Part shown: positions 1 to 49,183 of the stretch, piece after piece
Layout of the letters: each line of letters begins with the position of its first letter
Numbering within the stretch: position 1 is the stretch's first letter
Source of the DNA: Cohnella sp.
GTDB lineage: Bacteria > Bacillota > Bacilli > Paenibacillales > Paenibacillaceae
DNA length: 49,183 nucleotides
Assembly: GCA_028287445.1 (NCBI GenBank)
Contig: JAQBPQ010000097.1
Coordinates: 1-49,183, forward strand
Reading direction: 5' to 3'
Translations under genes and position numbers: made by a program
Notes under the pieces: model-generated
The model's input: only the letters and a program-made list of their open reading frames with translations
The model's database searches: none
Told to the model about the DNA's origin: nothing

Positions 1-2
1 GA

Positions 3-1196
3 TTCGGCGAACTGACCATCAAAGGAAGAAACCGGGGTCGATTTGAGGACATGATGGTCCGACAGGTCAAGAAGGCGCTGTCACCGTTTCAACGACTTTC
101 TTACAAAAAAACATATGGACGGCTATATATCGGATTAAACGGGGAGGATTACCCGCGCATTGCCGAACGGCTGACGGACGTGTTCGGTCTTCTCTCGTTC
201 AGTCGCGTCATCCGGTGCGGACACGAACTCAACGAGATTCAGGCGGTCGCGCTGCAGGTCATGCGACAGTTGGATCCTGAGCCGCGTACCTTTAAAGTGA
301 CCGTCAAACGGGCATGGAAAGCATTTCCGCACGGTTCCCAGGAAATGAACCATCTAGTCGGGGCTCATGTTCTCCGGCACACACCGGATTTAAAGGTTAA
401 CGTTCGGGAGCCTGACACCGAGCTGAAAGTGGACATTCAACCGGAAGGTACATACGTGTATGCGGGCGTTGTGAAAGCGGCCGGCGGCTTCCCGCTCGGG
501 ATGAACGGCAAAGCGATGCTTCTGCTGTCCGGCGGAATCGACAGCCCGGTGGCAGGGTGGATGTCCATGCGCAAAGGGCTCGAGGTGGAAGCCGTACATT
601 TTCACAGTTATCCGTTCACCAGCGAGCAGGCCCAAGAGAAAGTAATTACGCTCGCCCAGCGCCTGGCCTACTATGGAGGATCGATCAAGCTGCACATGGT
701 GTCCTTCACTGATTTGCAGACCCGGCTTGTCCGGACCGGCGAAGAGAATCTGATCATCACGCTGATGCGGCGTTCCATGCTCCGTATCGCCGAGAAACTC
801 GCAGAGAAACACGGGGCGCTTGCGATCGTTACCGGCGACAGCTTGGGCCAGGTTGCAAGCCAAACGCTCGGCAGCATGAATGTCATTGGACGCGAAACCT
901 CGCTTCCCCTGCTTCGTCCTCTGGTGATGATGGATAAGCTGGAAATCATCCGCTGCGCCGAAAAAATCGGTACGTTCGAAACGTCGATTTTGCCGTTCGA
1001 GGATTGCTGCACACTGTTCGTGCCGAAGTCGCCCGCGACCAATCCGAATTTGCGCAAAGTCACAAGGGTGGAGGCGCAGCTCGGGGATGAGCTTGACGGT
1101 CTAATCGAGCAAGCGGTGGCCTCGACGGAAACCATCATCTTGACGGAGACTGGCCGTTCGGATGCGGCGGCCTCCGCGGAAGAACGCTGGTTCTGA
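3..1196 (+). CDS. thiI: ThiI, tRNA 4-thiouridine synthase / thiamine thiazole sulfurtransferase (5' end cut off by the window)
   Basis: The reading frame is open from base 3, so the start lies outside the window; 397 residues are visible, probably missing only about ten. The visible start FGELTIKGRNR is the conserved ThiI N-terminus. A THUMP domain follows, then the PP-loop ATP-binding motif LLLSGGIDSPVAGW (near residues 163-176 of the visible part), which adenylates the tRNA uridine. The protein ends about 60 residues after the FEDCCTLFVP segment, so it lacks the C-terminal rhodanese domain of the E. coli enzyme. In Firmicutes the sulfur usually comes from a separate cysteine desulfurase, which would lie upstream and is not visible. 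The role is s4U8 formation in tRNA and sulfur supply to thiazole synthesis. Family assignment is secure. Confidence 0.95.
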   Translation, partial: FGELTIKGRNRGRFEDMMVRQVKKALSPFQRLSYKKTYGRLYIGLNGEDYPRIAERLTDVFGLLSFSRVIRCGHELNEIQAVALQVMRQLDPEPRTFKVTVKRAWKAFPHGSQEMNHLVGAHVLRHTPDLKVNVREPDTELKVDIQPEGTYVYAGVVKAAGGFPLGMNGKAMLLLSGGIDSPVAGWMSMRKGLEVEAVHFHSYPFTSEQAQEKVITLAQRLAYYGGSIKLHMVSFTDLQTRLVRTGEENLIITLMRRSMLRIAEKLAEKHGALAIVTGDSLGQVASQTLGSMNVIGRETSLPLLRPLVMMDKLEIIRCAEKIGTFETSILPFEDCCTLFVPKSPATNPNLRKVTRVEAQLGDELDGLIEQAVASTETIILTETGRSDAAASAEERWF

Positions 1197-1292
1197 AGTC
1201 GTCCCTGAAAGGGATAGATCTATCGATTCGGGGGCAACCCAAAGTATTCGGAGCAGCTTCGAAGGCGATCGTCACGATAGAGGGATGGAGTG

Positions 1293-1327
1293 AGCAGGGA
1301 GCGCTTAATGCGTTTCCCTGCTTTTTT
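1293..1327 (+). terminator. Rho-independent terminator of thiI overlapping the 3' end of the converging TerC gene
   Basis: Arms AGCAGGGA (1293-1300) and TCCCTGCT (1315-1322) enclose a 14-nt loop and are followed by a run of six T (1322-1327). The stop codon of the opposite-strand TerC gene (1305-1307, complement) lies in the loop and its last codons form the right arm, so terminator and coding sequence share the same DNA. Confidence 0.85.
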
Positions 1328-2033
1328 GATCTGCCTGAGCCCGTCGGGCTTTGCCCGTATTCGTCCAGACGCCGGCCACAATGACCAGAGCAACCAGAAC
1401 CGCGATAAACGACCAATTTAGCACCGGATTGTCCGCGAACAACGGCTCGAAACGTTTTTCATGCGTAATCATTTTCGCAGCGGTGTAAGCCAACACACCC
1501 GAGCCGAGGTAGATGATCCAAGAGTACCGTTCGATCACCTTAATGAAGAGCGTACTGCCCCAGACGACAATCGGAATGCTGATGAGCAAGCCGAGCACGA
1601 CCAACTCGACGCTTCCGTGAGCCGCACCCGCGACGGCTATCACATTGTCCAATCCCATGGCGGCGTCGGCGATGATAATGGTTCTTACCGCGGCCCAGAG
1701 GGTGGTGCCAGCCTGAATAGAGTCATGCTCGTTTTGCTGAACGAGCAGCTTAAAGGCGATCCATAACAGCAAAACACCGCCCAGTGCAAGCAACAGAGGA
1801 ATCCGGAGCAGCCAGACGACAAGAATCGTCGCCACGATTCGGACGGTCACCGCCCCGAACGTCCCCCACAACACGGCTTTTTTGTGCCTCTCTTTGGGCA
1901 GATTTCGTGCAGCCATTCCGATCACGATCGCGTTGTCTCCTGCCAACAGTAAATCGATGAACACAATCGTAAACAGAGACGACCAAAATGGCAGTGTGCC
2001 TAAATCGTTGATAAAGCCGGTAATCCCATCCAC
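1305..2033 (-). CDS. TerC family integral membrane protein (probable metal exporter)
   Basis: A 242-residue protein with about seven hydrophobic segments. It carries the two TerC-family acidic membrane motifs, FIDLLLAGDNAIVIGM near the N-terminus and DAAMGLDNVIAVAG in the middle, each with the conserved Asp-Asn pair. The YjbE/YkoY/YceF branch of TerC is linked to Mn2+ efflux and metalation of exported enzymes. I place the start at GTG 2033 (VDGITGF...), after a run of seven G that could serve as a weak ribosome binding site; a TTG at 2057 is the longer alternative. It is divergent from a second TerC gene about 120 bp away. I looked for a yybP-ykoY manganese riboswitch upstream and saw none. 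Substrate is inferred from family only. Confidence 0.85.
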   Translation of the reverse strand: MDGITGFINDLGTLPFWSSLFTIVFIDLLLAGDNAIVIGMAARNLPKERHKKAVLWGTFGAVTVRIVATILVVWLLRIPLLLALGGVLLLWIAFKLLVQQNEHDSIQAGTTLWAAVRTIIIADAAMGLDNVIAVAGAAHGSVELVVLGLLISIPIVVWGSTLFIKVIERYSWIIYLGSGVLAYTAAKMITHEKRFEPLFADNPVLNWSFIAVLVALVIVAGVWTNTGKARRAQADQKSRETH

Positions 2034-2153
2034 GGTCGGTCCCCCCCACAAAGTCAAACGGTAATACGTCCAAGGAGACGGATGGATTCATTTTTTACCG
2101 CCACATATCCTCGCCGGCTTGTACATAAATCTGGGATGAGGGGGAATTTCCGC

Positions 2154-2822
2154 ATGGAGTTCGTGGATCGATTGATCGTTTTTTTTGAAATTACCTTGAT
2201 CAATTTGCTGCTTAGCGGCGACAATGCCGTTGTGATCGCCATGGCCGGACGGAGGCTTCCGGTCATGCAGCGGAGGAAGGCGATAAGGTGGGGAGCCGCG
2301 GCGGCGGTCATACTCCGCTGTATCCTGACGCTGGGAGCTGTGGCGATGCTCGGTGTTCCGTTTCTGCGGTCGGCAGGGGCGCTGCTGCTGTTCGCCATTT
2401 CCTTGCAATTGATGCTCGAACGGGCGGGGGACGCCCGGTTAAAGCCGGCTTCGAGCTTAGCAGGCGCGGTATGGACAATAGTGGCCGCCGATTTCGTCAT
2501 GAGTCTCGACAATGTACTTGCGGTGGCCGCCGTAGCCGACGGGGACGTCGTCATGCTGATCATCGGAATCGCCATGAGCATCCCGATCATCCTTTGGGGC
2601 AGCTCCTTTATTATGCGGATGCTGGACCGGCTGCCGGGACTCTCGTATGCGGGCGGGGCGCTTCTTGCCTATACGGCGGGCGAGATGCTGCTGCACGATT
2701 CCGGCTTGAAACGCATCCTTCCCCCTTTGTCTGCGGAACTGGGGAACACGATTCCTTTTATTGCCGCTGCAATCCTCCTGGCCGCCGCTTTATGGCTTCG
2801 CCGCCGTCATCCTTCAGCTTGA
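2154..2822 (+). CDS. TerC family integral membrane protein, second paralogue
   Basis: A 222-residue polytopic membrane protein with the same two signature motifs as its neighbour: LINLLLSGDNAVVIAM near residues 13-28 and DFVMSLDNVLAVAA near residue 115. ATG 2154 (MEFVDRLIVFFE) is chosen because a GAGGGGG stretch lies about 8-10 nt upstream and homologues begin close to this motif; the frame stays open upstream to 2082. It is divergent from the TerC gene at 1305-2033, so both could share a control region of about 120 bp. The likely role is metal ion (Mn2+) export across the cytoplasmic membrane, inferred from the family. The two proteins are clearly different in sequence, so this is an old duplication, not a recent one. 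Confidence 0.85.
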   Translation: MEFVDRLIVFFEITLINLLLSGDNAVVIAMAGRRLPVMQRRKAIRWGAAAAVILRCILTLGAVAMLGVPFLRSAGALLLFAISLQLMLERAGDARLKPASSLAGAVWTIVAADFVMSLDNVLAVAAVADGDVVMLIIGIAMSIPIILWGSSFIMRMLDRLPGLSYAGGALLAYTAGEMLLHDSGLKRILPPLSAELGNTIPFIAAAILLAAALWLRRRHPSA

Positions 2823-2846
2823 TTCGCGGATTGCAGGAAATGAGAA

Positions 2847-2904
2847 GACGTTTTGCTTACTGGTTTTTTCCCGCGATTTCCATTACACTAAAGCAAAAGA
2901 CGTC
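2847..2904. repeat. Inverted repeat between TerC and LiaI-like genes
   Basis: GACGTTTTGCTT (2847-2858) is repeated inverted as AAGCAAAAGACGTC (2891-2904, with a 2-nt bulge), separated by 32 nt. A TACACT hexamer that could be a -10 box lies just before the right arm (2884-2889). It could be an operator pair or a structured leader; there is no T-run after it, so a terminator is unlikely. Confidence 0.4.
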
Positions 2905-2960
2905 ACGATCCAATCCAAAACGTGTCGTCCGAGAGTCTGCCATGAAGTGGGGGAACCGTC

Positions 2961-3443
2961 GTGAACAAGCAATCCGCCGGCGTGGGCGTTTTGGTGTTGG
3001 CCGCGGGCTTGGTCATTTTGCTGGGCAAGCTGGGAGTCTTCGCCTTTATCGGGTCCGTTTTCTGGCCATTATTTATTCTCATACCCGGGGTGCTTCTGCA
3101 TGTGCTGTATTTCGGCAGAATGGTTCCGTCCGTCACGCTCGTGCCGGCCGGCATCCTGACGGTCGTGTCCGTCATTCTGCTGATCGGCAATTGGTTCGGC
3201 TGGGATTTGATGAGATATCTGTGGCCTTTTTTTCCGTTCGCCGTTGCGGTTGGACTGTATGAATATTACGTTTTCGGCGATTCCCGCCCGCGGACGATTT
3301 GGACGGCGTCGGTCGGACTGGCGCTGCTTTCTGTGATCTTCTTCGGTATGACGCTTCTGTGGACTTGGGGAATATACTTGTTGGCCGCTGTATTGATCGG
3401 GTTTGGCGCTTGGCTGGTGCTCAACCGGCCGCGCATCTGGTGA
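2961..3443 (+). CDS. Small polytopic membrane protein, LiaI/LiaF-like transmembrane region
   Basis: 160 residues, almost entirely hydrophobic, arranged as pairs of short membrane segments (GVGVLVLAAGLVILLGKLG, then VFWPLFILIPGVLLHVLYF, and two further pairs). The pattern G-x-LG followed by FWPL-h-h-IPG is typical of the LiaI/LiaF-type DUF5668 membrane module associated with cell-envelope stress operons. GTG 2961 is used as start, 8 nt after GTGGGGGAA. No LiaF C-terminal domain and no two-component genes are adjacent, so a link to antibiotic stress is only suggested by family. It is followed by the typA promoter and was probably transcribed from its own promoter upstream. Confidence 0.7.
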   Translation: MNKQSAGVGVLVLAAGLVILLGKLGVFAFIGSVFWPLFILIPGVLLHVLYFGRMVPSVTLVPAGILTVVSVILLIGNWFGWDLMRYLWPFFPFAVAVGLYEYYVFGDSRPRTIWTASVGLALLSVIFFGMTLLWTWGIYLLAAVLIGFGAWLVLNRPRIW

Positions 3444-3470
3444 TTCCGATTCGGGATATGTCGATTTAAC

Positions 3471-3506
3471 TTGGCTTTTACCTGTAACTGGCGTATAATA
3501 GAACAG
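3471..3506 (+). promoter_or_regulatory. Sigma-A promoter of typA
   Basis: TTGGCT (3471-3476), a 17-bp spacer and a perfect TATAAT (3494-3499) predict initiation near 3506. The leader before the typA start at 3632 is about 125 nt long and contains a hairpin. Confidence 0.8.
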
Positions 3507-3514
3507 ATGTAGAG

Positions 3515-3540
3515 AAACGTCGGCCTCGCGTCGACGTTTT
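3515..3540 (+). promoter_or_regulatory. Hairpin in the typA 5' leader
   Basis: AAACGTCG (3515-3522) and CGACGTTT (3532-3539) form a perfect 8-bp stem with a 9-nt loop, starting about 9 nt after the predicted transcription start. The few Ts after it suggest an RNA-stabilising or weakly attenuating element at the very 5' end of the transcript. Confidence 0.5.
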
Positions 3541-3631
3541 GTGTTGGAAGGCTTAGTTACCGAGCGCGATGATTATAAACCTAAGATTCCAATTGGGAAC
3601 AGACATAAACAGAGGAGTGGACCACCGAAAC

Positions 3632-5473
3632 ATGCATCCGAGAGACCGTATCCGCAATATTGCCATCATTGCCCACGTTGACCACGGCAAAACGACCTTG
3701 GTCGACCAACTGCTTCGTCAATCCGGCACCTTCCGCGAGCATGAACAAGTTCAGGAACGCGCGATGGACTCGAACGACCTGGAAAGGGAGCGCGGCATTA
3801 CGATTCTGGCTAAAAATACCGCAATCCAATATAAAGATTATCTGATCAATATCGTCGATACTCCGGGACACGCCGACTTCGGCGGTGAGGTAGAACGGAT
3901 TATGAAAATGGTCGACGGCGTGCTGCTCGTCGTAGACGCCTTCGAGGGCTGCATGCCGCAGACCAAATTCGTGCTGCGTAAAGCTCTGCAGCACGGCCTC
4001 ACACCGGTTGTCGTTCTGAATAAAATCGACCGTCCGGCCGCACGCCCGGAGGAAGTCATTGATGAAGTGCTGGAGCTGTTCATTGAGCTCGAAGCCAGCA
4101 ACGAACAGCTGGATTTCCCTGTTGTTTACGCGTCCGGCTTGAACGGCATCGCCAGCACGGATCCCGACATAATCGGCACCACCATGGAGCCGCTCTACGA
4201 GACCATTTTGGAACACATTCCTGCTCCGACTGAAAATCCGGACGAGCCGTTGCAGTTCCTCGTCACACTGCTCGACTACAACGAGTATTTGGGACGGATC
4301 GCCATAGGCCGTGTCAACCGCGGGTGCATTCGCCAAGGACAACCGGTCGCGGTCATGGATCATGACGGTAAGATCCGCCAAGCCCGCATCGAGAAGCTGT
4401 TCGGCTTTCAGGGGCTCAAACGCCACGAAATCGAAGAAGCCGCTGCCGGCGACATTGTCGCTCTCGCAGGCCTTAAAGACATCAACATCGGAGAGACGGT
4501 GGCTGATCCCGCTCATCCCGAACAATTGCCTGTTCTGACCATCGACGAGCCGACGCTGCAAATGACATTCGTCGTCAACAACAGCCCGTTCGCCGGCCGT
4601 GAAGGCAAATGGGTCACCTCCCGCAAACTGCGCGAGCGTCTGTTCAAGGAACTCGAGACCGATGTCAGCCTCAGAGTGGAAGAGACCGACACCCCCGACG
4701 CATTCGTCGTCAGCGGCCGCGGGGAGCTTCACCTCGGCATACTGATCGAGAACATGCGCCGTGAAGGTTTTGAGCTGCAAGTCTCGAAGCCGGAAGTCAT
4801 CATCAAGGTTGTCGGCGGCGTCAAATCCGAACCGATTGAACGCCTGCTCATCGACGTACCGGAGGTGAGCATGGGCGCCGTGATGGAAAGTCTAGGTACG
4901 CGCAAGGCCGAGATGGTCAATTTGATCAATAACGGCAATGGTCAAGTTCGCTTGGAGTTTCTTATTCCGGCCCGCGGCCTGATCGGATACCGGACGAACT
5001 TCCTGACGATGACGAGAGGATACGGTGTCATGAACCACGCGTTCGACGGCTACGGTCCCATTGCGGGCGGGCAAGTCGGCGGGCGCCATCTAGGCGTGCT
5101 CGTCGCGAGCGAATCGGGGACGACGACGCCCTACGGCATGTTGTCCGTAGAAGATCGCGGCATTCTGTTCGTCGAGACGGGAACGGATATTTATGAAGGG
5201 ATGATCGTCGGCGAACATACCCGCGAGAACGACATCATCGTCAACATCTGCAAGGAAAAAGCCTTGAACAACATTCGCACCGCGAACAAAGAAGAAACGA
5301 TCAAATTGAAGGCGCAGCGTCTGATGTCCCTGGAAGAAGCGCTCGAATATTTGAATGACGACGAGTATTGTGAAATTACACCTAAAAGCATCCGTCTTCG
5401 TAAAAAAGTGCTGAATAAAAGCGAACGCGACAGATACGAGAAGCATCGCCGTATGGCAGAAGCCGGGGTTTGA
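3632..5473 (+). CDS. typA: TypA/BipA translational GTPase
   Basis: A 613-residue EF-G-like GTPase. The G domain has the P-loop [17 protein letters not shown] (residues 12-28), switch [17 protein letters not shown] and NKID, followed by domain II, an EF-G-like domain III, domain V and the TypA-specific C-terminal domain ending near [10 protein letters not shown]. TypA binds the ribosome and assists 50S assembly and growth under stress such as cold. ATG 3632 ([19 protein letters not shown]) is preferred over the upstream in-frame ATG 3569 because AGAGGAG precedes it and homologues start here. It has its own promoter and hairpin leader and heads the block typA-ylaH-unknown-LCP, as ylaG does in B. 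subtilis. Confidence 0.97.
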
Positions 5474-5532
5474 CGACCGATCGCTCCTGATACGGCCGAT
5501 CCAGTGATTGCATGGATAAAGGAGGTGTCGCG

Positions 5533-5850
5533 ATGCAGCAGTGGTTCCATTATCATCCGCTGATTGCTTACGTGCTGATTCTCGCCTTTACGATTTATAT
5601 TTTCAACGCGGTGTTCCGAATGGGACGTCTTCCGATTTTGAAGGAAATTGCCGTGTACCTGATCATGGCGATCGGCTGTCTTATTCTGCTGCTGCTACAG
5701 TTCGACAAGCTGCCGATCATCCAGTGTATGGCCGTGGCCGTCGCGATGATGCTTTTGCTGCGGCTCCGCCAGCTGTACGACAAATTCCGAAATCGTCGCG
5801 GCCCGGGCGAGGGCGGCACACATAACACGGAATCCGCCGGAAGGCAGTGA
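5533..5850 (+). CDS. ylaH: YlaH-like membrane protein
   Basis: 105 residues with three hydrophobic segments (YVLILAFTIYIFNAVF, AVYLIMAIGCLILLLL, IIQCMAVAVAMMLLL) and a basic, hydrophilic tail. Position directly after typA and overall pattern match the YlaH-like family of sporulating Firmicutes, whose function is not known. ATG 5533 is chosen because AAAGGAGG (5518-5525) lies 7 nt upstream; the in-frame ATG at 5512 would overlap that site. It is probably cotranscribed with typA and the next two genes, since no terminator is seen between them. Confidence 0.8.
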   Translation: MQQWFHYHPLIAYVLILAFTIYIFNAVFRMGRLPILKEIAVYLIMAIGCLILLLLQFDKLPIIQCMAVAVAMMLLLRLRQLYDKFRNRRGPGEGGTHNTESAGRQ

Positions 5851-5874
5851 CGAGCGGGAAAGAGGGATGCAACT

Positions 5875-6180
5875 TTGAGCCTCATGGACGCGTTATTTTA
5901 TTGGCTGCAAATGAGGCTTGTGTCCGAGTCTCGTCCCGATGACGAGGCCGCACGGGCGACCATTTTCTTTTTTGCGCAGATTTTGTCGGAAGACCACGAA
6001 CTGACGTCCTATGACATCAGCTCGCAAGACGAAGAGAAGATTTATGTCACCTATACCGTAAACGGCGCTTTGCCACGAACCGTATGGTTCGACCGGGAAG
6101 CGGCCGAACATTTGCTGAACAATCCGGTGCTGAGCAAATCGGAGACAGAGCCGGAAGGAAACCAGGGGGAACATCCATGA
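5875..6180 (+). CDS. Conserved small protein of unknown function between ylaH and the LCP gene
   Basis: 101 residues, soluble, acidic, with no signal peptide and no motif I recognise. The middle reads like a small alpha/beta fold (RATIFFFAQILSEDHELTSY ... KIYVTYTVNGALPRTVWF). TTG 5875 is the start because AGAGGG (5861-5866) sits 8 nt upstream; ATG 5884 would be too far. The stop overlaps the next gene's start in an ATGA arrangement (6177-6180), which indicates translational coupling to the LCP-family enzyme. Codon use looks like the neighbours, so it is probably a real gene; I give it no function. Confidence 0.7.
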   Translation: MSLMDALFYWLQMRLVSESRPDDEAARATIFFFAQILSEDHELTSYDISSQDEEKIYVTYTVNGALPRTVWFDREAAEHLLNNPVLSKSETEPEGNQGEHP

Positions 6181-7274
6181 GCGAACATATGCCGTTGCCA
6201 CCGAGGACGAGAATCCAACCCGCAAAGACTGCTAAAGTCTCGCCACCTCCACGGAAGCCCCGGCGCTTTGCGCGCTTCGTGTTTTCCTTCTTGCTTATCG
6301 TCATTCTGGGTTTGGCTGCCTATGCCGGGTATTTGTTTGTGAAAACCAAAGATACGCTTCATCAAATTGCCAATCCGAACGATAATACCGTGGCGGCTGC
6401 CGATCTCGCCCAAGTTAAGCCGATTGGGCTGCTTGTCATGGGTTTGGATAATCGCCGGGCCACCGGCAGCATGAATACGGACGTCATGATGGCGGCCGTA
6501 TTCAACCCGAAGACGAAGACGGCAACTGTTGTTTCCGTTCCGAGGGATACCGATCTGAACATGACCGGTTACAAAACACGCAAGGCGAACGCGTACTACG
6601 CCCGTTTTCTCTCCATTGCACGAACGGAACAGAATCTGACGGGCGAGAATGCTTCGAAATATGCACGCGACCAGATGAAGGATATGATGTCCAAGTTTTT
6701 CGGCATTCCGATCGATTACGCAGCCGTCCTCGACTTCCAAGGGTTCATTGATGTGGTGAACGCGCTGGGCGGAGTCTCCGTCAATGTAGATCAGGACATG
6801 AGGTATTGGGACAACGCGGACGGCACAAATATCAATCTCAAGAAGGGCCCGCAAGTGCTCAATGGAGAGGATGCACTCGGGTTCGTCCGATACCGGAAGT
6901 CCAAAAACGGCGAAACCCGCGCTTCGAGCGATTTCGAACGGAATGCGCGTCAGGACCAAGTGCTCGGCGCGATCGTGGATAAGATCAAATCGTTCGGCAG
7001 CGTTACGAAGGTAGGCGGCTTGCTCGACGCGATGGGGAGTAACATCCGGACGGATATAGAACAGACGCAAATCGAAAACATGATTAAAACCTATTTTGGC
7101 ATTGATAGGCAGAACGTTCGTTTTATTGCGCTGGAAGGCACGTGGAAAAGCCCTTACGTGTACCTGGATCCCACGAAGCTGGAAGAAGCCAAACAGGCGC
7201 TTAATGAGGAGCTTCAACCGGAAGGCCGCACTTCTTCCACGCCGCCTGCGTCGGCAACATCTGGCAATGGCTGA
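6177..7274 (+). CDS. LytR-CpsA-Psr (LCP) family cell wall polymer transferase
   Basis: 365 residues: a short cytoplasmic N-terminus rich in Pro/Arg, one membrane anchor (about residues 34-56, FVFSFLLIVILGLAAYAGYLF) and an extracellular LCP domain. Family hallmarks are present: LLVMGLDNR, an SVPRDTDLNM segment with the conserved Arg and Asp, YAAVLDFQGFIDVVNALGGV and the D-R-x-RQ segment (SSDFERNARQDQVLGAIV). LCP enzymes transfer teichoic acids or other anionic polymers from undecaprenyl carriers to peptidoglycan at the outer membrane face. ATG 6177 overlaps the stop of the preceding gene and has AGGGGGA upstream. The tail is Ser/Thr/Pro-rich and low complexity. The precise polymer is not predictable from here. 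Confidence 0.9.
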   Translation: MSEHMPLPPRTRIQPAKTAKVSPPPRKPRRFARFVFSFLLIVILGLAAYAGYLFVKTKDTLHQIANPNDNTVAAADLAQVKPIGLLVMGLDNRRATGSMNTDVMMAAVFNPKTKTATVVSVPRDTDLNMTGYKTRKANAYYARFLSIARTEQNLTGENASKYARDQMKDMMSKFFGIPIDYAAVLDFQGFIDVVNALGGVSVNVDQDMRYWDNADGTNINLKKGPQVLNGEDALGFVRYRKSKNGETRASSDFERNARQDQVLGAIVDKIKSFGSVTKVGGLLDAMGSNIRTDIEQTQIENMIKTYFGIDRQNVRFIALEGTWKSPYVYLDPTKLEEAKQALNEELQPEGRTSSTPPASATSGNG

Positions 7275-7290
7275 CTCCATACCCGCCGCT

Positions 7291-7319
7291 TTTAAACAAG
7301 GCGGGCTCTATGCTATAAT
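7291..7319 (+). promoter_or_regulatory. Promoter of the PPOX-like gene with an overlapping inverted repeat
   Basis: TTTAAA (7291-7296), a 17-bp spacer and TGCTATAAT (7311-7319, extended -10). The -35 lies in the loop between CCCGCC and GGCGGG (about 7282-7306), a 6-bp inverted repeat that could be the LCP terminator without a T-run, or an operator. Confidence 0.6.
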
Positions 7320-7352
7320 GGTGCCAGACTATAGCGGTAAGGAGGGCTGCGA

Positions 7353-7808
7353 ATGACGGAAACGTTAACGGCATTGCCCGAAGCGCTCTTCACCCAGCTC
7401 CAGCACGAGAACTTCGTTCTTCTTCACACGGTTGACGCGGAAAGCGGAAGCCCCACTTCCAGCGCCATCTCGTGGATTTACGCGGTAAATGCAGGTAAGC
7501 TGCGATTTGCCCTCGACGGCCGTTCTCGGCTGATCGAGAATTTGAAGGCTCATCCCGAGGTCAGCGTGACACTGTTCGGCGGGGGCAGCGTCCATGCCGT
7601 TTATGGTCCGACCAAAGTACTGACCGATAAGCTCGAAGGGGTACCCTTCCCGCTTGCTTGTGTGGACATCGAAGTTATCGCGGTGCGCGACGCTATGTTT
7701 TACGGCGCCCGTCTGTCCGTTCAACCCGAGTATGAGAAAACGTATGACAAAAGAGCGGCCGACCGCTTGGACGGTCAAGTGTTCGACGCCATGAAGAAAG
7801 CCCAGTGA
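7353..7808 (+). CDS. Pyridoxamine 5'-phosphate oxidase-like flavin-binding split-barrel protein (YlaL-like)
   Basis: 151 residues. The first half matches the split-barrel fold of the PPOX family: LLHTVDAESGSPTSSAISWIYAV, then KLRFALDGRSRLIENLKAHP and VSVTLFGGG, the region that binds FMN or a related cofactor in this family. It sits in the yla block (typA-ylaH-LCP-this-ylaJ-ylaK), where B. subtilis also has a PPOX-like gene, ylaL. ATG 7353 follows a TAAGGAGGG site at good distance. It has its own extended -10 promoter and ends in a strong terminator. The enzymatic reaction is unknown; it is too short and divergent to be assumed a true PdxH. Confidence 0.8.
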   Translation: MTETLTALPEALFTQLQHENFVLLHTVDAESGSPTSSAISWIYAVNAGKLRFALDGRSRLIENLKAHPEVSVTLFGGGSVHAVYGPTKVLTDKLEGVPFPLACVDIEVIAVRDAMFYGARLSVQPEYEKTYDKRAADRLDGQVFDAMKKAQ

Positions 7809-7830
7809 GCTTAATCACTGGGCTTTCTGT
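7797..7830. terminator. Terminator between the converging PPOX-like and YlaJ genes
   Basis: A perfect 12-bp stem AAAGCCCAGTGA (7797-7808) / TCACTGGGCTTT (7815-7826) with a 6-nt loop. The last codons and stop codon of the PPOX-like gene form the left arm. Its place between two converging genes suggests it serves both strands. Confidence 0.8.
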
Positions 7831-8390
7831 CATTTGCGGCCGCTGTGGGCGTTGGCCGTCCCGAGGTTTTGAGGCGATGGCCGCGGTACGACACTCCGAG
7901 GAAACTGGGGAACGAGCCGTCCGACCATATCGGCGAGCTCCTCCGCAAACCCGGCGACCGGGCGTCCATGCTGCACGTCCGTCCTGATTTCGCGGATCCG
8001 CTGGGCCATGTCGATGTCCGCCGTTACCACAGCGTCTGCGCCGTAAGGATCTTTGTGGAAGGCTTCGGCCACGGCATATTTGGTCGTTCCGACACGAGAC
8101 CGGTCCATCTTGGGATCCACATCGAGGCCGACGATGGCGTATTTACCGAAGACGACGCAATTGGCGCCGTTGACGCCATGGACACCGCGTGCCAGCATTT
8201 CGAGATGCGACGCTCTCGTATTCGAATTCGGATGGTTCTGTCCGCGGGCACCGGGGACCATATTCTGCACTTTGACTCTGGCTTTTTGCGCGGAGGGGGC
8301 CGCTTGCGGATTGCCGCAGCCAGACATTCCGATCGTCGCCGCCGTCAGCAGCAGGACGGCCGCGCAAACCCATTTTTTCCTTTTGCCCAA
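7830..8390 (-). CDS. ylaJ: YhcN/YlaJ family sporulation lipoprotein
   Basis: 186 residues with a lipoprotein signal (GKRKKWVCAAVLLLTAA then lipobox MSGC, lipidated Cys near residue 23). The body has the YhcN/YlaJ pattern of a small BON-like alpha/beta domain (VVFGKYAIVGLDVDPKMDRS ... TKYAVAEAFHKDPYGADAVV). Family members are spore-associated lipoproteins that affect germination. The start is TTG 8390: AGGTGG lies 8 nt upstream and the signal peptide begins at once, whereas longer in-frame starts up to 8513 have no ribosome binding site. It is divergent from ylaK and convergent with the PPOX-like gene, matching the neighbourhood in Bacillus where ylaJ and ylaK adjoin. Confidence 0.85.
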   Translation of the reverse strand: MGKRKKWVCAAVLLLTAATIGMSGCGNPQAAPSAQKARVKVQNMVPGARGQNHPNSNTRASHLEMLARGVHGVNGANCVVFGKYAIVGLDVDPKMDRSRVGTTKYAVAEAFHKDPYGADAVVTADIDMAQRIREIRTDVQHGRPVAGFAEELADMVGRLVPQFPRSVVPRPSPQNLGTANAHSGRK

Positions 8391-8562
8391 CTGTGTCACC
8401 ACCTGGTTTGGAGGGATTCGTTTATTCCCCGATAAGTACGCGAGCATTCGCTTTTGGGGAGCCCCCGAGTTTTCAAGAGAAAGGCTTATGCTTACCTCTT
8501 TAGTGTTCTCCATAAAATTCAGGTCTATGACAAAATTCGCCGAAACCCGGGAGGGACCACCG

Positions 8563-9894
8563 TTGAAAAAAATTTATGTGCTCGATACGAATGTGCTGCT
8601 CCATGATCCTTTGTCGATGTTTTCTTTCGAGGACAACGAAGTCATCATTCCGTCCGTGGTACTGGAGGAGATTGACTCCAAAAAACGGTTGGCGGATGAA
8701 ATCGGGCGCAATGCCCGTTTTGTCTCGAGGGAACTCGATCGCATTCGGGCAAACGGGCATTTGCACAACGGTGTGGTTTTGGAGAATGCGGGCGTTTTGA
8801 AGGTGGAGATGAACCACCGCCACTACGTCCGTGTACAGGAATTATTCGGAGAAATGACGAACGACAACCGTATTCTCGCAGTGGCCCTCAACTACTATTT
8901 GGAGGAACAAGAGGCACAGGAACCGCGGCCGGTTATCATCGTCAGCAAAGATGTGCTCGTCCGGGTCAAGGCCGACGTTCTCGGAATTACCGCCCAAGAT
9001 TACCTGACGGACCGAATCGCATCCGATACCGAGCAGTATATTGGCCAGCTTACCCTGCACGTGCATCCTTCGGTCATCGATGAGTTTTACAATCATCGTT
9101 TCTTAGGCGTCAATCAGCTCCGGTTAAATACGAAGCTGTTACCGAATGAATTCATCATTTTACGTGACGAGATGGGCACCTCCAAATCAGCGCTGCTCAA
9201 GGTCAGCGCTGACGGCCAGCGGTTGGATCCGCTGCATTTGAGCAATGAGTCGGTATGGGGGATTACGGCCCGCAATGCCCAACAGCGAATGGCGCTGGAG
9301 CTTCTTCTGAACGACGATATTCCGCTCGTATCGCTCACAGGCCGTGCGGGCACCGGCAAAACGCTGCTCACACTTGCCGCGGGGCTTATGAAAGTGGAGG
9401 ACGAACACAAATACAAAAAACTGCTCATCGCCCGACCTGTGGTGCCTATGGGCAAAGATATCGGCTATTTGCCAGGGGAAAAAGACGAAAAGCTGCGCCC
9501 GTGGATGCAGCCCATTTATGACAATTTGGAATTTTTATTCGATACTAAAAAATCCGGCGATCTCGATAAAATTTTGATGGGATTGGGAAGTATTCAAGTA
9601 GAGGCGCTGACTTACATTCGCGGCCGCTCCATTCCGGGGCAATTCATCATTATTGATGAAGCACAGAATCTGAGCAAACACGAAGTGAAAACGATCGTAT
9701 CCCGCGTTGGGGAAAACAGTAAAATCGTGCTGCTTGGCGATCCCGAACAAATCGATCATCCGTACCTCGACGCTCAGAGCAACGGGCTTACCTATTTGGT
9801 GGAGAGGTTTAAGGAAGAGGGAGTCAGCGGGCATGTCACCTTGGAAAAAGGGGAGCGTTCGCGTCTTGCGCAACTGGCTACCGAGCTGCTCTAG
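8563..9894 (+). CDS. ylaK: PIN-PhoH family ATPase (YlaK, PhoH2-type)
   Basis: 443 residues in two domains. Residues 1-140 are a PIN nuclease domain starting IYVLDTNVLLHDP with acidic residues at D6 and in VVLEEIDSKKR and DNRILAVA. Residues 240-443 are the PhoH ATPase domain: Walker A TGRAGTGKT (Lys near residue 266) and Walker B FIIIDEAQN. PIN-PhoH (PhoH2) proteins are described as RNA unwinding and cleaving enzymes; this copy shows no small antitoxin gene beside it. TTG 8563 is the start: GGGAGGG (8549-8555) is 7 nt upstream and the PIN motif begins immediately. The gene order with a YlaJ lipoprotein matches B. subtilis ylaJ-ylaK. Confidence 0.93.
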   Translation: MKKIYVLDTNVLLHDPLSMFSFEDNEVIIPSVVLEEIDSKKRLADEIGRNARFVSRELDRIRANGHLHNGVVLENAGVLKVEMNHRHYVRVQELFGEMTNDNRILAVALNYYLEEQEAQEPRPVIIVSKDVLVRVKADVLGITAQDYLTDRIASDTEQYIGQLTLHVHPSVIDEFYNHRFLGVNQLRLNTKLLPNEFIILRDEMGTSKSALLKVSADGQRLDPLHLSNESVWGITARNAQQRMALELLLNDDIPLVSLTGRAGTGKTLLTLAAGLMKVEDEHKYKKLLIARPVVPMGKDIGYLPGEKDEKLRPWMQPIYDNLEFLFDTKKSGDLDKILMGLGSIQVEALTYIRGRSIPGQFIIIDEAQNLSKHEVKTIVSRVGENSKIVLLGDPEQIDHPYLDAQSNGLTYLVERFKEEGVSGHVTLEKGERSRLAQLATELL

Positions 9895-9909
9895 GAATGA
9901 AGCAGTCCG

Positions 9910-10416
9910 TTAACGCTCTGCATTCTGATCCCACCAGTCGATTCCGCATCCGTAAGCGTGAGCCACCCGCTCGGCCAGTTCGGCCAGTTGTTTCTCGATG
10001 AAATACCAGGTTATCCCGTCTTCCAAGACGCTGGCAATCCGATGTTCCTCCAATTGCAGCAAGGCCGGGGCGGCTTCCGCATCCGGCCTTGCTGCCGTCA
10101 ACGAGAAAGATGCCGTGTAGGTCAGATCGAGATAAACATTGCCTTCCCGGGTCTCGATGGCGAAATCGTCAAACCGGTCGCTTCGGGATACCTCGGTTGG
10201 GGGCAATAGCAGCAGTTCACAAAACTCCGCTTCCACTTTATAATGATTCAGAATATCCAAAACCGAAGCAACGTGGGCCTTTCGATCCAAGATCAGTAAT
10301 TCTTTATGCCGGTCGAACAAGGGGGCGCGATCGGCGATTCCTTTGATGATCTGGGCGTAAAAACCCGGCAATTTCCCTTCCGGCAGACGCATGTCGAGTC
10401 CATACTTTATATCCAT
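9910..10416 (-). CDS. Conserved protein of unknown function, converging on ylaK
   Basis: 168 residues, no signal peptide or membrane segment. I do not recognise the family. It reads as a soluble alpha/beta protein: DIKYGLDMRLPEGKLPGF, a run of beta-like stretches (VYLDLTYTASFSLTAARP) and a C-terminal helical part with several Trp (ITWYFIEKQLAELAERV, IDWWDQ). Start ATG 10416 is chosen because AAAAGGGG lies about 10 nt upstream and an upstream TATAAT (10462-10467, complement) looks like its -10 box, which rules out the longer in-frame starts. Its stop is 16 bp from that of ylaK, with no obvious terminator between them. Confidence 0.65.
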   Translation of the reverse strand: MDIKYGLDMRLPEGKLPGFYAQIIKGIADRAPLFDRHKELLILDRKAHVASVLDILNHYKVEAEFCELLLLPPTEVSRSDRFDDFAIETREGNVYLDLTYTASFSLTAARPDAEAAPALLQLEEHRIASVLEDGITWYFIEKQLAELAERVAHAYGCGIDWWDQNAER

Positions 10417-10548
10417 ATTCCAATGCCCCTTTTCCGCTCCATCCTTGGAGTTTGGTATACCCATTATAGCCGCTAAAGCGCTTCCGAAAAAACGAGACAT
10501 CGGGTGCCCGTCCTGTTATCATGAGAAAGAGATAAGGGAAGAACGAAG

Positions 10549-11868
10549 GTGAACGCTGTGGCCCGTCGCAAGTCCGCCTTGATTTTCATGCTGTTGTTTC
10601 TGACGATTCTTATTCTCTCGCCGTGGGCTGCTGCGCCCTCCCCAATCGCTCCGCCGGCTCCGGTTCCTGACAGACGTCCATCTGCAGAAGCTGTGCCGGC
10701 GGCACCAGCCGATCCGATTCAGCTGCGGGTGGCCGTTGCTTTGGATGACGCGGAATTCCGCTTTCTTCAAAAGCAGAACGATGACCTGGCCTACCGTTAT
10801 CGGGACATTGCCGTACAACTGACCCGTGTGGATCCCGATAAAGCTTATGATGAATTCACCAAGGCTTCTCAAATCGGGGAAGCGCCCGATGTGATGCTGC
10901 TTCCCAACGAATGGGTCATACAATTCGCTGCTTCGGGCTATCTGCTTCCCGCAGACAGCGCGTTTGTGCGAGAGGCGTTGGCGGAACAATTCGACGCTTT
11001 GTCGGCATCGGTCAAATGGAACGGCTATCTGTGGGGGGTGCCCCGCGACTTCGATCCCTATGTGCTGGTTTGGAACTTGTCCGTCCTGCATACGCTGCTC
11101 GGCGACACGGCGATATCACCCCAAGGTCCCGCCCAATGGGCGGTGCTGGCCGAGAAGAGCAGGGGCAGCAGGAACGCCGTATCCTGGTTGGCGATAAACG
11201 GCCAGGATGGTTACGCCCTGTTAGCTTGGCTGCAGACGGTCACCGCACAACGAACGGATACGCTATGGAACGGTGGCGGCAGCATCTGGAACGGCACGCC
11301 CAGAGGAGATGCGATGGCCTTATTGGATCGGGAAAAACAGAAAGTGACATTCACAAACATGTCTTCCGTGACGGCCGACTTGGTTGTCGCCGGCAAAACG
11401 GCTGCCGCGGTGATTCCTTATTCGGAAGCGGTGAAACGGATCCTTCAGAACCAGCATCAAACAGCCGGGAACCTGGAGATCGATCGTTCGGCCTGGAAGC
11501 TTCCTTATCATTGGCCGCGCGGCAGAAGTTTCACAGTTTCCTCTCAGACCCAAGCGGAGGATGCTGCCCGCCGGTGGATTGCCGTTATGACGGAAGATCA
11601 GGTACAGCAGGCGAACGAACTCGCTTTCGGCAAACTTCCCGTTTACAGGTCCATGTATGGCGGCGGATCGTCGCGTGCTTCCCTGATTTCTGTAAACGCC
11701 GCCGGCGTTTTTCCCAACATGGCGCCGGCGGAATTGGGGCCGGAACTGCCCATCAGGCTGCGACGGCTCGGACAGCTTTGGAAGGAATGGACGGCCGGCC
11801 GGCTTACCGTCGACGACTGGGTTCGGCGCTGGCCGGAGACGTCAGCCGATTTGGAGCTGAACCACTAG
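10549..11868 (+). CDS. Extracellular solute-binding protein, family 1 type, solitary
   Basis: 439 residues with a signal peptide (KSALIFMLLFLTILILS, likely cut by signal peptidase I after AAA) and no lipobox Cys. After a Pro/Ala-rich linker the fold matches ABC sugar-type binding proteins: DVMLLPNEWVIQFAASGYLL, YLWGVPRDFDPYVLVWN, then a membrane-distal lobe with FTNMSSVTADLVVAGKTAA. No permease or ATPase genes flank it, so it may work with a distant transporter or have a sensing or wall role. GTG 10549 is used; GTG 10558 with AAGGTG upstream is an equal alternative. The 3' end overlaps the end of the converging coiled-coil gene by 27 bp. Confidence 0.75.
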   Translation: MNAVARRKSALIFMLLFLTILILSPWAAAPSPIAPPAPVPDRRPSAEAVPAAPADPIQLRVAVALDDAEFRFLQKQNDDLAYRYRDIAVQLTRVDPDKAYDEFTKASQIGEAPDVMLLPNEWVIQFAASGYLLPADSAFVREALAEQFDALSASVKWNGYLWGVPRDFDPYVLVWNLSVLHTLLGDTAISPQGPAQWAVLAEKSRGSRNAVSWLAINGQDGYALLAWLQTVTAQRTDTLWNGGGSIWNGTPRGDAMALLDREKQKVTFTNMSSVTADLVVAGKTAAAVIPYSEAVKRILQNQHQTAGNLEIDRSAWKLPYHWPRGRSFTVSSQTQAEDAARRWIAVMTEDQVQQANELAFGKLPVYRSMYGGGSSRASLISVNAAGVFPNMAPAELGPELPIRLRRLGQLWKEWTAGRLTVDDWVRRWPETSADLELNH

Positions 11869-12924
11869 TCGTCCGGTTTCTATAGAAACGCTCTGCGCTT
11901 TCACGAATTTGATGAGCTTCTGCGGATAGAATCCAAGATCGAAATTGCGCTCCAAATCGGCACGGGTTGTATCCGGCAAATCCAAACCGTTAAAATTCAA
12001 GGAGTCCACGTGGAAGAGAATCGCATTCTCCGGTACGTTCTCGACCGTATAATGACCGCCGATCCGAATCTTCAGATCGCCGTTGTCTCCGTTCAGCCAC
12101 ATCCGGTCCTTCTCGAAACGAATAGAGAACTGTTTGAAGTCGGCATTGCGGCTTTGAAGAAAATCGTTTAACTGGTTGTCCGTGATCGTCAGTTTTGTTT
12201 TGAAGCCGCTTGTCTCCATCGTTTCGGGATGTTTCTGAATCCAATCCGGCAAATCCTTCATCGCATCCGCCAATTCGCGGAAATGACGGTTGACTTCATA
12301 AAGGCCGATGTTGTTCCAGTAAGCCTCCATTTCGGTCATCAACTGCCGAAGATGAGCTTCGTCTCCGCTTGCGGTCAGTGCCTGGTTCAACTCATCCTGT
12401 AAAGCCAGCACACGATCGCGCTGGGTTTTGAGGTTTTGCTCCACGGCAGCGAGTTCGCTTTGGTCCTGCTGAAGCTGGTCATAACCCTTACGGATCTTTG
12501 CATATTGTTTGGCGTATACGTTCATAGCATCTCGATCGGAACGGATAATCAGGTCCATGATTTCCCATGTTCGAAGCAGCTGAGGTAGGGAATTGGCGTT
12601 CAGCAGGGCGGCGAGGACAAAATCTCTTTGCCCTACATAATAAGAACGAAGCACTCTTCCCGCTTTCTCCCGTTGCGCGGCAATGGCGACTTCCTGCTGT
12701 GCCAGTCTGCCTTCCGTGTCGGTGATTTGCTTCTGCGTAACCGCTTTGAGTTCATCGATTCGCCCGATTTCACGGTCGATTTCAACGACGGACAAGCTTT
12801 TCTCCAACAGCTTTCGCGTTTCTTCGGGAAGCGGATCGGCGAAGACTGGAAGAGGGGTCCCAGTGCGGGACAAGGTGATAAAAAGAATCATAACCATAAG
12901 TCCGGCCATCAAGAGGCGGCGCAT
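11842..12924 (-). CDS. Secreted or membrane-anchored coiled-coil protein of unknown function
   Basis: 360 residues. An N-terminal signal or anchor (LLMAGLMVMILFITLSR) is followed by a long coiled coil (about residues 35-200) that resembles the CwlO/PcsB-type coiled coil (RSYYVGQRDFVLAALLNANSLPQLL near residues 90-115). The C-terminal 150 residues have no Cys-His peptidase signature; instead they contain beta-rich repeats (KTKLTITDNQLNDFLQSRN, LKIRIGGHYTVEN). This could be a regulator of wall hydrolases, but the function is unknown. ATG 12924 follows a near-perfect AAAGGAGGG 5 nt upstream. It is divergent from the MidA-type gene and overlaps the solute-binding gene at its 3' end. Confidence 0.7.
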   Translation of the reverse strand: MRRLLMAGLMVMILFITLSRTGTPLPVFADPLPEETRKLLEKSLSVVEIDREIGRIDELKAVTQKQITDTEGRLAQQEVAIAAQREKAGRVLRSYYVGQRDFVLAALLNANSLPQLLRTWEIMDLIIRSDRDAMNVYAKQYAKIRKGYDQLQQDQSELAAVEQNLKTQRDRVLALQDELNQALTASGDEAHLRQLMTEMEAYWNNIGLYEVNRHFRELADAMKDLPDWIQKHPETMETSGFKTKLTITDNQLNDFLQSRNADFKQFSIRFEKDRMWLNGDNGDLKIRIGGHYTVENVPENAILFHVDSLNFNGLDLPDTTRADLERNFDLGFYPQKLIKFVKAQSVSIETGRLVVQLQIG

Positions 12925-12986
12925 CGGGACCCTCCTTTGGGCGGCCTCGCGGGCGGCGCGGTAGTCCAAGATATGTACCCGTCTAT

Positions 12987-12992
12987 TATAAT
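12987..12992 (+). promoter_or_regulatory. -10 box of the MidA-type gene
   Basis: A perfect TATAAT at 12987-12992 predicts initiation near 12999. No good -35 is visible. It decides the start of the next gene: the in-frame ATG at 12993 touches the -10 box and cannot be on the transcript. Confidence 0.55.
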
Positions 12993-13025
12993 ATGACGGC
13001 GTACCAGGGGAAAGGAGCAGCAGCT

Positions 13026-14189
13026 TTGAGTGTTGATCATCCACGATGCGAGTCTTTGCAGGAAGCCATCCGGCAGGCCGTCGCATCTAGCGCAAGGATC
13101 GGCCGGACCCGTGACCGTCAAGACTGCCGGTGCATCACGTTTCGGGACTATATGTCCTTGTGTCTCTATCATCCGGATCATGGCTATTACCGATCCGGAA
13201 CGTCCCGGATCGGCCGGGAGGGCGACTTCTATACGAGCGCATATATCGGTGACATCATGGGCGAACTACTGGCGGAAAGGCTCGCCTTGATCGCTTCAGA
13301 ACTTTTCCCTGACGGGCGCCCTGTTGAAGCCGTGGATTGGGGTGGAGGCACCGGTCGTCTCGGGCAGCAAATGCTCCAGACTTGGCTCCGTCTTGGAGAA
13401 GCGGGCCGCCGATTCTGTCTCACGGTGGTAGAAGACAATCCGGAACACAGGCGGCAAGCGGGCGAGCTTTTGGGGCAAGAAGTATCGGCGGGAAATGCTC
13501 GTGTCATCTCCTCCGAGCAAGCGGAAGCGGAAGACTGGCAGGGCCGGACTTGCATCGTCGTGGCCAACGAGCTGCTTGATGCATTCCCCGTTCACCGGGT
13601 CGTTCAAGAGGATGGACGGCTTTGGGAGTGGGGAGTGCATTGGGAAGAGGCAGGAGGAGCGTTGGAGTCCTGTCTGACGGAACCCAGCGATGCCCGGCTC
13701 ACCGAATGGCTTGATCGCCAACAAGTCCGCCTGGCTGAAGGCCAGACCACAGAAGTCGGGCTGGAGGCGGCGGAATGGACAGCATCGCTTGCTGCCAAAC
13801 TCGGGGAAGCCGTTCTCGTGCTCATTGATTACGGAGATTCCACTGCGGAGTTGACGGGTCCTCACCGGATGGACGGTACACTGCTCTGTTATGAAGGCCA
13901 TCGGGTCCACAACGATCCGTTTCGGAATCCGGGTGATCAGGATCTGACGGCCCATGTCGATTTCGATTTGATCCGATATTTTGCTTCTGCGGCCGGATGG
14001 CAGGAACAAGAGTACGGCACGCAAAAGCAGTTCCTCGTGGATTCGGGTATTCTGACCAAGTTATCGGAACATGACGTTGCCGATCCGTTCCATCCGGTCG
14101 TCAGGCGCAACCGCGCAATCCGGCAACTGCTTCTCTCGGATGGAATGAGCGAGCTGTTTAAGGTCCATATCTGGGTGAAACAAGAATAA
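13026..14189 (+). CDS. SAM-dependent methyltransferase, MidA/NDUFAF7 family
   Basis: 387 residues. The N-terminal segment FRDYMSLCLYHPDHGYYRSG and GREGDFYTSAYIGDIMGELLA is typical of COG1565 (MidA/NDUFAF7), followed by the SAM-binding glycine motif VDWGGGTGRLG and VVANELLDAFPVHRVV. The mitochondrial member methylates an arginine of a respiratory complex I subunit; the bacterial substrate is not known. TTG 13026 is the start: AAAGGAG (13011-13017) lies 8 nt upstream and the TATAAT at 12987 excludes the earlier ATG. It ends at a dispersed palindrome and a bidirectional terminator facing the DUF2626 gene. Confidence 0.85.
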   Translation: MSVDHPRCESLQEAIRQAVASSARIGRTRDRQDCRCITFRDYMSLCLYHPDHGYYRSGTSRIGREGDFYTSAYIGDIMGELLAERLALIASELFPDGRPVEAVDWGGGTGRLGQQMLQTWLRLGEAGRRFCLTVVEDNPEHRRQAGELLGQEVSAGNARVISSEQAEAEDWQGRTCIVVANELLDAFPVHRVVQEDGRLWEWGVHWEEAGGALESCLTEPSDARLTEWLDRQQVRLAEGQTTEVGLEAAEWTASLAAKLGEAVLVLIDYGDSTAELTGPHRMDGTLLCYEGHRVHNDPFRNPGDQDLTAHVDFDLIRYFASAAGWQEQEYGTQKQFLVDSGILTKLSEHDVADPFHPVVRRNRAIRQLLLSDGMSELFKVHIWVKQE

Positions 14190-14192
14190 ACT

Positions 14193-14224
14193 CAGAAAAG
14201 TATAGGTGAAAACTTTAGTTTCTG
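14193..14224. repeat. Dispersed palindromic repeat, copy 1
   Basis: A 32-bp imperfect palindrome beginning CAGAAAAGTATAGGTGA and ending TTTCTG, just after the MidA-type gene. Its first 17 bases are identical to the complement of copy 3 (20202-20234). Confidence 0.65.
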
Positions 14225-14238
14225 AATCGTTAACGTAA

Positions 14239-14275
14239 AAAACCTCCGAATCGCGCAAGCGGATTGGAGGTTTTA
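14239..14275. terminator. Bidirectional terminator between MidA-type gene and DUF2626 gene
   Basis: AACCTCC (14241-14247) pairs with GGAGGTT (14266-14272); the inner part pairs with one mismatch around a GCAA loop. An A-run precedes and a T-run follows, so it can act on both strands. Confidence 0.85.
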
Positions 14276-14309
14276 TTGTGGATATGTAGCCATCGATTCC
14301 AGCTGACCG

Positions 14310-14546
14310 TTACAGCGGCAGACGCATTTGGAACACGGACCAGTAACTGAAGCCCAAGAACGCGACCGCCATATAGCCCCAAAACATCATCAGATAAGCG
14401 CGTTCGGAAAAATTCAAATACCCCAGCAAAAAGAATACGGCCGTTTGAATAAAGAACAACAGCGACATTTCGTACATGTCGCCCGCGAAGGCCATGAGGG
14501 CAATCACCAGCGTCCAGAAGCCCAAAACCCGGAACATGCGTGCCAC
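14310..14546 (-). CDS. DUF2626 family small membrane protein
   Basis: 78 residues with three membrane segments (VLGFWTLVIALMAFAGDM, MSLLFFIQTAVFFLLGYL, YLMMFWGYMAVAFLGFSYW). The pattern RVLGFWT ... SLLFFxQTAxFxxLGY ... SERxY ... GFxYW matches the DUF2626 (YqgY-like) family found in spore-forming Bacilli; its function is unknown. GTG 14546 (MARMFRVLGFW) is used because AGAGGGGG lies 7 nt upstream; the frame is open far upstream but those residues look non-coding. It stands alone, facing the MidA-type gene. Confidence 0.85.
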   Translation of the reverse strand: MARMFRVLGFWTLVIALMAFAGDMYEMSLLFFIQTAVFFLLGYLNFSERAYLMMFWGYMAVAFLGFSYWSVFQMRLPL

Positions 14547-14726
14547 GAAGTATCCCCCTCTCTTCCATTCCACCCGATTTCTACAGCATATTATACCGTT
14601 ATAACCCAAGGAGTGTAAAGGCCGCAAGAAGTGACGAAATGGCAAACTTTCGTCTGCTTTTTCATGATTCCCCGTCCGTGTCGCCGCTATTCCCCGTCCC
14701 CGGTTCGATCCCGGAACGCCCTCCAA

Positions 14727-14757
14727 GGTATAGTGTCGGTAAAAATGGATATACATA
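14727..14757 (+). promoter_or_regulatory. Possible sigma-E-like promoter of the RsfA/GerR-type gene
   Basis: GGTATAGT (14727-14734) and TATACATA (14750-14757) resemble, imperfectly, the -35 and -10 elements of mother-cell sigma-E promoters. This is weak and rests mainly on the known sigma-E control of B. subtilis gerR. Confidence 0.3.
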
Positions 14758-14851
14758 GGAGTATCCGATAGATTCTATGAATTCTACTACGGGCATAGAA
14801 ATGAATGTAGAAACCAACGAAACCAAGTGAAGCAAGGAGGGAAGGGCACCC

Positions 14852-15496
14852 ATGACGGCTGTGAGGCAAGACGCATGGAGTCCGGATGACGATTTGATCC
14901 TGGCGGAGGTAACCTTGCGCCATATCCGGGAAGGCAGTACCCAGCTGGCCGCTTTCGAAGAGGTGGCACAGCGCATCGGACGGACTTCCGCCGCGTGCGG
15001 ATTCCGCTGGAACAGCTGCGTCCGCAAAAGATACGACGAAGCGATCGGCATGGCCAAACAGCAGCGGCAAAAGCGCAGCTATTTAAGAAAACAAGGCATT
15101 AGCGCCATTTCCGGTTCCGAACGGATGACAACCGAAGACGGCGAGTCGGCGAAAAACGAGCTGATGTCCGCGGAATCTCTGTCCTTGGAAGCGATTATCC
15201 GGTATTTGCGGCAGTGGAAGGGAAGCGTTCAAGACATGAGCCGGCAAATCCGGGTCATGGAAAAGGAATTGAAAGACAAGGACGAACAACTAAGAGAATT
15301 CAAAGAGCAGAACGAGCGGCTGTCCAAAGAAGTGGACGTAGTGCAAACCGATTACCAGGTGGTCAACGACGACTATAAAGCGCTCATCCGAATTATGGAT
15401 CGTGCGCGGCGCCTGGCCTTTTTGGCGGAAGAACCGGAAGAAGACCGGGCACGGTTCAAAATGGACGCCAACGGCAATCTGGAACGCATGGAATAA
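14852..15496 (+). CDS. gerR: RsfA family sporulation transcription factor, probable GerR (YlbO) orthologue
   Basis: 214 residues. The N-terminal 60 residues form a Myb-like DNA-binding domain (AWSPDDDLILAEVTLRHIREG, FEEVAQRIGRTSAACGFRWN) and a long coiled coil follows (about residues 100-185, KELKDKDEQLREFKEQNE). This is the RsfA family, whose members adjust gene expression in the forespore (RsfA) or mother cell (GerR/YlbO). Position upstream of panE and bshC matches B. subtilis ylbO, so I favour GerR, a regulator inside the sigma-E regulon. ATG 14852 has AAGGAGG 11 nt upstream. A terminator and a dispersed palindrome follow the gene. Orthology is by synteny, not proven. Confidence 0.8.
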   Translation: MTAVRQDAWSPDDDLILAEVTLRHIREGSTQLAAFEEVAQRIGRTSAACGFRWNSCVRKRYDEAIGMAKQQRQKRSYLRKQGISAISGSERMTTEDGESAKNELMSAESLSLEAIIRYLRQWKGSVQDMSRQIRVMEKELKDKDEQLREFKEQNERLSKEVDVVQTDYQVVNDDYKALIRIMDRARRLAFLAEEPEEDRARFKMDANGNLERME

Positions 15497-15515
15497 CCGC
15501 ATAACCGAAACTTGG

Positions 15516-15549
15516 CAACCCGCGGGGAGGGATCCCTGCGGGTTGTTTG
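15516..15549 (+). terminator. Terminator of the gerR-like gene
   Basis: CAACCCGC (15516-15523) pairs with GCGGGTTG (15538-15545) and an inner AGGGATCCCT forms the tip; a short TTGTTT follows. Confidence 0.7.
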
Positions 15550-15559
15550 CTTGGATATT

Positions 15560-15593
15560 CAGAATTTATAAGTTTCACTCTTATCTATTTCTG
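15560..15593. repeat. Dispersed palindromic repeat, copy 2
   Basis: A 34-bp element starting CAGAA and ending TTTCTG, with TATAAGTT-CAC-TAT in the same order as copy 3. It is the most diverged copy and lies between the gerR terminator and panE. Confidence 0.55.
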
Positions 15594-15655
15594 AACTATC
15601 ATGGAGAGCTTGGCTCTGATATGGTAAAGAAAAGCGCGAAAAGGAAGAGGAACCG

Positions 15656-16618
15656 ATGACGGAAATCACGGTGATGGGCGGAGGGGCGCTGGGTTTGCTG
15701 CTGGCAGCAAAACTGACAACGGCCGGCCATGCGGTAACCTTATGGACCCGGACGAAGGAGCAGGCTGTCCGAGTGGGCCAGCAGGGCATTACGATAGAAT
15801 GTTTTGGCCAAGACACGCCTCTGGTGGTACAGGTAAACGCATTGCCGGCGGAAGAGGTGCCGTCCGGCTTTTCCGGAAATGTGCTGCTTACCGTCAAACA
15901 AAGCGCCATCACCTCATCACTGCTCGGATTTTTGACACGGACTGTGTCAGATGATGCAGCCGTCACGCTGTTCCAAAATGGGACCGGACATATCGAGCCG
16001 GTCGCCGCGGCGCTTCCCGGCCGCCAACTGCTGGCTGCGGTGACTACGGAAGGCGCCTTGCGCACCGGCATGTCATCTGTTCGTCACACCGGCAAGGGGG
16101 AGACATGGATCGGACCACCGCTTGTTACTTCGATCGGTTCGCCTCAGTCTGCATCGCATGAGGAAACCTTGGTTCGCGTGATGAAACAGGCAGGATTTTC
16201 CGTTTTTGTGTCGAATGCTATTCGGGAGAGAATGCTTCGGAAATTGCTCATCAATGCGGTAATCAATCCATTGACGGCTTTGTGGCGCGTGTCGAACGGC
16301 GAATTGCCGGCCACGCCCGAACGAAGAAGAGTCATGGAAGCCCTGTTCCTTGAAACGGCCGATGTTTTAAGGTCGCACGGCCTTCAGGGGACAGAATCGT
16401 CCGAGCTGTGGGACAACGTACTCGGGGTTTGTTCATCTACCGCAGATAACCGCTCTTCTATGCTCCAGGATGTGCTGGCCGGGCGGGAAACGGAGATTAA
16501 CGCCCTCAACGGCGCTATCTGCCGCATGGCCGCATCTGAAGGGAAAGAAGCGCCGTGGAACACCGCGGTGACGGCTCTCGTGAAAGCTATCCTGTTACCC
16601 GAGGAGCGTGGGGAATGA
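15656..16618 (+). CDS. panE: 2-dehydropantoate 2-reductase (ketopantoate reductase)
   Basis: 320 residues. A Rossmann NADPH motif opens the protein (ITVMGGGALGLLLAAKL, residues 3-19), followed by VLLTVKQ (the conserved Lys region of the dinucleotide-binding domain), and the C-terminal helical domain with RKLLINAVINPLTAL and SSMLQDVLAGRETEI, hallmark PanE segments. It reduces ketopantoate to pantoate in pantothenate and CoA synthesis. ATG 15656 has AAAAGGAAGAGG upstream. Its stop overlaps the DUF3397 start (ATGA at 16615-16618). The gerR-panE-bshC order matches ylbO-ylbQ-yllA of B. subtilis. Confidence 0.9.
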   Translation: MTEITVMGGGALGLLLAAKLTTAGHAVTLWTRTKEQAVRVGQQGITIECFGQDTPLVVQVNALPAEEVPSGFSGNVLLTVKQSAITSSLLGFLTRTVSDDAAVTLFQNGTGHIEPVAAALPGRQLLAAVTTEGALRTGMSSVRHTGKGETWIGPPLVTSIGSPQSASHEETLVRVMKQAGFSVFVSNAIRERMLRKLLINAVINPLTALWRVSNGELPATPERRRVMEALFLETADVLRSHGLQGTESSELWDNVLGVCSSTADNRSSMLQDVLAGRETEINALNGAICRMAASEGKEAPWNTAVTALVKAILLPEERGE

Positions 16619-17007
16619 GTTGGATTTGGCATGCACTTGGCAGCGCGTATGCCGTGTTGGCCATCGTGCCGGTGATTCCATTTTTGGCTGTGATTGTGAT
16701 CATGGCCATTCGGGGCGAGAACCGCAAAAAAGCGATCCGTTTAGCGATGGACATTACCACGGTCTTTTTGATCGGTATCGTCGCATCATTACTCAAAACC
16801 CGGACGGGCTCTAACCTCGGCATCTATTTCATCGTGCTGTTGATGCTGATTGGGGCGGGTCTGATCGGCAATGTCCAGAACCGGGTCCGGGGAAAAATAA
16901 ACGTGCCCAAAATATTTCGCGCCATCTGGAGACTTTCGTTTTTTGCCATGGGGGTCATGTACGTGCTCCTAATGTTGCTTGAACTCATCGCTCCCAGCCA
17001 GAAGTAA
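16615..17007 (+). CDS. DUF3397 family membrane protein
   Basis: 130 residues with four membrane segments (AYAVLAIVPVIPFLAVIVIM, AMDITTVFLIGIVASLL, LGIYFIVLLMLIGAGLIG, LSFFAMGVMYVLLMLLEL). Family members are found between panE and bshC in many Bacilli; no function is known. The ATG overlaps the panE stop and a GAGGAGCGTGGGG stretch supplies the ribosome binding site, so it is translationally coupled to panE. A clear terminator follows, and bshC then has its own promoter. Confidence 0.8.
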   Translation: MSWIWHALGSAYAVLAIVPVIPFLAVIVIMAIRGENRKKAIRLAMDITTVFLIGIVASLLKTRTGSNLGIYFIVLLMLIGAGLIGNVQNRVRGKINVPKIFRAIWRLSFFAMGVMYVLLMLLELIAPSQK

Positions 17008-17014
17008 ACCCCCG

Positions 17015-17050
17015 AACCGTGTGCTGCCCTTGGGCCGGCAGACGGTTTTT
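17015..17050 (+). terminator. Terminator of the panE-DUF3397 operon
   Basis: AACCGT (17015-17020) pairs with ACGGTT (17042-17047), with an inner CTGCC...GGCAG pairing, followed by a T-run. Confidence 0.8.
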
Positions 17051-17077
17051 GGGGCGCATTGCGGATGAAATACGTTT

Positions 17078-17106
17078 TTGACGAGGTATGTTTGGTTGTG
17101 TAAAAT
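17078..17106 (+). promoter_or_regulatory. Sigma-A promoter of bshC
   Basis: TTGACG (17078-17083), a 17-bp spacer and TAAAAT (17101-17106): one of the best promoters in the window. Initiation near 17113 rules out coding starts before that point. Confidence 0.85.
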
Positions 17107-17149
17107 CAAACGTGACATCTTATTTGAATGGATCGGGGGAAACGGCCCG

Positions 17150-18781
17150 TTGAAAGTAATATCGCTGCATGAGCCGATTCTTCCATCTCTGGCGGAACGT
17201 TATCGACGGCAAGATCCGCAAATCACCGCCCTCTTCGGGGGTCATCCTTTACGGGAGGAAGATTGGCGCAAGCGCGCCGGATGGCTGGATCGGGAAAGTC
17301 CGATCCGTGCGGACCGGGCGCAGGTGGTCGGGGCTCTCAAGGCCTACCAAAACAAGCTGTCCATGCACCCCGCGGTGAAGCGGTCATTGGATTTGTTGGC
17401 CAAACCGGACAGTCTCGTCGTGGTAGGAGGCCAGCAGGCCGGATTGTTCGGAGGCGCACTGCTCATCTTTTACAAAGCTTTGACCGTGATCCAAACGGCT
17501 CGGCACGCGGAACAGATGTTGGCTCGCCCGGTGGTTCCGGTGTTTTGGATTGCCGGAGAAGACCACGATTTCGACGAAGCCAATCATGTCCATGTGCAGA
17601 CCGCTGACGGGAATGTGCGCCGGATCCGCATCGATCGGCCGGACGGTTCGCGTCTTGCCGTGAGCCGTACCCGTTTGACTCCGGCTCATTGGGAATCGGC
17701 CTTGGCCGAGCTTGAAGCGAACCTGCCGGATACGGAATTCAAGCCGGGGTTGCTGGACAGCTTGAGGAGCCATACCGCAGATTCCCCGACGCTTAGTCTG
17801 GCCTTCTCGCGGCTTCTGGCCGGATGGTTCGGCCCGGAGGGGTTGGTTCTGCTGGACGCCGACGATCCGGAACTGAGGGCGGCGGAAGGCGCGATGTTCC
17901 GGGAACTGATCGATCGGAACGACGAGTTGGAAGAGGCGCTGGGACGGGGAGAAAAGTCCGTCACGGGTCTCGGTTTGCCGCTGCAGGCGGAAACCGCTCC
18001 CGGCAGTGCCAATTTGTTCCTTCACCACGAAGAAGGACGACTGCTGCTCTATAAAGAGAACGGCCGGTTCGTCGATCGCAAAGGGTATGTCTCGCTAGAC
18101 CGGGATGAATTGCTGGCACTGACGGAACAATCGCCTGACCGGCTCAGCACCAACGCGTTAACTCGGCCGCTGATGCAGGACTTTCTGTTTCCGGTTGTTG
18201 CAACTGTGCTCGGACCGTCGGAACTTGCCTATTGGGGCGTGCTGGGCCCGGCTTTCCAGACGGTTGGCCTAGGTATGCCTTTGCTGGTCCCTCGGCAATC
18301 GTTCACTTATGTGGAGCATCAGGTATCCAAGCTGCTCGATAAATTTGCTTTGTCTCCAGAACAAGCCATGGCCGAATGGGAAGAACGAAAAGCCCAGTGG
18401 CTGTCGGCGCAGGATCAATGGGATCTCGAGGGGAAATTTCGCACAGCCAGGGAACAGTTTCTCACGTTGTACGCCCCGGTGATGGAGACGGTGTCGGCGT
18501 TTCAGCCGGGACTGGCCAAACTGTCGGAGAGCAACCGCGACAAAATTTTAGAACAAATCGCCTATCTCGAAACGCGTTCTCTAGATGCGCTGTCCAAGCA
18601 GCACGAGGCTTCCCTGCGCCAATGGGACCGGATACACTCCTCCCTTACGCCGGGCGGTAAAGACCAGGAACGGGTATACGGTACTCTTCATTTCTGGAAC
18701 CGGTACGGACCGGATTGGCTGGTCGGCTGGAAGGATATACCGTACGACGGATCCGGCGGCTTTCGACTTGTCGAGGCTTAA
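17150..18781 (+). CDS. bshC: Bacillithiol synthase BshC
   Basis: 543 residues, the usual BshC length. It catalyses the last step of bacillithiol synthesis, adding cysteine to glucosaminyl-malate. Family segments are visible: VVGGQQAGLFGGALLIFYKA (residues ~88-107), PVFWIAGEDHDFDEANHV with the His-Asp rich nucleotide-like site, a long coiled coil near residues 410-490 and the C-terminal ERVYGTLHFWNRYG. TTG 17150 is the start; GGGGGA is about 9 nt upstream and the protein begins KVISLHEP as homologues do. An in-frame codon at 17078 is part of the -35 box and cannot be the start. In B. subtilis bshC directly precedes mraZ; here two genes intervene. Confidence 0.95.
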   Translation: MKVISLHEPILPSLAERYRRQDPQITALFGGHPLREEDWRKRAGWLDRESPIRADRAQVVGALKAYQNKLSMHPAVKRSLDLLAKPDSLVVVGGQQAGLFGGALLIFYKALTVIQTARHAEQMLARPVVPVFWIAGEDHDFDEANHVHVQTADGNVRRIRIDRPDGSRLAVSRTRLTPAHWESALAELEANLPDTEFKPGLLDSLRSHTADSPTLSLAFSRLLAGWFGPEGLVLLDADDPELRAAEGAMFRELIDRNDELEEALGRGEKSVTGLGLPLQAETAPGSANLFLHHEEGRLLLYKENGRFVDRKGYVSLDRDELLALTEQSPDRLSTNALTRPLMQDFLFPVVATVLGPSELAYWGVLGPAFQTVGLGMPLLVPRQSFTYVEHQVSKLLDKFALSPEQAMAEWEERKAQWLSAQDQWDLEGKFRTAREQFLTLYAPVMETVSAFQPGLAKLSESNRDKILEQIAYLETRSLDALSKQHEASLRQWDRIHSSLTPGGKDQERVYGTLHFWNRYGPDWLVGWKDIPYDGSGGFRLVEA

Positions 18782-18873
18782 TCGGAGAAATGTCGTACAA
18801 GCCGGGTGATAAGAAAACTTCATTTTTCATGACCAACCGATAGTAAAGTGATCATTATCAGGGGGATTCCGTT

Positions 18874-20136
18874 TTGAAAACATCTATATCAAGTATCGTG
18901 CGAGACCCGTCTTTGGCTCCGGAAGGCAAACTCAAAATCGACTGGGTTCAGGCCCACATGCCGGTGCTGGGCAGCATCCGCGAGCACTTCGAGCGGGATC
19001 AGCCTTTCAAAGGTTTGCGTGTGGCCATCTCCCTCCATCTGGAAGCCAAAACGGCCTATCTGGCCAAAGTGGTGCAAGCCGGAGGGGCTGAAGTGGTCAT
19101 TACCGGCAGCAATCCGTTGTCTACACAAGACGATGTATGCGCGGCTCTGGTAGAAGACGGAATCGCGGTGTTCGCCAAATACAATCCGGATCCGAAAGAA
19201 TATAAGGATTTGATGGTCAAAACGCTGGAAACGAAGCCGGATCTGATCATAGACGACGGGGGCGATCTGGTTACGATTCTGCACGCGGAACGCCAAGATT
19301 TGCTTGCCAATGTGCGGGGCGGCGCGGAGGAAACCACGACCGGCATTCTTCGGCTCAAGGCGATGGAGAAAGACGGATCGCTTCAATTTCCGATGGTTGC
19401 CGTTAACGATGCCTACTGCAAATATTTGTTCGATAACCGTTATGGCACGGGGCAATCCGTGTGGGATGGCATCAATCGGACGACGAACCTCGTGGTCGCG
19501 GGCAAAAAGGTCGTGGTAAACGGCTACGGCTGGTGCGGCAAAGGGGTAGCCATGCGAGCGAAAGGCCTTGGCGCAAACGTCGTCGTTACCGAGGTGGATG
19601 CGATCCGCGCCGTGGAAGCCTATATGGACGGGTTCACCGTACTCTCCATGGATGAGGCGGCCAAAGTCGGCGATTATTTCGTCACCGTCACGGGCAACAA
19701 GGACGTTATTCGCGGCAAGCATATCGCCAACATGAAGAATGGTGCAATCCTCTCAAATGCAGGCCATTTTGACGTGGAAGTGAATTTGGTCGAATTGACG
19801 GAGCTGTCCGTGTCCAAGCGGATTGTCCGCCGCAACATTGAAGAGTACACGCTGAAAGACGGACGCAAAATCTACGTGCTCGCCGAAGGCCGCCTCGTCA
19901 ATCTTGCGGCCGGGGACGGACACCCCGCGGAAATCATGGACATGACGTTTGCGCTCCAGGCGTTGTCCCTTCGATATGTCAACGAAAACTACAAACAAAT
20001 CGGCAGCCATGTCGTCAACGTTCCCTATGAGCTCGACGAGCAGGTCGCCCGCACGAAGCTGGAAGCGCTCGGGATCGGCATCGACAAGCTGTCCGCAGAC
20101 CAGAAAGCCTATCTCCACAGCTGGGCTGCCCACTGA
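18874..20136 (+). CDS. ahcY: Adenosylhomocysteinase (S-adenosyl-L-homocysteine hydrolase)
   Basis: 420 residues, the short form without the ~40-residue insert of many bacterial enzymes. It hydrolyses S-adenosylhomocysteine to homocysteine and adenosine, clearing the product of all methyltransferases. Substrate and NAD motifs are present: SLHLEAKTAYLAKVVQAGGA, NDAYCKYLFDNRYGTGQS, the Rossmann motif VVVNGYGWCGKGVAMRAKG and SNAGHFDVEV. TTG 18874 is used, with AGGGGG 8 nt upstream. Many Firmicutes use MTA/SAH nucleosidase plus LuxS instead, so this gene and its place between bshC and mraZ are notable. It ends in a strong terminator followed by a dispersed palindrome. No SAM or SAH riboswitch was seen upstream. 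Confidence 0.95.
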   Translation: MKTSISSIVRDPSLAPEGKLKIDWVQAHMPVLGSIREHFERDQPFKGLRVAISLHLEAKTAYLAKVVQAGGAEVVITGSNPLSTQDDVCAALVEDGIAVFAKYNPDPKEYKDLMVKTLETKPDLIIDDGGDLVTILHAERQDLLANVRGGAEETTTGILRLKAMEKDGSLQFPMVAVNDAYCKYLFDNRYGTGQSVWDGINRTTNLVVAGKKVVVNGYGWCGKGVAMRAKGLGANVVVTEVDAIRAVEAYMDGFTVLSMDEAAKVGDYFVTVTGNKDVIRGKHIANMKNGAILSNAGHFDVEVNLVELTELSVSKRIVRRNIEEYTLKDGRKIYVLAEGRLVNLAAGDGHPAEIMDMTFALQALSLRYVNENYKQIGSHVVNVPYELDEQVARTKLEALGIGIDKLSADQKAYLHSWAAH

Positions 20137-20151
20137 GTTGGCTCCACATCG

Positions 20152-20190
20152 AGACCTCCCTTCCGCCATCAAGCGGATCGGAGGTCTTTT
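20152..20190 (+). terminator. Terminator of ahcY
   Basis: AGACCTCC (20152-20159) pairs with GGAGGTCT (20180-20187), with inner TCCGC/GCGGA pairing, followed by TTTT. Confidence 0.9.
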
Positions 20191-20201
20191 TATGAACTTT
20201 T

Positions 20202-20234
20202 CAGAAAGTATAAGTTGTCACCTATACTTTTCTG
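20202..20234. repeat. Dispersed palindromic repeat, copy 3
   Basis: A 33-bp near-palindrome: CAGAAAGTATA at the left and TATACTTTTCTG at the right. It lies directly after the ahcY terminator. Its complement shares the 17-mer CAGAAAAGTATAGGTGA with copy 1. Confidence 0.7.
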
Positions 20235-20246
20235 AAACGTCTCCGA

Positions 20247-20313
20247 CATAAACGTATGCTGCCATCCAAGGACGGCGACAGCCGTTTATGCTTGTCACAA
20301 GAAAAATTTGTGA
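20247..20313. repeat. Two inverted repeats upstream of the DUF4349 lipoprotein gene
   Basis: CATAAACG (20247-20254) is repeated inverted as CGTTTATG (20283-20290), and TCACAA (20295-20300) as TTGTGA (20308-20313) with a 7-nt gap. They lie 70-130 bp before the gene and may be operator sites or RNA hairpins. No convincing promoter hexamers were found here. Confidence 0.4.
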
Positions 20314-20380
20314 AGTCGGGAAACCTTATCCATTCCCTTCTCGTCTAGAGGTCAGAATGCGATAAAGGGGGTTGTTTGGG

Positions 20381-21427
20381 ATGTCCACAGGAAAAAACAG
20401 CGGCGCGAGCCGTCGTGTGGCCGGCTCCGCGGCTATGCTGCTGTTGGCCATGATGTTGACGATCGCGGCTTGCTCGAATGCGAAGTCCGCGCACGATGCG
20501 GGGGCGCCGGCGGCAATGAGCCAAGCGGATATGGCCAGCACCGCTTTACAAGACAACGCGAAGGTTCACGATGCCGCCAAAAATTCCGTTAGCTCCTCCT
20601 CGTCGTCCGCACAGGGGCAAACGACTTCCAAGCTTGCGGCAGTTGGCGGCACAGGGTTCGTGCCGATGGCCGAAGCGGATACGGGCATCAATCGCAAAGT
20701 GATTTACAAAGCGCAAGTGACGATGAAAGTTCCCAAGTTTGAGCCGGCGGATGAACAGCTAAGCAACGCGATCCATCAAAGCGGGGCTTATGTGCTGCAG
20801 TTTTCCAACAGCATGGACGCTAATGAGAAGGGAGCTACTTATGTCATTAAAGTACCGGCTGACGGCTTCTCTTCGTTTATCGACCAACTGAGGAAAATCC
20901 AGAAAGACCTCGAACTTCAAATGGAAGGCAGCGACGTGACCGAAGAATATGTGGATTTGACTGCGCGTCTGGCAGCTAAGAAAACCGTTGAAGCCCGGCT
21001 GCTGGCTTTCATGGACAAAGCGAAGGGAAGCGACGACTTGGTGAAGTTCTCCTCGGAACTGGCCAATGTTCAGGAGCAGATTGAGCAAATCAAGGGGCGC
21101 ATGCGTTACTTGGATCAAAATGTCGCTTATTCCACCGTTAACCTGAGACTTTATGAGGGAACGGCAGACACGGTGGTGAAAGAGAATAACGATCAAGGTT
21201 TGGGGGAGCGGCTCGCCGGTGCACTGACGGGCAGCGCTCATGTTTTGGGCCAATTCGGTCAAGCGCTGCTCGTCTTTATCGCGGCACTCCTCCCTGTCGT
21301 CGCGGTGGCGGCTGTCGTCGGTATTCCGGTTTATGTGATCATTCAAGGGCGACGCAGAGCCCATCCGAGGACGTCGGCTGAAGGGCCGCTCACGGACCAA
21401 CGAAAGACGGACGACGAGAGTCGTTAA
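20381..21427 (+). CDS. DUF4349 domain lipoprotein with C-terminal membrane segment
   Basis: 348 residues. The signal ends in a lipobox (LTIAAC, lipidated Cys near residue 31), followed by a Ser/Ala-rich spacer, then the DUF4349 domain (about residues 105-270: RKVIYKAQVTMKVPKFEPAD, YVIKVPADGFSSFIDQL, SDVTEEYVDLTARLAAKK, MRYLDQNVAYSTVNLRLYE) with an internal coiled coil. One membrane helix (ALLVFIAALLPVVAVAAVVG) and a basic tail close the protein. DUF4349 proteins are envelope proteins of unknown role. ATG 20381 follows AAAGGGGG at 9 nt. It has its own terminator and is an extra gene in front of the dcw cluster. Confidence 0.8.
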   Translation: MSTGKNSGASRRVAGSAAMLLLAMMLTIAACSNAKSAHDAGAPAAMSQADMASTALQDNAKVHDAAKNSVSSSSSSAQGQTTSKLAAVGGTGFVPMAEADTGINRKVIYKAQVTMKVPKFEPADEQLSNAIHQSGAYVLQFSNSMDANEKGATYVIKVPADGFSSFIDQLRKIQKDLELQMEGSDVTEEYVDLTARLAAKKTVEARLLAFMDKAKGSDDLVKFSSELANVQEQIEQIKGRMRYLDQNVAYSTVNLRLYEGTADTVVKENNDQGLGERLAGALTGSAHVLGQFGQALLVFIAALLPVVAVAAVVGIPVYVIIQGRRRAHPRTSAEGPLTDQRKTDDESR

Positions 21428-21447
21428 TCCCCTAAAATATTTTTTTC

Positions 21448-21475
21448 AAATCCTGCCCATCGGGCAGGATTTTTC
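21448..21475 (+). terminator. Terminator of the DUF4349 gene
   Basis: AAATCCTGCCC and GGGCAGGATTT form an 11-bp stem with a 3-nt loop followed by Ts. It isolates the dcw cluster from upstream transcription. Confidence 0.9.
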
Positions 21476-21500
21476 TTTTGAAACACGAATAACTGTACCT

Positions 21501-21540
21501 AAGTGGTTCGTAGTGGTGTAAAGTGGTGAAAGATGGGGAG
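21501..21540 (+). promoter_or_regulatory. MraZ operator: four direct repeats with 10-bp period
   Basis: AAGTGGTTCG, TAGTGGTGTA, AAGTGGTGAA and AGATGGGGAG follow each other without gap (21501-21540), each with a GTGG/ATGG core at the same position; a fifth GTGG starts at 21541. MraZ proteins bind such evenly phased boxes in front of their own operon. The phase puts all boxes on one face of the helix. Confidence 0.85.
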
Positions 21541-21552
21541 GTGGTGAGGCAC

Positions 21553-21990
21553 GTGTTTCTTGGAGAGTATCAACACAGCATCGACGACAAAGGCAGGATC
21601 ATCATCCCGGCCAAGTTTCGCGAAGCCCTCGGCACCGACTTCATCGTTACCCGTGGATTGGACAGTTGTTTGTTCGTCTATCCTCGCACCGAATGGACGC
21701 AATTGGAACAAAAAATCAAAGCCCTCCCTTCTATGGCCGCCAATGCGCGGGCATTCTCCCGGCTGCTCTTCGCCGGTGCGTCCGAATGCGAATGGGATAA
21801 GCAGGGAAGGGTAAACGTGCCGAACCACCTGCGCGAATTCGCCAAGCTCGAGAAAGACTGCACCGTCATCGGAGTTTCCACCCGCGTCGAGATCTGGGAC
21901 AAAGTGTTGTGGGAAGAGTATTCCCGCCAATCGCAGGATTCTTTTAATGAAATTGCCGAGAAACTGGTCGATTTCGATTTTAACTTCTAA
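21553..21990 (+). CDS. mraZ: Transcriptional regulator MraZ
   Basis: 145 residues, usual MraZ length, with two AbrB-like repeats: GEYQHSIDDKGRIIIPAKFR (residues ~4-23) and ASECEWDKQGRVNVPNHLRE (~77-96), each with the D-x-x-GR signature that contacts DNA. MraZ forms a ring and represses the dcw operon by binding the repeats just upstream. GTG 21553 is the start: it gives the conserved N-terminus (VFLGEYQH) and has GGGGAGG and GTGAGG upstream; earlier codons would be read from the operator DNA. It is the first gene of the division and cell wall cluster. Confidence 0.97.
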   Translation: MFLGEYQHSIDDKGRIIIPAKFREALGTDFIVTRGLDSCLFVYPRTEWTQLEQKIKALPSMAANARAFSRLLFAGASECEWDKQGRVNVPNHLREFAKLEKDCTVIGVSTRVEIWDKVLWEEYSRQSQDSFNEIAEKLVDFDFNF

Positions 21991-22061
21991 CCGGTTTACA
22001 ACTCATCTACATAGCAGAGAGAAAGACGGATCCCCTGTGGGAAGCCGGGAGGGCATCAAGC

Positions 22062-23024
22062 ATGTTTCACCATCTGACGGTACTGAAAGAGGAAGCGGTC
22101 CAAGGGTTGAAGGTGCGTCCGGACGGCATTTACGTTGACTGTACGCTGGGAGGAGCGGGACATAGCGCGGAAATCGCGTCTAAGCTCGGTCCCGGCGGCC
22201 GGCTGATCGCGCTGGACCAGGACGAAACCGCCCTCGAGAACGCGCGGGTCAAGCTCGCGTCGTTCGGTTCGATCGTCACGCTGGTGAAAAGCAACTTCCG
22301 GCATTTGAAGCAGGCGCTCCGTACCGCGGGCGTGCCCGAGACCGACGGAATTCCCCGTGTCGACGGGGTGTTGTACGATCTCGGCGTTTCGAGCCCCCAA
22401 TTGGATGAGGCCGACCGCGGTTTCAGCTATAACCATGATGCGGAGCTGGACATGAGGATGGATCGGGATCAGCCGCTCACGGCCAAGACGATCGTCAATG
22501 AATGGGAAGACAAAGAAATCGCCGCCATCCTTCGGGATTACGGCGAAGAGAAGTTCGCCCGGTCGATCGCCCGCGCGATCACAGCCGCAAGGGCCAAAGC
22601 GCGGATCGACACGACAGGCAGGCTGGTCGAATTGATCAAGTCGGCCATTCCGGCAGCTACCCGAAGAACGGGCCCGCATCCGGCGAAGCGCTCGTTTCAG
22701 GCTTTGCGGATCGCGGTCAACGACGAGCTCGGCGCCTTGCGCGACTCGCTCGCGGAAGCGATCGACGTGCTCAAGCCAGGTGGAAGAGTAGCGGTGATCA
22801 CCTTCCATTCCCTGGAGGACCGGATTTGCAAGCACGCGTTCACCGCCGAAGTAGCCTCCTGCACATGTCCGCCGGATTTTCCGTTGTGCGTATGCGGAGC
22901 CGGACGCGGCGAAATGGGCCGGCTGAGATTGACGCCGAGAAAACCGATTCTGCCATCCGAACAAGAACTCGCAGACAATTCCCGAGCTCGTTCGGCCAAA
23001 CTCCGGATCGCCGAAAAAATCTGA
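22062..23024 (+). CDS. rsmH: 16S rRNA (cytosine1402-N4)-methyltransferase RsmH (MraW)
   Basis: 320 residues. The start FHHLTVLKEEAVQGL and the SAM motif YVDCTLGGAGHSAEI are diagnostic, followed by GVLYDLGVSSPQLDEADRGFSY, HPAKRSFQALRIAVNDEL and ITFHSLEDRICK. It methylates N4 of C1402 in the decoding centre of 16S rRNA. ATG 22062 has GGGAGGGC upstream. Near the C-terminus is a Cys cluster (CTCPPDFPLCVCG), as in other Firmicute RsmH proteins. It lies second in the cluster, 71 bp after mraZ. Confidence 0.97.
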   Translation: MFHHLTVLKEEAVQGLKVRPDGIYVDCTLGGAGHSAEIASKLGPGGRLIALDQDETALENARVKLASFGSIVTLVKSNFRHLKQALRTAGVPETDGIPRVDGVLYDLGVSSPQLDEADRGFSYNHDAELDMRMDRDQPLTAKTIVNEWEDKEIAAILRDYGEEKFARSIARAITAARAKARIDTTGRLVELIKSAIPAATRRTGPHPAKRSFQALRIAVNDELGALRDSLAEAIDVLKPGGRVAVITFHSLEDRICKHAFTAEVASCTCPPDFPLCVCGAGRGEMGRLRLTPRKPILPSEQELADNSRARSAKLRIAEKI

Positions 23025-23085
23025 CTTTCTTTTGTCGAATATTGTTTGAACTTATCGAAACAACCGAAAGGGGTATAACAGAGAG

Positions 23086-23484
23086 ATGGCCTATTACGGC
23101 AACTTGGCCCTCCGTCCGGAGCGCAAGCCGCAAGAGACGGTACAACCGGTCAGACACAAGGAAAAAGTCATTCGCCGCCGCCAACTTCCGCTTGGGGAGA
23201 AACTGCTCTATTTGTTTACCATAGCGGTTTGCGTCATCGTAGCGTGTCTTATTCTTAATCGTTATGCGCAGCTCTATCAGATGAACCGGCACATTCAGGA
23301 GATGAACCGGCAATACGAGCAAACGACGGTTCAGATGAAAGAAATGCAAAGGGAAGTGGAACGTTTGAAAGATCCGCAGCTGATTATGAATAAAGCCAAA
23401 GCGATGGGAATGGTTCAAATCGACCCACGCGGCATCACCGTGAGCGAAAACGGAAATGCCGTAGCTATGAATACAAAGAAATGA
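23086..23484 (+). CDS. ftsL: Cell division protein FtsL
   Basis: 132 residues: a basic cytoplasmic part of about 45 residues, one membrane helix (LLYLFTIAVCVIVACLILN, residues ~44-62), and an extracellular coiled coil (YQMNRHIQEMNRQYEQTT, EMQREVERLKDPQLIMNKA) ending in the conserved MGMVQIDP segment. FtsL joins DivIC and DivIB in the septal complex that activates SEDS/PBP2B synthesis. ATG 23086 follows AAAGGGG. The 60-bp gap before it carries a TTTGTCGAA sequence (23031-23039) like a Spo0A box. Position between rsmH and pbpB and the length agree with FtsL. Confidence 0.9.
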   Translation: MAYYGNLALRPERKPQETVQPVRHKEKVIRRRQLPLGEKLLYLFTIAVCVIVACLILNRYAQLYQMNRHIQEMNRQYEQTTVQMKEMQREVERLKDPQLIMNKAKAMGMVQIDPRGITVSENGNAVAMNTKK

Positions 23485-23497
23485 AGAGGTTTTGAGA

Positions 23498-25801
23498 ATG
23501 ACCAAACGAATCAGACTTAGGACACTGCTGATGGGAGGTTTTTTTGCCCTCCTTTTTGTCGGATTGGTCTTTCGGATTTACTGGGTGCAGGTTGGTCCCG
23601 CGTCGGCTCAATGGGCGGAGAAAGCACGTAAAACCTGGATGACCAGTGAGCAGATCCCCCAGGAAAGGGGTAAAATGCTGGACCGCAACGGTGCCGTGCT
23701 GGCTGCGAACGCTGTGGCGTACACGGTTGCTGTCAGCCCGAAGAGAGTCGCGCAGTTGGAGAAGGAAAACCCGGATTGGCATTTTGCCGATCGAATCGTT
23801 TCCAAGTTCCACAATGTGCTGGGGACACCGGAGGACAAGCTGCGCTCGATCATCGGAGCCAAGAGGAAGGACGGCACTTATCTCGATCAAAAGGAAGTCC
23901 GGCCGGACGGCTGGAAAATCGACAAGTCGGTCAAGGATCGGCTCGATACGTTCACACAAGAGATGAGGACACTAACGGGTAAGAAAGATGTAGGCGTCTA
24001 CTTTATCCAAGACCAAAAACGCTATTATCCGAACGGCTCGCTGGCTTCCCATATTCTCGGCTACCAAAACAAGGAAGGCACGGCCATTCTCGGATTGGAG
24101 AAAACACTCGACAATGCGTTAAAAGGTTCCCCCGGCTCCATTCAATATGAGAAGGATAATACCGGCGCGCAGCTTCCCAACGGTCAAGTGACGATGAAAC
24201 CGGCCATCAACGGCAAGGACGTGACGCTAACCATAGATCAAGATATCCAATTTTATATGGAAGAAGCGATTCGTGAATCATACGACCAGTATCATCCCAT
24301 AAGCATCACCGCGATCGCCGCCGATCCGAAGACGATGGACATTCTCGGAATGGCCAGCCTGCCCGAATTCGATCCGAACCAATATTGGACTGCCCAGGGC
24401 CAGGATTCTTTCAAGGACAATGCGGTTCAGTCGATTTACGAGCCGGGCTCCACCTTTAAGATCGTCACGTTGGCCGCGGCTGTCCAAGAAGGCAAATTCA
24501 ATCCGGAAGAACGGTATATGTCCGGGAGCATCAGTGTCAGTAAAAAGTCCACACCGATCCGTGACGTGAAACGGGGAGGTTGGGGCGAAATTTCGTTCCT
24601 GGAAGGACTCAAACATTCCAGCAACGTGGCGTTCGTCAAGCTCGGATATGAGAAGCTCGGAGCCGAGAAGCTTCGCAGCTATATCGATGCCTTCGGCTTC
24701 GGGCAGAAAACGGGCATCGAGCTGCCGGGAGAGTTGGCTGGAGCCATCTCGTTCCGCAACAACGTACCGAGAGAGGTCGCGACGGCCGCATTCGGACAAG
24801 GCGGTGTTCAAGTCACGCCGATCCAGCAAGTGACGGCTGTGGCTGCGGTTGCCAATGGGGGCAAGTTGATGCAGCCGCACCTGATCAAATCGATTTCCGA
24901 CCCGGCAACCGGCACGAAACAAGTATTCGAGCCCAAAGTGGTGCGGCAAGTCATTTCACCGGAATCGGCACGCAAGGTGGGCGATTATTTGGAGACGGTG
25001 GTCAGCGACCAAAAAATCGGCACCGGCAAAATCGCCTACATTCCGGGATACCGGATCGCCGGTAAAACGGGGACGGCACAAAAGGTAATCAACGGGAAAT
25101 ACTCACCGGATAAATACGTCGTCTCGTTTATCGGTTTTGCCCCGGTAGAGGATCCCAGAATCGTGCTCTACGTAATCCTCGACGAACCGCAAACGCCTTT
25201 GGCCGGCGGAGGCTCTGTGGCTGGTCCGGTTTTCAAGAAGATCATGGAGCAATCGTTGCGCCATCTGGGTATCATGCCGAATTTGTCCGCCGCGGATCAA
25301 GCAAACACGCTGCCTGCATCGGCAAGCAAGGATGTTACGGCCAGCGTGACGGATGTAACGGGTATGACGACCGGACAGGCGAAGACGGAATTAAAACGAC
25401 ATAACTTCGATGCCATGACCATAGGTGGTGGAGGCAAAGTGGTGCAGCAGCTGCCTAAAGCGGGCAGTACGCTGCCGATTTCCCAGCCGGTGTTTTTGCT
25501 GACGGAAGTGACGCCGGGCACACTGCCTGACATGACAGGAATGTCGCTGAGAGACGCTTTAGAGATGTGCTCGCTGCTGAAGGCGACCTGCACGGTGAAG
25601 GGCGAAGGTTATGTAGTCGCGCAGCAGGAGTCCAAGTCCGGTGCCGATTTGAAGGTCAGTCTGACACTCGCACCGCCGGGACAGCCGCCGCAGCAGCAAC
25701 AAGCTGCGGCCGTTTCCAAAGGCGGTACGGCTTCGATCGGGTCGGTCTCCAAGGGGACATCCCCCGGCCGCGCTTCCGCCTCTCCCGCTCCGAATGGCTG
25801 A
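23498..25801 (+). CDS. pbpB: Penicillin-binding protein 2B, septal transpeptidase (FtsI)
   Basis: 767 residues: an N-terminal membrane anchor (LLMGGFFALLFVGLVFRIYW), a PBP dimerisation domain (~residues 50-220), the transpeptidase domain with the active-site motif STFK (Ser318), SSN and KTGTAQKV, then two PASTA domains (~610-735) and a Gln/Ser/Pro-rich tail. It cross-links septal peptidoglycan with its SEDS partner. There are no Cys residues between STFK and SSN, unlike the next gene. ATG 23498 follows GAAGAGG at 8 nt, 13 bp after the ftsL stop. A large hairpin with a T-run separates it from spoVD. Confidence 0.95.
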   Translation: MTKRIRLRTLLMGGFFALLFVGLVFRIYWVQVGPASAQWAEKARKTWMTSEQIPQERGKMLDRNGAVLAANAVAYTVAVSPKRVAQLEKENPDWHFADRIVSKFHNVLGTPEDKLRSIIGAKRKDGTYLDQKEVRPDGWKIDKSVKDRLDTFTQEMRTLTGKKDVGVYFIQDQKRYYPNGSLASHILGYQNKEGTAILGLEKTLDNALKGSPGSIQYEKDNTGAQLPNGQVTMKPAINGKDVTLTIDQDIQFYMEEAIRESYDQYHPISITAIAADPKTMDILGMASLPEFDPNQYWTAQGQDSFKDNAVQSIYEPGSTFKIVTLAAAVQEGKFNPEERYMSGSISVSKKSTPIRDVKRGGWGEISFLEGLKHSSNVAFVKLGYEKLGAEKLRSYIDAFGFGQKTGIELPGELAGAISFRNNVPREVATAAFGQGGVQVTPIQQVTAVAAVANGGKLMQPHLIKSISDPATGTKQVFEPKVVRQVISPESARKVGDYLETVVSDQKIGTGKIAYIPGYRIAGKTGTAQKVINGKYSPDKYVVSFIGFAPVEDPRIVLYVILDEPQTPLAGGGSVAGPVFKKIMEQSLRHLGIMPNLSAADQANTLPASASKDVTASVTDVTGMTTGQAKTELKRHNFDAMTIGGGGKVVQQLPKAGSTLPISQPVFLLTEVTPGTLPDMTGMSLRDALEMCSLLKATCTVKGEGYVVAQQESKSGADLKVSLTLAPPGQPPQQQQAAAVSKGGTASIGSVSKGTSPGRASASPAPNG

Positions 25802-25812
25802 GGGCTTGTTCT

Positions 25813-25871
25813 AAACCCCCTTATACGCAGAATATTTTGAAGTAGGCGGTTCTGCGGAGAAGGGGGTTTTT
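25813..25871 (+). terminator. Terminator-like hairpin that contains the spoVD ribosome binding site
   Basis: AAACCCCCTT (25813-25822) pairs perfectly with AAGGGGGTTT (25860-25869), and CGCAGAA (25826-25832) with TTCTGCG (25850-25856). A TTTTT run (25867-25871) ends 2 nt before the spoVD ATG. The only Shine-Dalgarno sequence of spoVD, AAGGGGG (25860-25866), is wholly in the right arm. Confidence 0.8.
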
Positions 25872-25873
25872 CC

Positions 25874-27796
25874 ATGAAAATATCGCAGGTTACGGTTCGG
25901 AGAAGGCTGTTTTGGGCAATTGTCTTTGTCATTGCGGCCTTCTCCACTCTGATTGTGCGGCTCGGCTACGTCCAATTATGGAAGGGAGCCGAACTGTCGA
26001 AGTTAGCGGAAGATTCGTGGCGACGGGAAGTTACCTTTCAGGCCAAACGCGGGGAAGTGACGGACCGCAACGGCATTCGGCTCGCATACAATATCAGTTC
26101 ACCTACGGTGTGGGCGGTTCCGGCACAGATTCAAAACGCCCGGGAAACGGCGCATCAACTGTCATCCTTGCTTGGGATGCCCGAGACCGCTGTACTTCGG
26201 CAGATCACCAAAGGGGAAAGAATCGTGGACCTCAAGCCGGGCGGCCGCAAAATCAGCCTGGACAAAACGCAAAAGATTCGTGCCCTGGGACTTCCGGGCA
26301 TTTATATCGGAGAAGACAACAAGCGCTACTACCCATTCGGGAGCCTGGCCGCGCATATTCTCGGATTTACAGGAGGTTACAACCAGGGTTTGACCGGGCT
26401 CGAGCTTCGTTACGACCAACGGTTAAGCGGGCTTCCCGGCAATGTTTCCTACCTGGCTGAAGCCGGGGGCGGACAAATGCCGAATTCGTCCGATCAATTT
26501 AAAGCCCCCCGCGACGGCCTCACTCTGGAGCTTACGCTCGACGAGAAGGTCCAATCGATCGTGGAACGGGAGTTGGATCACGCGATGCTGCAATTTCAGC
26601 CGAAGGACGTGATCGCGATCGCCATGAACCCTAAAAACGGCGAAATATTGGCCATGGGCAGTCGGCCGACTTTCGAGCCGGACAAATACCGGGAAGTTTC
26701 ATCCGAGGTATACAATCGCAACCTGCCCATCTGGATGACGTACGAGCCGGGATCCACCTTTAAGATCATTACGCTCGCAGCCGCTCTGCAAGAAGGGAAA
26801 GTCGATCTGACGCACGAGCATTTTTACGATCCGGGTTATACGAAGGTCGGCGGAGCCAGGCTGCGCTGCTGGAAAAGTGGCGGGCACGGCAGCCAGACGT
26901 TCCTGGAGGTCGTGGAAAACTCCTGCAACCCTGGTTTTGTGGCGCTCGGACAACGGCTGGGTAAAGAAAAGCTGTTTTCCTATATCAACGCCTTCGGTTT
27001 CGGCCAAAAAACGGGGATTGACCTAAACGGGGAAGAAAACGGGATCATGTTCAAGCCGAAGCAGGTCGGACCGGTCGAATTGGCGACGACGGCTTTCGGG
27101 CAAGGGGTTTCCGTCACTCCGATCCAGCAGATCACGGCGGTTGCGGCGGCGATTAACGGGGGGAAGTTGTTCAAACCCCACGTGGCCAAGTCCTGGATCC
27201 AGCCCGACACCGGCGCGGTGCTCGAAGAGGCGAAGCCCGAATTCGTGAGGCAGGTGATCTCTCCCGAAACTTCCCGGCAGGTGCGCGAAACATTGGAGAA
27301 GGTGGTCGCCCAAGGAACCGGGCGCAACGCGTTCCTGGAAGGCTACCGGGTCGGAGGCAAGACGGGAACCGCGCAAAAAGTGATCGGCGGCAGGTATTCT
27401 CCTAATGAGCATATCGTATCGTTTATTGGCTTCGCGCCGGCCGACGACCCGCAGCTAATCGTTTATTTAGCGGTCGATAACCCGCAAGGAATCCAGTTCG
27501 GAGGAGTCGTGGCCGCCCCTCTCGTTCGCAATATCTTGGCCGATGCCTTGCCTTACCTGGGTGTGAAGCCGCGGACGGAGCAAGTTCAAAAAGAATTTCG
27601 CTACGGAGACACGCCGATCGTAACCGTGCCCAATCTGGTAGGCAAAACCGTTTCCGATCTGTATGAAGATTTGAACATGAACTTCCGACTTGCCGCGTCG
27701 GGCTCCGGAGAGACGGTTGTCCGCCAGGCGCCGGCCGCAGGCGCCCGGGTGGAGCGGGGATCGGCGATCCGGATTTACCTCGGTGCGGATAACTGA
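25874..27796 (+). CDS. spoVD: Stage V sporulation protein D, cortex-specific penicillin-binding protein
   Basis: 640 residues: N-terminal membrane anchor (LFWAIVFVIAAFSTLIVRLG), dimerisation domain, transpeptidase domain with STFK (Ser294), SCN (351 is the Cys) and KTGTAQKV, and one C-terminal PASTA domain (~575-640). Ser294 and the two cysteines at 332 (RCW) and 351 fall exactly where the B. subtilis SpoVD active site and StoA-controlled disulfide lie. SpoVD cross-links spore cortex peptidoglycan in the mother cell, paired with SpoVE. ATG 25874 is 7 nt after AAGGGGG, which is buried in a hairpin, so expression probably needs its own promoter or hairpin opening. Confidence 0.96.
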   Translation: MKISQVTVRRRLFWAIVFVIAAFSTLIVRLGYVQLWKGAELSKLAEDSWRREVTFQAKRGEVTDRNGIRLAYNISSPTVWAVPAQIQNARETAHQLSSLLGMPETAVLRQITKGERIVDLKPGGRKISLDKTQKIRALGLPGIYIGEDNKRYYPFGSLAAHILGFTGGYNQGLTGLELRYDQRLSGLPGNVSYLAEAGGGQMPNSSDQFKAPRDGLTLELTLDEKVQSIVERELDHAMLQFQPKDVIAIAMNPKNGEILAMGSRPTFEPDKYREVSSEVYNRNLPIWMTYEPGSTFKIITLAAALQEGKVDLTHEHFYDPGYTKVGGARLRCWKSGGHGSQTFLEVVENSCNPGFVALGQRLGKEKLFSYINAFGFGQKTGIDLNGEENGIMFKPKQVGPVELATTAFGQGVSVTPIQQITAVAAAINGGKLFKPHVAKSWIQPDTGAVLEEAKPEFVRQVISPETSRQVRETLEKVVAQGTGRNAFLEGYRVGGKTGTAQKVIGGRYSPNEHIVSFIGFAPADDPQLIVYLAVDNPQGIQFGGVVAAPLVRNILADALPYLGVKPRTEQVQKEFRYGDTPIVTVPNLVGKTVSDLYEDLNMNFRLAASGSGETVVRQAPAAGARVERGSAIRIYLGADN

Positions 27797-27884
27797 TTTT
27801 ACCAAACGCTCGAAAAGCCTTGAATGCGGTTGTTTGCTGGATGATAATGAGGTTACCATGTCACCCGAAGGAGACCGATCTTAC

Positions 27885-29372
27885 ATGAACCTGCACGAAT
27901 TGTCGCAACAATTGTTTATCTCTCGGATCATCGGTGACGGAAGTGTCGCCATAGAAGATTTGGAGACCGATTCCCGTAAAGTGAAACCCGGGCAGTTGTT
28001 TGTCTGCTTGCCCGGCCATACGGTGGACGGTCATGCTTTTGCGGCCGAAGCGGCGGAAAAGGGCGCAGCGGCGCTTGTCGTATCCCGTGAGCTGCCGGTT
28101 TCATTGCCTCAATTGATCGTACCGGATCCCCGGCTGGCACTCGCCAAACTGGCCGATTACATTTACGGCCGTCCCTCACACACGCTCCGTCCGGTAGGTG
28201 TGACCGGTACAAACGGTAAAACGACGATCACTTACCTAATTGAAAAGATATGGGCGGACGCCGGCATTTCGCCTGGCGTCCTCGGCACGATCGAGACGCG
28301 ATTCGCCGGCCGTTCCTTGCCGATGTCGGGTACGACGCCCGACGTGCTGGAGCTGCAGCGGATTTTTCGCGCCATGGTAGACGCCGGCACGCAGCGTTGC
28401 GTCATGGAAGTTTCGTCCCATGCCTTGGAGCAGGGAAGGGTGAAAGGAACCCGGTTTCGTACGGCCGTTTTCACCAACTTGACGCAGGACCATCTCGACT
28501 ACCACGGAACGATGGAAGCCTATGAGGCAGCCAAGGGCTTGTTTTTCTCGCGGCTCGGCAATACATACGCGGACCGTCCGGAGGAACGCACATACGCGGT
28601 CCTCAATGCCGACGACGACGCTTCGAAACGATTCGCCAAGCTGACGGCGGCAGAAGTCGTCACCTACGGCATCGACCGTGACGCTGACCTGCGGGCGGGC
28701 GATGTGTCAATCTCGGCCCGCGGTACGGAATTTACGCTGACGACCATGCAGGGAGTACGGAAGGTCCGGCTTCGCCTGGTGGGTAAGTTTAACGTATACA
28801 ACGCGCTTGCAGCGCTGGCGGCGGCTTGGTGCGAAGGGATTTCTCTCGATGCGGCGATCACCAGCCTCGAAGCCATCGCAGGAGTGCCCGGTCGGGTAGA
28901 GGCCGTCGACGAAGGGCAGCCATTCGCCGTCGTCGTCGATTACGCGCATACGCCGGACGGGCTGGAGAATGTGTTGCGGACCGTCAGGGTACTGGCCACC
29001 GTGAGCGTATATTGCGTGTTCGGCTGCGGCGGCGACCGGGACCGGACCAAACGGCCCCTTATGGGCCGGATTGCAGCCGAGTTGGCCGATACTCTGATTG
29101 TGACGAGCGACAATCCGCGCAGCGAGGATCCGCTGGCCATCCTGAGCGACATCGAAGCGGGATTAAAGGAAGCGGGCGTCGCCGAGAATCGTTACCGGCT
29201 GCTGCCGGATCGGCGCAAAGCGATCGAATTGGCTGTTGAAATGGCAAGCCCCGGAGATGTAGTATTGATTGCGGGGAAAGGCCATGAAACCTATCAAATA
29301 ATCGGCGGCGTCACTCATGATTTCGACGACCGCCTGGTGGCGCGTGCCGCCTTAAGGAGCCGACAAGCGTGA
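27885..29372 (+). CDS. murE: UDP-MurNAc-L-Ala-D-Glu:meso-diaminopimelate ligase MurE
   Basis: 495 residues. The Mur ligase ATP motif GVTGTNGKTTITYL lies near residue 107, the carbamylated-Lys region in MEVSSHALEQGRVKGTRF, and the substrate loop reads TSDNPRSEDP. The DNPR motif marks ligases that add meso-diaminopimelate rather than lysine, so the wall is mDAP type. The enzyme acts in the cytosol in precursor synthesis. ATG 27885 (MNLHELSQQLF) has GAAGGAG upstream; ATG 27858, with GAGG before it, would add nine residues and cannot be excluded. The stop overlaps the murF start (GTGATG at 29369). Confidence 0.96.
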   Translation: MNLHELSQQLFISRIIGDGSVAIEDLETDSRKVKPGQLFVCLPGHTVDGHAFAAEAAEKGAAALVVSRELPVSLPQLIVPDPRLALAKLADYIYGRPSHTLRPVGVTGTNGKTTITYLIEKIWADAGISPGVLGTIETRFAGRSLPMSGTTPDVLELQRIFRAMVDAGTQRCVMEVSSHALEQGRVKGTRFRTAVFTNLTQDHLDYHGTMEAYEAAKGLFFSRLGNTYADRPEERTYAVLNADDDASKRFAKLTAAEVVTYGIDRDADLRAGDVSISARGTEFTLTTMQGVRKVRLRLVGKFNVYNALAALAAAWCEGISLDAAITSLEAIAGVPGRVEAVDEGQPFAVVVDYAHTPDGLENVLRTVRVLATVSVYCVFGCGGDRDRTKRPLMGRIAAELADTLIVTSDNPRSEDPLAILSDIEAGLKEAGVAENRYRLLPDRRKAIELAVEMASPGDVVLIAGKGHETYQIIGGVTHDFDDRLVARAALRSRQA

Positions 29373-30769
29373 TGCAAGCGACCCTTCGGGACGCCGCCGC
29401 CTGGTGCGGCGCGACAATCGAGGCCGAGGCCGGCGGAACGCCGTTTGCCGGAGTCTCGACCGACACCCGGAATTTGAGTCCGGGGCAATTATTTGTGCCT
29501 CTGTCCGGAGAGCGGTTCGACGGACATGATTACTTGAGAACGGCTGTGAATGCCGGCGCCGCCGCTTCTTTGTGGAACCGTGACCGGCCGGTGCCGGAGC
29601 ATGCCGGCATCCCGCTGCTGCTGGTGGACGATGTGCTGGCTGCCCTTCAGCGGCTGGCCGCCCGATACCTCGAATCGTTGCAGGCCAAAGTGGTTGCGGT
29701 AACCGGCAGCAATGGGAAGACAACGACCAAAGACCTGATCACTTCCGTCCTGTCGACTCGACTGCGAGTCCATAAGACGGAAGGGAATTTGAACAATCAT
29801 ATCGGATTGCCTTTGACCATTCTCCGAACGGAGCCGGGAACGGAAGTGCTGGTACTCGAGATGGGCATGAGCGATCGCGGGGAGATCGCCTTGCTTTCTT
29901 CGCTGGCTCGTCCGGATTTAGCCGTTATTACCAACATCGGCGAATCCCACTTGCTTCAGCTCGGCTCGCGCCGGAATATCGCCCGGGCGAAGCTGGAAAT
30001 CGCACAAGGGCTGAAGCCCGGCGGCGTGCTGATCCTAAACGGAGACGAACCGCTCATCGCGGAAGAGCTTGGCGGAACGGCTCTTCCGGATCAAACCGCT
30101 ATTGTGACTTTCGGCGAGAGCCGGGGGTGCGATTTGTCCGTTGGCCATATCGGTGTGTCGGCGGAACGGACGAGGTTTGATGTGCACACTGGAGCTCACG
30201 TGGATTCTTACGAAATTCCGATTCCCGGCAAACACAACGCCCTGAATGCGCTGGCGGCGATAGCGGTGGCGAGGGCATTCGGCCTCACGGCGGAACAGAT
30301 CGGGGAAGGTTTGTCGGCAACAAAACTGACCGGCATGCGGATTGAACGGATTCGCGCCTTGAACGGCGCCATGGTCCTCCATGATGCTTATAATGCAAGT
30401 CCGACCTCCGTACGGGCCGCGATCGACTTGGTCGCCGGCCTCAGCGGCTACCGCCGCAAACGGCTCGTTCTAGGCGACATGCTGGAGCTCGGCCCGGACG
30501 AAGCCGCCTTCCATGCGGAAATCGGCCGTTCGGTGTCCCCGCAAATAGCCGATGTTGTATACTTGCACGGCCCCCTCTCGGTGTACACCGCTGAAGCGGC
30601 GGCGCCCGCGTTTGCGGCTGGGGCGGTTCGGCATTTCGCGGATAAACGGGAGTTGGCGCAAACGCTGCTCCAGGAAACCGCGCCGGACGACCTAGTACTT
30701 GTCAAAGCGTCACGCGGAATGAAAATGGAAGAAATCGTCACTGCGCTGCAGAAAGGGGTCGTCGGGTAA
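29369..30769 (+). CDS. murF: UDP-MurNAc-tripeptide:D-Ala-D-Ala ligase MurF
   Basis: 466 residues. The first domain has the MurF N-terminal pattern (FAGVSTDTRNLSPGQLFVPL), then the ATP motif VTGSNGKTTTKDL (near residue 112), NLNNHIGLPLTIL, LEMGMSDRGEI and VLHDAYNASPTSVRAAI. It adds D-Ala-D-Ala to complete the pentapeptide precursor. GTG 29369 overlaps the murE stop by 4 bp; ATG 29372 is the alternative start one codon on. AAGGAG lies 9-12 nt upstream. Translational coupling with murE and close spacing to mraY (3 bp) indicate one transcript. Confidence 0.96.
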   Translation: MMQATLRDAAAWCGATIEAEAGGTPFAGVSTDTRNLSPGQLFVPLSGERFDGHDYLRTAVNAGAAASLWNRDRPVPEHAGIPLLLVDDVLAALQRLAARYLESLQAKVVAVTGSNGKTTTKDLITSVLSTRLRVHKTEGNLNNHIGLPLTILRTEPGTEVLVLEMGMSDRGEIALLSSLARPDLAVITNIGESHLLQLGSRRNIARAKLEIAQGLKPGGVLILNGDEPLIAEELGGTALPDQTAIVTFGESRGCDLSVGHIGVSAERTRFDVHTGAHVDSYEIPIPGKHNALNALAAIAVARAFGLTAEQIGEGLSATKLTGMRIERIRALNGAMVLHDAYNASPTSVRAAIDLVAGLSGYRRKRLVLGDMLELGPDEAAFHAEIGRSVSPQIADVVYLHGPLSVYTAEAAAPAFAAGAVRHFADKRELAQTLLQETAPDDLVLVKASRGMKMEEIVTALQKGVVG

Positions 30770-30772
30770 GCC

Positions 30773-31732
30773 ATGGATTATACCTCTGTACTGCTCACGC
30801 TGGGCGTTTCCTTCGTGCTCGCGGCACTGTTCGGTCCGCTGCTCATTCCGCTGCTGCGCCGGCTTAAGTTTGGCCAACAAGTGCGTGAGGACGGTCCGCA
30901 GTCCCATTTAAAGAAGACGGGAACGCCGACCATGGGCGGAGTCATCATTCTGTTGGCCCTGACGCTCGCATTTTTGAAATTTTCCGATCGGGGCCCGGAA
31001 TTCTGGGCACTGCTCGTCGCTTGCTTGGGTTTCGGTCTTATCGGTTTTCTCGACGATTACCTCAAAATCGCGTTCAAACGTTCCCTGGGTTTGACCGCCA
31101 GACAGAAGCTGATGGGACAATTGCTTTTTTCCTTTGTTTTTTGCGGCATTCTATATAGCATGGATCATCCGACTACGCTCGGGATTCCGGGAACCCACAT
31201 TTCTTGGGATTTGGGCTGGGGTTATTATGTTCTCGTAGTGATCATGTTTTTCGCGGCCGGCAATTCCGTTAACTTTACCGATGGGCTGGACGGATTGCTG
31301 TCCGGGACAAGCGCCCTCGCATTCGGCGCGTTTACGGTCATTGCGCTGGAAGCGACGCAGCAGCAATCCGCGGTATTTTCCGCCGCTTTGGTCGGTGCGG
31401 TACTCGGTTTTCTGGTCTATAACGCTCACCCGGCCAAAGTGTTCATGGGAGACACGGGATCCCTCGGCATCGGGGGCGGATTGGCGGCGGTAGCGGTGCT
31501 TACCAAGACGGAGCTGCTCCTCGTCGTCATCGGCGGCGTTTTCGTCCTGGAGATGCTGTCGGTCATTATCCAGGTCGGTTCGTTTAAAACGAGAGGGAAA
31601 AGGGTATTCAAAATGAGCCCGATCCACCACCATTTCGAGTTGTCGGGATGGTCGGAATGGCGAGTGGTCACCACGTTCTGGCTGGCGGGTTTTATATTGG
31701 CCGTCGCCGGTTTGATCTTGCACAAGATGTAA
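30773..31732 (+). CDS. mraY: Phospho-N-acetylmuramoyl-pentapeptide transferase MraY
   Basis: 319 residues, about ten membrane helices. Catalytic motifs are present: [17 protein letters not shown] (the Asp pair), [13 protein letters not shown] and SPIHHHFE. It forms lipid I on the inner face of the membrane by moving phospho-MurNAc-pentapeptide to undecaprenyl phosphate. ATG 30773 starts 3 bp after the murF stop. Length and motif order are typical. Confidence 0.97.
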
Positions 31733-31748
31733 AAGGGGCAAACACCTA

Positions 31749-33185
31749 ATGATGCAGCTGACAGCTTACCGGGAGCGACGGGTCGTCGTGCTCGGTTTGG
31801 CGCGTAGCGGCGTAGCGGCCGCCAAACTTTTCCACGGCATCGGAGCCGATGTCGTGGTCAATGACCGCAAAGAACGGGAGGAATGTCCCGAAGCCTCCGA
31901 ATTGGAGGCTTTGGGCATCTCTGTTCAATGCGGGGGCCATCCCGAGGGACTGGTGAACGAACAGACGTCGCTTCTTGTGAAAAATCCGGGCATTCCGTAC
32001 ACCGCTCCTCCTGTGGCGGACGCTGTGCGTCTGGGCGTGGAGATCGTAACCGAGGTTGAGGTGGCCGGGCAGCTTTCCCAAGCTCCGATCATCGGCATAA
32101 CAGGTTCAAACGGGAAAACAACCACCACGACATGGACCGGCGCTCTACTCGAGGCTGCCGGGCTCAAGCCGCTTGTGGCCGGCAACATCGGCCGGCCGTT
32201 GTGCGAAGCGGCGCAGGAAGTGCCGCGGGACGGCTGGCTGGTGGCGGAGCTTAGCAGCTTCCAACTCAAGGGGACGGCGGATTTCCGGCCCCGGATCGCG
32301 TGCCTGCTCAATATGGCGGAAACCCATCTGGATTATCACGGCACGATGGAGGATTATGTAGCTTCGAAGGCCAAATTATTCCAGAATCAGACAGCGGACG
32401 ACGTCGCCGTCTTTAATGCAGACGACGCTGTCTGCCGGGATTTGTCGCAGCAGTTTGCCGGCCGCAAGCTGCCGTTCTCGCTTATTTCGCGCCTCGAGCG
32501 CGGCGGCGTATTCGTGGAGCCGCCTTATCCGGCGGTGAAACCCGGGGACAACGAACCGGAAGAGGAACGACGGATCGTATTCCGCGATGGCCGGGGCGGA
32601 GAGATCACCATTCTAGCCGTCGAGGAGCTTGGCATCCCGGGGCGGCACAATACGGCCAACGCGCTCGCGGCGATCGCAATCGCACTCGCGGCGGGTGCCG
32701 AACCGGCCCGGCTGGCGGATCCGCTGCGGATGTTCCGCGGCGTAGAGCACCGGCTGGAATACGTCGGCCGATTCGACGGCGCGAACTACTATAATGATTC
32801 GAAAGCGACAAACCCGATGGCGACGACGATGTCCGTCCTGTCGCTGCCGTCGCCGCTCATCTTAATCGCGGGCGGGCTCGACCGCGGCTCCGATTACATG
32901 GAGCTGCTGCCGATTTTCCGCACACGGCTCAAAGGGCTGGTGGCGCTAGGCGAAACGAGGGGGAAACTGCAGAAGGTGGCGGAAGCGGCTGGTTTAACGA
33001 CGGTCAAAATCGTCGACCCTGTGGGTGACGCCGAAGCTACACTCCGTCGCGCCGTAGAAGAAGCCGCTTCGTTGGCTCAGCCGGGAGATACCGTCCTGCT
33101 GTCGCCGGCTTGCGCAAGCTGGGACATGTTCCCCTCCTACGAAGTGCGCGGTCGCATGTTTAAGCAATCGGCGCATACGTTGTAG
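31749..33185 (+). CDS. murD: UDP-MurNAc-L-Ala:D-Glu ligase MurD
   Basis: 478 residues. The N-terminal Rossmann-like domain (RVVVLGLARSGVAAAKLF) is followed by IIGITGSNGKTTTTTW (near residue 118) and LSSFQLKGTADFRPRIACLLNMAETHLDYHG, then the C-terminal substrate domain (GVEHRLEYVGRFDGANYYND, SPACASWDMFPSYEVRG). It adds D-Glu to UDP-MurNAc-Ala. Two ATG codons stand together (31749, 31752) after AAAAGGGG; either may be used. The protein is slightly longer than the 450 typical of Bacillus because of an acidic stretch between domains (~residues 256-270). Confidence 0.96.
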   Translation: MMQLTAYRERRVVVLGLARSGVAAAKLFHGIGADVVVNDRKEREECPEASELEALGISVQCGGHPEGLVNEQTSLLVKNPGIPYTAPPVADAVRLGVEIVTEVEVAGQLSQAPIIGITGSNGKTTTTTWTGALLEAAGLKPLVAGNIGRPLCEAAQEVPRDGWLVAELSSFQLKGTADFRPRIACLLNMAETHLDYHGTMEDYVASKAKLFQNQTADDVAVFNADDAVCRDLSQQFAGRKLPFSLISRLERGGVFVEPPYPAVKPGDNEPEEERRIVFRDGRGGEITILAVEELGIPGRHNTANALAAIAIALAAGAEPARLADPLRMFRGVEHRLEYVGRFDGANYYNDSKATNPMATTMSVLSLPSPLILIAGGLDRGSDYMELLPIFRTRLKGLVALGETRGKLQKVAEAAGLTTVKIVDPVGDAEATLRRAVEEAASLAQPGDTVLLSPACASWDMFPSYEVRGRMFKQSAHTL

Positions 33186-33231
33186 AAGGGGGCGTGTCCC
33201 TACTTCCGCAGTACGAGAGGTGTCCGGTTCC

Positions 33232-34329
33232 ATGGTCAAATCCCGTTCCGTTCCCGATCTTTGGATGATTGCCGCCACACTCGGCATTTTGGCGATCGGC
33301 GTCGTCATGGTGTATAGCGCCAGCGCCGTTGCGGCGTTTCACGATTATGGAGACGCTTATTATTACGTCAAGCGCCAACTGATTTTCGCGGTGCTTGGCG
33401 TGGCCGCCATGTTCGTCACCATGAATGTCGATTATCATTCTTTGCGCAAGTGGGCGGTCCCGGGATTGTTGCTTTGTTTCGGGCTGTTGCTTATCGTGCT
33501 TGTACCGGGACTCGGTGTTGTGCGCGGAGGCGCGCGAAGCTGGCTCGGCATCGGTTCGTTCGGGATCCAGCCTTCGGAATTCATGAAGCTGGCGATGATT
33601 CTGTTTCTTGCCCGGTTTCTGTCGGAACGGCAAAACTTGATGACTACATTCTCGAAAGGGCTTCTGCCGCCGCTCGCCATTATGGGAGCCGCGTTTGGCC
33701 TCATTATGCTTCAGCCCGATCTGGGTACCGGCGCAGTCATGATCGGGGCTTCGCTGCTCGTGATTTATGTAGCCGGCGCACGGTTGTCGCATCTGGGCGG
33801 GCTTGCTCTGCTCGGACTCGCGGGACTTGTCGGGCTCATCGCCGCTGCTCCCTACCGTTTGCAGCGGATTACGGCTTTTCTCGATCCATGGCAAGATCCG
33901 CTCGGTGCGGGATACCAATCGATCCAGTCGCTTTACGCGATCGGGCCCGGGGGTCTCGTCGGCCTTGGCCTCGGCATGAGCCGGCAGAAATATAATTATT
34001 TGCCGGAGCCGCAGACGGACTTTATATTTTCGATCTTGGCGGAGGAACTCGGGTTCATCGGGGGTTCGCTGCTTCTTTTGCTCTTCCTTGTGCTGATCTG
34101 GCGGGGAATGCGTACCGCAATCACGCTGACGGATCCGTTCGGAAGCCTGCTGGCATCCGGCATCGTCGGCATCATCGCCGTGCAGGTGCTGATCAATATC
34201 GGCGTCGTCATCGGCCTCCTGCCGGTGACAGGCATCACGCTTCCGCTGGTCAGCTACGGAGGGTCGTCGCTGACATTGCTGCTTACGGCGCTTGGCATTT
34301 TACTTAACTTATCCCGTTATTCGAGGTGA
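33232..34329 (+). CDS. spoVE: SEDS family glycosyltransferase SpoVE (FtsW-like)
   Basis: 365 residues with about ten membrane helices. SEDS motifs: GVVMVYSASA at the N-terminus, WLGIGSFGIQPSEFMKLAMI, LDPWQDPLGAGYQSIQSLYAIGPGGLVGLGLG, LPEPQTDFIFSILAEELGF and LPLVSYGGSSL. SEDS proteins polymerise lipid II into glycan strands together with a class B PBP. Its place between murD and murG matches B. subtilis spoVE, which acts in cortex synthesis with SpoVD; here, with only this SEDS gene in view, a role in vegetative division (FtsW) is possible too. ATG 33232 has GAGAGG 11 nt upstream. Confidence 0.92.
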   Translation: MVKSRSVPDLWMIAATLGILAIGVVMVYSASAVAAFHDYGDAYYYVKRQLIFAVLGVAAMFVTMNVDYHSLRKWAVPGLLLCFGLLLIVLVPGLGVVRGGARSWLGIGSFGIQPSEFMKLAMILFLARFLSERQNLMTTFSKGLLPPLAIMGAAFGLIMLQPDLGTGAVMIGASLLVIYVAGARLSHLGGLALLGLAGLVGLIAAAPYRLQRITAFLDPWQDPLGAGYQSIQSLYAIGPGGLVGLGLGMSRQKYNYLPEPQTDFIFSILAEELGFIGGSLLLLLFLVLIWRGMRTAITLTDPFGSLLASGIVGIIAVQVLINIGVVIGLLPVTGITLPLVSYGGSSLTLLLTALGILLNLSRYSR

Positions 34330-34334
34330 CGTTC

Positions 34335-35444
34335 ATGCGTGTCGTGTTGACCGGGGGAGGAACCGGGGGACATATTTATCCCGCCTTGGCGGTCGGCCGG
34401 GAATTAAAGATCAGGTTTACAGATTGCGAACTGCTGTATATCGGGACGCGCAAGGGTCTCGAAAGCAGCATTGTTCCGCAGCACGGAATTCCATTCGAAT
34501 CTATCGACATCACCGGCTTCCGGCGCTCCCTTTCTTGGGAGAACGTCCGGACCGTTATGCGTTTTTGGCAGGGTGTTCAGCGGTCCAAGGCATTGCTGCG
34601 AAAGTTCAAACCCGATGCGGTCGTGGGAACCGGAGGTTATGTATGCGGCCCGGTCGTTTACGCCGCTTCCCGGCTCGGCATTCCGACGCTCATTCATGAG
34701 CAGAATGTCGTGCCCGGCCTGACGAATAAATTTTTGAGCCGTTTCGTCGATGCGGTTGCCGTTAGTTTTCGGGAGTCGGTTCCGTACTTCTCCCAGTGCC
34801 GCAGTGTAGAGCATGCAGGCAATCCGTGCGCCACAGCCGTCATTGGAGCTGACCGCAACCGCGGCTTCGCCTCGCTAGGCCTCGCTCCGGACACCCCGTT
34901 TGTGCTGGCGGTAGGGGGCAGCAGAGGGGCCAAAGCTTTAAACGAAGCGATGATCGGGATCGTTCCTTCACTGACCAAGTTGCCTGGCGTTCATTTTGTA
35001 TTTGTGACGGGTGAACGATTCCATGAAGAGACGCTATCGAAAATCAACCGGCTGTCGACTGTGGCAGAGAACAGGGTGCATGTGCTTCCCTATGTGCACA
35101 ACATGCCCGAAGTGCTCGCGGCAGCTTCGCTGGTCGTGAGCCGCGCGGGTGCCTCTTCGATCGCGGAAATTACGTCGCTTGGCGTGCCTTCCATTCTCGT
35201 GCCGTCACCCAACGTGACGAACAACCATCAAGAACCGAATGCCCGGAGTCTCGCCGACGCGGGAGCGGGGGAGTTGATCCTCGAACGCGATTTGTCGGGC
35301 GAATCTCTCTTCGCAACCGTTTCGGCCATCATGAACGATCCGGTCCGCCGCGAATCGATGGCGTCGGCAGCCCGCGAGTTGGGTATGCCGGGGGCGGCAC
35401 AAACCATTGGCGAACATTTGACCCGCGTCATGCGGAAACGCTAG
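34335..35444 (+). CDS. murG: UDP-GlcNAc:lipid I N-acetylglucosaminyltransferase MurG
   Basis: 369 residues. GT-B glycosyltransferase with the glycine loop VLTGGGTGGHIYPALAV, VVGTGGYVCGPVV, HEQNVVPGLTN, VGGSRGAKALNE and SRAGASSIAEITSLGVPSIL. It adds GlcNAc to lipid I, making lipid II at the inner membrane face. ATG 34335 is preceded by GAGGTG that overlaps the spoVE stop, so the two are coupled. The following 227-bp gap before murB breaks the otherwise tight spacing. Confidence 0.97.
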   Translation: MRVVLTGGGTGGHIYPALAVGRELKIRFTDCELLYIGTRKGLESSIVPQHGIPFESIDITGFRRSLSWENVRTVMRFWQGVQRSKALLRKFKPDAVVGTGGYVCGPVVYAASRLGIPTLIHEQNVVPGLTNKFLSRFVDAVAVSFRESVPYFSQCRSVEHAGNPCATAVIGADRNRGFASLGLAPDTPFVLAVGGSRGAKALNEAMIGIVPSLTKLPGVHFVFVTGERFHEETLSKINRLSTVAENRVHVLPYVHNMPEVLAAASLVVSRAGASSIAEITSLGVPSILVPSPNVTNNHQEPNARSLADAGAGELILERDLSGESLFATVSAIMNDPVRRESMASAARELGMPGAAQTIGEHLTRVMRKR

Positions 35445-35671
35445 AGCAAACCTTACAGAACGTTATTACCCTAAGGAGCAGGCACTCACAAAATGGGCGT
35501 TTGTCACCACCCCTGCCGGCGCGTCATAAGATAGAGGGTGATCGTGACTGCCGCACCCGCGCACCGGCGCAATAGGGCGGCGGCGCCCGTTTCCTTGGGG
35601 ACACTGACTTGACGCGAGCCGTGATCTCCGGCATTGTCGGGATATGGGACTTGCTAAAGGAGGAACTTCCA
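35445..35671 (+). other. Gap between murG and murB with a possible promoter and a 13-codon ORF
   Basis: A 227-bp stretch without an established gene. It holds a 13-codon ORF (35492-35533, peptide MGVCHHPCRRVIR) 14 nt after AAGGAG, GC-rich self-complementary sequence near 35570-35592, and TTGACG (35609-35614) 17 bp before CATTGT (35632-35637), a possible weak murB promoter. None is proven. Confidence 0.35.
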
Positions 35672-36577
35672 ATGCAGCAGTTGTTCGCGGAATTGGAGCG
35701 TACCCAGGTCGGACGCCTGTGTTTTCATGAACCGCTCGCCCCTTACACGACCTGGAAAATCGGCGGTCCTGCCGACGTGCTTATCATCCCCGAGAACCGT
35801 GCCGAACTTGCCGCGGCGCTCGAGCTGCTTCATCGGTACGGCGTGTCATGGTGCGTGTTGGGCCGTGGATCCAATACGCTCGTTTCCGACAAAGGCGTTC
35901 GCGGAGCCGTCCTCAAGCTGGGCGACGGGTTTGACGAAGTCCGTTTCGAAGGGGCCGCGGTGACTGCAGGCGCTTCGTACTCCTTCATCAAACTGTCGGT
36001 ATTGGCCGGCAAAGAAGGTCTCACCGGTCTGGAATTCGCGGGAGGAATTCCCGGCACGGTGGGCGGAGCCGTATATATGAATGCCGGTGCGCACGGTTCG
36101 GACGTATCACGCCTATTTGAGTCAGCCGACATCGTTTGGGAAGACGGAAACGAAGCGACGCTCGGAGCGGAGGAAATGGCCTTCTCGTACCGCCATTCCG
36201 TGCTCCAAGAGAAACGCGGTATTGTCACCCGAGCCGTGTTCCGTCTGGCGCCCGGCGACCGCAAGGAAATCGCCGCCGCGCTGGCCACATACAAGGATCG
36301 CAGGCTGCGCACCCAGCCGTTACAGATGGCGTGTGCAGGCAGCGTGTTTCGAAACCCGCCGAACGATCATGCCGCGCGGCTGATCGAAGCGGCCGGGCTC
36401 AAGGGAACACGGGAAGGCGGAGCCGAAGTTTCTCTTTTGCACGCGAACTTCATCGTCAACCAAGGCGGTGCCACGGCTGAGGACGTTCTCACCCTCATGG
36501 GGCGGATTCAACGCACAATCGAAGAAAATTTCGGGATTCATTTGATACCGGAGGTTCTTATGATGGGTGAGCGGTAA
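35672..36577 (+). CDS. murB: UDP-N-acetylenolpyruvoylglucosamine reductase MurB
   Basis: 301 residues, type II MurB length. FAD-binding motifs: YTTWKIGGPADVLIIPEN, VLGRGSNTLVSDKGVRG and GLEFAGGIPGTVGGAVYMNAGAHG; catalytic region AGSVFRNPPNDHAARLIE with the Ser in GSVFRNP and a C-terminal Glu in HLIPEV. It reduces enolpyruvyl-UDP-GlcNAc to UDP-MurNAc with NADPH. ATG 35672 is preceded by a perfect AAAGGAGG at 8 nt; the longer in-frame start at 35609 overlaps the possible promoter. It is followed 16 bp later by murA, so the first two pathway steps lie side by side. Confidence 0.97.
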   Translation: MQQLFAELERTQVGRLCFHEPLAPYTTWKIGGPADVLIIPENRAELAAALELLHRYGVSWCVLGRGSNTLVSDKGVRGAVLKLGDGFDEVRFEGAAVTAGASYSFIKLSVLAGKEGLTGLEFAGGIPGTVGGAVYMNAGAHGSDVSRLFESADIVWEDGNEATLGAEEMAFSYRHSVLQEKRGIVTRAVFRLAPGDRKEIAAALATYKDRRLRTQPLQMACAGSVFRNPPNDHAARLIEAAGLKGTREGGAEVSLLHANFIVNQGGATAEDVLTLMGRIQRTIEENFGIHLIPEVLMMGER

Positions 36578-36593
36578 CCCGGAGGTGAAACCC

Positions 36594-37877
36594 TTGGACA
36601 ATTTGGTGATTGAAGGCGGGAACCCGCTTTCGGGCACCATTCGTATCCACGGAGCCAAAAATGCCGCTTTGCCGATTTTGGCCGCCAGTCTTCTCGCCGA
36701 AGGTACGGTGACGATCCACAACGTTCCCCGCCTGCTGGATATCGACGTCATGCTCGATATTTTAAGGGACTTGGGCTGCAAAGCCTATTACATGGACCGT
36801 TCCGTGGTCGTCGATTCCTCGCTGGCGTCCTCGTCGCATATTCCCGAAGGTCTGATGCGACAGATGCGGTCGTCCGTATTTTTAACGGGACCTCTGCTCG
36901 CGCGTTTCGGGGAAGTTCAATTATATCAGCCGGGCGGCTGCGCCATCGGCGAAAGAAAAATCGATCTGCATTTGCGGGGGCTTGCCGCGCTGGGTGCGGA
37001 AATACAGGAGAAGGGCAGCCGCATCGTGTGCCGGGCCGGCCAGCTTAGTGGGGCAGAGGTCATTCTCGATTTCCCAAGCGTCGGCGCGACGGAAAACATC
37101 ATGATGGCCGCGGTGTTGGCCAAAGGCCGGACGACAATCGTCGGGGCTGCGAGAGAACCGGAGATTCAGGACTTGCAGGCGTTTCTGAATGAAATGGGTG
37201 CGCAAGTGACCGGAGCGGGCACGGACACCATTTTGGTGGAAGGCGTGTCCTCGCTGACCGGCTGCGATTTCGAGATTATTCCGGATCGGATCGTATCCGG
37301 TACCGTCATGGTGGCGGCTGCCGTCAGCCGGGGTGATGTTACGCTGGAAGGGGTGCAGCCGCGCCATCTGACCTCGCTCATCCACGTGCTGAGGAGAGCC
37401 GGTGTTCAAATCGAGGTCGGCAATGCTATAATGAAAATTGGCGCATCTGCTAGACCGAAAGCGGTGGAACGGGTCATGACATCACCGTACCCGGCTTTTC
37501 CAACGGATCTGCAGGCGCAGGTTATGACGTTTTTGTCCCTCGCGGACGGTGTGAGCGTCATTAAAGAAACGATTTTCGAAGGCCGGTTTAAACATGTCGA
37601 TGAATTGTGCCGCATGGGCGCGGATATCCGTGTGGATTTGAATACCGCGTTTATCCGAGGTGTTCCACAGTTATACGGAACCACGGTCGAAGCGACCGAT
37701 TTACGGGCCGGTGCTGCCCTTGTGATCGCGGGTTTGGCGGCCCAAGGCCGCACTGTCGTTGAACAAGTGCACCATATCGATCGCGGATACGAACGGATCG
37801 AAGAGATGTTCCGCCTGCTTGGCGGGGACATTGTCCGGGAGTCGCCCGAAAGATTGATTTCCAACCATGCAAGGTGA
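36594..37877 (+). CDS. murA: UDP-N-acetylglucosamine 1-carboxyvinyltransferase MurA
   Basis: 427 residues. The EPSP-synthase-like fold starts LVIEGGNPLSGTIRIHGAKN, with the active-site loop QPGGCAIGERKIDLH holding the phosphoenolpyruvate-binding Cys, the residue fosfomycin modifies. It catalyses the first committed step of peptidoglycan synthesis. TTG 36594 is the start: GGAGGTGA lies just upstream and the conserved DNLVIEGG follows; an upstream in-frame GTG (36567) overlaps murB. Low-GC Gram-positives often have two MurA paralogues; only this dcw copy is visible. A strong terminator follows, ending this transcription segment. Confidence 0.97.
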   Translation: MDNLVIEGGNPLSGTIRIHGAKNAALPILAASLLAEGTVTIHNVPRLLDIDVMLDILRDLGCKAYYMDRSVVVDSSLASSSHIPEGLMRQMRSSVFLTGPLLARFGEVQLYQPGGCAIGERKIDLHLRGLAALGAEIQEKGSRIVCRAGQLSGAEVILDFPSVGATENIMMAAVLAKGRTTIVGAAREPEIQDLQAFLNEMGAQVTGAGTDTILVEGVSSLTGCDFEIIPDRIVSGTVMVAAAVSRGDVTLEGVQPRHLTSLIHVLRRAGVQIEVGNAIMKIGASARPKAVERVMTSPYPAFPTDLQAQVMTFLSLADGVSVIKETIFEGRFKHVDELCRMGADIRVDLNTAFIRGVPQLYGTTVEATDLRAGAALVIAGLAAQGRTVVEQVHHIDRGYERIEEMFRLLGGDIVRESPERLISNHAR

Positions 37878-37883
37878 CGCTTT

Positions 37884-37915
37884 CCCCGCGTAGACCTAAC
37901 GCGGGGCCGTTTTTT
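37884..37915 (+). terminator. Terminator of the mur segment after murA
   Basis: CCCCGCG (37884-37890) and CGCGGGG (37900-37906) form a stem with a 9-nt loop, followed after CCG by six Ts. Confidence 0.85.
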
Positions 37916-37953
37916 GTAACCGACCGGACAAGCCTTCACACATGTGTTGAGTC

Positions 37954-38035
37954 CTGTGCCGCCATCGGCATGGTGCCGGGCTCACTTGCTTAACGTGAGT
38001 CGACTCCTGCACTGAAGAACAGTGCCGGGCTCACT
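37954..38035 (+). repeat. Tandem duplicated hairpin unit in the divIB leader
   Basis: Two units share the flanks TCCTG at the left and the 14-mer GTGCCGGGCTCACT at the right (37973-37986 and 38022-38035). Between them unit 1 has TGCC...GGCA and unit 2 GCACTG-AAGAA-CAGTGC (38009-38025), different sequences that both form a stem. The second unit ends directly at the AAGGAGGG of divIB. Confidence 0.6.
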
Positions 38036-38049
38036 AAGGAGGGAACGAG

Positions 38050-38793
38050 ATGAACGAGCGGATTCCCGCATTGAAACGGGAAGCCGAAATACCGCGCCGC
38101 CGAGGCGGCAAACTTCTGGGACTCGTAATCTTACTTTTCGTCATCGTTCTCGTCGTTCTTTTTTTTCGTTCCCCGCTTTCCAAAGTGAATGACATCCATG
38201 TGACGGGCACGAACCATCTCTCCGAGGCGGAAGTGAAGAACGCGCTTGGCGTACAGCCGGGGAATTCTTTTTTTGTGCCGTCCTCAAGCAAGCTGGGTGA
38301 GAGAATCCGGAAACTGAAGCCGGTCAAAGACGTTAAGGTGCTCAAAAAGTTTCCCGGGACGTGGGAAATTCAGGTGACGGAGTTCAGCGAAGTGGCAACG
38401 GAAATTACAGCGGATGGGAGCGTATGGGCTGTGCTGGGCAACGGTCTCGCACTTCCGGTTAAAGACAGGGTTCTTCCCGACAGGCCGATCTTGACCGGGT
38501 GGAAGCAAGGCGATGCGGCCCGCAAGGCGTTGTGCGCCGCTCTCGGCAACATGCCGGAAGCTTTGGTGGCAGATTTGTCGGAAATCACACCTGACCCTTC
38601 CAAAGCCTATCCGGACCGGATCAAACTGTTCACGCGTTCGCGATTCGAGGTGTTGACCACCGTCGGCAAACTGCAGGAGAAAATTCCCTATCTCAGCGAC
38701 ATTGTGCAGAACCGGGAGCCCGGACGGGTCGTCATGCTTGAGGCGGACACTTATATGCCTTATTCGGCAGAAACCGCACCCGGCGCGCCCTGA
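38050..38793 (+). CDS. divIB: Cell division protein DivIB (FtsQ)
   Basis: 247 residues: a basic cytoplasmic N-terminus, one membrane helix (LLGLVILLFVIVLVVLFF, residues ~21-38), the POTRA domain (SKVNDIHVTGTNHLSEAEV, GVQPGNSFF, RKLKPVKDVKVLKKFPGTWEI) and a beta domain. It holds FtsL and DivIC in the divisome. ATG 38050 has AAGGAGGG 8 nt upstream. The leader carries a duplicated hairpin. B. subtilis ylxW, ylxX and sbp, which normally lie between divIB and ftsA, are absent here. Confidence 0.92.
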   Translation: MNERIPALKREAEIPRRRGGKLLGLVILLFVIVLVVLFFRSPLSKVNDIHVTGTNHLSEAEVKNALGVQPGNSFFVPSSSKLGERIRKLKPVKDVKVLKKFPGTWEIQVTEFSEVATEITADGSVWAVLGNGLALPVKDRVLPDRPILTGWKQGDAARKALCAALGNMPEALVADLSEITPDPSKAYPDRIKLFTRSRFEVLTTVGKLQEKIPYLSDIVQNREPGRVVMLEADTYMPYSAETAPGAP

Positions 38794-38842
38794 GAAGCCG
38801 ATAAACATAAGGAAATGGGCACTACTCAATTCATCGAAAGAA

Positions 38843-38853
38843 TGATAGAATTT
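38843..38853 (+). promoter_or_regulatory. Probable promoter -10 region for ftsA-ftsZ
   Basis: TGATAGAAT (38843-38851) is an extended -10 element without a good -35. The same bases read ATAGAATTT, a full match to the sigma-H -10 pattern (RnnGAATWW), but no sigma-H -35 lies at the right distance. The whole gap 38794-39020 holds no other gene. Confidence 0.45.
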
Positions 38854-39020
38854 CATTTATGGGCCGGGTGGGTAATGGATAAGAAGGTCAACCGGCCGCA
38901 CATGACGAATAACTAAAAAAAATGTTGAAAAAAGAGGGAAAACCTCAGGGATGTGGAATAAGTAATGGATGCATCCCTTTATCGCAGCCATTTTCATCGA
39001 TCTACGGGAGGTGCCACCGG

Positions 39021-40268
39021 TTGAGCAGCAACGACCTCATCGTCAGCCTGGATATTGGAACATCCAAAATCCGGGTGATTATAGGGGAAATCAGCAACGG
39101 GGCCATTAACATCATTGGCGTCGGATCCGCAGATTCCGAAGGTATTCGGAAAGGCGCCATTGTCGATATTGACCAGACCGTGCAGTCCATCCGCAATGCC
39201 GTCGATCACGCCGAGCGCATGGTCGGCATCACGATTGACGAAGTATACGTCGGCATCGCCGGCAATCACATCGCCTTGCAATCGAATCACGGCGTCGTAG
39301 CCGTTTCTAACGAAGACCGGGAAATCGGTGAAGACGATATCGAGCGCGTCCTGCAGGCTTCCCGCGTGGTGGCTTTGCCTCCGGAACGGGAAATCATCGG
39401 TTTATTGCCCAAGCAATTTTTGGTTGATGGACTCGGGGATATTCAAGATCCGCGCGGAATGATCGGCGTACGATTGGAAGTCGAATGCACCATCATCACT
39501 GGGACCAAGGCTGCCGTACATAATTTGATGCGATGTGTGGAAAAAGCGGGTCTCCGGATTTCCGGCATTGTCCTGATGTCGCTGGCTTCGGGCATGATGG
39601 CGCTTTCCAAGGACGAGAAGCAAATGGGCACCGTGCTGGCGGATATCGGCGCCGGTTCTACGACGTTGGCCGTATTTGAGGGCGGAAGCCTGGCTGCCGT
39701 GTCCACTTTGCCGATCGGCGGAGATTATGTGACGAGCGACATCTGCTACGGGCTGAAGACGCAGACGGAGCATGCCGAGAAAATCAAGCTTAAATACGGC
39801 TGCGCCCGGATCGACGACGCCGCCGAAGATCACAAGTTTAAGGTTATGCGCGTCGGCACGAACGTGGAGAAGGAATTTTCTCAAATCGATTTGGCCAATA
39901 TCATTGAGCCGCGCATGCAAGAGATTTTCCAGATGATTCGCCAAGAAGTGAAGCGGCTTGGTTACCATGAGAAAATCAACGGATACGTTCTGACGGGCGG
40001 TACGGTTTCGTTGCCGAGCGTCTTGCCTTTGGCGCAAGTGGAGTTGGAAGCCAGCGTTCGTATCGCCGTTCCGGATTACATTGGCGTGCGGGACCCTTCG
40101 TTCAGCAGCGGAGTCGGGATGATTCAGTATGTCACCAAGTATATCCGCAGCCGGGGAACAGGGACCGGCAAGCGGCCGTCCAAACCCAAGGCGTCAGCAG
40201 GCGCGCCTTCGGGAAGCAAACCGGGTTTCGTGGAATGGTTTAAGAACATGTTTAAAGAATTCATATAA
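39021..40268 (+). CDS. ftsA: Cell division protein FtsA
   Basis: 415 residues, an actin-like ATPase that ties FtsZ to the membrane. Motifs: IVSLDIGTSKIRVIIGE (phosphate 1), LADIGAGSTTLAVFEGG (phosphate 2), NGYVLTGGTVSLPSV (adenosine), the 1C domain between them, and a C-terminal amphipathic helix FVEWFKNMFKEFI that inserts in the membrane, after a basic Pro/Ala/Ser linker. TTG 39021 is the start with GGGAGGTG 6 nt upstream and the conserved NDLIVSLDIGTS following; the frame is open upstream but those residues are not FtsA-like. It lies 48 bp before ftsZ. Confidence 0.95.
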   Translation: MSSNDLIVSLDIGTSKIRVIIGEISNGAINIIGVGSADSEGIRKGAIVDIDQTVQSIRNAVDHAERMVGITIDEVYVGIAGNHIALQSNHGVVAVSNEDREIGEDDIERVLQASRVVALPPEREIIGLLPKQFLVDGLGDIQDPRGMIGVRLEVECTIITGTKAAVHNLMRCVEKAGLRISGIVLMSLASGMMALSKDEKQMGTVLADIGAGSTTLAVFEGGSLAAVSTLPIGGDYVTSDICYGLKTQTEHAEKIKLKYGCARIDDAAEDHKFKVMRVGTNVEKEFSQIDLANIIEPRMQEIFQMIRQEVKRLGYHEKINGYVLTGGTVSLPSVLPLAQVELEASVRIAVPDYIGVRDPSFSSGVGMIQYVTKYIRSRGTGTGKRPSKPKASAGAPSGSKPGFVEWFKNMFKEFI

Positions 40269-40316
40269 GCCGCCGCTTACGAAAGGTTCGAGCGAAGCGA
40301 GGAGGAGTTTGGTATC

Positions 40317-41453
40317 ATGTTGGAATTCGATTTTGAAATGGAACCGCTCGCGAAAATCAAAGTCATCGGTGTTGGAGGCGGCGGCAGCAACGCAGTGAAC
40401 CGAATGATCGAGAACGGCGTGAAGGGCGTCGATTTTATTACCGTCAACACGGACGCCCAAGCGCTTCAATTGACAAAATCCGAACAAAAGCTGCAAATCG
40501 GGGACAAGCTCACCCGCGGTCTCGGGGCTGGTGCCAATCCAGACGTCGGGAAGAAGGCGGCCGAGGAGTCTCGCGAGTTCATTTTGAATACGCTGCGCGG
40601 CTCGGACATGGTGTTCGTTACGGCAGGAATGGGCGGCGGCACCGGAACGGGTGCGGCACCGGTCATCGCGGAATTGGCCAAGGAAAGCGGCGCATTGACC
40701 GTCGGTGTCGTTACGCGGCCTTTCACCTTCGAAGGACGGAAGCGTTCGTCGCAGGCCGAGCTGGGCATTGAAGCTCTGAAGGAAAAAGTAGACACGCTGA
40801 TCGTCATTCCGAACGATCGCCTGCTCGAAATCGTAGACAAGAAGACACCGATTCTCGAAGCTTTCCGCGTTGCCGACAACGTGCTGCTTCAGGCCGTTCA
40901 AGGAATCTCCGATTTGATTGCCGTGCCCGGATTGATCAACCTTGATTTCGCCGACGTGAAAACAATTATGACCGAACGCGGCTCGGCTTTGATGGGAATC
41001 GGCATCGCCACCGGCGAGAACCGGTCGACAGAGGCCGCTCGCAAAGCGATCATGAGCCCGCTGCTCGAAACGTCGATCGACGGTGCCCGCGGCGTCATTA
41101 TGAATATCACCGGCGGCTCCAATCTCTCGCTGTACGAGGTGAATGAAGCAGCCGAAATCGTCATTGCAGCTTGCGATCCGGAAGTGAACATGATTTTCGG
41201 TGCCATCATTGACGATCATATGCGGGATGAAATCAAGGTGACGGTCATCGCCACCGGCTTCGAACAGAAAGGCCCGACTCGCCGCCATGCCGCGCCGACG
41301 CCGACCGAGACGTCTTCGTCTGCGGCAATGCCGGCACAGCAGCAGGAAGTGCGTCCAGCCGGCAATCTCCGACCATTCGGCAGCCAGAATCAATCGAGTG
41401 ATCAGCTCGACATTCCGGCATTTCTTCGTAATCGTCCTCGCGGAGACCGGTAA
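40317..41453 (+). CDS. ftsZ: Cell division GTPase FtsZ
   Basis: 378 residues. Tubulin-like GTPase: [19 protein letters not shown], the signature loop [17 protein letters not shown], the T7 loop [10 protein letters not shown], a variable linker rich in Thr/Pro/Gln (residues ~318-360) and the conserved C-terminal peptide [11 protein letters not shown] that binds FtsA and SepF. It polymerises into the division ring. ATG 40317 has GAGGAGGAG upstream. It is followed by a 14-bp-stem terminator; the bpr/bpf genes found after ftsZ in B. subtilis are missing and spoIIGA comes next. Confidence 0.98.
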
Positions 41454-41468
41454 TTCGCATATCGACCA

Positions 41469-41505
41469 TAAGGCACGATTGCTCACGCAATCGTGCCTTA
41501 TTTTT
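41469..41505 (+). terminator. Terminator of ftsZ
   Basis: A perfect 14-bp stem, TAAGGCACGATTGC (41469-41482) and GCAATCGTGCCTTA (41487-41500), with a 4-nt loop and a TTTTT run. Confidence 0.95.
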
Positions 41506-41686
41506 GTTGATGCCGGCTCTGTACTGACATCTCTATAACTTTACTAAGCTCTTTGCTACTTATTTCTGCGCTTCCGCGGCGTACACGTATCATAGCCATT
41601 CTCCGGTATTTCTCCTCAACTCCGGTTCGTTTGCCATAAAGTAAGCCGCTGACGTCTACTTCATCATGCACCACCCTCGCTATCAT
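41498..41686 (-). CDS. Possible small ORF in the ftsZ-spoIIGA gap
   Basis: 62 codons on the opposite strand, ending in the T-run of the ftsZ terminator. The peptide is charged (GKRTGVEEKYRRMAMIRVRR, SSKELSKVIEMSV) and codons are more AT-rich than in the neighbours. There is no good ribosome binding site before ATG 41686, and no family comes to mind. It may be a chance ORF, a gene remnant or a transferred fragment. It is listed because it fills an otherwise empty stretch. Confidence 0.25.
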   Translation of the reverse strand: MIARVVHDEVDVSGLLYGKRTGVEEKYRRMAMIRVRRGSAEISSKELSKVIEMSVQSRHQQK

Positions 41687-41763
41687 ATTAAAAATAGCAG
41701 TTGACCCTTCTTTCCAGAATATCCAGCCATCGACACCCTTCCGGCTGCAGTCTCCAATCCGAG

Positions 41764-41784
41764 AAAGACTCGAACAGTCTTTTT
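41764..41784 (+). promoter_or_regulatory. Small hairpin upstream of the spoIIG promoter
   Basis: AAAGACT (41764-41770) and AGTCTTT (41776-41782) form a 7-bp stem with a 5-nt loop followed by TT. It could be a weak terminator that insulates the spoIIG promoter. Confidence 0.4.
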
Positions 41785-41818
41785 CCTACAAAATTAGCCC
41801 CGGCAAGGACGGCAAGAT

Positions 41819-41851
41819 TAGACAGACAACGAAAAAGAAAGCGATTATACT
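41819..41851 (+). promoter_or_regulatory. Probable spoIIG promoter with long spacer
   Basis: TAGACA (41819-41824) and TATACT (41846-41851) are separated by 21 bp. B. subtilis spoIIG is known for hexamers spaced over 20 bp apart, active only with phosphorylated Spo0A. Only weak Spo0A-box-like sequence (CAACGAA, 41827-41833) is visible. The rest of the gap 41506-41818 shows no clear feature beyond the items listed. Confidence 0.45.
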
Positions 41852-41917
41852 GGGTTCAATCCATTCTGGCCCCGATCCCGCACGAGATCTTCCGGGCGAT
41901 AGAGGGCGGGGTTTGCC

Positions 41918-42880
41918 ATGATCGTATATGTGGATCTCGTTTTTTTCACCAACTTGGCTGTAGATGCGACAGTGCTGCTGGCCACGGCGAAGGTCAGACG
42001 GTTAAGGCCGAAAAAAAAGCGCGTTGCTGTCGCGGCTGTACTAGGAGCGGTATATGCCGCCGCTATGTTTTGGGCCGAGGTTCCGTACCTGTACTCACTA
42101 GGGGCCAAGCTGTTCGTTTCGTTGTTGATGGTGCTGTTGTCGTTCGGATATGGAGGTCCGCTGGCCTTCCTCCGTAATTTCGGCGCTTTCTATACGGTCA
42201 ATTTTGCCACACTCGGTGGAGTCATCGGTCTCGGGGCGCTGCTTCGGTCGTCGAACAAGCCTTGGGGAGGTATGACCTTCACGGACAACGGCGGTGTGCT
42301 GCTCGACTGGCGGATGCAGCTCGGTTTGTTTGCCGCTTCGTTCCTGTTGTCGGTCTGGCTGTTCCATGGAACTTCCGAAACCCGGCGTAAGCGAAATGAA
42401 GCCGACACGCTTTTGTGGACCGTTGAAATCCGGATTGACGGCGAGTCCTGGACCATTCCCGCTTTGCTGGATACGGGAAACCGCCTCTATGATCCGCTCA
42501 CCCGGATTCCGGTGATGATCATGGAAGCGTCGGTGTGGCAACAGTTGCTGCCCGACGGATGGTGTGAAAGACTGCAAAAGGAATCCGCGGATCAGCTCGT
42601 CGCTGGGCTGGACGATTCCTCCGCGGCCGCTTACGCCTGGACCAGTCGTCTACGACTGGTACCCTACAGGGGTGTCAACGGCATTTCCCGTCTTCTATTG
42701 GCCGTTAAGCCGGATGCCGTTCTGTTGTCCCGAGAAGGACATCCCCCGAGGCAGGTCGGTCGTGTGCTCATCGGGCTCGATGGCGGAACGTTGTCATCGG
42801 ATGAAACATACCGGGCTATTCTCCATCCCGATTTGATCTCCGCCGGTGAAGAAACGCCGGCCCCATCCCAGCCCGCCTAA
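41918..42880 (+). CDS. spoIIGA: Sporulation sigma-E factor-processing peptidase SpoIIGA
   Basis: 320 residues. The N-terminal half has five membrane segments (IVYVDLVFFTNLAVDATVLL onward); the C-terminal half is an aspartic-protease-like domain with the catalytic motif ALLDTGNRLYDPLT (Asp185). At the septum it senses the forespore signal SpoIIR and cuts the pro-peptide from sigma-E. ATG 41918 follows GGGCGGGG. The gene lies 18 bp before sigE, with which it forms the spoIIG operon. Confidence 0.96.
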   Translation: MIVYVDLVFFTNLAVDATVLLATAKVRRLRPKKKRVAVAAVLGAVYAAAMFWAEVPYLYSLGAKLFVSLLMVLLSFGYGGPLAFLRNFGAFYTVNFATLGGVIGLGALLRSSNKPWGGMTFTDNGGVLLDWRMQLGLFAASFLLSVWLFHGTSETRRKRNEADTLLWTVEIRIDGESWTIPALLDTGNRLYDPLTRIPVMIMEASVWQQLLPDGWCERLQKESADQLVAGLDDSSAAAYAWTSRLRLVPYRGVNGISRLLLAVKPDAVLLSREGHPPRQVGRVLIGLDGGTLSSDETYRAILHPDLISAGEETPAPSQPA

Positions 42881-42898
42881 CAGGAGGTTATGCCGCTT

Positions 42899-43621
42899 AT
42901 GTACGTGAAATGGAAGCTGATCACCCAACTATCGATCTATCGCCTGCTGTTCAGGTTCGGCTGGAAGAGCGAAGAAGTGTATTACATCGGAGGAAGCGAA
43001 GCGCTTCCGCCTCCGCTATCTCGAGAGGAAGAAGAATATTTGCTGGAGCGTCTCCCCTCGGGAGATGCCGCCATCCGTGCGATGTTGATCGAACGAAATT
43101 TGCGTCTGGTCGTCTACATCGCGCGGAAGTTTGAAAATACCGGCATTCATATCGAAGATTTGGTTTCGATCGGGGCTATCGGATTGATCAAAGCGGTTAA
43201 TACTTTCGATCCCGAGAAAAAAATCAAACTCGCCACCTATGCCTCACGCTGCATAGAGAACGAAATTCTCATGTATTTGCGTCGAAACAGTAAGACGAGG
43301 ACGGAAGTCTCATTCGACGAACCGCTGAACATCGACTGGGATGGCAACGAATTATTGCTGTCGGACGTGCTGGGAACCGAAAACGATACGATCTACCGCA
43401 ACATCGAAGAACAGGTCGACCGCAAATTATTGCACAAAGCGCTCGACAAGCTAAGCGAGCGGGAACGAACGATTATGGAGCTGCGTTTCGGCCTGGCGGA
43501 CGGGGAAGAGAAAACGCAAAAAGACGTGGCGGATTTGCTCGGTATCTCCCAATCGTACATTTCCAGGTTGGAAAAACGCATTATTAAAAGACTTCGTAAG
43601 GAGTTCAACAAAATGGTTTGA
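42899..43621 (+). CDS. sigE: RNA polymerase sporulation sigma factor sigma-E (pro-form)
   Basis: 240 residues. The first ~27 residues ([20 protein letters not shown]) are the amphipathic, membrane-binding pro-sequence removed by SpoIIGA; the conserved [18 protein letters not shown] follows. Region 2 reads [19 protein letters not shown] ... [20 protein letters not shown], and region 4 the helix-turn-helix [20 protein letters not shown]. It directs early mother-cell transcription. Two ATGs are possible: 42899 matches the B. subtilis pro-sequence length, and AGGAGG lies 11 nt before it; 42890 is only 2 nt from that site. Confidence 0.96.
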
Positions 43622-43628
43622 GCAAGTG

Positions 43629-43764
43629 CGAGCGAAGCTCGCACGCCCGTTACACCGAAAAAGCGACGCCTGCGTTCGCGGTTCGGTTGTAACGCATTTG
43701 ATAACGAGCGAAGCTCGCACGCCCGTTACACCGAAAAAGCGACGCCTGCGTTCGCGGTTCGGTT
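43629..43764. repeat. 60-bp direct repeat, two copies, between sigE and sigG
   Basis: Bases 43629-43688 and 43705-43764 are identical over 60 bp, separated by 16 bp. Each copy carries the hairpin GCGAGC-GAA-GCTCGC style (CGAGC GAA GCTCG) and a second larger inverted repeat ACACCGAA ... TTCGGT; in copy 1 this stem extends to CGTTACA/TGTAACG. No T-run follows. Confidence 0.9.
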
Positions 43765-43777
43765 CTGACGAATTCTG

Positions 43778-43806
43778 GAATAAAAACCCCCTCCCCGGAG
43801 ATACTT
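43778..43806 (+). promoter_or_regulatory. Sigma-F-type promoter of sigG
   Basis: GAATA (43778-43782), 14 bp, then GGAGATACTT (43797-43806). The latter fits every position of the sigma-F -10 consensus as I know it (GGnRAnAMTW) and the former 4 of 5 of the -35 (GYWTA). Forespore sigma-F transcribes sigG in B. subtilis. Confidence 0.7.
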
Positions 43807-43831
43807 GACTATATCGTTGCACCCCGGGAGG
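43790..43831 (+). promoter_or_regulatory. Potential stem hiding the sigG ribosome binding site in read-through RNA
   Basis: CCTCCC (43790-43795) is complementary to the sigG Shine-Dalgarno GGGAGG (43826-43831); two further G-C pairs follow after one mismatch. The left arm lies upstream of the start point expected for the sigma-F promoter (near 43813), so only RNA reading in from sigE would fold this way. Confidence 0.6.
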
Positions 43832-43838
43832 AATTGCC

Positions 43839-44621
43839 TTGACCCGCAACAAAGTGGAGATTTGTGGAGTAGATACCTCGAAGCTGCCTGTTCTGAACAA
43901 CACCGAAATGAGGGAATTGTTTCTCGCTCTGCAAACCCGTGGTGAATGGGATGCCCGGGAAAAGCTCGTCAACGGGAATTTACGGCTTGTCCTGAGCGTC
44001 ATCCAGCGGTTTAACAACCGGGGCGAGTATGTCGATGACTTGTTCCAGGTCGGCTGCATCGGGCTGATGAAGGCGATCGACAACTTCGACTTGGGCCAAA
44101 ATGTCCGGTTTTCGACGTATGCGGTGCCTATGATTATTGGGGAAATACGACGGTATTTGCGTGACAACAACCCGATCCGGGTTTCCCGCAGCTTGCGCGA
44201 CATCGCCTACAAGGCGCTGCAGGTCAGGGACCAGCTGACGATCCTGCACTCGCGGGAACCGACGATCATGGAAATTTCCCAAGTGTTGAATGTTCCCAAA
44301 GAAGACATCGTATTTGCACTCGATGCGATCCAGGACCCGGTATCACTGTTCGAACCGATTTACCACGACGGCGGCGATCCGATTTATGTAATGGACCAGA
44401 TCAGCGACGAACGCAACAAAGACGCCCAATGGATTGAAGAGATTGCGCTTCGCGAGGCGATGCGCAAACTGAACAACCGGGAGAAAATGATCCTGTCGAT
44501 GCGATTCTTCGAAGGCAAGACGCAAATGGAAGTGGCCGATGAAATCGGCATCTCGCAAGCACAGGTATCCCGGCTCGAAAAGTCGGCGATCCAGCAAATG
44601 CAGAAACATGTGAAGACGTAA
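43839..44621 (+). CDS. sigG: RNA polymerase sporulation sigma factor sigma-G
   Basis: 260 residues, the usual length. N-terminus MTRNKVEICGVDTSKLPVL is highly conserved; region 2 DDLFQVGCIGLMKAIDNFD and VRFSTYAVPMIIGEIRRYLR; region 3; region 4 helix-turn-helix TQMEVADEIGISQAQVSRLE. It drives late forespore genes, including spore protective proteins and germination receptors. The start is TTG 43839, 7 nt after GGGAGG, itself a weak-start arrangement. The 217-bp gap after sigE holds a duplicated hairpin repeat, a sigma-F-type promoter and a sequence able to mask the ribosome binding site. A strong terminator follows. Confidence 0.97.
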   Translation: MTRNKVEICGVDTSKLPVLNNTEMRELFLALQTRGEWDAREKLVNGNLRLVLSVIQRFNNRGEYVDDLFQVGCIGLMKAIDNFDLGQNVRFSTYAVPMIIGEIRRYLRDNNPIRVSRSLRDIAYKALQVRDQLTILHSREPTIMEISQVLNVPKEDIVFALDAIQDPVSLFEPIYHDGGDPIYVMDQISDERNKDAQWIEEIALREAMRKLNNREKMILSMRFFEGKTQMEVADEIGISQAQVSRLEKSAIQQMQKHVKT

Positions 44622-44624
44622 CGC

Positions 44625-44652
44625 AGCGGGCCCCTTGGGGCCCGCTTTACGT
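44625..44652. terminator. Terminator between sigG and the converging small gene
   Basis: AGCGGGCCCC (44625-44634) and GGGGCCCGCT (44637-44646), a 10-bp GC stem with a TT loop, followed by TTTACG. Confidence 0.8.
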
Positions 44653-44675
44653 TGCTGTAACGTTTTCTGAGAAAG

Positions 44676-44885
44676 CTAATCGTCTTCGCGGGGCCATCCG
44701 GGTCCGCCATAAGGTTGGTAGCCGTATCCGTGGTAGTAATGGTGGTGATGGTACGGATACTGATACGGATGATAATACGGTTGACCATACTGATGGTAAT
44801 GGGGATGATAATACGGACCAGGGTGATACGGATACGCACCGGGATGTTGCCCCGGATACTGTCCGGAGAATGGAGTTAAAGCCAC
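44676..44885 (-). CDS. His/Tyr/Pro-rich small protein, probable spore coat component
   Basis: 69 residues. After ALTPFSGQYPGQHPGAY almost the whole protein is His, Tyr, Pro and Gly in irregular repeats (HPHYHQYGQPYYHPYQYP, YHHHHYYHGYGYQPYGG) with an acidic end PREDD. Such composition is common in spore coat and crust proteins and suits metal binding or tyrosine cross-linking, but no family is certain. GTG 44885 is the start: AAGGAGG lies about 11 nt upstream across an AT stretch. It faces sigG across a terminator and is divergent from ylmC, inside a sporulation-gene neighbourhood. Confidence 0.7.
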   Translation of the reverse strand: MALTPFSGQYPGQHPGAYPYHPGPYYHPHYHQYGQPYYHPYQYPYHHHHYYHGYGYQPYGGPGWPREDD

Positions 44886-45058
44886 TTTAAAAAAACCTCC
44901 TTGAGCATGTGATGATATCAGCGTATTCGAGATTGATGAATCGTGATGCTTGCCCTGATAAGTTGGGCGGTTATCCGATTTTTGCACCGACGTGGGACAC
45001 TTTTTTAAGACCGGCTCATATATTGAAGGGTAGGCGGTTGCGGAGGGAGGCGATTGGC

Positions 45059-45334
45059 GTGAAAATATCCGATTTCCAAACGAAGGACGTCATCAACATC
45101 GTCGACGGCAAGAAACTCGGACAGATCAGCGATCTGGAACTCGATCTGCGGCAAGGGCGGATCGATTCCATCGTGGTGCCGACCGCCACCCGTTTATTCG
45201 GGATGTTCGGGGGAGGCACCGACGTCGTCATCCCTTGGCGAAACATTGTGAAAATCGGTGCGGATGTCGTGCTTGTACGACTGGACGATGCCAAGCCCTA
45301 TCGGACCGACGATAAAGAATCGGCAGCCCGATGA
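45059..45334 (+). CDS. ylmC: YlmC/YmxH family sporulation-associated protein (PRC-barrel-like)
   Basis: 91 residues. A single small beta-barrel: KISDFQTKDVINIVDGKKLG, ISDLELDLRQGRIDSIVV, FGMFGGGTDVVIPWRNIVKIG and ADVVLVRL, the pattern of the YlmC/YmxH family after sigG in Bacilli. Its molecular role is unknown. GTG 45059 follows GGGAGG at 8 nt; the frame is open to 44909 but upstream residues lack homologue-like features. It is the first gene of the ylm block. Confidence 0.85.
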   Translation: MKISDFQTKDVINIVDGKKLGQISDLELDLRQGRIDSIVVPTATRLFGMFGGGTDVVIPWRNIVKIGADVVLVRLDDAKPYRTDDKESAAR

Positions 45335-45350
45335 ACGAAACGCCCGTTCA

Positions 45351-45380
45351 TTCCGATACCCGTGCCCGGTATGGTACACT
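45351..45380 (+). promoter_or_regulatory. Extended -10 promoter before pgeF
   Basis: TGGTACACT (45372-45380) is an extended -10 element; a poor -35 (TTCCGA, 45351-45356) lies 18 bp upstream. It is 21 bp before the pgeF start. Confidence 0.5.
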
Positions 45381-45400
45381 GGGTTCAGAGGTGAAGCGGC

Positions 45401-46201
45401 ATGGAACCGTTTAAACCCCTCGTTATGGAGGGTGAGCAAGCCGAACTGCTTTTGCTCGACAATCGAGGAATAGGGGCCGGGGTAACCGCCGGCTTCACGA
45501 CCCGGCACGCGGGCAATACGGCGCTTCACGTGGGGGACGATGCAGCAGCGGTAGTGGGCAGGCGCCGACATATCGCCAATCGGCTAGGTTGGGATTATAC
45601 CGCATGGACGTGTGCGGAACAGATTCATGGAAGCTCTGTGCACATCGTTCGTAAGCAGGATGCCGGACGGGGCTCACTGGATCGTGGGTCCGCCATCCCG
45701 GATACCGACGCCATGATCACGGACGAGTCGGACATCCTGCTGGTGCAGTATTTTGCGGACTGTGTTCCGTTGTACTTTGAGGATTCCGTCACCGGTGCCC
45801 TGGGGCTGGCTCATGCCGGTTGGAAGGGAACCGTGGTGGATATTGTGCGCGAGACGCTCCGTCAAATGACTGAAACGTATGGGACAAATCCGGCCGATGT
45901 CAAGGCGGCTGTGGGTCCCTCCATTGGGAGCTGCTGCTATGAGGTGGACGAGACGGTCATCCGCCATGTTCGACGGATTGCGGCAACCGAAGGCGTCCTG
46001 ACACCCACTAGCGATGATCGTGCACGGCTGGACTTGAAAGAATTGAACCGACACCTTATGATAAAAGCAGGAATTTTGCCGAGCCGCATCGAAATGTCAA
46101 CGTGGTGCACCGGTTGCCGGACCGAGGTCTTTTTCTCCCATCGCAAGGAAAACGGATCGACGGGCCGGATGATGAGCTGGTTAGGCAGGAAATCGAGGTG
46201 A
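45401..46201 (+). CDS. pgeF: Peptidoglycan editing factor PgeF (YlmD; YfiH/laccase-domain family)
   Basis: 266 residues with the DUF152/YfiH fold: GFTTRHAGN, the metal or catalytic cluster EQIHGSSVHIV, DAMITDESDILLVQYFADCVPLYF, GLAHAGWKGTVVDI with His, and GPSIGSCCYEVD, CTGCRTEVFFSHR. Family members are linked to keeping non-canonical amino acids out of peptidoglycan and to purine nucleoside phosphorylase activity. ATG 45401 has AGAGGTGAAG upstream. The stop overlaps the next start (GTGA at 46198-46201). It corresponds to B. subtilis ylmD. Confidence 0.9.
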   Translation: MEPFKPLVMEGEQAELLLLDNRGIGAGVTAGFTTRHAGNTALHVGDDAAAVVGRRRHIANRLGWDYTAWTCAEQIHGSSVHIVRKQDAGRGSLDRGSAIPDTDAMITDESDILLVQYFADCVPLYFEDSVTGALGLAHAGWKGTVVDIVRETLRQMTETYGTNPADVKAAVGPSIGSCCYEVDETVIRHVRRIAATEGVLTPTSDDRARLDLKELNRHLMIKAGILPSRIEMSTWCTGCRTEVFFSHRKENGSTGRMMSWLGRKSR

Positions 46202-46908
46202 ACGTTTCCGTGACGCTGGAAAGCCGTTTCCGGGACGTGGAAGCAAGGCTGGAGGCCGCATGCGCTCGAAGCGGACGCCCGCGGGAGGATGTCCGGGTCA
46301 TCGCCGTCACGAAGTATGTTTCCGCCGCTAAGGCGGCGGCGGTTGTGCAGGCGGGAGTGCGGCATATCGGAGAAAACCGTTGGCCTGACGCCAAGCACAA
46401 GTGGGAAGCCCTCAATGGACAAGCCGTCTTCCACTACATAGGATCTCTTCAGACGAACAAGGTGAAGGACGTTGTCGGTCGTTTCGGTTACATTCATTCG
46501 CTGGATCGGCTTTCTCTGGCGGAAGCGATCCACAAGAAAGCGGAAACGCTGGGAATCGACGTGCCTTGTTTTCTGCAGGTGAACGTTTCAGGAGAGCCAT
46601 CCAAACACGGACTGGAACCGGAACGGCTGCGGGAATTTATTCGCGAGTTGAGAATTTTCCCTAGGATTAGCCCGGTCGGGCTCATGACGATGGCTCCGCT
46701 TGAAGCGGAGCCGGAACAAACGCGTCCCGTATTCCGTTCCCTTCGACAGTTGAAGGAACAGCTGAATCGAGATTCCGGCATGGAAACCCCACTTACGGAA
46801 CTTTCCATGGGGATGTCCAACGATTTTGAGGTGGCGGTCGAGGAAGGCGCGACATGGGTGCGTTTAGGCACCGTCTTGGTAGGGAAAGAAGAGATAGAGG
46901 CAAATTGA
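46198..46908 (+). CDS. ylmE: YggS family PLP homeostasis protein (YlmE)
   Basis: 236 residues, a single TIM-barrel PLP-binding protein. Motifs: VRVIAVTKYVSAAKAA with the Schiff-base Lys, HIGENRWPDAKHKWEAL, FHYIGSLQTNKVKDVV, LQVNVSGEPSKHGL, GLMTMAPLE and LSMGMSNDFEVAVEEGATWVRLG. It controls free pyridoxal phosphate rather than catalysing a known reaction. The GTG 46198 start overlaps the pgeF stop; GTG 46210 with GAGGTG before it is an alternative. It precedes sepF, as in many Gram-positives. Confidence 0.92.
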   Translation: MNVSVTLESRFRDVEARLEAACARSGRPREDVRVIAVTKYVSAAKAAAVVQAGVRHIGENRWPDAKHKWEALNGQAVFHYIGSLQTNKVKDVVGRFGYIHSLDRLSLAEAIHKKAETLGIDVPCFLQVNVSGEPSKHGLEPERLREFIRELRIFPRISPVGLMTMAPLEAEPEQTRPVFRSLRQLKEQLNRDSGMETPLTELSMGMSNDFEVAVEEGATWVRLGTVLVGKEEIEAN

Positions 46909-46956
46909 TCCGTTCCTTCCGTTTTTTGGGACGGCCAAGCCTAAGGAGGGACAACC

Positions 46957-47403
46957 ATGAGTGTCATGAATCGTTTTTTAAACTATTTGGGCCTGCAGGA
47001 CGAAGAGGAACAAGAACGCGAGCGCTTGTCGGCATCGGAAGAACAAGAAGTTGAAACCCCTTCTTTTGAACAACGTAAAAATACGGGAAAGAACAATGTC
47101 GTCAGCATTCATTCCCAAAAATCCTCCCGTGTTGTATTGACGGAGCCGCGCACATACGATGAAGCACAGGAAATTGCCGATCAGTTGAAAGCCCGTCGGG
47201 CCGTCGTGGTGAATTTGCAGCGGATCCGCCGAGATCAGGCGATTCGAATCGTCGATTTTCTGAGCGGCACCGTATATGCGCTTGGAGGCCACATTTCCAA
47301 GCTTGGACCCGACATTTTCCTCTGCACGCCGGATTCCGTGGAAGTATCGGGCACCATCACGGAAATGCTCTCGGAGGAAACCGAATATTCGAAAATGAGG
47401 TGA
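46957..47403 (+). CDS. sepF: Cell division protein SepF
   Basis: 148 residues. N-terminal amphipathic membrane-binding helix ([10 protein letters not shown]), an acidic/charged linker (residues ~15-55), and the SepF core ([69 protein letters not shown]). It binds the FtsZ C-terminal peptide and forms rings at the septum. ATG 46957 has TAAGGAGGG upstream. The stop overlaps the ribosome binding site of ylmG. Confidence 0.95.
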
Positions 47404-47410
47404 CTCCGGA

Positions 47411-47680
47411 TTGACTGATATCCATCACTATGTTGATTTGCTTTATCGCGTTTATTTTTACATGATCTTGATTTATGTGCTGATGTCCTGGCTACCCGCA
47501 GTACGCGAGAGCTTCGTCGGTGAGTTTCTCGGCCGGTTGGTCGAACCATACCTGAGACCTTTCCGACGCCTGATTCCGCCGCTTGGCGGAGTGGTCGACA
47601 TTTCTCCGATTGTTGCGCTGCTCGCTCTGCAATTCGTTGTCCAAGGTTTGCATGCCGTAATTGACTTTTTTAACCGTTAG
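47411..47680 (+). CDS. ylmG: YggT family membrane protein YlmG
   Basis: 89 residues with two membrane segments (LYRVYFYMILIYVLMSWLP and ISPIVALLALQFVVQGLH) around the conserved LVEPYLRPFRRLIPPLGGVVDISP motif typical of YggT/YlmG. It is membrane-located next to sepF and linked to division or osmotic tolerance in some bacteria. TTG 47411 is the start, 8 nt after GAGGTG which itself spans the sepF stop. Confidence 0.92.
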   Translation: MTDIHHYVDLLYRVYFYMILIYVLMSWLPAVRESFVGEFLGRLVEPYLRPFRRLIPPLGGVVDISPIVALLALQFVVQGLHAVIDFFNR

Positions 47681-47692
47681 GAAGGAAACCGG

Positions 47693-48478
47693 ATGCCGCA
47701 CCAGGAGATTTATGAACATTTTCATCCGGACGAAAAAGTATTCGTGGATCGCGCCTGGGAATGGGTCAATCGTGCCGCCGAACGTCATGAGACAATTCGG
47801 ACCGATTTTCTCGACCCCCGCCAGGCGCATATTTTGTATACGTTGGCGCACCGTCATCCCGATGCGGCCGTCCGGTTGGACGGTGGAAACCCGGATGCGG
47901 AGCGCAAACGAGCGATTATCGCTCCCGACTACCGCCCGCTGGAGTCGGAGGATAAGGGAATTGCGGTGCTGGATATCGTCTCGGATGATCGCCGTGTGTC
48001 GGAGCTGGATCATGGGGATTATCTGGGCGCCCTGCTCGGTCTCGGCATCAAACGGGACAAAATCGGCGACCTGCATGTTCGGGAAGACGGCTGCCACGTG
48101 CTGATTACCGAAGAGATCGGTGATTTTCTTGTCGGCCATATGAGGCAAGCGCAGCGGGTGGACGTATCTGTTACGGTGCTGCCGTTATCAGAGCTTCGTG
48201 AAGTGAAGCAGACGCTCGAAGAGCAAGTAATATCCGTAGCATCTCTGCGGTTGGACGGGATTGCAAGCGATGTGTTCCGTCTGAGCCGGACCAAGATTGT
48301 CGCGCCCATCCGGGCGGGGCGATGCCGGGTCAATTGGAAAACAGAGGAAGATCCATCGACTCCGCTTCGAACCGGTGATCTCGTGTCGATGAAAGGCTTC
48401 GGGCGGTTTAAGGTGCTCGAGGTGGAGGGTGTGTCGAAAAGCGGTAGAACCCGAGTTCGGATCGGTAAATTTGTGTAA
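47693..48478 (+). CDS. ylmH: YlmH, S4-domain RNA-binding protein
   Basis: 261 residues. The N-terminal part has the YlmH-specific domain (FVDRAWEWVNRAAERHE, FLDPRQAHILYTLAHRH), a middle RNP-like domain (HGDYLGALLGLGIKRDKIGD, EIGDFLVGHMRQAQRVDV) and a C-terminal S4 domain (residues ~185-250: VASLRLDGIASDVFRLSRTK, GDLVSMKGFGRFKVLEV). It binds RNA and is tied to ribosome quality control related to RqcP in recent work on Bacillus. ATG 47693 has AGGAAACC upstream. It lies between ylmG and divIVA, the usual order. Confidence 0.93.
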   Translation: MPHQEIYEHFHPDEKVFVDRAWEWVNRAAERHETIRTDFLDPRQAHILYTLAHRHPDAAVRLDGGNPDAERKRAIIAPDYRPLESEDKGIAVLDIVSDDRRVSELDHGDYLGALLGLGIKRDKIGDLHVREDGCHVLITEEIGDFLVGHMRQAQRVDVSVTVLPLSELREVKQTLEEQVISVASLRLDGIASDVFRLSRTKIVAPIRAGRCRVNWKTEEDPSTPLRTGDLVSMKGFGRFKVLEVEGVSKSGRTRVRIGKFV

Positions 48479-48563
48479 CGTTCCAGAAGGATTTACACGG
48501 TTTTCGTCGAATTCAGACATTGTACAAGTCTAACGCGGAAACCACGAACGGGGAGGTAACCCA

Positions 48564-49055
48564 ATGCCATTATCGCCATTGGACATCCATAACAAAGAAT
48601 TCGGACGCCGGCTGCGGGGATATGACGAAGACGAAGTGAACGAGTTTCTCGACCAGATCATCAAGGATTATGAAGCGATGATCCGGGAGAACAAGGAACT
48701 CCAAAGCCAAGTGGCGGCTACTCAAGAGAAGCTGGGGCATTTTACAAGCATTGAAGAGACGCTCAGCAAGACCATCATCGTCGCCCAGGAAGTGGCGGAC
48801 GAGTTGAAAAGCAACGCCAAAAAAGAAGCTCAGCTGATCGTCAAGGAAGCGGAGAAAAACGCCGACCGCATCATCAATGACTCCCTCTCCAAATCGCGTA
48901 AAGTAGCTCTGGAAGTGGAAGAACTGAAGAAACAGGCGGCGATTTACCGGGCGCGGTTTCGTGCGTTGGTGGAGACGCAGCTGGAAATTATCGGAACCGA
49001 TAGCTGGGATTCACTGGACAATCGGGATCGCGAGCCGAGAGAGATCGAAGCTTAA
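48564..49055 (+). CDS. divIVA: Cell division initiation protein DivIVA
   Basis: 163 residues. The N-terminal membrane-binding domain (PLSPLDIHNKEFGRRLRGYDEDEVNEFLDQII without the first Met) has the F-x-x-x-x-RGY-D-x-x-EV signature, followed by a long coiled coil through residue ~145. It gathers at negatively curved membrane at poles and septa and places the Min system and, in sporulation, the chromosome. ATG 48564 has GGGGAGG upstream. A terminator follows; the next gene, out of view, is expected to be ileS. Confidence 0.95.
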   Translation: MPLSPLDIHNKEFGRRLRGYDEDEVNEFLDQIIKDYEAMIRENKELQSQVAATQEKLGHFTSIEETLSKTIIVAQEVADELKSNAKKEAQLIVKEAEKNADRIINDSLSKSRKVALEVEELKKQAAIYRARFRALVETQLEIIGTDSWDSLDNRDREPREIEA

Positions 49056-49082
49056 GCGATTTTGAGCCGGGTTACATAAAGA

Positions 49083-49128
49083 AAGTTGTTCGAGCGGAAT
49101 GATTTCCGTACTCGAACAGCTTTTTTTA
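49083..49128 (+). terminator. Terminator of the ylm-divIVA operon
   Basis: AGTTGTTCGAG...CGGA pairs with TCCG..CTCGAACAGCT (2-nt bulge, one mismatch), followed by seven Ts (49121-49127). A TATAAT (49130-49135) comes next and may start the following gene's leader; the last 48 bases are too short to judge a T-box. Confidence 0.85.
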
Positions 49129-49183
49129 TTATAATCGTCTCCTACAACGATAGTTGGTTCTGCGCGGCAGGGTCTGATGCTTA

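Follow-up and report, generated by a model that had tools for sequence, protein, structure and literature searches.

Protection of sigG against transcription entering from upstream has been considered previously. A large hairpin in B. subtilis sigG (spoIIIG) RNA, attributed by Mearls et al. (2018; PMC5942855) to a proposal of Masuda et al. (1988), would block translation of read-through transcripts and is unable to form in RNA initiated at PsigG. In the 2018 paper, a separate hairpin at the ribosome binding site (RBS) inside the sigG leader is described; it is inhibitory, lowers translation 2–4-fold in B. subtilis, and is reported for all 15 Bacilli surveyed. A promoter spacing of 14 nt is given there for 14 of 15 Bacilli. 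As for phages, a review (PMC3014915) lists the T4 genes e, soc, 49, and I-TevI as having a ribosome site hidden by a helix; for gene e, late promoters located just upstream give RNA from which the 5' side of the helix is missing, and the longer early RNA is silenced. The idea of a read-through lock is itself already known, as a proposal for B. subtilis sigG and in a similar form in T4 gene e. In a limited search of the open-licence literature, none of the papers listed dealt with covarying read-through arms at sigG or with locks at the spoIIR or fin genes, and a paper on Rho (PMC9931155) does not mention spoIIR, sigG, or spoIIIG.

The sigG promoter and the sigE–sigG interval in Cohnella

The window, i.e., the whole stretch of DNA analyzed (49,183 nt), belongs to a Cohnella genome assembly (G000; 3.3 Mb, 278 contigs, completeness 78%). 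According to the NCBIfam models, all above cut-off, its genes include spoIIGA, sigE, and sigG. The sigE gene (42890–43621, + strand; NF006158) is the upstream gene and a putative source of read-through into sigG (43839–44621, + strand; TIGR02850), which lies immediately 3' of it in the same direction and begins with a TTG codon at 43839; TTG is the sigG start in 31 of 32 unique Cohnella sites. The sigG promoter, also on the + strand, consists of the -35 element GAATA (43778–43782), retained in most Cohnella, and the conserved -10 element GGAGATACTT (43797–43806), separated by a 14-nt spacer (43783–43796). Sequence inspection and a duplex scan placed the left (anti-Shine-Dalgarno) arm, CCTCCC (43790–43795), inside this spacer; judging by pairing probabilities and a duplex energy of −14.9 kcal/mol, the arm reaches 43798 via one bulged C, with the GG of the -10 element pairing too. 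The right arm is the Shine-Dalgarno sequence GGGAGG itself (43826–43831), as indicated by sequence and fold. Transcription is expected to start at 43813, a position derived from the B. subtilis offset from the -10 element using the 30-nt leader given in PMC5942855 and locus L113.

The coordinates of GAATA, the 14-nt spacer, the -10 element, CCTCCC, GGGAGG, and the TTG start in the preliminary description were confirmed to the base and, with the start placed at 43813, its statement that the promoter sits between the two arms holds by position. The promoter pattern, with no more than one mismatch allowed, occurs once in the 49,183 bases of both strands, namely at the sigG site with 0 mismatches (0.13 occurrences expected from shuffles), and the set of elements from the -35 through the start codon is present in 36 of 37 Cohnella genomes. 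A spacer length of 14 nt was found in 176 of 190 unique sites, a count biased upward by a search that tried 14 first. The sequence CCTCCC is unremarkable as a 6-mer (28 copies in the window vs. 29 expected), so the arm is meaningful through its position alone.

Taken together, the sigG gene probably has a sigma-F-type promoter and a lock that prevents translation of read-through transcripts. RNA entering from spoIIGA–sigE, which presumably arises in the Cohnella host, would include the promoter spacer as RNA, and its CCUCCC arm would pair with GGGAGG and cover the ribosome site. RNA initiated by sigma-F (or sigma-G) near 43813 would lack this arm and would be translated, being damped by weaker local structure. 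Production of SigG would then be largely confined to the compartment in which the sigG promoter is active, namely the forespore.

The distance from the sigE stop codon to the -10 element is 175 nt in the window vs. 17–89 nt in 35 other Cohnella loci, the latter range leaving little space for a terminator. The longer distance in the window is due to a tandem repeat with a unit of 70 nt and a spacing of 76 nt. Both copies of this repeat (43629–43698 and 43705–43774, 96% identical) form strong hairpins and together fill the sigE–sigG gap. No further copies were detected in the genome assembly searched, and the 59 relatives yielded a single diverged copy, located in a different intergenic region (80% over 65 nt, in G008). 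The repeat was considered as a sigE–sigG terminator and rejected, as its strong hairpins lack a T-run and the terminator scan found no + strand terminator-like sites at 43500–44000. An Rfam search at 43400–44100 gave nothing meaningful (best score 15.2 bits vs. a gathering score of 37).

The scan did report a terminator-like site on the minus strand (43802–43786), in keeping with an alternative in which an antisense RNA is terminated by a CTCC/GGGGAG hairpin and the T-run behind it. This explanation appears very improbable, as one such site was found vs. 1.0 expected in shuffles, and at Bacillus-type sites the arm is followed on the minus strand by an A-run, not a T-run.

Predicted folding of read-through and promoter-started RNA

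Folding was predicted, without ribosomes and without folding during transcription, for 16 read-through RNAs (four 5' ends combined with four 3' ends) and for 12 promoter-started RNAs beginning at 43811, 43813, or 43815. In the read-through RNAs, the six arm pairs formed with probabilities of 0.36–1.0, the probability of an unpaired ribosome site was 0.00–0.03, and the predicted cost of opening the site was 6.8–12.1 kcal/mol. The corresponding values for the ribosome site in the promoter-started RNAs were 0.13–0.54 and 3.3–6.2 kcal/mol. The prediction thus agrees with the earlier claim that read-through RNA folds shut, while the claim that the ribosome site is free in the gene's own transcript was overstated. 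By sequence and predicted fold, the site contains a promoter whose RNA misses the 5' strand of an RBS-hiding helix, and in the cell this helix would reduce translation.

Shuffling of the window spacer gave 9 of 200 sequences as good as the real one; the predicted opening cost was 7.3 kcal/mol with the real spacer, 6.3 kcal/mol on average with shuffled spacers, and 5.4 kcal/mol with an all-A spacer. Since shuffled spacers are nearly as good, composition and context supply much of the closure in the window. Mean predicted opening costs for read-through RNA, own RNA, and RNA with a shuffled spacer were 7.7, 4.2, and 5.7 kcal/mol, respectively, in 32 Cohnella sites; 6.6, 4.0, and 3.9 kcal/mol in 42 Paenibacillus-type sites; and 10.1, 3.5, and 5.7 kcal/mol in 42 others.

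The weaker structure within the leader deserves separate consideration. The window has CACC (43820–43823, + strand) where the known RBS hairpin, which acts in own-promoter RNA, has its left arm; this variant is shared among the unique Cohnella sites with G030 only. The sequence CTCC is found at this position in 30 of 32 unique Cohnella leaders and in 45 of 46 Paenibacillus-type sites. This conservation, along with the reduction of sigG translation by the leader hairpin in B. subtilis stated in PMC5942855, suits an explanation in which the RBS hairpin inside the own leader, as tested in B. subtilis, is the main control and the upstream arm is minor in Cohnella. Such a division of roles is rather improbable. 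Leader-only folds of the window and G030 (−3.0 and −2.5 kcal/mol) are the two weakest of 32, and CACC is predicted to weaken the known RBS hairpin in the window. In addition, two of the five core bases are paired in the window leader vs. four in 22 of 32 leaders, although this is a weak point, since five sites that keep CTCC also have two of five paired. Moreover, the leader hairpin and the upstream-arm hairpin are compatible and not exclusive, and the read-through lock remains the preferred reading.

Pairing of promoter spacers with Shine-Dalgarno sequences among relatives

Upstream regions of sigG were collected from 269 loci. With 11 loci having no recognized start and 30 having no promoter and Shine-Dalgarno sequence within 110 nt, 228 regions were kept, 190 of them unique; the groups (Cohnella, Paenibacillus-type, and other) were assigned by locus number, not by a tree, and the last of them includes a few Clostridia.

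Outside Cohnella and Paenibacillus, the spacers are typically T/C-rich and match the flank of their own Shine-Dalgarno sequence. An unbroken helix of at least five pairs between the spacer and the Shine-Dalgarno core was found in 104 of 112 unique sites; therefore, the arrangement is not special to the locus from which it was originally described. For 108 unique arm pairs of this group, the mean duplex energy was −15.5 kcal/mol for cognate arms, −13.4 kcal/mol for permuted arms (the cognate value was reached in 0 of 10,000 permutations), and −9.5 kcal/mol for shuffled spacers; windows tested elsewhere upstream gave only −3.8 to −6.1 kcal/mol. Disjoint contrasts between nearest relatives (n = 54) were better for the cognate arms in 31 cases, worse in 15, and tied in 8 (Wilcoxon p 0.0006, sign test p 0.026).

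A fixed-register test was performed with 57 sequences thinned from the 74 of the non-Cohnella alignment. In this register, 76.9% of cells were paired and the covariation score was 0.243, each value being reached in 0 of 500 shuffles; changes on both sides were seen in 38 cells vs. 24.0 in shuffles. Three of the five measures beat all 500 shuffles, and the other two were matched in 50 and 130 of 500. When the partner was slid by 1–3 columns, four measures became worse and one was tied.

As for Cohnella, the right arm hardly varies, and no covariation was detected within the genus: the cognate and permuted means were −13.99 and −13.90 kcal/mol, with 1911 of 10,000 permutations reaching the cognate value, and the contrasts were 5 better, 5 worse, and 4 tied. 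Covariation in the Paenibacillus group was not significant (866 of 10,000; contrasts 7 to 5 with 10 tied), and the fixed-register count gave no signal within either group. The covariation across relatives that the preliminary description proposed as a check is thus significant only outside Cohnella and Paenibacillus. Position-specific complementarity was nevertheless found in both groups. Among the 16-nt windows tested upstream of 30 unique Cohnella sites, only the spacer pairs strongly (−14.0 kcal/mol vs. −4.0 to −7.4 kcal/mol), and cognate spacer pairing beats its own shuffles in 30 of 30 Cohnella and 42 of 45 Paenibacillus-group sites. This total pairing persists even though, with the promoter kept, an unbroken helix over four of the five core bases is absent in 12 of 32 Cohnella and 30 of 46 Paenibacillus-type sites, so that loss of the arms beside a retained promoter, which had been named as evidence against the lock, was observed in part.

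The register shared by the non-Cohnella alignment is not the one in which the window arms pair. A covariance model scored the window site at 18.4 bits and a sequence-only model at 17.9 bits, with 5 of 13 pairs non-standard; the model was rejected as a membership test, the match being carried by sequence and not by pairs. A second match to the model in the genome (15 bits, E 1.3) was taken as chance. The Cohnella pairing is a form of the lock that is shifted in register, weaker, and less dependent on base order, and the interpretation of the window site as a compartment lock is partly supported.

The absence of covariation in Cohnella, the 9 window shuffles equal to the real spacer, and the fact that the spacer belongs to the promoter would fit a different explanation, according to which the C-rich spacer acts as promoter DNA, through geometry or contacts with sigma-F/sigma-G, and its match to the Shine-Dalgarno sequence reflects base composition. 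We consider this unlikely. Outside Cohnella and Paenibacillus the spacer tracks the flank of its own Shine-Dalgarno sequence, as seen from the permutations above, and further arguments come from the gpr and spoIIR spacers (see below).

Additional support for the read-through lock was provided by loci with displaced promoters. Of the 30 loci without a promoter near sigG, 7 were unusable; in the 23 examined further, a promoter of the same type is located 104–232 nt upstream of the sigG start codon. Nineteen of these loci carry the family label f31, two are named Brevibacillus (L092, L093), and one Alicyclobacillus; the set contains repeats (17 distinct arm pairs), and L207 and L093 may be one genome. 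Pairing of the displaced promoter's spacer with the Shine-Dalgarno region is stronger than the average for shuffled versions of that spacer in 23 of 23 loci, and by at least 2 kcal/mol in 19 of 23 (15 of 17 distinct); the four loci below this value include L093 (B. laterosporus) and two loci that carry the arms of L093. An arm that moves with its promoter is what a read-through lock requires.

Other forespore genes and comparison with known systems

The genes gpr, spoIIR, and fin are also sigma-F-dependent. As controls, 30 loci each of gpr and spoIIR were taken from the family to which G219 belongs (40 genomes). The promoter rules for both genes were revised after inspection of the upstream sequences, the first rules having missed most sites, and 13 of the 30 gpr loci were still unusable. 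Pairing between the spacer and the Shine-Dalgarno sequence was absent at gpr, with 5 of 14 unique sites beating shuffles, which is a point against the promoter-DNA explanation of the sigG spacer.

At 22 unique spoIIR sites, the cognate arms had a mean duplex energy of −12.0 kcal/mol. Permuting the arms gave −9.7 kcal/mol (0 of 10,000 reached the cognate value) and shuffling the spacers −8.9 kcal/mol, and pairing peaked at the spacer. A similar result was obtained for 20 non-Cohnella spoIIR loci of the window's order (−11.1 vs. −8.7 kcal/mol, 0 of 10,000), and disjoint contrasts among 42 non-Cohnella sites were 16 better, 1 worse, and 4 tied. In four genomes with one genus label (g137; L300, L302, L303, and L310), the spoIIR spacers differ from one another, and each of them is the complement of the ribosome region at the same locus. 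Inspection of the spoIIR upstream regions L288–L317 and L348–L366 likewise showed spacers complementary to their own Shine-Dalgarno-to-start-codon region, with compensatory changes both between and within genera.

In the ten Cohnella spoIIR loci, spacer pairing was absent (−6.6 vs. −6.6 kcal/mol). Their spacers are not C-rich (C fraction 0.26, n = 10, vs. 0.51 for sigG), which is a further point against the promoter-DNA explanation of the sigG spacer. These loci (L367–L375 and L377, L375 being that of the window genome) have no spacer arm and possess a long conserved leader with GTTCCGGAACGCAT in 10 of 10; a helix in this leader, CGCATCG/CGATGCG or CGCATAG/CTATGCG, covers the ATG and covaries. 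An Rfam search with four spoIIR loci, including the Cohnella loci L375 and L368, gave no match at the gathering score.

At fin, 14 unique sites (from L384–L403) showed strong pairing (−16.7 kcal/mol vs. −7.2 kcal/mol for shuffled spacers), which just beats the permuted mean of −15.3 kcal/mol (43 of 10,000); the contrasts among these sites gave no clear sign of covariation (3 better, 4 worse). In a further 14 of 30 fin loci, which the initial promoter rule had not picked up, the spacer is 15 nt long, and the 9 unique, subtilis-like sites among them show no lock as a group (−4.7 vs. −4.2 kcal/mol for shuffled spacers).

The strand of the upstream gene was assessed with a crude test based on the longest open frame. 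By this test, the frame upstream of fin runs in the direction of the gene in 30 of 30 loci, and the frame upstream of spoIIR does so in 21 of 30 (8 opposite, 1 none). For gpr, the upstream frame runs in the opposite direction in 26 of 30 loci. The four genes suggest that the arms appear where read-through threatens, although a strict rule is disfavored by the fin sites without arms, where the upstream frame is co-directional as well. On balance, the data lean toward a wider statement: at forespore genes located close behind a co-directional gene, the sigma-F promoter spacer would serve as an anti-Shine-Dalgarno sequence for its own gene, so that only promoter-started RNA would be translatable; this would apply to sigG, to spoIIR, and in some lineages to fin, but not to gpr, for which read-through is unlikely because the gene mostly follows a divergent one.

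If true, this would explain how genes that have to stay silent outside the forespore can be immediate downstream neighbors of transcribed genes, and why a C/T-rich spacer of 14 nt has been maintained in the sigG promoter. SpoIIR is the signal that activates sigma-E, and SpoIIR leaking beyond the forespore could switch on sigma-E where it should not be active. The arrangement also suggests a compact part that could shield genes from transcription arriving from upstream.

With respect to the described systems, the window site does belong to a known and wider kind, of which it is a weak representative from Cohnella, and the value of the analysis is evidence that this kind is widespread, covarying, and common to other forespore genes. 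The read-through proposal of 1988 would thereby gain evolutionary support, with spoIIR added to it. The B. subtilis sigG read-through hairpin is the closest system: it shares with the window the gene and gene order, an RBS-covering hairpin barred from PsigG RNA, the 14-nt spacer, and a non-ATG start. It differs in size, having 20 or more pairs, whereas the window helix has approximately 8 pairs and one bulge, lies off the common register, and is accompanied by a leader without the CTCC arm. The leader RBS hairpin of Mearls et al. (2018; PMC5942855) would cover the same ribosome site as the lock in the window but acts on own-promoter RNA. Finally, T4 gene e, as described in the review, has the same logic of a promoter placed between two arms; there it serves phage timing, in contrast to cell type in the window, and no homology between the two is claimed.
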